Origin: an uncultured delta proteobacterium | Lineage (GTDB): Bacteria > Desulfobacterota > Syntrophia > Syntrophales > Smithellaceae | Direction of reading: 5' to 3' | Length of the DNA: 43,755 nucleotides | NCBI GenBank assembly: GCA_903904655.1 | Contig: CAIVDK010000419.1 | Span: forward strand, 1-43,755 | In this document: positions 1-43,755 of the stretch, piece by piece | Position numbering within the stretch: the stretch's first letter is position 1 | How the letters are laid out: each line of letters begins with the position of its first letter | Translations under genes and position numbers: made by a program | Notes under the pieces: generated by a model | Database searches by the model: none | Told to the model about the DNA's origin: nothing | What the model saw: the letters and a program-made list of their open reading frames with translations, nothing else

Positions 1-35
1 AGAAGGTGTCGTGGATAGCCGGAACCGTCTTGATT

Positions 36-1709
36 CTACGACTCAGAACAAACCCTGTCTTTCCCGTTCTTTTTCCCCTGGTACATGAGTTGGTCAATCC
101 GGTGCACGAAAGCCTTCATATCTTCCTGTGGTTTGTACTGGCCAAGCCCGATGCTCACCGTCACATGGACGTCCTGACCGGGCGCCGGGGAAAAGATCTC
201 ATCTCTGAATTCCATCCGGATTCTTTCGGCGGTAACAGCGCCGTCCGCACTTGTCGTCATGGGCAAGAGGATGGTGAACTCCTCGCCGCCATAGCGATAG
301 GCGGAATCGGTCTGGCGCAGGCATCGTTTGACCACCTGGCCAAGTCGCGACAAGACCTGGTCTCCTTCGACATGGCCATAGGTGTCGTTAAATGCCTTGA
401 AATCGTCAAGATCGAGGACCAAGAGGGTCAAGGGCTGTCCGTAACGATCTGCCCGATCCATCTCCATCTTGAGTTGATTATGAAAATATCTGGAATTGTA
501 AAGCGAGGTGAGGTCATCGTTAATACTGAGTTCCCGGTATCTCTGTTCGCTTGCCCTCAGGGCCTCCTCCGCTCTTCTGCGGTCGGTGATGTCGACGGAA
601 AAACCGATGATTCCGATAATCCGCCCTTCTTTATCCCTGTAGGGTATCTTATCGGTTTGAACCCACTTTTTGCCAGTGGCGGTCTCCATGGGTTCGACTA
701 TGCCCGTCTTGGGTTTACCCGATGCGATAATTTCCTTGTCGTCTTCCCAATAGGTCGTCGCCTGGGCGGGATAAATTTCAAAGCCTGTTTTGCCCTCCAC
801 TTCTTTCCTGGACAGGCCTGTTTCCTTGGCAAGCGCCTTATTCACACGAATGAATTTATTTTCACGATCCTTGTAAAAGATCATAGTGGGAGACGTATCC
901 AGAATGGTCTGCAACTCTTCGCGATTCTTTTGTAAATCGTAGAAAATGAGACGGTAAGGATTCTCCAGGCCGGTCACGATGATCGCCCTATAAACGAGAT
1001 AGAAGGCAAATATTTTGAAGTAATGACCGATCAGGTTCGATAAGCCGTAGACGCTGATGTAAAAGGTGAAGGCCAGCTCCGAGACGATCGTGAGGACGAT
1101 CGACCAAACCATCAATCGCAAGATTATTGGATCAAACTTCTCGCTGCGGTGTAACAACAAGGCCAAGGAAAGTAACAGGATCAAGCAAATGACGTACTCG
1201 CTGACAATTTTAAAAAGGGTCAGCCCCTGGCCATCGACAAAGCAATCAGGAAACAGCGTGCCGGAAAAGACGGTCGCCAGCAGCAGAAGGGTTACGGAAA
1301 GATAAAAACCGAAAACAACGCGGACGTTCGGCTTTCGATCAAGAAACCATGGCGCGACAAGGAGAGACAGGCTTTGAAGGTAACGGGCGATGATCCATAG
1401 TTGCGTGGGCAGGTTGGCGTCGAATTCCCGAAAAATCCCCATGCCCTTGTAGGCCAGAGTGTGAACAAAATCGATGAGACCTACAAACAAAAAGGCGATA
1501 CTGAGGAACAAAACATAATTATTGGTTGTCAGGTGACGGGTATTCCAGGCGATCATGAAGAGAGAGAAGGCAATGACGATGGAAAAACTTTCCGCGACAA
1601 TATGAAAGAGAACATAGCTGTAGAAGCTTGTCAGATAAAGCCCCGCACACAGCAAAGTCCACGTGATCAGACTCCGGAAATTTTTTTTCATGATTGATCG
1701 CAATGACAC
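36..1709 (-). CDS. Membrane diguanylate cyclase: MASE3-like N-terminal membrane domain, PAS, GGDEF (GTG start at 1709 or ATG at 1691)
   Basis: ORF 557 aa; multi-TM N-terminus of MASE3 type; PAS segment (FYKDRENKFIRVNKALAKETGLS...); C-terminal RQTDSAYRYGGEEF with an RxxD I-site 5 residues before GGEEF. Confidence 0.92.
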   Translation of the reverse strand: MSLRSIMKKNFRSLITWTLLCAGLYLTSFYSYVLFHIVAESFSIVIAFSLFMIAWNTRHLTTNNYVLFLSIAFLFVGLIDFVHTLAYKGMGIFREFDANLPTQLWIIARYLQSLSLLVAPWFLDRKPNVRVVFGFYLSVTLLLLATVFSGTLFPDCFVDGQGLTLFKIVSEYVICLILLLSLALLLHRSEKFDPIILRLMVWSIVLTIVSELAFTFYISVYGLSNLIGHYFKIFAFYLVYRAIIVTGLENPYRLIFYDLQKNREELQTILDTSPTMIFYKDRENKFIRVNKALAKETGLSRKEVEGKTGFEIYPAQATTYWEDDKEIIASGKPKTGIVEPMETATGKKWVQTDKIPYRDKEGRIIGIIGFSVDITDRRRAEEALRASEQRYRELSINDDLTSLYNSRYFHNQLKMEMDRADRYGQPLTLLVLDLDDFKAFNDTYGHVEGDQVLSRLGQVVKRCLRQTDSAYRYGGEEFTILLPMTTSADGAVTAERIRMEFRDEIFSPAPGQDVHVTVSIGLGQYKPQEDMKAFVHRIDQLMYQGKKNGKDRVCSES

Positions 1710-1798
1710 CGGTCTATTGCCTCACATTTCCCCAAAAAGGGAACCGGGAGCTTGTCATGATCCTGTCTCTTCCAGATTAAAACCATTCTCCCGGAAGA
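1696..1798 (-). promoter_or_regulatory. Putative structured 5' leader of the diguanylate cyclase
   Basis: Three inverted repeats: CCGGGAG/CTCCCGG (1788-1794 with 1744-1750), TCTTCC/GGAAGA (1793-1798 with 1768-1773), GATCATGACA/TGTCAT-gca-GATC (1753-1762 with 1696-1708), the last covering the GTG start. Confidence 0.4.
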
Positions 1799-1834
1799 TC
1801 CGCGTCGATAAGCACTTGCTTCTTTATTGAGAAC

Positions 1835-1863
1835 ATTATAATTATTTCGAGATTTTATGTCAA
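1835..1863 (-). promoter_or_regulatory. Sigma70-type promoter of the diguanylate cyclase (TTGACA-17-TATAAT)
   Basis: Minus strand reads TTGACA TAAAATCTCGAAATAAT TATAAT, both hexamers consensus, 17-bp spacer. Confidence 0.8.
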
Positions 1864-1996
1864 TCGAAAACAAGCCATCGAAAACAGGCCACAGGATGCG
1901 GAGTGCATCACCGATGACCGCGTTCGATGTATTCATCCCATCCTTTATTTTTGTTTCATTCGGAAATCCCCGACAGAAACTTCCTGATTAAAATAA

Positions 1997-2025
1997 TTGA
2001 CAAATCCGGTCCTTAGTAATAATAT
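1997..2025 (+). promoter_or_regulatory. Sigma70-type promoter upstream of rfaE1 (TTGACA-17-TAATAT)
   Basis: TTGACA at 1997-2002, 17-bp spacer, TAATAT at 2020-2025. Confidence 0.65.
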
Positions 2026-2109
2026 CCCCCAACTTTTTAAATCAAAAATCTAGCGCATACGGCGCTTTTTTCTTTTTAGGATCTTAATTTTTCAGGAGTT
2101 TTTTGACAC

Positions 2110-3099
2110 GTGCATAAGAGGATCGCGAAAAAAAAAGCTTTGGAAATCATTGCGAATTTCCCGAGTTCCGGTGTGCTGGTCGTCGGAGATGTCATGGTCG
2201 ATCATTTCATCTGGGGTAAGGTAGCGCGAGTTTCCCCGGAGGCGCCGGTGCCGGTGGTCGATGTTCAGAAAGACTCTGTGATGCTGGGCGGCTGTACCAA
2301 TGTGCTCAATACGATCTATGCCATGGGCGGCCAGGTTTTTGTGGCCGGTGTGATTGGCGCTGATGATATCGGCAAGGGTTTAATCAAACAGTTGAGAGAC
2401 CGTGACATCGATACGGGCGGTATTATTGTTGAGAAGGGCAGGCCGACAACGCTCAAAACGAGAATTGTCGCACACGGACAGCAAATCGTTCGGTTTGACC
2501 AGGAAAGCAGAAAGCCTATTCCCAGGGCCAGTTGCGATAAAATTCTTGCCTATGTGAAATCTCTGCGCGGCAAGATCGGCGCCATCGTGGTTTCCGATTA
2601 CAGCAAAGGCGTCGTATCCAGAGAGCTGATTGAAGGTATAAAAAGTATTGCCGGGGATTCAAAGATATTTTTGTGCGTTGATCCGAAGCAAAGCGATTTT
2701 TCGATTTACGCGGGCGCCCATGTCATTACGCCCAATCATCATGAAGCCCAGCGCGCCGCCGGTATGGAGATTATCAGCGGGGATGATCTTTTAACGCTGG
2801 GGGGAATGCTGCTTGCAAAATTTGATTTCCAGGCCCTGCTGGTGACGCGGGGTGAAGAAGGCATGAGCCTGTTCGAAAAGGGGCGTAAGATCGACCACAC
2901 GCATTTTCCGGCGCAAGCGAAAGAAGTTTACGATGTGACGGGCGCGGGGGATACCGTCATCGGTGTGCTGGCGCTGGCGCTGGCTGCGCAGGCGAATCTG
3001 AAGGAGGCAACATCTCTGGCCAATCACGCCGCGGGTATTGTTGTGGGTAAGGTGGGAACGTCCACGGTCTCCAGAGAAGAATTGATCAGCGTATTATGA
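2110..3099 (+). CDS. rfaE1: D-glycero-beta-D-manno-heptose-7-phosphate kinase (stand-alone kinase domain)
   Basis: PfkB-family: VVGDVMVDHFIWGKVARVSPEAPVPVV, DVTGAGDTVIGVLALALA. Confidence 0.92.
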   Translation: MHKRIAKKKALEIIANFPSSGVLVVGDVMVDHFIWGKVARVSPEAPVPVVDVQKDSVMLGGCTNVLNTIYAMGGQVFVAGVIGADDIGKGLIKQLRDRDIDTGGIIVEKGRPTTLKTRIVAHGQQIVRFDQESRKPIPRASCDKILAYVKSLRGKIGAIVVSDYSKGVVSRELIEGIKSIAGDSKIFLCVDPKQSDFSIYAGAHVITPNHHEAQRAAGMEIISGDDLLTLGGMLLAKFDFQALLVTRGEEGMSLFEKGRKIDHTHFPAQAKEVYDVTGAGDTVIGVLALALAAQANLKEATSLANHAAGIVVGKVGTSTVSREELISVL

Positions 3100-3632
3100 G
3101 CAAACCGACGCAGGCCCTGCCGGTCAAACTGGTCTTCAGCGTTTTTGCCCCGGCGGCCGAGATATTAAACGATACCATCAACAGGCTGTCTGCTCTTTAT
3201 AGTCAGCCTGATTTTGTTAGCGAACAGAACCTCTTTGATTATACGGATTATTATAACCCGGAAATGGGGCAGGTGCTTGTCCGGCGTTTTCTGTCGATGG
3301 AAAAGTTAATCCGGCCGGAAGCATTACCGGATATCAAGCTTGCGACGAATGATATTGAAAAAGAATCGGCCGTTGATGCTCGCAGGCACGTGAACATTGA
3401 TCCCGGTTATCTGTCGCAGGCTCATCTGATTCTGGCCACCGGTAAGGGTTATTCGCACAGGCCTTATTTACGTGATGGAATTTACGCGGATCTGACATTG
3501 ATTTATCAGGGAAAGAAGTTTTGTTCTCTGCCCTGGACGTATCCGGATTACGCAGACGAGAAACAGTTATCCATGTTAAGCGCTATCCGGTCGCGGTATT
3601 TATTGCAATTAAAAATGACTGAGCCGATATAG
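3096..3632 (+). CDS. DUF4416 family protein
   Basis: ATGA overlap with rfaE1; sequence resembles DUF4416 (YYNPEMG, WTYPDYA). Confidence 0.8.
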   Translation: MSKPTQALPVKLVFSVFAPAAEILNDTINRLSALYSQPDFVSEQNLFDYTDYYNPEMGQVLVRRFLSMEKLIRPEALPDIKLATNDIEKESAVDARRHVNIDPGYLSQAHLILATGKGYSHRPYLRDGIYADLTLIYQGKKFCSLPWTYPDYADEKQLSMLSAIRSRYLLQLKMTEPI

Positions 3633-3662
3633 AACAAAATAATTTCGCAAGAAGGTTTGAAC

Positions 3663-4541
3663 ATGATTAAAAGTATGACCGGTTACGGCCGGGTGGAAAC
3701 GCTTTGTGACGGCCGGAATATTGTGGTGGAAGCCAAATCCGTCAACCATCGCTTTCTGGAAATTGCCCTCAGAATGCCCGCCGCGATTTACCCGCTGGAG
3801 ATGGAGTATAAAAAGAAAGTAGGGGAAAGATTCAAACGAGGCCGCATTGATATTTCGATCCGGTTGGAAGGAGAGGGCGCCGAAACATCCAGGGTGAATT
3901 TGAATATGGAGGTTGCGCGCAACTACTTTGATGTTTTGCTCCGGCTGAAAAATGAATTCAATATACCCGAGCCGATCAGCCTTAAGAACCTCAGCAGTTT
4001 TCGGGATATTTTCACGCCGCCTGCGGAAACACAGTTGGATGCCGCTTTTTTGAATCAGGTGGAGATGACACTGCAAGAAGCGTTGTCGATGCTGGTCAAC
4101 ATGAGGCAGGATGAAGGAATTGCGTTGTTCTCGGATATGCAAATGAGACTTCGGGCCATTGGCGAGACGATGGAAACCGTTCGGTCGCGTGCGCCGCAGG
4201 TCGTGCTGGAGTATCAGAAGCGCCTTGCAGACAGGATTAAGGAGCTGACGGCGGGATTCGATCTTGACGCTGCCCGTCTGGCTCAGGAAGTGGCGCTTAT
4301 GGCGGATCGATGCGATATCACCGAGGAGATTGTCCGGATGCAAAGCCATATAAGCCAGTTTGAAACTCTGCTGCAAAGCGACGAGGCGGAAGGCAGGAAA
4401 ATCGACTTCCTTCTGCAGGAAATGAACCGTGAAATTAATACGATCGGGTCCAAAGGCAATGATGTGGAAATTGCCCGCCTGGTCATTGACGCCAAAAGTG
4501 AACTGGGCAAGTTGCGCGAGCAGGCGCAGAATATCGAGTAG
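3663..4541 (+). CDS. YicC/YloC-family endoribonuclease
   Basis: MIKSMTGYGR N-terminus, FLLQEMNREINTIGSKGND C-terminal motif; ATG at 3663. Confidence 0.93.
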   Translation: MIKSMTGYGRVETLCDGRNIVVEAKSVNHRFLEIALRMPAAIYPLEMEYKKKVGERFKRGRIDISIRLEGEGAETSRVNLNMEVARNYFDVLLRLKNEFNIPEPISLKNLSSFRDIFTPPAETQLDAAFLNQVEMTLQEALSMLVNMRQDEGIALFSDMQMRLRAIGETMETVRSRAPQVVLEYQKRLADRIKELTAGFDLDAARLAQEVALMADRCDITEEIVRMQSHISQFETLLQSDEAEGRKIDFLLQEMNREINTIGSKGNDVEIARLVIDAKSELGKLREQAQNIE

Positions 4542-4545
4542 GAAT

Positions 4546-5160
4546 ATGTCGGATCAGGGATTAATCATCGTGCTGTCCGCGCCTTCAGGGGCGGGAAAAA
4601 GCAGTATTTGCCGAAGGTTGCTTGCGGCATGTCCCGAAATTGAATTTTCCGTTTCCTATACATCAAGGACGCCGCGCCCCAATGAGGGGAACGGAAAAGA
4701 TTATCATTTTATTTCCCGTGAAGATTTTCAGCGACGGATTGATCAGGGTGAGTTTGTCGAATGGATAGAGAATTACGGACACTTTTATGGTACGTCCGGC
4801 AAGGCGATGCATGAAGTTTTAGGCAAAGGAAAAGATTTATTGCTCGATATCGAGCCGCGTGGCGCAAAAGAAATTAAGAAAAAATTTAAAGACGGCGTTT
4901 TTGTTTTTGTGCTCCCCCCCTCTTTAGGCGAGCTTCTGAATCGGCTGAAAAAGCGGGGACATGAAAGCCCGGAAGTGATAAAAACACGATTTACACAAGC
5001 CGAGAGTGAATTAAAAGAAGTTTTGTGGTATGACTACACCGTTCTTAACGAAGATCTGGAAACGGCAGCCCGAGAGCTGATCGCGATTTACCGCGCAGAA
5101 AAATGTAAAACAAACCGTTTACACGGTAAAATTGATCGTTTATTAAATCATGTTAGATAG
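4546..5160 (+). CDS. gmk: Guanylate kinase
   Basis: IIVLSAPSGAGKSSICRRL P-loop, SYTSRTPRPNEGNGKDYHF; ATG at 4546 (ORF track start is upstream). Confidence 0.96.
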   Translation: MSDQGLIIVLSAPSGAGKSSICRRLLAACPEIEFSVSYTSRTPRPNEGNGKDYHFISREDFQRRIDQGEFVEWIENYGHFYGTSGKAMHEVLGKGKDLLLDIEPRGAKEIKKKFKDGVFVFVLPPSLGELLNRLKKRGHESPEVIKTRFTQAESELKEVLWYDYTVLNEDLETAARELIAIYRAEKCKTNRLHGKIDRLLNHVR

Positions 5161-5184
5161 AGATGTTCAGGAGGTATCAGATTC

Positions 5185-5454
5185 ATGGCAAGAATTACAG
5201 TAGAAGATTCCCTATTGGTGGCCGAAACCCGATTTGGTCTGGTGTCACTGGCTTCCAAGCGGGCGCGCCAGTTGCTCAAAGGCTCCAAACCGCTCATGGA
5301 AAGTAAAAACCGGGAAATTGTTCTGGCGCTAAGAGAAATTGCGTCAGGGAGGGTTGTTTACGCCCATCCTGAATATTTAAAAGGATCCCAGGAAGATTTT
5401 AAACCGATTCCGGATAACACAGAGTTCATTGGCGATGAAGAATATCTCGAGTAG
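5185..5454 (+). CDS. rpoZ: DNA-directed RNA polymerase omega subunit
   Basis: MARITVEDSL...RFGLVSLASKRARQL. Confidence 0.93.
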   Translation: MARITVEDSLLVAETRFGLVSLASKRARQLLKGSKPLMESKNREIVLALREIASGRVVYAHPEYLKGSQEDFKPIPDNTEFIGDEEYLE

Positions 5455-6178
5455 AGAGCCCGCAGATAAGCTGATTTTTGCTTTGGATGCCGCCGGATAC
5501 GAGGAGGCTTTATCCTGGATAGAGCTTCTTTCCGGTCATGTGGGCATGTTTAAAGTCGGCAAGGAATTGTTTACATCTGTCGGGCCGAAGATTGTTGAAA
5601 GCATCAAGCAAAGAGGCAGCCGGGTATTTCTGGATTTGAAATTTCACGATATTCCCAATACGGTGGCCCGCGCCGCTGAAGCTGCCGTTGGATTGAATGT
5701 GGATATGTTCAACATCCATGCGGCGGGCGGCAGCAAAATGATTCGGGAAACCGTCGACGCTGTGGCCGCCTGCGCCGAAAAGCGCGGTATCAAAAGCCCC
5801 GTTGTTCTGGCGGTGACGGTGTTGACCAGTTTGAATAACAGCGATCTTGCGGAAATTGGATTCGAAACCACCACGAGTGATTTGGTGCTTCGCCTGGCGA
5901 AAATGGCGCAAAAGTCGGGGGCGTCAGGCGTTGTGGCCTCGCCCCAGGATATTGTTACGCTTCGACGGAATTTGGGAGAAGATTTTGTTATTGTGACGCC
6001 CGGTATCCGTAGCGCCGACGAGCAGGTTTTAGATGATCAAAAAAGGACGCTCAGCGCCTTTGAGGCGATTCAAGCAGGCGCCGATTACATTGTTGTGGGG
6101 AGGCCCATCCGACAGGCCAAAGATCCGCTCACCGCATGCCGCCGGATCATCCAGGAGATTGCCGACGGTCTGGCTTAG
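5435..6178 (+). CDS. pyrF: Orotidine 5'-phosphate decarboxylase
   Basis: LIFALD, FLDLKFHDIPNTV, VTPGIR, ADYIVVGRPI; ATG at 5435 (or TTG 5429), overlapping the rpoZ 3' end. Confidence 0.95.
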   Translation: MKNISSREPADKLIFALDAAGYEEALSWIELLSGHVGMFKVGKELFTSVGPKIVESIKQRGSRVFLDLKFHDIPNTVARAAEAAVGLNVDMFNIHAAGGSKMIRETVDAVAACAEKRGIKSPVVLAVTVLTSLNNSDLAEIGFETTTSDLVLRLAKMAQKSGASGVVASPQDIVTLRRNLGEDFVIVTPGIRSADEQVLDDQKRTLSAFEAIQAGADYIVVGRPIRQAKDPLTACRRIIQEIADGLA

Positions 6179-6223
6179 CAAAACAGCATATGATTATTTC
6201 GTTTTGTGAATAGAAGGCAAAGT

Positions 6224-6979
6224 ATGGAGGTCGTTTACGGCATCAATCCCATTAAGATTCTTCTCGCCCAAGAGGCTTCTCCCCTGAAAAAAATTATTAT
6301 TGCTGATGGTCGCGGCGGTTCGTCCGCCAAAGAAATCATAGATGTCGCCCGTCAAAAGAAAATACCGGTGGAACGGAGAGAACGTCCATATCTTGATGAA
6401 TTGACGGGTGGAACGGATCACCAGGGGGTGGTCGGTTTTCGCGATTCATTTGTGTACGCCGAGTTAGACGACTTGTTGAAAAACCGCAATCCTCATTTAT
6501 CACAAGATCTTATTTTAATACTCGACAGCATACTCGATCCGCAAAATCTGGGATCGATTATCCGCAGCGCTCATTGCCTGGGCGCCAATGGCGTGGTCAT
6601 TCCGACCGATCGCGCGGCCTCGGTGACGCCGGCGGTGATTAAAGTGTCTGCCGGCAGTGCCGAACAGCTGCCCATTGCCCGTGTGACAAATTTATCCCAG
6701 ACGATTGATTATTTAAAAGACAAAGGTTTCTGGATTTATGGCGCTGATGTTCAAGGGGGAAAGAACATCAGAGAACAGAATTTTAACTCTCCTGTGGTCT
6801 TGGTTCTGGGTAGTGAAGCCAAGGGAATACGACCGCTGGTAAAGAAGAAATGTGATTTTTTAGTCACGATTCCGATGGCGGGAAATTTTGACTCCTTCAA
6901 TGTCGCTGTTGCCGCAGGGATCATTCAGTATGAAATCTTTCTTAAGCGATGGGACAAAAAAACGAATGATCAGGCTTAA
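6224..6979 (+). CDS. rlmB: 23S rRNA (guanosine-2'-O-)-methyltransferase RlmB (SpoU family)
   Basis: LDSILDPQNLGSIIRSAHCLGANGV, LVLGSEAKGIRPL, IPMAGNFDSFNVAVAAGI. Confidence 0.93.
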   Translation: MEVVYGINPIKILLAQEASPLKKIIIADGRGGSSAKEIIDVARQKKIPVERRERPYLDELTGGTDHQGVVGFRDSFVYAELDDLLKNRNPHLSQDLILILDSILDPQNLGSIIRSAHCLGANGVVIPTDRAASVTPAVIKVSAGSAEQLPIARVTNLSQTIDYLKDKGFWIYGADVQGGKNIREQNFNSPVVLVLGSEAKGIRPLVKKKCDFLVTIPMAGNFDSFNVAVAAGIIQYEIFLKRWDKKTNDQA

Positions 6980-7019
6980 AGCAGGCCGGAAATAAAAGTG
7001 GTATTTTTAATTTAACTTG

Positions 7020-7048
7020 TTGAAACGACATGGAAGATAGTTTATGAT
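7020..7048 (+). promoter_or_regulatory. Sigma70-type promoter upstream of pilC (TTGAAA-17-TATGAT)
   Basis: TTGAAA at 7020-7025, 17-bp spacer, TATGAT at 7043-7048. Confidence 0.6.
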
Positions 7049-7092
7049 GCATCCGTCAATAAGCAATTCCTTGAAGAGAAAGGTTGTTAGCG

Positions 7093-8301
7093 ATGCCGGT
7101 TTTTCTTTGGGCGGGAACAACGAAAAAGAACGAAGTCAAAAAAGGCGAGATAGAAGCCGCCGATGAGTTGGCTGCTCGTACGCTCTTGAGACGGCAGGGA
7201 TTTAAGTCCATCGATGTTCGAAAACAGCCGAAAGATCTGATGGAGTATCTTCCTTTCCTGGCAGGGGGTGTGAAAGAAAAAGACGTTGTGGTTTTCTGCC
7301 GGATTTTTTCTACGATGATTAATGCCGGCTTGCCGCTCATTCAATGCCTGGATCTGCTGGCCCAGCAGGAGAAAAATAAGGCTTTTGCCAAAATTATCCG
7401 GTCCGTTAAGGAAAATATTGAGGGCGGCACCAGCCTGACGGATGCACTGAAAAAATATCCGAAAGTATTTGATGAACTGTTTGTCAACTTAATTGCTGCC
7501 GGCGAAGCGGGCGGTATTTTGGACGTTGTTTTGGAACGTCTTTCCAATTATCTGGAAAAAGCGATGAAGTTGAAAAGAAAAGTCAAAAGCGCCATGACAT
7601 ACCCGATAGCGGTCCTTGTCATTTCTGTTGCAGTCGTTGCTTTGCTTCTGATCAAAGTTATTCCCGTATTTCAGAAGATGTTTGAAGGTATGGGTGGTGA
7701 GCTTCCCGGTCCGACGGCGATGATCGTGGCGATGAGCGAGTTTGCCCAGACTTATTGGTGGGTGATCTTTGCTGTGATCGTTGTGCTGGTGATTGCCTTT
7801 AATCGATTTTATAAAACAGAGAAAGGCCGCTGGATGATGGATTCGGCCCTGCTCAAAGCGCCGGTTTTCGGACCGGTGTTTAAAAAAGTGGCCGTAGCCA
7901 AGTTCTCACGGACGATGGCGACCATGATGAGCTCCGGCGTGCCGATTTTAGAAGGATTGAATATCGTCAGTAAAACATCGGGCAATGTGGTGGTTGAAAA
8001 TGCTTTAATGAAAACGCGTCAAAGTATCAGCGAAGGCCAGTCTATAGCCGAGCCGCTGGCTGAAACAGGTATTTTCCCGTCGATGGTTGTCCAGATGATT
8101 GCGGTAGGCGAAGCCACCGGTGCTCTGGACTCCATGCTCAATAAAATTGCTGATTTCTATGATGATGAAGTGGATACGGCAGTGGATGCTATGACATCCC
8201 TGTTGGAACCGGTGATGATGGTTTTCCTCGGAGGGATTGTCGGTGGGATGATTGTCGCCATGTATCTGCCGATCTTCAAGATGGCGTCGGTTGTGGGCTG
8301 A
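7093..8301 (+). CDS. pilC: Type II secretion / type IV pilus inner-membrane platform protein (PilC/GspF)
   Basis: MPVFLWAGTTKKNEVKKGEIEA; two T2SSF domains (FCRIFSTMINAGLPLIQCLDLL; FSRTMATMMSSGVPILEGLNIV). Confidence 0.92.
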   Translation: MPVFLWAGTTKKNEVKKGEIEAADELAARTLLRRQGFKSIDVRKQPKDLMEYLPFLAGGVKEKDVVVFCRIFSTMINAGLPLIQCLDLLAQQEKNKAFAKIIRSVKENIEGGTSLTDALKKYPKVFDELFVNLIAAGEAGGILDVVLERLSNYLEKAMKLKRKVKSAMTYPIAVLVISVAVVALLLIKVIPVFQKMFEGMGGELPGPTAMIVAMSEFAQTYWWVIFAVIVVLVIAFNRFYKTEKGRWMMDSALLKAPVFGPVFKKVAVAKFSRTMATMMSSGVPILEGLNIVSKTSGNVVVENALMKTRQSISEGQSIAEPLAETGIFPSMVVQMIAVGEATGALDSMLNKIADFYDDEVDTAVDAMTSLLEPVMMVFLGGIVGGMIVAMYLPIFKMASVVG

Positions 8302-8322
8302 AGATGTAAAAGAAGAAAAAAA

Positions 8323-8399
8323 TGGTCGGGATGGCGCGATTTGAACGCGCGACTCCTGCGTCCCGAACGCAGTGCCCTACCAAGCTGGGCCACATCCCG
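8323..8399 (-). tRNA. tRNA-Pro (anticodon CGG), CCA encoded
   Basis: CGGGATGTGGCCCAGCTTGGTAGGGCACTGCGTTCGGGACGCAGGAGTCGCGCGTTCAAATCGCGCCATCCCGACCA; full cloverleaf. Confidence 0.96.
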
Positions 8400-8413
8400 A
8401 CACGGGCAGGGAC

Positions 8414-8440
8414 ATTATAAAATTTATCGCGAAATGTCCA
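8414..8440 (-). promoter_or_regulatory. Promoter of tRNA-Pro
   Basis: Minus strand TGGACA...TATAAT, about 15 bp apart (or TAATGT at 17 bp), just upstream of the tRNA. Confidence 0.5.
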
Positions 8441-8490
8441 CATGTTTTTATTTACGATGATATTATATTAGCAAAGAGAGCACCCGACAC

Positions 8491-8907
8491 GTGATTATTT
8501 ACGATGTGAAATGTGAGAACGGTCATAAGTTTGAAGGCTGGTTTAAAGATCGCCAGGCCTGGATCGAGCAAAACGCGCAGCGGTTGATCTGCTGTCCCGT
8601 TTGTAATAGTTCCAATGTGGAAATAGCGCCTTCCTCCATTACCATCATGGGGAAGGATGCAAAAACGGACGACAAGAATCATGAGAGAGATATTCCCCCG
8701 GGCAAGGCTCTTCAATGGTTGCAGCAGTTTATTGAAAACAACTTTGAAGATGTTGGAAATAAATTTGCCGAAGTGGCGCTGAAAATACACTATGGCGATG
8801 AAGAAAAACGAAACATTAAAGGGACGACGACGTCGCAGGAAGAAGCGAGCTTAAAAGAAGAAGGTATTTCGTTCATAAAAATTCCTCTGCCCAAAATGGA
8901 CAGCTGA
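8491..8907 (+). CDS. DUF1178 family protein (N-terminal zinc-ribbon-like)
   Basis: GTG start; MIIYDVKCENGHKFEGWFKDRQAW...CCPVCNSSNVEIAPS. Confidence 0.88.
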   Translation: MIIYDVKCENGHKFEGWFKDRQAWIEQNAQRLICCPVCNSSNVEIAPSSITIMGKDAKTDDKNHERDIPPGKALQWLQQFIENNFEDVGNKFAEVALKIHYGDEEKRNIKGTTTSQEEASLKEEGISFIKIPLPKMDS

Positions 8908-8997
8908 TCCACCATTTATCCAGAATGATTTTTTGACCCCTTAAGAACCTTTTGTCGAAAAAAGACAGATCTATTATTGATAAACGGGCCGTATTTT

Positions 8998-11313
8998 ATG
9001 ATGAACGCTTATAAAAGTATTATTGATCGTATCGGCAACACGCCTCTTGTGGAAATAACGAGACTCAATCCGAATAAAAAGGTGAAAATTTTTGCCAAGC
9101 TCGAGTCTGCCAATCCGGGCGGTTCCATTAAAGACCGCACCGCCCTGGTTATGGTTGAAAATGCCGAAAAAAGGGGAGACTTAAACCACAATAAGATTAT
9201 TCTGGAGGCAACCAGCGGCAATACCGGCATAGGACTGGCCATGATCGCGGCGGCCAAAGGGTATAAGCTTTGTCTCACAATGTCCGAAGCGGCAAGCGAA
9301 GAACGCAAAAAAATCCTGCGGGCGATGGGCGCAGAACTGCATTTTACCCCGGCGGCGCTGGGAACCGACGGCGCCATTGAAGTTGCCTATCGGATGCTGC
9401 GGGAAAATCCCGACAAGTATTTCGGTACCGATCAATTTAACAACGAAGACAATATTGCCGCCCACTATTTTGGAACGGCCCAGGAAATCTGGGATCAAAC
9501 CGCAGGTCAAGTAACCATGGTCGTAACCACTCTCGGCACGACCGGCACTGCGATGGGTCTTTCCAAGAAACTCAAGGAGTTGAGCGGCCGGATTCGGATT
9601 ATCGGCGTCGAACCTTATTTGCAGCATAAGATTCAGGGGCTCAAAAATATGCGCGAGTCCTACCGCCCGGGGATCTTTGATAAGAAGCGTCTCGATGAAA
9701 AAGTGAACATTCTGGATGAAGACGCTTTTGAGATGTCCCGCAGGCTTGCCCGTGAAGAAGGCATCCTGGCGGGAATGAGTTCCGGGGCGGCCATGTTTGT
9801 GGCCGCCGAGAAGGCCTGCAAAATGGAAGAAGGTCTAATCGTGGTCATTTTTCCGGACAGCGGCGAGCGTTATTTAAGCACGGAGTTATTTGCGGTCAAA
9901 GAAGAATTGGCCACGGTAAATCTTTACAATATTTTGAAACGTCAGAAAACACTTTTCCGGCCGCTGAAATCTGAAGAAGTGTTAATGCGTACCTGCGGCC
10001 CGACCGTCCATGACGTGCCCCACCTGGGAAATTACCGGCGTCTGGTGGTGTCTGACTTGCTGTGTCGTTATCTGACGTTCAAAGGATATAAAGTCAAACA
10101 TGTTCTCGACATCGTTGATTTTACGGATAAGTCGATTAAGGGTTCGGAAAAGGCGGCGATGGATCTGTCGGATTATTCCAATAAATATTTGCAGATTTTT
10201 CTGGACGATGCGCGATATTTAAATATTCGTCCGGGCAATGTTTACGTGAAAGCTTCCGAAAATGTTGATGCCATGCTCAAGATTGTCGAGAAATTAGTTG
10301 ATAAAGGCTATGCATACGAGAAATTGCATTCTGTTTATTTCGATATTTCCAAACTGGCTGATTACGGTCTTCTCTCCAATGTCGATCTGGCAAAAACCAG
10401 ATTAGGCAAATCCATTGACCTCGACGACTATGAAAAAGACAGCCCGGCGGATTTTGCGCTCCTGAAAAGGGCCGGCCTGGGGGAGTTGAAAAGAGGAATT
10501 TATCATAAGACGAAGTGGGGCAATATTCGGCCGGGCTGGCATCTGGAATGCGCGGCCATTTCCCAAAAATATCTGGGAACGGCTTACGATATTCATATTA
10601 GCGGGGCTGATGAAACTTTTCCCCACTGCGAAAATATCGTCGCGATTAACAAGGCGTTTTCCGGCCATAGCGGTGCAAATTACTGGATCGGCGCTGAGCT
10701 GATCCTGGTCGATGGGCGGAAGATGTCACGCTCGCTGAATAATGCGGTAACGATCGCCAATCTGAAGCAAAATGGTTACAGCGGCAGGGATATCCGGTTT
10801 TTTCTGCTGGGGATGAATTACCGCAAACCGATCAGTTATTCTGAGAAGGCCTTGCAGATGGCGAGGAACACCATTAAAAAAATTGATACTTTTATTTACC
10901 GGCTTTACGCAATTGAGGATGATGCTCAAAATTTTCCTGATGTCGATCAACTGATTTACGATCTTCATCATGGTTTTGAGAAGGCCTTAGACGACGATAT
11001 AAATATATCCGGTGCTCTGGCGGCGTTTTTTGATTTTATTGGCAAGATCAACGCGCCTTTGACTGAGGGGAAAATCAGCAGGTCGGATACCCGGAAAATT
11101 GTCAAGGCGCTTGAAAAAATAAATGAAATAGTTGGCATAATGGATTTTGGACAACAAACACTCCATCTCGATATTACAGAACTTATTCAAAAAAGAGAAG
11201 CGGCCAGAAAAGCAGGCCTTTGGCAAGAAGCGGATGTGTTGAGAAATCAGTTGGCAGGGGCAGGCGTTGAGGTTTTGGATAGTCAGCAGGGGACAATCTG
11301 GCGTTTTAAATAG
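8998..11313 (+). CDS. Bifunctional cysteine synthase (PLP) :: cysteinyl-tRNA synthetase fusion
   Basis: N-terminal CysK/CysM-like (IGNTPLVEI, NPGGSIKDR, EATSGNTGIGLA, TLGTTGTAMG); C-terminal CysRS from about 9916 (LYNILKRQKTLFRPL, CGPTVHDVPHLGN, PGWHLEC, FPHCEN, KMSRSLNNAVTI, GTIWRF); one uninterrupted frame. Confidence 0.94.
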   Translation: MMNAYKSIIDRIGNTPLVEITRLNPNKKVKIFAKLESANPGGSIKDRTALVMVENAEKRGDLNHNKIILEATSGNTGIGLAMIAAAKGYKLCLTMSEAASEERKKILRAMGAELHFTPAALGTDGAIEVAYRMLRENPDKYFGTDQFNNEDNIAAHYFGTAQEIWDQTAGQVTMVVTTLGTTGTAMGLSKKLKELSGRIRIIGVEPYLQHKIQGLKNMRESYRPGIFDKKRLDEKVNILDEDAFEMSRRLAREEGILAGMSSGAAMFVAAEKACKMEEGLIVVIFPDSGERYLSTELFAVKEELATVNLYNILKRQKTLFRPLKSEEVLMRTCGPTVHDVPHLGNYRRLVVSDLLCRYLTFKGYKVKHVLDIVDFTDKSIKGSEKAAMDLSDYSNKYLQIFLDDARYLNIRPGNVYVKASENVDAMLKIVEKLVDKGYAYEKLHSVYFDISKLADYGLLSNVDLAKTRLGKSIDLDDYEKDSPADFALLKRAGLGELKRGIYHKTKWGNIRPGWHLECAAISQKYLGTAYDIHISGADETFPHCENIVAINKAFSGHSGANYWIGAELILVDGRKMSRSLNNAVTIANLKQNGYSGRDIRFFLLGMNYRKPISYSEKALQMARNTIKKIDTFIYRLYAIEDDAQNFPDVDQLIYDLHHGFEKALDDDINISGALAAFFDFIGKINAPLTEGKISRSDTRKIVKALEKINEIVGIMDFGQQTLHLDITELIQKREAARKAGLWQEADVLRNQLAGAGVEVLDSQQGTIWRFK

Positions 11314-11323
11314 AAATAAGCTC

Positions 11324-12145
11324 ATGGAAAAATTAAGAAAATCTATCATAGCCGGTTCCTGGTATCCCGAAGATCCTTCCATTTTGAGGGGTGATATAGC
11401 CAGATACATAAAAAATGTACCTGATAGGGAGCTTACAGGCGATGTTGTAGGCTTAATTGTGCCTCACGCCGGTTATATGTATTCCGGTCAGGTGGCGGCA
11501 CATGCCTATAAGCTGATCCAAGGTAAAAAATATGATGCAGTTATTCTCATCGGGCCAAGTCACAGAGTTGCTTTCGGAGGTGTATCCATATGCAGTCAAG
11601 GGGCTTATGAAACACCTCTGGGCGTGATCCCTGTCGATGAAAATATCGCCTGTGAAATGAAACGCCTCAGCAGCATCATTATCGATCTCCCCGCCGCCCA
11701 TGCGCGGGAACATTCCCTGGAAATTCAACTTCCCTTCTTGCAGATTGCTCTGGGGGCTTTCCCCTTTATTCCGTTAGTGATGGGGGATCAGAATGTTGCG
11801 ACCTGTCGGGAACTCGTTGATGCTGTCTGTCAGGTGGCTAAAGATCGCCATGTATTAATTGTCGCAAGCAGTGATCTGTCCCATTTCCATGATTATAAAA
11901 AGGCAAAAGAGCTGGATGGAATTGTGCTCAGGCATATTCAAGATATCGATGCTGAAGGACTCTTAGACAGTTTGGCTCATGATAAAACCGAGGCCTGCGG
12001 CGGTGGACCAATGGCGGTGACCATGTTGGCCGCACACAAACTGGGCGCCCCTCAGTCGCTGCTTCTGAAATATGCAAATTCCGGGGATGTAACGGGCGAT
12101 AAAAGTTCAGTGGTGGGGTACGCATCAGCCGTTTATTATCGATGA
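11324..12145 (+). CDS. amrB: MEMO-family protein (AmmeMemoRadiSam system protein B)
   Basis: VPHAGYMYSG, GPSHRVAFGG, SSDLSHFHDY, EACGGGPM; ATG at 11324. Confidence 0.93.
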   Translation: MEKLRKSIIAGSWYPEDPSILRGDIARYIKNVPDRELTGDVVGLIVPHAGYMYSGQVAAHAYKLIQGKKYDAVILIGPSHRVAFGGVSICSQGAYETPLGVIPVDENIACEMKRLSSIIIDLPAAHAREHSLEIQLPFLQIALGAFPFIPLVMGDQNVATCRELVDAVCQVAKDRHVLIVASSDLSHFHDYKKAKELDGIVLRHIQDIDAEGLLDSLAHDKTEACGGGPMAVTMLAAHKLGAPQSLLLKYANSGDVTGDKSSVVGYASAVYYR

Positions 12146-12160
12146 AAAACAGAGGATAAA

Positions 12161-12709
12161 ATGGAATTAACTGATCAAGAAAAAAAGACGCTTCTGGACA
12201 TAGCCAAAAGAGCGATTATTGCGAAAGCCGGCAATAGAGAATTACCTAAATTAACAATGGATTTACCGATACTTAAGGAAAAAAGAGGCGCTTTTGTCAC
12301 CTTAAAGAAACGGGGGCACCTGCGTGGTTGCATCGGCTATATCAAGGCGGTTAAACCACTGGGAGACACTGTGCAGGAAATGGCTGTTGCTGCAGCCTTT
12401 CATGATCCGCGTTTCCCGTCTCTCAAGGGCGAAGAAATCCGGGATTTGAGCTTTGAAATATCTGTTTTAAGCCCTTTGCGAAAGATTCAAACTATTGATG
12501 ACATTGAAGTGGGAAAACATGGCTTGTATATTGTTCGAGGTTATAATTCCGGTTTGCTCTTGCCGCAGGTGGCCACTGAATATGGCTGGGACAGGGAAAG
12601 TTTTCTAAAAGAGACCTGCTATAAAGCCGGTCTGCCGCCCAAGGCGTGGAAAGATAAAGAAACTGAAATATATATTTTCTCGGCAGATTATTTTAGCGAT
12701 AAGGATTAG
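12161..12709 (+). CDS. amrA: AMMECR1-domain protein (AmmeMemoRadiSam system protein A)
   Basis: HLRGCIGYIKA signature, AAFHDPRFPSL, LLLPQVATEYGWDRE. Confidence 0.94.
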   Translation: MELTDQEKKTLLDIAKRAIIAKAGNRELPKLTMDLPILKEKRGAFVTLKKRGHLRGCIGYIKAVKPLGDTVQEMAVAAAFHDPRFPSLKGEEIRDLSFEISVLSPLRKIQTIDDIEVGKHGLYIVRGYNSGLLLPQVATEYGWDRESFLKETCYKAGLPPKAWKDKETEIYIFSADYFSDKD

Positions 12710-12762
12710 ATTCTCTTTTTATTCTTCTTCCGAATCTTTTTGTGAATAATTTAAAAATTTGC

Positions 12763-12791
12763 TTGACAAAAACAAGCATAAAAATTAGAGT
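12763..12791 (+). promoter_or_regulatory. Promoter of the tRNA-rpmG-secE-nusG block (TTGACA-17-TAGAGT)
   Basis: TTGACA at 12763-12768, 17-bp spacer, TAGAGT at 12786-12791. Confidence 0.7.
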
Positions 12792-12877
12792 CCGCAATTC
12801 GCACGAAGCGGTGTAATTGTTTTTTTGCGTTTAAAGCAAAGAGGGGCTCATGCGAAATGGTTTAAATTAAAGGGTTT

Positions 12878-12953
12878 GCTGGCGTAGCTCAATCGGTAGA
12901 GCAGCTGATTTGTAATCAGCAGGTTGCGGGTTCAAGTCCCATCGCCAGCTCCA
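12878..12953 (+). tRNA. tRNA-Thr (anticodon TGT)
   Basis: GCTGGCG...CTGATTTGTAATCAG...CGCCAGCTCCA. Confidence 0.97.
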
Positions 12954-12969
12954 GATGAGTAATATCACT

Positions 12970-13054
12970 GGAGGGGTTCCCGAGCGGCCAAAGGGAGCAG
13001 ACTGTAAATCTGCCGGCGGAGCCTACGGAGGTTCGAACCCTCCCCCCTCCACCA
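12970..13054 (+). tRNA. tRNA-Tyr (anticodon GTA)
   Basis: Class II tRNA with long variable arm; GCAGACTGTAAATCTGC; CCA encoded. Confidence 0.97.
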
Positions 13055-13072
13055 GTTTTTATGAATGGGTAA

Positions 13073-13148
13073 GCGGGAGTAGCTCAGGGGCTAGAGCGTC
13101 AGCCTTCCAAGCTGAGGGTCGCGGGTTCGAATCCCGTTTCCCGCTCCA
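13073..13148 (+). tRNA. tRNA-Gly (anticodon TCC)
   Basis: GCGGGAG...CAGCCTTCCAAGCTG...CTCCA. Confidence 0.97.
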
Positions 13149-13188
13149 GGTATTTTTTTTAATGCCAGTTTAAAAGTTTAAGAGTCGT

Positions 13189-13264
13189 GCCCACGTAGCT
13201 CAGTTGGTAGAGCACATCCTTGGTAAGGATGAGGTCACCAGTTCAATCCTGGTCGTGGGCTCCA
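13189..13264 (+). tRNA. tRNA-Thr (anticodon GGT)
   Basis: GCCCACG...CATCCTTGGTAAGGATG...CGTGGGCTCCA. Confidence 0.97.
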
Positions 13265-13277
13265 GTGAAGGAGAATT

Positions 13278-13427
13278 ATGCGAAATAATATTATTTTAGC
13301 TTGTACGGACTGTAAGCAGAGAAATTATACGACGACAAAAAATAAGCGTACCATGCAAAACCGCCTGGAAATGAAAAAATATTGCAAGTTTTGCCGTGGA
13401 CACAAACTGCACAGGGAAACGAAATAG
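13278..13427 (+). CDS. rpmG: Ribosomal protein L33 (Cys+ zinc form); too short for the ORF track
   Basis: [49 protein letters not shown]. Confidence 0.96.
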
Positions 13428-13440
13428 TTAAAATTTGGAT

Positions 13441-13517
13441 AGGCCAGTAGCTCTAATGGATAGAGCGCCGGACTCCAAATCCGGATGCTGGGGGTTCAAG
13501 TCCCTCCTGGCCTGCCA
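13441..13517 (+). tRNA. tRNA-Trp (anticodon CCA)
   Basis: AGGCCAG...CGGACTCCAAATCCG...CTGGCCTGCCA. Confidence 0.97.
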
Positions 13518-13542
13518 GTTTTCCCGAAAAAGGGTTGATGAT

Positions 13543-13746
13543 ATGGAAAAAATAAAGCTGATCATGAATAAGGCAGTACAGTTTATTTCCCAGGCGAAGT
13601 CTGAGTTAAAAAAAGTCACCTGGCCGACCCGGAAACAAACATTAGCGTCCACCGGGGTTGTCATTGTTATTGTTGTGATCATAGCTCTTTATCTGGGAAT
13701 TATTGATTTAATTCTCTCAAAATTAGTCAAGTTTATTTTAGGTTAA
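13543..13746 (+). CDS. secE: Preprotein translocase SecE
   Basis: ATG at 13543; FISQAKSELKKVTWPTRKQTL + single TM. Confidence 0.95.
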   Translation: MEKIKLIMNKAVQFISQAKSELKKVTWPTRKQTLASTGVVIVIVVIIALYLGIIDLILSKLVKFILG

Positions 13747-13750
13747 CTTC

Positions 13751-14281
13751 ATGGCTTTTAAATGGTACGTCGTACATACTTATTCGGGATTTGAGAATAA
13801 GGTAAAGATGAGCCTTCAGGAAAGAATTGAACTGGCCGGTGCTCAGGATTGTTTTTCCGATATTCTTATTCCGGAAGAAGATGTTGTGGAGTTGATTTCG
13901 GGAGAGAAGAAAACATCCAAACGCAAGTTTTTCCCAGGGTATATTCTGGTGCGTATGGAAATGAGCGATGAAAACTGGCATATCGTCAAAAACACACCGA
14001 AAGTAACCGGTTTTATCGGCAGCAAGGATAAGCCGTCACCGATTCCGGACAAAGACGTTGAGAATCTGAAGATAAGAATTGATGAAGGGACACTTAAGCC
14101 GAAACCCAAATTTAAGTTTGATGTCGGTGATCATGTCAAAATTATTGATGGCCCTTTCACCAATTTTGATGGGGTCATTGATGAAGTCCGACCCGAAAAA
14201 AGCAAGCTCAGGGTGATCGTCAGTATCTTCGGCCGTCCGACACCGGTGGAATTGGACTTCATTCAGGTCATGCAAGGATAA
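13751..14281 (+). CDS. nusG: Transcription termination/antitermination protein NusG
   Basis: [19 protein letters not shown]-type C-terminus. Confidence 0.96.
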
Positions 14282-14335
14282 GTGATTTCAAGGCGTAAGG
14301 TTAAAGCCTAAAAAATTTTAGATCAGGTGATTGTT

Positions 14336-14761
14336 ATGGCAAAAAAAGTTATTGCGAATATTAAATTGCAGATTAAAGCGGGAAAGGCGACACCATCACC
14401 CCCGATCGGACCTGCGTTAGGGCAGCACGGCGTTAACATTATGGAGTTTTGTAAGGCCTACAATGCTTTGACGCAAAGTCAGGAAGGGATGATTGTTCCC
14501 GTCGTGATTACGGTTTACGCGGATCGGTCATTTACCTTTATTACCAAAACGCCGCCTGCTTCAGTCTTGCTCAAACAGGCGGCCAAAGTTGCCAAAGGTG
14601 CGGCTGATCCCAAGAGGGAAAAAGTGGGAACCGTCACGGCCAAGCAGGTTCAAGACATCGCGCAGTTGAAATTCAATGATTTGAACGCCGTGGATATCGA
14701 AGGTGCGGTCAAGATTATTGCCGGTACGGCAAGGTCAATGGGAATTGAAATAGCAGGTTAA
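14336..14761 (+). CDS. rplK: Ribosomal protein L11
   Basis: [40 protein letters not shown]. Confidence 0.97.
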
Positions 14762-14778
14762 TAAAGACGAGGTTTATC

Positions 14779-15480
14779 ATGTTAAGACGAGGCAAACGCA
14801 TAATAGCTGCGAAAGCTAAGGTTGAGCCGACCAAGCGCTATACGCTTAAAGAGGCTACGGAAATAATTGTATCAATGGTTGGGGCCAAATTCGACGAGAC
14901 TGTGGATGCCGCCGTCCGTTTAGGCGTTAACCCGGCACATGCCGATCAGATGGTTCGGGGCAGTGTTGTTCTTCCCAATGGTCTGGGCAAAACGGTGCGA
15001 GTGCTGGTTTTTGCCAAGGGCGATAAAGAAAAAGAAGCGCTGGAAGCCGGGGCGGATTTAGTCGGCAACGATGAAATCATTGAGAAAATTAAAGGCGGAT
15101 GGTTGGATTTTGATCGTGTGATCGCTACGCCGGATATGATGGGTTCCGTGGGCAAGATTGCTAAAATTTTAGGTCCGCGTGGTTTGATGCCCAACCCCAA
15201 AGTTGGAACGGTAACGTTTGATCTTGCCAATGCCGTGAAAGAGCTTAAGGCCGGCAAAGTGGAATTCCGCGTGGAAAAAGCGGGCATCGTTCATTCGCCG
15301 GTCGGTAAAGTTTCTTTTGGCGCTGAAAAATTAAGCGAAAACGTCAATGCACTTTTGGAAACCATCATCAAGTTGAAACCGGCATCCAGTAAGGGAACTT
15401 ATATTAAGAGTATTGCCATATCCAGCACCATGGGTGCGGGCGTGCGAATTGACCCTCTGGAGATTAAGAGCGCAAGTTAA
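14779..15480 (+). CDS. rplA: Ribosomal protein L1
   Basis: L1 motifs ([17 protein letters not shown]). Confidence 0.97.
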
Positions 15481-15509
15481 AATAGCAAATACGAATTCGC
15501 GCCGCGAAT

Positions 15510-15695
15510 GCGTAGCAGTAGTATAGGTCGAAGACAGCAGGTACGGAAGTTTAAACGGAAGATGGCCTGCCGAGACTCGTGGAATAGAAAATAGTTACTG
15601 AATTTTTCGAGGTAATCATTTTTCGGGAAACGGGGATCGGCTTTAGGCGGATAAAACCGTTTTCTATTCTGTATGTGGCTAGATTCTCCGGCCTC
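15510..15695 (+). ncRNA. Ribosomal protein L10 leader (rplJL autoregulatory RNA)
   Basis: AAGACAGCAGGTACGG...GGCCTGCCGAGACT resembles the L10-leader core; GCAGG 15537-15541 / CCTGC 15566-15570; perfect 10-bp GAATAGAAAA (15582-15591) / TTTTCTATTC (15660-15669). Confidence 0.82.
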
Positions 15696-15729
15696 AAGTA
15701 AAAAATAATTTTGAAAGGAGGCTGATATA

Positions 15730-16254
15730 TTGGATAGGAGAACGAAAGAACAAATTGTATCCGAGCTTCAGGAGAAACTCAAGCAGGCCAATCTGGGCGT
15801 TTTGACCAGCTTCAACGCGATGACCGTTTTTAAAATGGAAGCCCTGAGAAACGTATTGCGTAAGAACGATGCTGAATTGAAAGTTGTTAAAAATACCCTT
15901 TTGGGCATTGCCTCGAAAGAGACTGACTTCCAAATTCTTTCGGATCATTTCAAATGGCCTGTTGCCGTTGTCTTAAGCTATAAAGACCCGGTAGCACCGA
16001 CGAAAGCTTTGATTGAATTCGCCAAGAAAAATCCTGAACTGGAAATTAAAGTCGGGGTGCTCCACGGCAAGCTATTGACGAAAGCGGATATTAGCGCTTT
16101 AGCCGATTTACCCAGCCGGGAAGTTCTCTTGGGCAAACTGGTTTCAGTTATGGCGGCTGTGCCGACCTCGTTTGTCACTGTTTTGAGCGGTGTTCCGAGG
16201 AGCTTTGTGCAAGTGCTCAATGCCTATTGTGATAAGAAAAAAACTTTAAACTAA
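15730..16254 (+). CDS. rplJ: Ribosomal protein L10 (TTG start)
   Basis: L10 N-terminus; AAGGAGG upstream of TTG at 15730. Confidence 0.95.
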   Translation: MDRRTKEQIVSELQEKLKQANLGVLTSFNAMTVFKMEALRNVLRKNDAELKVVKNTLLGIASKETDFQILSDHFKWPVAVVLSYKDPVAPTKALIEFAKKNPELEIKVGVLHGKLLTKADISALADLPSREVLLGKLVSVMAAVPTSFVTVLSGVPRSFVQVLNAYCDKKKTLN

Positions 16255-16284
16255 TAAAATACATACTTAAAGAGGAATAGAAAA

Positions 16285-16671
16285 ATGGCTGATCAAATAA
16301 CGAAAGAAGATGTTGTCACCTTTATTGCAAACATGACCGTGCTGGAGCTTTCCGCTCTGGTGAAAGAACTGGAAGAAAAGTTCGGTGTATCCGCTGCTGC
16401 CCCCATGATGGCTGCTATGCCGGGTGTTGGCGCAGCGCCTGCCGCCGTAGTTGAAGAGCAGACAGAGTTCAATGCTGTTCTCACCAGTTTCGGCGCTGAA
16501 AAGATTCAGGTTATTAAAGTCGTTCGTGCAATTACAGGTTTAGGCCTGAAAGAAGCTAAAGATTTAGTGGAAGGCGTACCAAAGGCGATTAAAGAAGCCG
16601 TCACTAAAGACGAAGCAGCTGAAATCAAGAAGAAAATTGAAGAAGTGGGCGGTACTGTCGAGATTAAGTAA
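16285..16671 (+). CDS. rplL: Ribosomal protein L7/L12
   Basis: [32 protein letters not shown]. Confidence 0.97.
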
Positions 16672-16706
16672 TATGATCTCTTATTTTTATTTTATTTAAG
16701 GATATT

Positions 16707-19700
16707 ATGGGCGACTTTAGAAAAAATTTTGGCCGTGTTAAGCAAATACAGGATATTCCCAATCTGATTGAAATCCAGACACGATCTTATGAAAAGTTCC
16801 TGCAAGCCGACGTGCCGCTTGCCAAGCGGCGCAACATCGGCTTGCAGGGCGCTTTCAAGAGCGTTTTTCCCATCTCGGATTTCAGTGGAAAATGTTCACT
16901 GGAGTTTGCGAGCTACAAGATTGGTCATGTCCGGTATGATATGAAGGAGTGTATTCAGAAGAGCATGACCTATGCCGCTCCTTTAAAAATTGTGGTCAGG
17001 CTGGTGGTGTTTGACACCGACCGGCTCGCCGACGGCAAGATCAATCGTGAAGCGGCTGAGACTAAGCCGATCCGCGATATTAAAGAGCAGGAAATTTACT
17101 TCGGTGAAATTCCGCTCATGACAGAAAACGGTACGTTTATCGTCAACGGATCGGAGCGGGTGATTGTCAGTCAGCTGCACCGGTCGCCCGGTATCTTTTT
17201 TGATCATGATAAAGGGAAGACGGTTGCTTCCGGCAAACTGATTTATTCGGCGAGAGTGATTCCTATCCGGGGTTCCTGGCTGGATTTGGAGTTTGATTCC
17301 AAGGATTTGCTCTATGTTAGGATTGACCGTCGTCGAAAAATGCCTGTCACCATTCTGTTGAAGGCTATGGGTAATTCGACGGAATTTATCTTAAACTATT
17401 TTTACAATATTGAAAAAATAACCATCGAAGGCGAAAAGATTTATTTTGCGGTTGACGATTCTCTGTCCGGGCAAAAGGCGCCGGAAGATATTAAATATCC
17501 GAAAAGCGATGAAGTCATCGTTAAAAAAGGCCGTAAACTCACCAAACCTCTGCTCAAAAAAGTATTGGATGCCGGAATTAAGCGCGTGGCTATTCAGGAA
17601 GCTGATTTGGCAGGGAAAGTCCTTTCATCGGATGTTCATGATCCCAGGACCGGAGAGATTCTTTTCCGCTGCAATGAAGTGTTGCCGCTAAATGGACTCG
17701 AGATCGCTGAGGAGAAGGGCGTCAAAGAATTAAAGTTTATTCATATTGATGAAGACCTTGATAACGCCTCCATTCGTGACACGTTGCTGATGGATCGCAT
17801 CGATACCGCAGAAGATGCAATTATGGAGATATACCGTAGGCTTCGCCCCAGCAATCCTCCCACACCGGAGACCGCAGCGAAGTTTTTCAACAGCCTCTTT
17901 TTTGAGCCGGAAACCTACGATTTGTCGGATGTCGGCCGTGCGAAGATGAACTATAAGCTGCGCTTGAATGTTTCGACCGATTTAACTGTGTTGCGTAACG
18001 ATGATATTCTGGCATCCGTTAAATATCTCATTGATTTAAAAAACGGCACCGGCGAGTGCAGTGTTGATGATATCGACCACTTGGGGAACCGACGCGTGCG
18101 TTCCGTAGGCGAACTTATTGAAAATCAGTACCGCATCGGTCTGGTGCGCATGGAACGGGCCATTAAAGAAAAAATGAGTCTGCAGGATATCGAAACCATG
18201 ATGCCGCACGATCTCATCAACGCCAAACCGGTGTCGGCGGTGGTTAATGAATTTTTCGGCTCCAGCCAATTGTCCCAGTTTATGGATCAGACCAATCCGC
18301 TGTCGGAAATCACGCATAAGCGCCGTCTATCCGCTCTGGGACCGGGCGGTTTGACGCGGGAACGCGCCGGATTTGAAGTCCGCGATGTTCATCCGACGCA
18401 TTACGGCCGCATCTGTCCGGTCGAAACACCGGAAGGTCCGAATATCGGCTTGATTGTTTCACTCAGCACTTACGCGCGTGTTAATGAATTTGGCTTCATA
18501 GAAACACCCTACCGCTTGGTCGAACATGGCAAGGTGCTGCAAGATGTGAAATTTATGACAGCCATCGAGGAAGAAAATCAGATTATTGCGCCGGCAGACC
18601 GACCGCTCGATAAAAAAGGTAAATTTGAAGAAGAACTCATTTCGGCCAGAAAAGGCGATGACTTTCTTTCAGTCGTGCCGGAAGATATCAACATGATGGA
18701 TGTCGCCCCCAATCAGCTCGTTTCAGTGGCCGCGGCTCTCATTCCGTTTCTGGAGCATGACGACGCCAACCGCGCGCTGATGGGGTCCAACATGCAGCGT
18801 CAGGCCGTGCCGCTCATGTGTCCCGAAGTGCCGGTGGTCGGTACGGGAATGGAAGCCATTGTTGCCCGTGATTCCGGCGCCGTTGTGGTGGCTAAGCGGC
18901 CGGGTGTTGTCGAAAGTGTGGATGCTTCGCGCATCGTGATTCGCGCCGATAAACCGGAAGAAGATGGCCTGGATACCGGTGTGGACATTTATACTTTATC
19001 CAAGTACCAGCGCTCCAATCAGGACACCTGCTTTAACCAGAAACCGATTATTGCCGTCGGTGACCGTGTCCAGAAGAGGGATATCCTGGCTGATGGTCCT
19101 GCAACGGATAACGGCGAACTGGCCCTGGGGCGCAACGTAATGGTTGCCTTCATGTCCTGGGGCGGATACAACTACGAAGACTCCATTCTGGTCAGTGAAA
19201 GAATCGTCAAGGAAGATGTTTACACATCCATTCATATTGAAGAGTTCGAAACCATGGCTCGCGACACCAAACTGGGCAAGGAAGAAATAACACGGGATAT
19301 TCCCAATGTTGGTGAGGAAGCGCTTCGTAATCTCGATGAAAGCGGTATCATCCGCATCGGCGTCTCCGTAAAGCCTGGAGATATCCTGGTCGGCAAGATC
19401 ACGCCCAAAGGTGAAACACAGTTATCCGCCGAGGAAAAACTCCTTCGGGCGATTTTTGGCGAGAAGGCCAGCGATGTGCGAGACACCTCTTTGCGTGTCC
19501 CGCCCGGTGTGGAAGGAACCGTTATTGACGCCAAGATTTTCACGCGTAAAGGCGCCGACAAAGATTTGCGTTCACAGGCGATTGAAGAAGACGCGATTGA
19601 GCAGTTGACGAAGGATCGTGATGATGAAATCCGTATTCTCGCGGAATCCATCAAGAAGGATATCGCGAAACTTGTGATCGGTAAAATAGCAGCAGGCAAA

Positions 19701-20822
19701 ATTGTCGACGTGAAAAAGAAGACGCTTCTGAAAAAAGGCGACAAAATAACTAAAGAAATCTGGTTGGATATTCCTTTTACGTATTGGAAGGAAATTACCC
19801 TTGCTGAAAATGACGGTTCGGAAGAAAAACTGACGAATCTGCTTTCTATGATGGAAAGAAAAATAGATTTCGTTAAAGCGCATTTCGAAGAAAAGCTCGA
19901 TAAAATTAAAGCCAGCGATGAGCTGCCGCCCGGTGTCATCAAGATGGTGAAAGTCTATATTGCTATTAAAAGGAAATTGTCCGTAGGCGATAAAATGGCG
20001 GGCCGTCACGGCAACAAAGGTGTTTTATCCAGGATTCTTCCGGAAGAAGACATGCCTTATTTTGCAGATGGTTCAACGGTCGATATCATTCTCAATCCGC
20101 TGGGCGTTCCGTCCCGTATGAACATCGGCCAGATTCTCGAAACACATTTAGGCTGGGCGGCAAAATCAATCGGTGAAGGTTTAAATGAATTACTGGAAAA
20201 GAACAATAACCTGAATTCAATCAAAAGCGAATTGAAAAAAACGTATTCTTCCCCCGATTTTGATGAATTTCTGGAAAAAGCATCTGCGGAAGATGTTAAA
20301 CGATTTGTCAGCCGCCTGAAAAAGGGCATGCTGGTGGCCAGTCCCGTTTTTGACGGCTGTCCCGAATCCCAGATCCGCAAAATGCTGGATACGGCGGGTT
20401 TACCTGAAACCGGCCAATCTTTATTATTTGACGGCCGCACCGGTGAACCATTTGATCAGGAAGTGACCGTTGGCATCATTTATATGCTGAAACTGCATCA
20501 TCTGGTTGATAACAAAATTCACGCCCGTTCCATCGGGCCCTATTCACTGGTCACACAGCAACCTTTGGGCGGCAAGGCACAGTTCGGCGGTCAGAGACTG
20601 GGAGAAATGGAAGTCTGGGCCATGGAAGCCTACGGCGCTTCCTATGCCCTGCAGGAATTCTTAACAGTCAAATCTGACGACGTTGCCGGGCGGACGAGGA
20701 TTTATGAATCTATCGTCAAAGGCGAACATACATTCGAGCCGGGTCTTCCGGAGTCCTTCAACGTATTGGTGAAGGAACTTCAGAGTCTCGGATTAGACGT
20801 GGAATTGATTGAGGAAGAATAA
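16707..20822 (+). CDS. rpoB: RNA polymerase beta subunit
   Basis: 1371 aa; [53 protein letters not shown]. Confidence 0.98.
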
Positions 20823-20868
20823 ACTTCCAAATTTCACGAAAGCTTTTTTAATAGTAGGAGAATAATCT

Positions 20869-23800
20869 GTGGAAGACGTTTTCAGTTATTTTGAAAAACC
20901 AAGAAATCCGATCAGATTCAGTGCAATAAAGATTTCGATCGCCTCGCCGGAAAAAATTATTTCCTGGTCCAATGGCGAAGTGAAAAAGCCGGAGACGATC
21001 AATTACCGGACATTTAAGCCGGAGCGAGACGGTCTTTTCTGCGCGAAGATATTCGGGCCGGTGAAAGACTATGAATGTCTTTGCGGTCGATACAAGCGCA
21101 TGAAGCACCGTGGTGTTGTGTGTGAAAAGTGTGGCGTCGAAGTCATTCAATCCAAAGTTCGCCGCGAGCGCATGGGGCATATCACGCTGGCCACGCCGGT
21201 TGCTCACATCTGGTTTTTGAAGAGCCTACCCAGTCGTATCGGCAATGTGATGGATCTGACGCTCAAAGAACTGGAAAAAGTTCTCTACTTTGAGTCCTGG
21301 ATCGTACTGGATCCCAAAGACACACCGCTGAAAAAGCAAGAGCTCCTTACGGATGAAGAATATCTTGAGGCGAAAGAACAATACGGAGAAAATGGATTTG
21401 TCGCGGGAATCGGCGCTGAAGCCGTCCGGCAACTGCTCGAAGAAATTAATCTGGAAAAGCTCTACGAAGAACTCCGTGCGGAAGTGGTCACATCGATTTC
21501 CGATACAAAAAAGAAAAAAATTGTCAAACGACTCAAAGTGGTCGAAGCGTTGCGCAAGTCCGGCAATAAGCCTGAATGGATGGTTTTAACGGTCCTGCCG
21601 GTTATTCCACCTGATCTGAGACCGCTGGTTCCGCTCGACGGTGGACGGTTTGCCACGTCTGATCTCAACGATTTGTATCGACGCGTCATTAATAGAAATA
21701 ACCGTTTGAAGCGTCTTCAGGAACTCAACGCGCCGGAGATTATTATCCGCAACGAAAAGCGCATGTTGCAGGAAGCAGTCGATGTCCTTTTTGACAACGG
21801 TCGGCGCGGTCGGGCGATTACCGGCACCAACAAGAGACCGCTGCGATCGCTTTCGGATATGCTCAAAGGCAAGCAGGGGCGTTTTCGTCAGAACCTGCTG
21901 GGAAAGCGCGTGGACTATTCCGGCCGCTCGGTTATTACCGTTGGCCCCGATTTGAGATTGCATCAGTGTGGTCTGCCCAAAAAAATGGCGCTCGAACTTT
22001 TCAAACCATTTGTCTATAACCGCCTGCTGGAAAAAGGGTATGTTACTACGGTGAAGAGCGCCAAGAAAATGGTTGAAAGGGAAACGGCCGAAGTATGGGA
22101 TGCCGTAGATGAAGTTGTTCGTGAATACCCGGTCATTCTGAACCGCGCGCCCACGCTGCACCGTCTGGGTATGCAGGCTTTTGAGCCGGTCCTGATTGAA
22201 GGAAAGGCGATTCGTCTGCATCCGCTGGTGTGTACCGCTTTCAACGCTGACTTCGACGGTGACCAGATGGCCGTGCACGTGCCTCTGTCTGTTGAAGCGC
22301 AGACGGAAGCACGCGTGCTTATGATGTCCACGAACAACATTTTGTCTCCGGCCAACGGCAAACCGATCATTATTCCGAGTCAGGATATCGTTTTAGGAAT
22401 TTATTATATGACGCGGGTGAAGAAGGACGTAAAGGGCGAAGGAATGATTTTTTCCGGGCCCGAAGAAGTGCGCTCAGCCATTGATGCGGGAGCAATTGAT
22501 TTACATGCCAAAATTAAAGTCCGCATCAACGGCGAATTAAAAGAGACAACAGCCGGACGCATCATTCTTTACGAAATCATTCCTGAAGAAATCAGCTTTG
22601 ATGCGATCAATAAGTTGATGAATAAGAAGGAGTTGGCCAATCTGATTGACTATTGTTACCGCCTCTGCGGGGATAAAACAACAGTACTTCTGGCTGACCG
22701 GCTTAAAGACATGGGCTTTAAATATGCCACGATCTCTGGTTTGTCTTTTGCAGTGGGCAATATGATTATTCCCGAAAATAAGAAGACCATCGTTTTGCAG
22801 GCCGACAAGGATGTCCTGAAGATTCAAAAACAATACATGGATGGTCTGATTACCGATGGTGAACGTTACAATAAAGTTATCGATATCTGGGCGCAAGCCA
22901 CTGAAAAAATTGCCTCGGAAATGTTGACCGGCATCAGTACGGAAGAAGTAGCCGGTATGGACGGCAAGAAACGCAAAATTGAAAGTTTCAACCCGATATT
23001 CATGATGGCCGATTCCGGCGCCCGTGGCTCGGGGCAGCAACTCAGGCAATTGGCCGGTATGCGCGGTTTAATGGCCAAGCCTTCCGGGGAAATTATCGAG
23101 ACGCCGATCACGGCGAATTTCCGTGAAGGCTTGACGGTGCTCCAATATTTCATTTCAACGCACGGCGCCCGCAAGGGTTTGGCGGATACGGCTTTGAAGA
23201 CAGCTAATTCCGGTTATCTGACCAGACGCCTGGTGGATGTGGCGCAGGACTGCATCATTACCGAGCAGGATTGCGAAACCGTTGACGGACTCTATGTGTC
23301 TGCGTTGATGGAAGGCGGTGAAATGATTGAAACCGCCGGAGAACGTGTGTTGGGTCGTGTAGCTTTGCGGGAAATTAAGGATCCTTTTACGGATGAAGTG
23401 ATTGTAAAAGCCAATGAAGCCATTGATGAAGCCCTGGCTGAGAAAATCGACCGTTCTGGTGTCGAGAGGGTTAATATCCGTTCCGTTTTAACGTGTCGTG
23501 CCAAGCACGGTGTTTGTGCCATGTGTTATGGCCGCGATCTGGCCCATGGTCACATTGTGAACATCGGTGAAGCCGTCGGCATTGTTGCCGCGCAATCCAT
23601 TGGTGAGCCGGGTACGCAGCTGACCATGCGAACGTTCCATATCGGTGGTACGGCAAAATTTGACGAGCATTCCACGCTCGAGGCGCGTCATGACGGTTTG
23701 ATAAAGTTTGTAAATTTGAATACCGTTAAAACCAGAGAAAACGATTACGTGGTCATGAATCGTCATGGTGAAGTTCATGTTCTCGATGAGCAAAATCGCA

Positions 23801-24963
23801 GCCGCGGTAAATACACCGTGCCTTATGGTGCCCACCTCAAGGTAAGCGATAACAGCTCGATAAAACGCGGGCAGTTGATTGCCGAATGGGATCCTTTCTC
23901 CATACCGATTCTGTCGGAAGTGGATGGTACCATCAAATATGGTGATATCATTGAAGGAAAAACAATGCAGGAACAGGTTGATGAAGTCACGGGGTTGTCC
24001 CGTAAAGTTATTGTCGAATTCAAAGGCGGCGATTTAAGACCACGCGTTTCCCTTAAAGACAGTAAGGGAAAGACAGCTAAGCTGGTCAGTTCAAATTCGA
24101 CAGCCCGTTATTTTCTGTCGGTTGGCGTCAATATTGTTGTTTCCGAAGGAGACGAAGTACGAGCAGGAGATATTCTGGCAAAGATTCCTCGTGAAACAAC
24201 AAAAACGAAAGATATTACAGGTGGTTTGCCGAGAGTTGCTGAGTTATTTGAGGCGCGCAAGCCCAAAGATTTTGCCGTGATCAGTGAAATTGACGGTATT
24301 GTCGCTTTCGGAAAAGATGCCAAGGGCAAACGGAAAATCATTGTTACGCCGGAAGTTGGTGAAGAAAAAGAATACCTGATTCCTAAAGGCAAGCATATCA
24401 GCGTTCAGGAAGGCGATCGGGTGACGCCTGGCGACGCCTTGATGGATGGTGTGAATAACCCCCATGATCTTTTGGCGACTAAAGGCGAAAAAGAGTTGGC
24501 CAGATACCTGGTTGATGAAGTTCAGGAAGTTTATCGTTTGCAAGGTGTTAAAATTAATGATAAGCATATGGAAGTTATTGTCCGCCAGATGCTCCGTCGA
24601 ATCCGGATAACCGATCCAGGTGATGCTGTTTTTATCGCCGATGAGCAGGTTGAACGTTACCGATTCCAGGAAGAAAACGATAAGGTGATAGCTCAGGGTG
24701 GGCGGCCTGCTGTTGGGGATCCTTTGCTACTGGGGATTACCAAAGCATCGCTCAGTACCCAGAGTTTCATATCGGCTGCTTCATTCCAGGAAACGACACG
24801 TGTGCTGACTGAGGCATCGCTTGCCGGTAAAACAGACTACTTGCGCGGCCTCAAAGAAAACGTCATCATGGGTCGTTTAATACCCGCAGGTACCGGCTTG
24901 GTCATGTATCGTAAGCTGGGCATTAAGGTGGAAGCTGACGACGTGGAAGCGATTGCAGAATAA
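20869..24963 (+). CDS. rpoC: RNA polymerase beta' subunit (GTG start)
   Basis: 1364 aa; [16 protein letters not shown] catalytic motif. Confidence 0.98.
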
Positions 24964-25065
24964 ATGAAAAAAAAGAAGAAATTGCTTGACAGAAGAGGAT
25001 TGAATTGATAGTTACCGCAGATTTGCTGCTGCTTGCAAAATGCAGCGAAACGTTCGGGAGGAGAA

Positions 25066-25437
25066 ATGCCGACAATTAATCAACTGGTTCGCAAAGGCAG
25101 AACCCAAATTAAAAGAAAAACAAACGCTCCGGCTTTGGCCGGTTCACCCCAACGCCGCGGGGTGTGTGTGAGAGTTTATACGACAACACCTAAAAAGCCG
25201 AATTCGGCTTTGCGTAAAGTTGCCAGAGTGAGACTGACCAGCGGCTATGAAGTATCATCCTATATTCCTGGTATCGGTCACAACCTGCAGGAACATTCGG
25301 TTGTGCTGGTTCGCGGCGGCAGAGTGAAGGATTTACCCGGGGTACGATATCATATCGTCAGAGGCACTCTGGATGCCGTTGGTGTTGCTGACCGCAAAAA
25401 GAGTCGATCAAAATACGGTGCTAAAAAGCCCAGCTAA
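25066..25437 (+). CDS. rpsL: Ribosomal protein S12
   Basis: [12 protein letters not shown]...[17 protein letters not shown]. Confidence 0.98.
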
Positions 25438-25452
25438 ACGAAGGACAGGAAA

Positions 25453-25923
25453 ATGCCTAGAAGACGCGAAGTTGAAAAAAGGGAAGTTTTACCGGATCCC
25501 AAATATAACAATAAACTGGTTGCTAAGTTCGTGAACTCTCTTCTAAAAAGAGGAAAAAAGAGTGTTGCGGAAAGTATTTTATATGGCGCTTTTGACATCA
25601 TTGAAAAGAGAGTCAAGGAGCAGCCGGTTGAATTTTTCGAAAAGGCCGTCAATAACGTGAAACCGGTGATCGAAGTAAAATCACGACGTGTGGGTGGTTC
25701 AACCTACCAAGTGCCCACGGAAGTTGTCCCTGCCAGGCGTACTGCTCTGGCTATCCGCTGGTTGATTTCAAATGCGCAGGAACGCACCGAAAAAACCATG
25801 CGTGAAAAACTGGCGGCTGAATTGATTGACGCGGCAAATAATCGAGGCGGTGCCGTCAAAAAAAGAGAAGCTGTGCATAAAATGGCGGAGGCGAACAAGG
25901 CCTTTGCGCATTATAAATTTTAA
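25453..25923 (+). CDS. rpsG: Ribosomal protein S7
   Basis: [19 protein letters not shown]. Confidence 0.98.
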
Positions 25924-25983
25924 AAGAATTGACTACTAAACAACAAGGAAACCAACCATAGAAAGTTAAGGAGGAAAGGTGAG

Positions 25984-27177
25984 ATGGCAAAGAAAAAATT
26001 TGAAAGGACTAAGCCGCATTTAAATATAGGAACAATCGGTCATGTGGATCACGGCAAGACCACATTAACGGCCGCAATTACCAAGCATCTGGCAAAAAAG
26101 GGTTTTGCGGAATTCCGACCTTTCGATTCTATTGATAATGCACCGGAAGAAAAGGAACGTGGTGTTACGATCAATATCTCTCACGTAGAATATGAAACGG
26201 AAACAAGACATTACGCTCACGTGGACTGCCCGGGGCATGCCGACTATATCAAAAACATGATTTCCGGCGCTGCTCATATGGATGCAGCTATTCTGGTTGT
26301 GGCCGCTTCCGATGGTCCGATGCCGCAGACACGCGAGCATATCCTCCTTGCCCGTCAGGTGCAGGTTCCTTTCGTTATCGTTTTCATGAATAAAGTAGAT
26401 CTGGTTGATGACCCCGAGCTTTTAGACCTTGTTGAACTTGAATTAAGAGAGCTTTTAATTGCGTATGAATTTCCCGGAGATGATATTCCCATCATTCGCG
26501 GTTCAGCGCTCAAAGCCCTGGAATCAGAGGATGGCAAGTCTCCCGAGGTAAAATGTATATGGGAACTGCTGGATGCCGTGGATAACTATATTCCTCAGCC
26601 TAAGCGAGATACAGATAAGCCCTTCCTGATGCCGGTTGGCGATGTTTTCACCATTTCCGGTCGTGGAACAGTTGTGACAGGAAGAGTTGATCGTGGTATT
26701 GTTAAGGTTGGCGAAGAAGTGGAAGTCATCGGAATTCGCCCCACCATTAAAACAGTTGTTACAGGTGTGGAAATGTTCCGTAAAACTCTCGATGAAGGTC
26801 GTGCGGGAGACGATGTTGGTTTGTTGATTCGTGGCATCAAACGTGAGGATGTGGAAAGAGGACAGGTTGTGGCTAAGCCCGGTTCGATTACACCCCACAC
26901 AAAATTTGAAGCGGCTGTTTACATTCTGACCAAGGAAGAAGGCGGACGACATACTCCATTCTTCTCCGGTTATCGTCCGCAGTTTTATTTTCGGACAACG
27001 GACGTGACGGGAGTAGCGACGCTTCCCGAGGGTGTGGAGATGGTTATGCCCGGTGATAACGTCAAAATGAATATTGAATTAATTATGCCCATCGCCATGG
27101 AAGAGCAATTAAGATTCGCTATCCGCGAAGGCGGCAGAACAGTTGGCGCAGGTGTCGTAAGCAAGGTTATTGAATAG
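25984..27177 (+). CDS. tuf: Elongation factor Tu
   Basis: [33 protein letters not shown], full three-domain length. Confidence 0.98.
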
Positions 27178-27202
27178 AAACTGGAAATAGGTTATCCGAT
27201 CA

Positions 27203-27511
27203 ATGAAAGAACAAAAGATAAGAATTCGTCTCAAAGCTTACGATTATAAACTGCTGGACCGTTCTGTTGAAGAAATAGTGGACACTGCAAAAAGGACCGG
27301 TGCGCGTGTTGCCGGTCCAATACCTCTTCCTACGGAAATCAATAAATACTGTGTCAATCGTTCACCGCACGTGGACAAGAAGTCCCGGGAGCAGTTCGAA
27401 ATTCGCACACATAAAAGATTGATTGATATTGTTGAGCCGACGCAAGCCACCGTGGATGCATTGATGAAACTGGATCTATCGGCGGGAGTGGATGTTGAAA
27501 TAAAGGCGTAG
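27203..27511 (+). CDS. rpsJ: Ribosomal protein S10
   Basis: [17 protein letters not shown]. Confidence 0.97.
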
Positions 27512-27606
27512 GCGTTGAATAACGGCGGTGGAAAGTGGTCTCAAGTGTTGACATTTTCCGGATTTATTGAATATCGTGGCTCTTTTTATATAAAAGTTGG
27601 ATGATA

Positions 27607-28239
27607 ATGAACAAGGGAATCATTGGAAAAAAATTGGGAATGACGCAGGTATTTGCTGAGGATGGCGCTGCTGTCGGTGTTACGGCCATTGAGGTTGAAC
27701 CGTCAGTTGTTGTTCAGGTGAAGACAAAAGAGAAGGATGGCTATGATGCGATCCAAATCGGATACGGTCGCGTGAAACAAAAGAATGTAACGAAACCGCT
27801 TCAGGGCCATTTCAATAAAGCAAATAAAGGGTTTTTCCGTATTGTTAAAGAACTTCCTGGTGAAGCCGGGAAATACGAAGTCGGGCAGGAAATAGCCTCT
27901 GATATTTTTCAAGGGGGCGACTATGTCGATGTGGTTGGAACATCGAAAGGCAAAGGCTTCCAAGGTGTTATAAAAAGACATGGTTTTCACGGCGGCCGCG
28001 CGACTCACGGTTCCATGTTTCACAGGGCTCCGGGTTCCATTGGCGCCAGCGCTGATCCGGCGCGTGTCTTTAAAGGAACAAAAATGGGCGGTCATATGGG
28101 TGCTGTTCGTAAAACCGTTCAGAATATTCAGATCTGGCAAGTGCGTCCTGATAGAAATTTATTGTTATTGAAAGGTTCCATTCCCGGCAGCAAAAACGGT
28201 TATGTGATCATTAAACAGGCCCGGAAAAAAAGTGCGTAA
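27607..28239 (+). CDS. rplC: Ribosomal protein L3
   Basis: GIIGKKLGMTQVF; start at ATG 27607 or 27601. Confidence 0.96.
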   Translation: MNKGIIGKKLGMTQVFAEDGAAVGVTAIEVEPSVVVQVKTKEKDGYDAIQIGYGRVKQKNVTKPLQGHFNKANKGFFRIVKELPGEAGKYEVGQEIASDIFQGGDYVDVVGTSKGKGFQGVIKRHGFHGGRATHGSMFHRAPGSIGASADPARVFKGTKMGGHMGAVRKTVQNIQIWQVRPDRNLLLLKGSIPGSKNGYVIIKQARKKSA

Positions 28240-28257
28240 ATCAGTGGAGTTATAAAC

Positions 28258-28881
28258 ATGGCAGTGGCAGATGTTTTTGATATTGAAAAGAAGAAGGTTG
28301 CAGAGGTCGAGTTGAACGACACTGTATTTGGCGCTGAAGTCAACGAAGCAACGATCCATGATGTTGTCAAGATGCAACTGGCATCGCGCCGGTCGGGTAC
28401 ATCTTCCACCAAGGGGAGAAGTGATGTCCGTGGCGGTGGGAAAAAGCCCTGGCGTCAAAAAGGTACCGGTCGTGCCCGTTCAGGAACGTCACGATCGCCA
28501 ATCTGGAGAGGGGGCGGTATTGTTTTTGGGCCTCAACCTCGCGATTATTCATACAGCGTTCCTAAAAAAGTGCGGAAAAAAGCTCTTATCTCCGTACTCA
28601 GCATGAAAGTAAAGGAAGAAAAAATGACGGTTCTGCGGAATTTCCCGATGGAAACGATCAGTACGAAAGCTTTCAAGAAAGTGGTCGATCTCTTCGGTCT
28701 GAAAAAAACACTTTTTGTTATCGATCAGGACAATGCTGTTCTGATGAAGTCATCGCGTAATTTAAAAAATATAAAAATGATTCGGTCGGAAGGAATCAAT
28801 GTTTATGATGTATTGAAATATGAACATCTGGTCCTTCTTGAACCCTCTATAAAAAAAATTGAGGGGGCATTGCTGGCATAA
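28258..28881 (+). CDS. rplD: Ribosomal protein L4
   Basis: GGGKKPWRQKGTGRARSGTSRSPIWRGGGIVFGP. Confidence 0.97.
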   Translation: MAVADVFDIEKKKVAEVELNDTVFGAEVNEATIHDVVKMQLASRRSGTSSTKGRSDVRGGGKKPWRQKGTGRARSGTSRSPIWRGGGIVFGPQPRDYSYSVPKKVRKKALISVLSMKVKEEKMTVLRNFPMETISTKAFKKVVDLFGLKKTLFVIDQDNAVLMKSSRNLKNIKMIRSEGINVYDVLKYEHLVLLEPSIKKIEGALLA

Positions 28882-29168
28882 TGGAACTGCATCAGATTAT
28901 TAAAAAGATATTAATTACGGAAAAGAGTAACATGGACCGCGAAGCAGCGAATAAGTATCACTTTGAAGTCAATCGCAAAGCCAACAAAGTTGAGATTGGC
29001 AATGCCGTGGAAAAGTTATTCAAAGTAAAAGTTGCCGATGTCCGTGTCTTACATGTTTTAGGCAAAAAGAAACGAACGGGTAAGGTTACCGGACAGAAGA
29101 GTTCCTGGAAAAAAGCAATTGTGACTTTAGCTGCCGGCAGCCGTATTGAAATAGCCGAAGGCGTATAG
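28881..29168 (+). CDS. rplW: Ribosomal protein L23
   Basis: ILITEKSN...VNRKANKVEIGNAVEKLFKVKV; start overlaps rplD stop. Confidence 0.96.
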   Translation: MELHQIIKKILITEKSNMDREAANKYHFEVNRKANKVEIGNAVEKLFKVKVADVRVLHVLGKKKRTGKVTGQKSSWKKAIVTLAAGSRIEIAEGV

Positions 29169-29189
29169 AACGATTTAAGGATTAAGCAA

Positions 29190-30011
29190 ATGGGAATTAT
29201 CAAATATAAACCGACATCACCCGGCAGGAGATTTCAGAGTGTCTCGGATTTTGCAGAGATTACATCAGCGGAGCCGGTAAAAAGCCTTTTAAAGCCGATC
29301 AAGAGAACAGGTGGTCGTAACAATTACGGTCGGATCACGGCGCGTTACATTGGTGGCGGTCACAAACGTAGATATCGGATGATTGATTTCTGTCGTAATA
29401 AGACGGACATTCCGGCAAAGGTAGCGACCATTGAATATGATCCAAACCGGTCGGCCAGAATTGCATTGCTCAACTATCGTGACGGTGAAAAGAGATATAT
29501 TGTGGCGCCGGCGCAGATCAATGTTGGTGATGTCCTAATCAGCGGTCCAAAAGCGGATATTAAGCCGGGCAACGCAATCCCCTTGAAGTATATACCGCTG
29601 GGTTCCTTAATCCATAATGTGGAATTAAAAGTAGGTCGTGGAGGGCAACTGATTCGTTCGGCAGGCGCCTATGGCCAGCTGATGGCTAAAGAAGGCACAT
29701 ATGCCCAGGTGAGACTCCCGTCCGGTGAAGTCCGCAAGGTGTTTATTGAGTGCATGGCAACGATCGGTCAGGTTGGCAACAACGATCATGAAAACATCAG
29801 CATCGGCAAAGCCGGAAGGACTCGATGGTTGGGCAAGACGCCCCATGTGCGGGGTGTTGTCATGAACCCAGTGGATCATCCGATGGGTGGTGGTGAAGGT
29901 AAGTCATCGGGGGGCCGTCATCCCTGTACGCCTTGGGGGGTTCCGACAAAGGGACACAAAACAAGGAAGAACAAGAGAACTGATAAATATATCGTCAAGA
30001 GAAGAGGTTAA
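29190..30011 (+). CDS. rplB: Ribosomal protein L2
   Basis: [26 protein letters not shown]. Confidence 0.98.
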
Positions 30012-30017
30012 TAAACC

Positions 30018-30299
30018 GTGGCACGTTCGATCAAAAAAGGGCCTTATATTGAAGAAAGTTTGCTCGCCAAGGTCAGGAAAATGGAAGCCGAAAGCAGCAA
30101 GAATGTGATTAAGACTTGGTCGCGGCGTTCAACCGTAACACCAGAATTAATAGGTTTCACGTTTGCTGTGCATAACGGGAAAAAGTTCATTCCGGTTTAT
30201 GTGACAGAGAACATGGTGGGTCATAAATTAGGTGAGTTCGCACCGACGAGGACTTTTTATTCACATTCCGGTGATCGGAAAACGAAGGTTCGCAAGTAA
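30018..30299 (+). CDS. rpsS: Ribosomal protein S19 (GTG start)
   Basis: [19 protein letters not shown]. Confidence 0.97.
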
Positions 30300-30338
30300 T
30301 ATTTTCGCGCAAGCGGACAGGTTTGGAGTTGATAAGAT

Positions 30339-30671
30339 ATGGAAGCAAAGGCAGTTGCAAAATATATTCGGATGTCGCCGCAGAAAGTCAGATTGGTAGT
30401 TGATCTGATTCGAGGAAAGAAGGTGCAGGAAGCGCGTAATATCCTGCTTTTTACCAGGAAATACTCGGCGGGTATTATCGCCAAGGTGCTGAAGTCAGCT
30501 GTTGCTAACGCGGCACAGAATCCAAATATTGACGAAAATACGCTTTATGTTAAAGAGATATTTGTGGATCAGGGACCGTCGCTGAAAAGATGGCGGGCCA
30601 GAGCCCAGGGAAGAGCGGCGGGAATTAAGAAGAGAACGTCACATATAACCGTTGTCGTGGATGAAAAGTAG
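30339..30671 (+). CDS. rplV: Ribosomal protein L22
   Basis: [20 protein letters not shown]. Confidence 0.97.
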
Positions 30672-30683
30672 GGAGGAACGATA

Positions 30684-31331
30684 TTGGGTCAGAAGGTTAA
30701 CCCGGTAGGATTACGATTAGGTTACATTAAAAAGTGGCAGTCTGTATGGTTTGCCGAAAAGAATTATAGTCGAATGCTGCTTGAAGACTTAAAGGTCAGA
30801 AAGTACCTTAAGAAAAAGCTATATCATGCCGGTATTTCGCATATCGAAATTGAGCGGGCGGCGAATAAAGCCAAAGTGAATATTTATGCGGCCCGGCCCG
30901 GAGTCATCATCGGGAAAAAAGGCTCGGAAATAGAAAAGCTTAAGGTGGAAATTGAAAAATTTTCGCAGGCGGAAATTATTATCAATATTTTAGAGGTCCG
31001 AAAACCGGAAACGGATGCCCAGTTGGTGGCCGAAAATGTCGCCATGCAGCTTGAAAGAAGAGTTGCTTTCCGCCGAGCGATGAAAAAGTGTGTTGGTTAT
31101 GCCCTGAAGTTCGGAGCCAAAGGAATCAAAATAACCTGTTCCGGAAGGCTTGGCGGCGCTGAGATTGCCCGATCGGAATGGTATCGTGAAGGTCGTGTGC
31201 CACTACATACCCTGAGGGCCGATATCGATTACGGTTTCATTGAAGCGCATACAGCTTATGGTTTAGTCGGCATTAAAGTGTTAATTTTTCACGGAGAGGT
31301 ATTGCCAACAAAGAACGAAAAACAGTCATGA
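30684..31331 (+). CDS. rpsC: Ribosomal protein S3 (TTG start)
   Basis: [24 protein letters not shown]. Confidence 0.97.
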
Positions 31332-31396
31332 GTCCAGCAAGGGGATTTTTCTCGACCATGAAAGATCGCTGTGAAGGTAAACGGGAGTTATAAATT

Positions 31397-31819
31397 ATGT
31401 TAATGCCAAAACGGGTAAAATATAGAAAATTGCAGAAAAACCGCATGGGAGGAAAAGCGACCAGAGGTGGCACCATTGCCTTTGGCGACTATGGACTACA
31501 AGCGGCTGAATGCGGATGGGTCTCCGCGAGGCAGATCGAGGCAGCGCGTGTTGCGATGACTCGTTATGTGAAGCGAGGCGGTAAAATCTGGATTCGGGTA
31601 TTCCCGCACAAATCCATCACGAAGAAGCCTGCTGAAACTCGAATGGGCAAAGGCAAGGGAGCACCGGAAGGATGGGTGGCGGTGGTCAAACCCGGTTCGG
31701 TTCTCTACGAGATGGAAGGTGTAACGAGAGAAGTAGCCAAAGAAGCATTTCGCTTGGCATCTCATAAACTGGCCATTTCAACAAAGTTTTTAGCAAGGGA
31801 GATATCTGATGAAAATTAG
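31397..31819 (+). CDS. rplP: Ribosomal protein L16
   Basis: [24 protein letters not shown]. Confidence 0.97.
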
Positions 31820-32003
31820 TGAAGTCAGAGGTCTCGGTATTAACGAGCTTCAAATAAAAAATAGTGAATTAGTGGAAGAACTGTTTCGGTTGAAGATTAG
31901 GCATTCATCGGGTCAACTCGAATCAACCGCGACGCTGGGCCGCCTCCGTAAGGATATTGCCCGTATCGCAACGGTGCTGAAGGAAAAGGAGGCCGCAGAT
32001 TAA
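31809..32003 (+). CDS. rpmC: Ribosomal protein L29
   Basis: L29 fold sequence; overlaps rplP 3' end. Confidence 0.94.
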
Positions 32004-32004
32004 T

Positions 32005-32262
32005 ATGGCTGAAAAAAGCAATAAACGCACGATTAAGGGCGTAGTGATCAGTGATAAGATGGACAAAACCATTGTGGTGAAAGCAGAAAGATTAGTCAAG
32101 CACTCTGTGTTTCACAAATACGTGCGCAGGCATGACAAATACAAAGCCCATGATGAACAGAATCAATGCAAGACGGGGGATAGCGTGTTAATCATTGAGG
32201 CGCGGCCGATGAGTAAGGACAAACGCTGGCGGATGCTGGAAATCCTGGAGAGAGCAAAATAA
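32005..32262 (+). CDS. rpsQ: Ribosomal protein S17
   Basis: [31 protein letters not shown]. Confidence 0.97.
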
Positions 32263-32309
32263 AAACTTGGCTTCGTAAGCAAGTGGCTTGTTATAATGGA
32301 GTTTATTTT

Positions 32310-32678
32310 ATGATTCAGATGCAGACAATTCTAAATGTTGCCGACAATTCCGGTGCCAAGAGAGTCGCTTGTATTAAAGTGCTTGGTGGATCGAAGCGGC
32401 GTTACGCCTCCTTAGGCGATGTCATCGTCGTTGCAGTGAAAGAGGCGATTCCGAATTCCAAAGTGAAAAAAGGTGATGTGATGAAAGCGGTCATCGTCCG
32501 CACCGTGAAAGAAGTGAGACGGCCGGATGGTTCTTATCTAAAGTTTGATGACAACTCCGCTGTTCTCATTAGCAATCAGATGGAACCGATCGGGACAAGA
32601 ATTTTTGGACCTGTTGCCCGTGAACTGAGAGCAAAGCAGTTTATGAAGATTATATCTCTGGCTCCAGAGGTTTTATAA
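32310..32678 (+). CDS. rplN: Ribosomal protein L14
   Basis: [27 protein letters not shown]. Confidence 0.97.
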
Positions 32679-32700
32679 GCCTGTTTTGAAGAGGGGAAAA

Positions 32701-33024
32701 ATGAGTTTAGGCAGATTGAAAAAAGGAGATATGGTTAAAGTTCTTGCCGGTAAGGACAAAGGGAAGACCGGAAAGATTCTGAAAGCTATACCCGAGAAAA
32801 ACAAAGTGGTCGTCGAGAAGATCAACGTGATCAAGAAGCATAAAAGGCCCGACCAAAAAAGCAAAGGTGGTGTCGTGGAAAAAGAGGCGGCGATGTGTGT
32901 CTCCAAGGTCAGCATCATTTGTGGCAAGTGCAAAGAAGCGGCCAGAATTAGAAGTCGTATCCTCGATGACGGCAAGAAGATTCGTATCTGTAGCAAGTGC
33001 AACGACGTAATCGATGTGGGTTAA
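32701..33024 (+). CDS. rplX: Ribosomal protein L24 (with CxxC...CxxC C-terminus)
   Basis: KKGDMVKVLAGKDKGKTGKIL...ICGKCKEAARI...ICSKCNDVID. Confidence 0.96.
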   Translation: MSLGRLKKGDMVKVLAGKDKGKTGKILKAIPEKNKVVVEKINVIKKHKRPDQKSKGGVVEKEAAMCVSKVSIICGKCKEAARIRSRILDDGKKIRICSKCNDVIDVG

Positions 33025-33030
33025 GAAAAA

Positions 33031-33570
33031 ATGGCAAGATTAAAGGAATATTATTTAAAAACAGTAGTGCCGGCTCTGGTCAAGGAATTTGACTACAAAA
33101 ATCCCATGCAAGTGCCCAAAATGGATAAGATTGTTGTCAATATGGGTTTGGGAGAGGCTGTTTCCAATGTGAAAATCATTGACGGCGCCGTGCAGGAAAT
33201 GGCGATGATCACAGGACAAAAGCCGGTGATCACGAAAGCGAAAAAATCCATAGCGACATTTAAACTTCGCCAGGGCATGCCGATCGGCTGCTCGGTGACC
33301 TTACGAAAAGAAGTCATGTACGAGTTTTTTGATCGTCTGGTGAACGTAGCGTTGCCGAAAGTTAGAGACTTTCGGGGAATATCGCAAAGCGCGTTTGACG
33401 GCAGGGGAAATTATTCCATTGGCCTTCATGAGCAAATCATTTTTCCTGAAATTGAATATGATAAAATCGAAAAGGTCAAGGGAATGAATATTACTATCGT
33501 AACGACGGCTCGGACGGACGAAGAAGCCCGTGTGTTGCTGAAGTTGATGGGTGTCCCCTTCAAGAATTAA
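33031..33570 (+). CDS. rplE: Ribosomal protein L5
   Basis: [30 protein letters not shown]. Confidence 0.97.
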
Positions 33571-33596
33571 ACGAGGAAGCTCCGGAGGAATTTCGT

Positions 33597-33782
33597 GTGG
33601 CAAAAAAGTCATTAATAGCAAAAGCAAACAGGAAACCGAAATTTTCGGTCAGGGAGTATAACCGCTGTCAGATTTGCGGTCGGCCCCGAGCGTATTATAG
33701 AAAATTTGAAATGTGTAGAATATGTTTGAGGAAACTTTCCTTACAAGGTGAGCTTCCGGGTATGATAAAATCAAGTTGGTAA
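33597..33782 (+). CDS. rpsN: Ribosomal protein S14, zinc (type Z) form, GTG start
   Basis: [38 protein letters not shown]. Confidence 0.96.
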
Positions 33783-33803
33783 TTTTAGTTAAGGAGAAAA
33801 AGC

Positions 33804-34205
33804 ATGGGGATGACTGATCCTATTGCCGATATGCTGACAAGGATTCGAAACGGGAATAAAGCTCGTTTCAAAAATGTCAATGTTTACATGTCGCAAATGA
33901 ATATGAATATTGCCAAAGTCTTGAAAGCGGCTGGATATATAAATAACTTTGACGTTATAAAGGATGAAAAGGGTCATCCGATGCTGAAGATCGCCCTTAA
34001 ATATCCGGATGCAAAACGTACGGTGATAACCGACATCAAAAGAGTCAGCAAGCCTGGGCGGAGAGTATATGTTGCCGCTGATAGCATCCCGAAAGTGCTC
34101 AACGGTTTTGGTATTGCCATTCTTTCAACTTCACGCGGTGTCATCACCGATCAAGAAGCCAGAGAATCCAATGTCGGCGGCGAAGTTCTTTGTAATGTTT
34201 GGTAA
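33804..34205 (+). CDS. rpsH: Ribosomal protein S8
   Basis: MGMTDPIADMLTRIRNGNKA...ILSTSRGVITDQEA. Confidence 0.97.
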   Translation: MGMTDPIADMLTRIRNGNKARFKNVNVYMSQMNMNIAKVLKAAGYINNFDVIKDEKGHPMLKIALKYPDAKRTVITDIKRVSKPGRRVYVAADSIPKVLNGFGIAILSTSRGVITDQEARESNVGGEVLCNVW

Positions 34206-34238
34206 TTAAACTTATATTTTAAACGGGAGTTCTTGTTC

Positions 34239-34778
34239 ATGTCGAGAATAGGTAAAAAACCGATCACTTTCCCAAAGAATGTAAAAATCAGCCAAAGTGG
34301 CGGTATTGTTAAAGTCGAAGGGCCCAAGGGCACGTTGTCTTCGAAATTGCCCGATGGCATTTCGATGGTCGTTTCCGAAAATAATTTGGACATTGAGCGA
34401 AAATCAGACGATCGTATAGTGCGGTCATGTCATGGCTTAGCCAGAACGTTGATCAACAACATGGTGATCGGTGTCAGTACCGGCTTTGAAAAGGGACTGG
34501 AAATATCCGGCGTTGGTTATCGTGCGGAAGTTACCGGCTCGACCTTAAAAATGGTTTTAGGTTTTTCCAGTCCTGTGCAATACAGCATTCCCAAAGGGAT
34601 CGATGTGAAGGTGGATAAACAGATTAATCTGGTTGTTTCCGGAATTAATAAGGAACTTGTTGGCCGGGTGGCCTCGGAAATTCGGTCGCTGAAAAAGCCT
34701 GAGCCATATAAAGGCAAGGGTATTAAATATGTGGGTGAGTATATTCGGCGTAAGGCCGGTAAGTCGGCGGCTAAATAA
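34239..34778 (+). CDS. rplF: Ribosomal protein L6
   Basis: MSRIGKKPITFPKNVK...GKGIKYVGEYIRRKAGK. Confidence 0.97.
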   Translation: MSRIGKKPITFPKNVKISQSGGIVKVEGPKGTLSSKLPDGISMVVSENNLDIERKSDDRIVRSCHGLARTLINNMVIGVSTGFEKGLEISGVGYRAEVTGSTLKMVLGFSSPVQYSIPKGIDVKVDKQINLVVSGINKELVGRVASEIRSLKKPEPYKGKGIKYVGEYIRRKAGKSAAK

Positions 34779-34815
34779 GAGTTTAAAAATTATATTGCCT
34801 TAAAGAGGTAGAACA

Positions 34816-35181
34816 TTGGCTTCCAAAAAGACACTAAAAATCAGAGATAAAAGAGAGAAGAGAGTAAGGGGCAAACTTACAGGAACATCGGAGCGGCCGC
34901 GTCTTTCTGTTTTTCGTTCGGATAAACACATCTACGCTCAGGTCATCAACGACGCTCAGGCAGCAACCATTGCAACAGCTTCTACTTTGAGCAAAGAACT
35001 GGCCGGTAAACTCAAGGGGATCAAGAAAGTTGATGTGGCCAAGGAGGTGGGCAAGTTGATTGCAATGCGGTTGCAGGCCTTGGGTGTGGAAAAAGTCGTT
35101 TTTGATAGGGGAAGATTTCTCTATCACGGCCGCGTGAAAGCTTTGGCTGATGCTGCGCGGGAAAATGGTCTTAAATTTTAA
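34816..35181 (+). CDS. rplR: Ribosomal protein L18 (TTG start)
   Basis: [21 protein letters not shown]...[21 protein letters not shown]. Confidence 0.97.
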
Positions 35182-35204
35182 ACCAAGCTTAGTGCATAGA
35201 ATTC

Positions 35205-35702
35205 ATGATAAGGGAAGAATCGTTGGATAAGAAAGAAATGAAAGATGTGGAGCTCCTCGACCGAGTTATAGCCATTAATCGTACGGCAAAAGTCGTTAAG
35301 GGAGGAAGGCGGTTTCGTTTCAGTGCGATCGTAGTTGTCGGTGACGGCAAGGGTTCGATCGGAGCTGGGTTGGGCAAAGCACATGAAGTTCCCGAAGCGA
35401 TCCGCAAGGGGATGGAAATGGCCAAGAAGAACATGGTTAAAGTTGCGGTTGCTAACAAAACAATCCCTTATGAAGTTCTTGGAAAATTCGGGGCGGGTAA
35501 AGTATTGTTGAAACCGGCATCGGAAGGAACGGGGTTAATCGCCGGCGGTGCAGTAAGAGCCGTTTTGGAGGTTGCCGGCGTTCATAATATTTTGACAAAA
35601 TGCTTAGGTTCACACAATCCGCACAATCTGGTCAAGGCTACTGTACAAGGGCTTTGTCAGTTGAAAGATCCGGCGGAAATTGCCGCTCAGAGAGGCAAGT
35701 AA
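35205..35702 (+). CDS. rpsE: Ribosomal protein S5
   Basis: [30 protein letters not shown]. Confidence 0.97.
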
Positions 35703-35736
35703 AAAAATTGACGAGGGTGTTTATACAGTGGGCAAA

Positions 35737-35916
35737 ATGTTAAAAATTAAAATGGTGAAAAGTGTAATTACCCGGCCGGAAAAGCAGAGAAAAATTATCC
35801 GCGGCTTGGGATTGAAAAAATTAAACAGCACGGTGACTCTGGTGGATACCCCGGAGATTCGCGGCATGATTAATAAAGTTATCCACCTTGTTTCTGTGGA
35901 AGAGTCAAAGGAGTAG
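35737..35916 (+). CDS. rpmD: Ribosomal protein L30
   Basis: [36 protein letters not shown] 35737 (GTG 35728 possible). Confidence 0.94.
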
Positions 35917-35919
35917 GTT

Positions 35920-36366
35920 ATGGATTTAAGTTCTCTGAAAGCGCCCCCCGGAGCGACAAAGAAAAGAAAAAGAGTCGGCCGTGGTGACGCGTCCGGCCAC
36001 GGAGGAACATCGGGTAAAGGCCATAAGGGCCAGAATGCCCGTTCAGGTGGTTATACAAGAGATGGTTTTGAAGGCGGTCAAATGCCAATGTCGCGGAGAT
36101 TGCCGAAAAGAGGGTTTAGAAATCCCTTCAGAGAAAGTTATGTTGCTATAAATCTGATGGATTTATGTCGTAAATTTGAAAAGGGTTCCATCATTGATGA
36201 AGCGGCAATTTTAGCAAGCGGACTTGTTAAAAAGAAAAGTGACGGTATTAAGATTCTGGCAAAAGGCAATATTGATTTTCCGGTGACTGTCAAAGTAGCT
36301 AAAATTAGTGCAGCAGCGAAAATAAAAATAACCGCCGCAGGCGGATCTGTTGAAGAGGTAATGTGA
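35920..36366 (+). CDS. rplO: Ribosomal protein L15
   Basis: [31 protein letters not shown]. Confidence 0.97.
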
Positions 36367-36367
36367 C

Positions 36368-37675
36368 TTGCTAGAGGGATTAGGCGGCGTTTCTAAAATA
36401 CCTGAATTACAGAGAAGAATTCTGTTTACCATGCTTCTCCTGGCGGTTTACCGTGTTGGTGTGTTCATTCCAACTCCCGGAATTGACAATACGGCATTGC
36501 TGGCATTTTTTGACCAAGCCAGAGGGTCTATGCTGGGATTGATGGATTTATTTGCCGGCGGCGCGCTGAGCACATTTTCCATTTTCGCTTTGGGTATCAT
36601 GCCCTACATTACATCGTCGATTATCATCAACCTGCTGACCGTCGCCATTCCCCACTTGGAAAAACTTTCCAAAGAGGGTGAAAACGGACGTAGAAAAATT
36701 ACGCAGTACACTCGCTACGGCACCGTCGGACTGAGTATCGTTCAGGGATTCGGTATTGCCTGGGGATTGCAGCAAATGGCCAGTCCTTCCGGGGCCCCGA
36801 TTGTTTTAAATGCCGGCTGGTCTTTTATATTAATGACTATTATTACGCTCACGTCCGGCACAGCATTTTTGATGTGGCTCGGTGAGACCATTACGGAAAA
36901 GGGTATCGGTAATGGGATATCGCTGATAATATTTGCAGGAATTGTGTGTAATTTGCCTGGGGCAATCGGAAACACTTGGAGTTTGTATTCGTCCGGAGAA
37001 TTACATTTCATAGTTTTGCTTTTGTTAGCGGTATTTATGATCGCCGTGATTGGAGCGATCGTTTATGTGGAAGCGGCGCAAAGAAGAATTCCGGTGCAAT
37101 ATGCAAAGCGCATCGTGGGAAGAAAAATGTACGGCGGACAGACAACCCATTTGCCGCTTAAAATTAATTCTGCCGGTGTTATTCCGCCGATTTTTGCATC
37201 ATCGGTGATCATGTTCCCGGCGACCATCGCTAATTTTGCTCCGCAGGGTTGGATGCAGACTGTAGCCGGACTTTTAAAACCAGGACAGGTTGGGTATGAA
37301 GTTCTTTTTGTGGCGCTGATCTTCTTCTTCTGCTTCTTCTATACGGCAGTCACCATTAAGCCGGATGATATGGCGGAAAATATGAAAAAATATGGCGGTT
37401 ATGTTCCGGGAATTAGGCCCGGTAAGAAGACTGCAGAGTATATCGAAGAAATTCTGGAAAGGTTGACTTTTAGTGGGGCTGTCTATGTTTCCATTATTTG
37501 TGTATTGCCAAGTGTGTTGATTTCTCAATTAAATACACCTTTTTATTTCGGCGGCACATCGCTCCTCATTGTTGTTGGCGTAGCGATGGATACGGCGAGC
37601 CAAATTGAATCACATTTACTAACCCGTCAATATGAAGGGTTTATGAAAAAAGGACACATTGCTCGTAGGCGATAA
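36368..37675 (+). CDS. secY: Preprotein translocase SecY (TTG start)
   Basis: 10-TM SecY; ALGIMPYITSSIIINLLT, RRIPVQYAKRIVGRKMYGG. Confidence 0.98.
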   Translation: MLEGLGGVSKIPELQRRILFTMLLLAVYRVGVFIPTPGIDNTALLAFFDQARGSMLGLMDLFAGGALSTFSIFALGIMPYITSSIIINLLTVAIPHLEKLSKEGENGRRKITQYTRYGTVGLSIVQGFGIAWGLQQMASPSGAPIVLNAGWSFILMTIITLTSGTAFLMWLGETITEKGIGNGISLIIFAGIVCNLPGAIGNTWSLYSSGELHFIVLLLLAVFMIAVIGAIVYVEAAQRRIPVQYAKRIVGRKMYGGQTTHLPLKINSAGVIPPIFASSVIMFPATIANFAPQGWMQTVAGLLKPGQVGYEVLFVALIFFFCFFYTAVTIKPDDMAENMKKYGGYVPGIRPGKKTAEYIEEILERLTFSGAVYVSIICVLPSVLISQLNTPFYFGGTSLLIVVGVAMDTASQIESHLLTRQYEGFMKKGHIARRR

Positions 37676-37701
37676 AAAATATTATTTTAAGGTTGGGGCT
37701 C

Positions 37702-38451
37702 ATGGTCATTCTGAAGCAGCCGGATGAAATCGATAAAGCCAGAGCAAGTAACCGTATTGTTGCAGAAGTATTGAACGTCCTTCGCGAAAAAGTAAAACCG
37801 GGTGTGACGACCAGAGAGTTGGATAAAATAGCTGAAGGTGTCACTGAAAAAAGAAGAGCAAAACCGGCGTTTAAAGGTTATCGAGGTTACCCATTTTCGC
37901 TTTGTACCTCGGTTAATGATGAAGTGGTTCATGGGATGCCTTCGAATCGTATTTTAGTTGAAGGCGATATTATTGGACTTGATTTTGGCATTTATCATCA
38001 AGGACTTTATGGTGATGCGGCGATAACGCTTCCTGTCGGGAAGATTGACGAGCAGGCGGCCAATCTGATGAGGGTAACTGAGCAGAGTTTATATTCGGCA
38101 ATAAACCAGGTCTGCGCTGGAAACCGTCTTGGAGATATATCGGCGGCGGTTCAGGAAACAGTAGAAGCAGCGGGTTATTCCATTGTCAGGGATTTTGTCG
38201 GTCACGGTGTTGGCAAGAGTTTACATGAAGACCCGCAGATTCCTAATTTTGGAAAAAAAGGACGAGGAATCGAGCTGAAAAAAGGGATGATTTTGGCCAT
38301 CGAACCGATGGTAAATGCAGGGCAATATAAAGTAAAGATTTTATCAGATGGTTGGACGGTGATTACAGCGGATGGGAGTTTATCGGCTCATTTTGAGCAT
38401 TCGGTGGCAATCACTGATAACGGGCCGGAGATATTAAGTAAATTAAATTAA
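37702..38451 (+). CDS. map: Methionine aminopeptidase type I
   Basis: GYPFSLCTSVNDEVVHGMP, GHGVGKSLHEDPQIPN, ATG 37702. Confidence 0.96.
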   Translation: MVILKQPDEIDKARASNRIVAEVLNVLREKVKPGVTTRELDKIAEGVTEKRRAKPAFKGYRGYPFSLCTSVNDEVVHGMPSNRILVEGDIIGLDFGIYHQGLYGDAAITLPVGKIDEQAANLMRVTEQSLYSAINQVCAGNRLGDISAAVQETVEAAGYSIVRDFVGHGVGKSLHEDPQIPNFGKKGRGIELKKGMILAIEPMVNAGQYKVKILSDGWTVITADGSLSAHFEHSVAITDNGPEILSKLN

Positions 38452-38495
38452 TTAGTTTCTTAATTTAAACGGCAGGAATGAAATAGTATAAATGT

Positions 38496-38714
38496 ATGGC
38501 CAAAGAGGAAGCAATAGAAGTTGAAGGTCGGGTTCTCGAGCCCCTGCCGAATGCCATGTTTCGGGTAGAACTGGAAAACGGGCATAAGGTTTTGGCGCAT
38601 ATATCCGGCAAAATGCGAATGCATTTCATTAAAATATTGCCTGGGGACAAAGTGACGGTAGAACTATCCCCATATGATTTGACCCGGGGACGGATCACTT
38701 ACAGGACGAAATAA
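38496..38714 (+). CDS. infA: Translation initiation factor IF-1
   Basis: [34 protein letters not shown]. Confidence 0.97.
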
Positions 38715-38749
38715 AAATATTTTTTTACCGAGGATAAGGAGTTAGCAGC

Positions 38750-38863
38750 GTGAAAGTTAGATCGTCAGTGAAAAAAATATGCGAGAAGTGCAAAATTGTT
38801 AAACGCAAGGGTATTTTGCGTGTTATTTGTGAAAACCCAAAACATAAGCAGCGTCAGGGCTAG
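38750..38863 (+). CDS. rpmJ: Ribosomal protein L36 (Cys+ form, GTG start); too short for the ORF track
   Basis: [37 protein letters not shown]. Confidence 0.96.
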
Positions 38864-38888
38864 TTTTAAACATTTCAGGAGGTTATAG

Positions 38889-39257
38889 GTGGCACGAATT
38901 TCAGGTGTTGATTTACCGAAAAACAAGAGAATGGAAGTTGCCTTAACTTATATTTATGGTATCGGCAAGACAAGGGCAAAGCAGATCCTGAAAGATTCGG
39001 GTGTTAGCCCGGATACAAAAACTGACCAGCTCGCCGACTCCGAAATATCGGCGATCAGGGGCATTATCGATAAAGAGGGTAAGGTGGAGGGTGATCTCCG
39101 CCGAGAAATATCCATGTCGATTAAACGCCTGATGGACATTGGCGCTTACCGTGGCTTACGCCACCGTAAAGGACTTCCGACAAGAGGGCAGAGGACACAT
39201 ACCAACGCAAGGACCAGAAAAGGACCGAGAAGAGCAATCGCAGGCAAGAAAAAGTAG
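38889..39257 (+). CDS. rpsM: Ribosomal protein S13 (GTG start)
   Basis: [30 protein letters not shown]. Confidence 0.97.
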
Positions 39258-39285
39258 CTGGAATTAATTTTCGACCGGAGGAGAA

Positions 39286-39678
39286 ATGGCGAAAGCAGTC
39301 AGAAAGACAGGTAAGAAAAAAGAAAAGAAAAATATCACGGAAGGGGTTGCCCACATTCAATCCACTTTCAATAATACCATAATTACGATTACGGACATGA
39401 CCGGCAACGTCATTTCATGGTCATCATCAGGATTACAAGGTTTCAAGGGTTCACGCAAGAGTACGCCTTTTGCCGCACAGATGGCCGCGGAAGACGCGGT
39501 GCGCAAAGCCAAAGACCAGGGCATGCGACGGGTTCAAGTTTACATCAAAGGTCCGGGCGCAGGACGGGAGTCGGCATTGCGTTCTTTGCAGCTGGCCGGA
39601 TTGACCATTACCATGATACGCGACGTCACGCCTGTTCCGCATAACGGTTGCAGACCGCCGAAGCGGCGCAGGGTATAA
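39286..39678 (+). CDS. rpsK: Ribosomal protein S11
   Basis: [28 protein letters not shown]. Confidence 0.97.
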
Positions 39679-39723
39679 GATAAATATTTTTAGAATGATT
39701 GAAGACTAAAGGGAGGCGTTTTT

Positions 39724-40353
39724 TTGGCAAGATATACGGATTCCTCATGCAGGTTGTGTCGCCGGGAAGGCTTGAAGCTTTTTTTGAAGGGCGATCGTTG
39801 TTATTCGGAGAAATGCTCTTTTGAAAGAAGGGGCTTCGCTCCGGGAGATCATGGTCAGTCCCATAAGAAGCAGCAGTCGGACTATGGAACTCAGTTGCGC
39901 GAAAAGCAAAAGCTCAAAAGAATGTATGGGCTTTTAGAAAAACAGTTTCACGGCTACTTTGAAAAAGCCGATCGGCAAAAGGGTATCACGGGTACGAATT
40001 TGCTGGTGCTTCTGGAACGCAGACTGGACAACATGGTTTTTCGCCTTGGTTTTGCCAATTCGAGAGTTGAGGCAAGACAGTTGATCAGCCACAGCCATTT
40101 TCTGATTAACGGCAAAGCGGTCAATATCCCTTCGTACCTGCTGAAAGCTGGTGATGAAGTCACCATTAAAGAAGGCTCTCGTAAGATTAATCGGATACTC
40201 GAAGCAATGGAAACCGTCGCGAGACGTGGTGTGCCACATTGGCTGGGATTGGATAAAGATAACTTTAAAGCGACCATTAAAATGCTGCCGGTTCGTGAAG
40301 ATATAACGATGCCGGTACAGGAACAGCTTATTGTAGAACTTTATTCGAAGTAA
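39724..40353 (+). CDS. rpsD: Ribosomal protein S4 (Cys+ zinc form, TTG start)
   Basis: [28 protein letters not shown]...[17 protein letters not shown]. Confidence 0.97.
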
Positions 40354-40397
40354 GCAAATAAAATATTTAGTAAACCAGCTAGAGGGTGGGTTTGATT

Positions 40398-41369
40398 ATG
40401 CAGAGAAACTGGTCGAGTTTGATTCGTCCCAAACGTGTTGACGTTGATGAAGCAACGCATACACGGTTCTATGGAGAATTTACAATTCAGCCTCTGGAAA
40501 GAGGATTTGGAGTAACGCTGGGCAACGCGTTAAGAAGGGTGCTTTTGTCTTCCATTCAGGGTGCGGCGATTACTTCCATAAAAATTGACGGTGTCTTACA
40601 TGAATTTTCTACGATTCCTGGAATCAAGGAAGACGTCACAGATGTTATTTTGAATCTGAAGGGTGTTCGCTTTAAACTGGGGGTGGCGGATACAAAAGTC
40701 GTGAGATTTAATGTGATCAGCGCCGGAGTCGTTACAGCAGGCGACATCGTTACGGATGGAACGATTGAGGTTTTAAATGCCGATCATTACATCGCCACCA
40801 TGTCCGGCGGCGGTGCATTTAGCGCGGAAATGGTCGTGAAGATGGGCAAAGGATATACGGCCGCGAGGAAGGAATTGGAATCCGATCAGCCGGAGGGGAC
40901 TATTAATATAGACGCAATTTTTTCACCGATCAAAAAAGTGAACTACGTGGTGTCTCACGCCCGCGTCGGCCAAATCACGGATTATGACAAATTGGTAATG
41001 GAAGTCTGGACGGACGGTAGTTTGAATCCGGGCGATGCCATCGCTTATGCAGCAAAAATATTAAAACAGCAATTGGATGTATTCATTAATTTCGAAGAAG
41101 TTGACGAAGAGATTTTGCCGGAAAAGGAAGATGAAAAAGGAAATGTTAACGAAATTCTGACGAGGTCCGTTGAAGATCTGGAACTTTCCGTTCGTTCAGC
41201 CAATTGCCTGAAAAATGCGGGGATAAATACGATTGGCGAATTGGTGCAGAAGACAGAAGCGGATATGCTTAAAACAAAGAATTTCGGCCGCAAGTCACTC
41301 TCCGAAATAAAGGATATCCTGAACGAATATGGTCTTGTTTTTGGTATGAAGCTGGATATCAATCCGTAA
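40398..41369 (+). CDS. rpoA: RNA polymerase alpha subunit
   Basis: [24 protein letters not shown]; alpha-[23 protein letters not shown]. Confidence 0.98.
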
Positions 41370-41457
41370 AAGACAGCAACATGAATCAAGTGGCATGGCG
41401 CAAAACACGATTTGATTAATCATCAGGATTTGACAGTCAGGAAAGGAAAATTTAGCA

Positions 41458-41871
41458 ATGTATCATGGTAAGGCGGGCAGAAAATTAGGACGAACGTCCA
41501 GCCATCGGGAAGCCATGTTTCGCAATATGGTGACATCGATTATAAAACATGAAAGTATTCGGACGACGGATACAATGGCCAAGGAAGTACGTAAGCTGGC
41601 GGATAAGATGATCACGCTGGGCAAAAAAGGCGACCTCCACGCGCGGCGTCAGGCGTTATCGATTATCCGGGATAAAGACATGGTCGGCAAACTTTTCGGG
41701 GAATTGACCGAACGATTCCGTAATCGGGCTGGCGGTTATACACGCATTGTCAAGGTTGGATACCGTTTCGGTGATAACGCACCTGTTTCCATTCTGGAGT
41801 ATCTTCCTGATGAGAAAAAGAAAGAAAAAGCAAAGCCGAAGGCAAAAGCAAAAGTAAAAATGGCTGAATAA
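41458..41871 (+). CDS. rplQ: Ribosomal protein L17
   Basis: [33 protein letters not shown]. Confidence 0.97.
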
Positions 41872-41885
41872 CAAATAATATTAAA

Positions 41886-41920
41886 CAAAAAAAGGCAGGG
41901 TGAAAACCCTGCCTTTTTTT
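41886..41920 (+). terminator. Rho-independent terminator after rplQ
   Basis: AAAAAAAGGCAGGGTGAAAACCCTGCCTTTTTTT: GGCAGGG/CCCTGCC stem plus T-run. Confidence 0.93.
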
Positions 41921-42069
41921 GTGATTGTTTTTTAAATATAAAAAATGTATTAACTCACAGAACATGAAGTTAGAATTAAGATTCAGTCAAATTGGCCGTA
42001 TGAGAGAAAGGTCATGATTTTCCTGAAAAATACCAATAAATATTCAACTTAGTGGAAGGAAGATTCGTT

Positions 42070-42330
42070 ATGGCAGAAAAAAAAATCGGCGAAGTGGTTA
42101 AATTCTTTGCGAAGCCTTCGGTTGCTGCTGTTCATCTAACGGAAGGTGAATTGAAGGTTGGTGACAGCATTAAATTTTCAGGCCACACCACTGAATTTAT
42201 AGATGTTGTTCAGTCGATGGAAGTGGATAATAACTCAGTGCAAAAAGCTGTTGCCGGTGATTCCATTGGCCTCAAGGTATCAGACCGTGTGCGACCCGGC
42301 GATGAAGTATTTATAGTTATGGCTGATTAG
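42070..42330 (+). CDS. Small EF-Tu/EF-G domain-2-like (translation elongation factor-like) protein, 86 aa
   Basis: KIGEVVKFFAKPSVAAVHLTEGELKVGDSIKFSGHTTEF...AVAGDSIGLKVSDRVRPGDEVFIV resembles the GTP_EFTU_D2 beta-barrel; no G domain. Confidence 0.78.
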   Translation: MAEKKIGEVVKFFAKPSVAAVHLTEGELKVGDSIKFSGHTTEFIDVVQSMEVDNNSVQKAVAGDSIGLKVSDRVRPGDEVFIVMAD

Positions 42331-42422
42331 TTATCGGCTGGCATTATTGTTTTTGATGGAAGACAGCTCACAATGCCGTTGATGATAATATCTTCAAAAA
42401 TATTGTAATGTGGCTTGTGAAC

Positions 42423-43121
42423 ATGGCGAAAATACTGATAGTGGATGATGAACAGGATATTGTGGAACTCATATCCTACAATCTGGAGAAGGAAGGATTT
42501 ACCACGATCAAAGCTTATGACGGCGGAGACGTTCTCAAAATCGTTAAGACTCAAAAACCAGATCTTATTATCCTGGATCTAATGCTCCCCCACATGAACG
42601 GTCTGGACATCTGCAGAGCTATCCGCAGAGATTTCGAGACAGCGAGCTTGCCGATTATTATGCTTACGGCAAAAGCCGATGAGGTGGATAAGATTATTGG
42701 GTTGGAAATCGGTGCGGATGATTATATAACCAAACCCTTCAGTGTCAAGGAATTGGTGGCGCGAGTGCGGTCGATTTTCCGTCGTATTCAGGAAGGGAAC
42801 AAACAGGCGACCCAGGAAACATTGGAATTGAACGGGCTGGCCATCAACTATATATCCTGCGTAGTGCATGTGAACGGCAGGGCCGTCAATTTGAGTCCCA
42901 CTGAACTTAAACTTCTTTTCTTCCTGTCCCGCAATCCCGGCCGGGTTTATTCGAGAGACCAGATTCTGGATCATGTATGGGGCGATGGTACGTTCATCAC
43001 TGATCGCGCAGTGGATGTTCATGTCCGGAGGTTGCGCAGTCAGATTGAAAAGGATATGGAAGAACCGCGCTATATTTTAACTGTCCGCGGTTTTGGCTAT
43101 AAATTTGCTGAAGTCAAATAA
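42423..43121 (+). CDS. OmpR/PhoB-family response regulator
   Basis: MAKILIVDDEQDIVELI receiver, DLIILDLMLPHMNG, winged-helix C-terminus (DHVWGDGTFITDRAVDVHVRRLRSQIE). Confidence 0.95.
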   Translation: MAKILIVDDEQDIVELISYNLEKEGFTTIKAYDGGDVLKIVKTQKPDLIILDLMLPHMNGLDICRAIRRDFETASLPIIMLTAKADEVDKIIGLEIGADDYITKPFSVKELVARVRSIFRRIQEGNKQATQETLELNGLAINYISCVVHVNGRAVNLSPTELKLLFFLSRNPGRVYSRDQILDHVWGDGTFITDRAVDVHVRRLRSQIEKDMEEPRYILTVRGFGYKFAEVK

Positions 43122-43245
43122 ATTCCATGTCCTTGGTGATGATACTAATGTGTTTTTCGATATGAAAATAAACATTAGTTCTTTATTCCTCCAATATGAG
43201 ATTATTGTTCAAAATTTCATATATTGATTACTGACGTGATATTAA

Positions 43246-43283
43246 TAAAAAACCCCGGGAGATTATACTCATCCCCGGGGGTT
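43246..43283 (-). terminator. Rho-independent terminator of the minus-strand porin-like gene
   Basis: Minus strand AACCCCCGGGGATGAGTATAATCTCCCGGGGTTTTTTATT: GC-rich stem plus T-run. Confidence 0.85.
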
Positions 43284-43318
43284 GCAGTAAATTAGCACTT
43301 AAACAACATCCTTGTCGC

Positions 43319-43755
43319 TTAGAACGTCAGCGTCAACTTATTGATAACCAAGAAATCGTTGCTCAGTTCATTGGCATCTGAGGTACCTTTATAGTACTTA
43401 CCGGTGAAGAGGTAACCAGCGCCCAGCATATAGGACAGGTTATTGGTGATCTTGTATGTGGCGGTTAAATCAACTTCATAACCATAATCGTTGTTGATGA
43501 ATCCTGCCGGTTTCCTGTCTGCCTGCGCATAGGAAAGGGACGCCCTGATATCCAATTTGGAAATCGGTTTCAGGCCGCCTCTGGCTTGGAAGAAATAACC
43601 GTTAGCCATGGCGGTATCCTGAGCAGCCGCATTATAACCGGCCAAGCCACCTGCCCATTGAGTCCGTTCGTAGTTCCACATAATCAGGCAGGGGCTCCAG
43701 TCACGACCGCCACTGATGATTCCACCTTCGATTTTATCAGTGGTTCCGGGATCAT
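43319..43755 (-). CDS. Outer-membrane beta-barrel (porin-like) protein, 5' end beyond window
   Basis: Frame stays open from the 43681 Met to the window edge (DPGTTDKIEGGIISGGRDWSPCLI-M...); alternating strand pattern; terminal Phe (LTLTF) as in OM beta-barrels. Confidence 0.75.
   Translation of the reverse strand, partial: DPGTTDKIEGGIISGGRDWSPCLIMWNYERTQWAGGLAGYNAAAQDTAMANGYFFQARGGLKPISKLDIRASLSYAQADRKPAGFINNDYGYEVDLTATYKITNNLSYMLGAGYLFTGKYYKGTSDANELSNDFLVINKLTLTF

Follow-up and report, generated by a model that had tools for sequence, protein, structure and literature searches.

A single gene in the 43,755-nucleotide stretch of DNA analysed here (the window) encodes a CysM-type cysteine synthase fused to a domain derived from cysteinyl-tRNA synthetase (CysRS). 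The reading that we tentatively favour is that this protein is a CysE-independent cysteine synthase whose CysRS-derived domain was recruited as a putative tRNA-Cys-binding regulatory module. Comparison of the fused proteins with one another and with stand-alone homologues shows a fusion of apparently single origin, carried by cells that have a separate CysRS, in which the synthetase active site was lost repeatedly and the anticodon-binding residues were retained.

The fused gene occupies positions 8998..11313 of the plus strand, is open throughout and encodes 771 amino acids; an in-frame TTG lies slightly upstream, at 8977. Its N-terminal half, a PLP-dependent cysteine synthase (residues about 7-299; 9016..9894, plus strand), contains the PLP lysine K45, SGNTG at 73-77 and an LKNM loop with K216. 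A linker of about 10 residues follows (300-309; 9895..9924, plus strand), with low pLDDT at residues 292-303; across the fused family this linker is 9-17 residues long. The CysRS catalytic domain (residues 320-623; 9955..10866, plus strand) carries CGPT at 333 (C333), HLGN at 342-345, WHLEC at 514-518 (C518), FPH543 and KMSRS at 575-579. Pfam placed a DALR_2 helical domain at residues 660-714 (10975..11139, plus strand) and a CysS_C anticodon-binding domain at residues 723-769 (11164..11304, plus strand), and GTIWR is found at 765-769 in the C-terminal end region. The other Pfam matches were PALP at 10-287 (E 4e-69) and tRNA-synt_1e at 320-623 (8e-78). NCBIfam assigned cysKM (TIGR01136) to the N-terminal half and cysS (TIGR00435) to the C-terminal half, both above the curated cut-off. 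Among proteins of solved structure, the nearest matches are stand-alone enzymes, either CysRS or cysteine synthases. Thus Pfam, NCBIfam and the relatives described below bear out the first-pass annotation of a single intact frame joining a cysteine synthase to a full CysRS, and the nearly absent linker that it placed near 9916 corresponds to the short linker described above. Among the motifs that it listed, SGNTG, CGPT, HLGN, KMSRS and GTIWR were found, but it had overlooked two departures from canonical CysRS: Ile547 stands where the fourth zinc ligand (E. coli Glu238) would be, and the second KMSKS lysine is replaced by Arg. Of the zinc ligands Cys28, Cys209, His234 and Glu238, the window protein has the first three (C333, C518 and H543) and lacks the Glu. 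In its anticodon-binding domain, R733, R737, W742, D746 and D761 correspond to R423, R427, W432, D436 and D451 of E. coli CysRS, the last of which we take to be a tRNA-Cys anticodon contact as well.

An uninterrupted match spanning the fusion was found in 33 of the 40 closest genomes, which cover the window's genus, family and order and include its own genome; two further genomes of this set had a match interrupted at contig ends. Among 297 genomes drawn evenly from the phylum, 116 contained the fusion across both halves. Because the same frame recurs in both sets, an assembly error or frameshift, against which the first-pass annotation had cautioned, is excluded. The alignment of all retrieved copies comprised 125 distinct fused proteins, which likewise rules out an artificial join of two genes. 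The named public genomes with the fusion are metagenome-assembled genomes (MAGs) titled Deltaproteobacteria, Desulfobacterales or Desulfobacteraceae. Our searches placed the fusion in deltaproteobacteria-type genomes only, confirming the earlier belief that an architecture of PALP plus CysRS occurs in this group; the public contig scan with the CysRS half used generic patterns and returned mostly ordinary CysRS. A search of 148 genomes from the phylum to which one Nitrospirota MAG belongs, run without a positive control, turned up no fusion.

A quick tree built from 87 fused CysRS halves and 45 stand-alone CysRS sequences placed the fused halves in one clade apart from the stand-alone enzymes (SH-aLRT 100). 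The fused PALP halves also formed one clade (SH-aLRT 95; quick tree), beside unfused PALPs that share an IQGLKNM loop. The simplest history would be a single fusion event followed by vertical descent. The unfused subfamily with this loop (L262-L275 and L279-L281) shares about 50-59% identity with the fused half and was seen both elsewhere in the phylum, in other families, and in MAGs of Spirochaetes and Nitrospirota; it is likely a second family of CysM-type synthases. No CysRS gene adjoined unfused PALP relatives at 20 loci inspected with flanks of about 1.5 kb.

The window's genome also encodes a separate canonical CysRS with CGIT, HVGH, WHIEC, FPHHENE and KMSKS, as well as a separate CysK, so both stand-alone genes that the first-pass annotation had proposed to look for are present. 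At least two CysRS-family matches were found in all 80 fusion genomes, and a separate CysRS was seen in at least 79 of them, the second match of G059 being absent among the matches listed. The presence of a separate canonical enzyme in its own and related genomes rules out the fused protein as the cell's sole CysRS for translation. We also observed short CysRS paralogues of about 400-440 amino acids that lack the C-terminal anticodon region (G033:C19, G035:C11, G038:C44, G163:C61, G285:C6 and G308:C32). Their length and taxonomic group are as expected for CysRS*, which belongs to a UGA-reading system of Desulfobacterales. CysRS* has no anticodon-binding domain (PMC9437257).

The synthase half appears to be a working enzyme that would combine sulfide with an activated serine to give cysteine. 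The PLP lysine, the SGNTG loop and the GxSxGA phosphate region are invariant in at least 98% of the 125 fused proteins, and this half is the better conserved of the two (mean pairwise identity of 0.65, against 0.44 for the CysRS half). A search for cysE (TIGR01172, match threshold E 1e-15) gave no match in 30 of 58 fusion genomes. In 29 of these 30, the fused PALP was the sole cysKM-family gene, as judged with a model that would also catch a cystathionine beta-synthase; the exception, G157, carries a weaker extra PALP. In contrast, all 28 fusion genomes with cysE had a second, stand-alone cysK that often adjoins cysE. The association between cysE and stand-alone cysK gave a Fisher's exact p of 2e-15, with the qualification that the 58 genomes are related and hence not independent. 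Because the same contrast was seen repeatedly within families f1, f20, f42, f89 and f100, the pattern is not the effect of one clade. Among fusion-free genomes of the phylum, 46 of 56 had cysE. Most simply, then, the fused protein would suffice for cysteine synthesis in these cysE-less genomes, with no need of O-acetylserine made by CysE.

The best candidate for the substrate of the fused synthase, and the one that we predict, is O-phosphoserine. The synthase half resembles the CysM enzymes of E. coli and M. tuberculosis (O-phosphoserine sulfhydrylase), including a basic residue in the substrate loop, and differs from them in that the fused protein has an additional C-terminal domain. The basic residue, K216, is invariant in all 87 representative fused proteins and aligns with R210 of E. 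coli CysM and R220 of M. tuberculosis CysM, a position that reportedly contributes to O-phosphoserine selection in some organisms (PMC3805590). However, a basic residue at this position is not sufficient for O-phosphoserine use, as E. coli CysM, which uses O-acetylserine, has Arg there. O-acetylserine is also the only substrate of C. jejuni CysM (PMC9855970). Moreover, the O-phosphoserine route is unconfirmed because classical serC, searched for with TIGR01364 only, was found in only 7 of the 30 cysE-less genomes.

The CysRS half has had a different history. We scored as main motifs the HIGH His and Gly, the KMSKS Lys and Lys-or-Arg, and the two zinc cysteines, and inspected the motif surroundings by eye in 16 relatives to guard against misalignment. 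All main motifs were kept in 56 of the 125 fused proteins and at least one was lost in the remaining 69; the HIGH His and KMSKS were both lost in 44. On the tree, the HIGH His changed 12 times, KMSKS 12 times, the first zinc Cys 3 times and the zinc Glu 8 times, gains and losses not being separated. On the same tree, positions equivalent to E. coli D436 and D451 did not change and R427 changed once; W432 changed 11 times when scored strictly as Trp, although an aromatic residue was retained in 99%. Among the 44 proteins without HIGH His and KMSKS, 43 kept each of R423, R427, D436 and D451 and had Trp or another aromatic at W432. Of these positions, R423, R427, W432 and D436 touch G34 of tRNA-Cys in PDB 1u0b, the E. 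coli complex (PMC12684709). The most decayed CysRS halves were observed in family f53 (L239-L242), in which the zinc cysteines, HIGH and KMSKS are all gone and the anticodon motif is retained.

These patterns bear on the suggestion, made in the first-pass annotation, that both halves are active and that the CysRS half charges tRNA-Cys with cysteine received from the PALP half, which would make the protein a channelling or auxiliary CysRS. The window's order retains HLGN, KMSRS, C333, C518 and H543 together with the anticodon residues, and the 56 proteins that keep the main motifs also speak for such a role. However, channelling is not a general function of the family, because HIGH, KMSKS and zinc ligands were lost in many lineages in which the fusion was kept. 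The case is weakened further because even the best-preserved members depart from canonical CysRS: none of the 56 has the second KMSKS Lys, W489, G510 and Q550 are gone from all of them, and Glu238 is kept in 38%. The nearly universal presence of a separate canonical CysRS also argues against it. Channelling thus fell as a family-wide explanation but may still operate in the window's order; overall we consider it rather unlikely.

The retained anticodon residues also bear on two readings in which the CysRS half would not act on tRNA. One is that this half senses cysteine for feedback through its zinc and amino-acid pocket, in a strictly HisZ-like manner. In favour of this, two cysteine-pocket residues, W514 (E. 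coli W205) and H543 (H234), persist in 99-100% even among degenerate members, and CysE, the usual feedback point, is absent from half of the fusion genomes. However, the remaining zinc ligands were lost in whole lineages (for example, in those with TAHV, MMHL or IIHL), and the anticodon residues were retained there instead, which makes a pure cysteine sensor distinctly unlikely. The other reading is that the CysRS half is a ligand-free structural or oligomerisation domain. A conserved block specific to the fusion (RR347-348 and YEKDxPxDFxLLKRxxLxELKxG) could form an interface with the PALP half, and the residues of the anticodon-binding domain could be retained for folding, which also counts against a tRNA sensor. 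The surface residues that contact G34 are nevertheless far more conserved than the catalytic residues, and we regard a purely structural role as improbable.

Two further alternatives have very little in their favour. The first-pass annotation had mentioned a non-tRNA acceptor for cysteine, as would hold if the protein were an MshC-like ligase, or a cysteine persulfide synthase. Three zinc ligands without the Glu presumably resemble the arrangement in MshC, and MshC structures were among the structural matches of our model. However, MshC has no anticodon-binding domain, whereas this is the conserved part of the fused proteins; the match to TIGR03447 was far under its cut-off (174 versus 485 bits), and there are no conserved biosynthetic neighbours. 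A non-tRNA acceptor is therefore unsupported, the anticodon-binding residues being the part retained, and this reading is highly improbable. We place equally little weight on tRNA-dependent synthesis, in which the PALP half would convert seryl or phosphoseryl on tRNA-Cys into cysteine. The retention of tRNA-Cys contacts beside a cysteine synthase fits such a route, and SepRS/SepCysS likewise couples cysteine synthesis to tRNA-Cys. However, the SepRS/SepCysS proteins are unrelated to the fused protein, and SepRS was found in none of the 59 fusion genomes searched. In addition, many fused proteins have a degenerate charging site, and substrate binding by PALP enzymes involves a free carboxylate.

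The surroundings of the gene were also considered. No neighbour is conserved around the fused gene outside close relatives, and genomic-context support for a regulatory role is lacking for this reason. A search for leader RNAs and T-boxes near the gene recovered tRNAs only: a tRNA-Pro upstream (8323-8399, minus strand) and a Thr-Tyr-Gly-Thr-Trp cluster downstream (12878-13517, plus strand), with no tRNA-Cys among them. These flanking tRNAs are conserved in several relatives of the order. Genes for AmmeMemoRadiSam system protein B (11267-12145) and protein A (12161-12709) lie directly downstream, and a MASE3-PAS-GGDEF diguanylate cyclase is encoded at the window's edge (36-1709, minus strand).

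An AlphaFold model of the window protein built with 27 sequences had a pLDDT of 86 and a pTM of 0.60, so that the placement of the two halves relative to each other is unreliable. Taken separately, the halves match CysRS structures and CysK/CysM structures, and the modelled CysRS half aligned to the tRNA-bound E. coli enzyme (1u0b_B) with a TM of 0.83 by target. The CysRS half resembles canonical CysRS (TIGR00435) in its entire domain order, fold, score above the cut-off and tRNA-contact residues. It differs in that the fused halves form their own clade, have an LLKRxxLxELKxG segment that is 4 residues longer, carry KMSRS, have another residue in place of the zinc Glu within the window's clade, show repeated decay of the active site and do not serve as the sole CysRS.

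We rate the fusion as belonging with the aminoacyl-tRNA synthetase paralogues that are attached to amino-acid biosynthesis. The HisRS paralogue HisZ is incapable of adenylation and mediates feedback inhibition of HisG (PMC9437257). Like HisZ, the CysRS half is a synthetase paralogue with an adenylation site that is often broken, it is tied to a biosynthetic enzyme for the same amino acid, and a separate true synthetase is present; by motif, the HisZ-like loss applies to the 44 proteins noted above and not to the window's own order. Unlike HisZ, which is a separate subunit that senses free histidine, the CysRS half is fused and keeps its anticodon-binding residues. CysRS* of Desulfobacterales and MshC are also CysRS paralogues that coexist with a true CysRS, but both lack the anticodon-binding domain, whereas the fused protein has CysS_C, its most conserved functional part. 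CysRS* and MshC are the only CysRS entries in a 2022 review of synthetase paralogues (PMC9437257).

In the regulatory model that we tentatively prefer, the synthase half would combine sulfide with an activated serine other than the O-acetylserine made by CysE, most likely O-phosphoserine. The CysRS-like half would bind tRNA-Cys, and this binding, probably differing between charged and uncharged tRNA, would set the activity of the synthase. Control by tRNA-Cys would then replace the CysE feedback that is missing from cysE-less cells, much as HisZ controls HisG. CysE is the usual feedback-controlled step in cysteine synthesis, and tRNA-based control would make sense where this point is absent. 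The more specific claim of a cysteine synthase switched directly by its cognate tRNA-Cys, according to charging, in bacteria without serine acetyltransferase is doubtful. The HIGH motif, KMSRS and Cys/Cys/His zinc ligands preserved in the window's order are a counterpoint, as a pure sensor would not need them. With its adenylation site largely preserved, the protein of this order might also bind cysteine and ATP or retain some charging; residual charging may persist in the window copy, in which HLGN, KMSRS and three zinc ligands are kept.

About half of the tested fusion genomes lack CysE, the textbook first step of cysteine synthesis, and the fused protein is then the sole cysteine synthase found. 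The fusion marks a putative cysteine pathway, together with a putative control device, for which we found no description in open-access papers. Among its relatives the synthetase domain grades from intact to dead, which provides a natural set of ready-made test proteins. If the CysRS-like half does read tRNA-Cys, the fused protein would be a biosynthetic enzyme controlled directly by the tRNA of its product.
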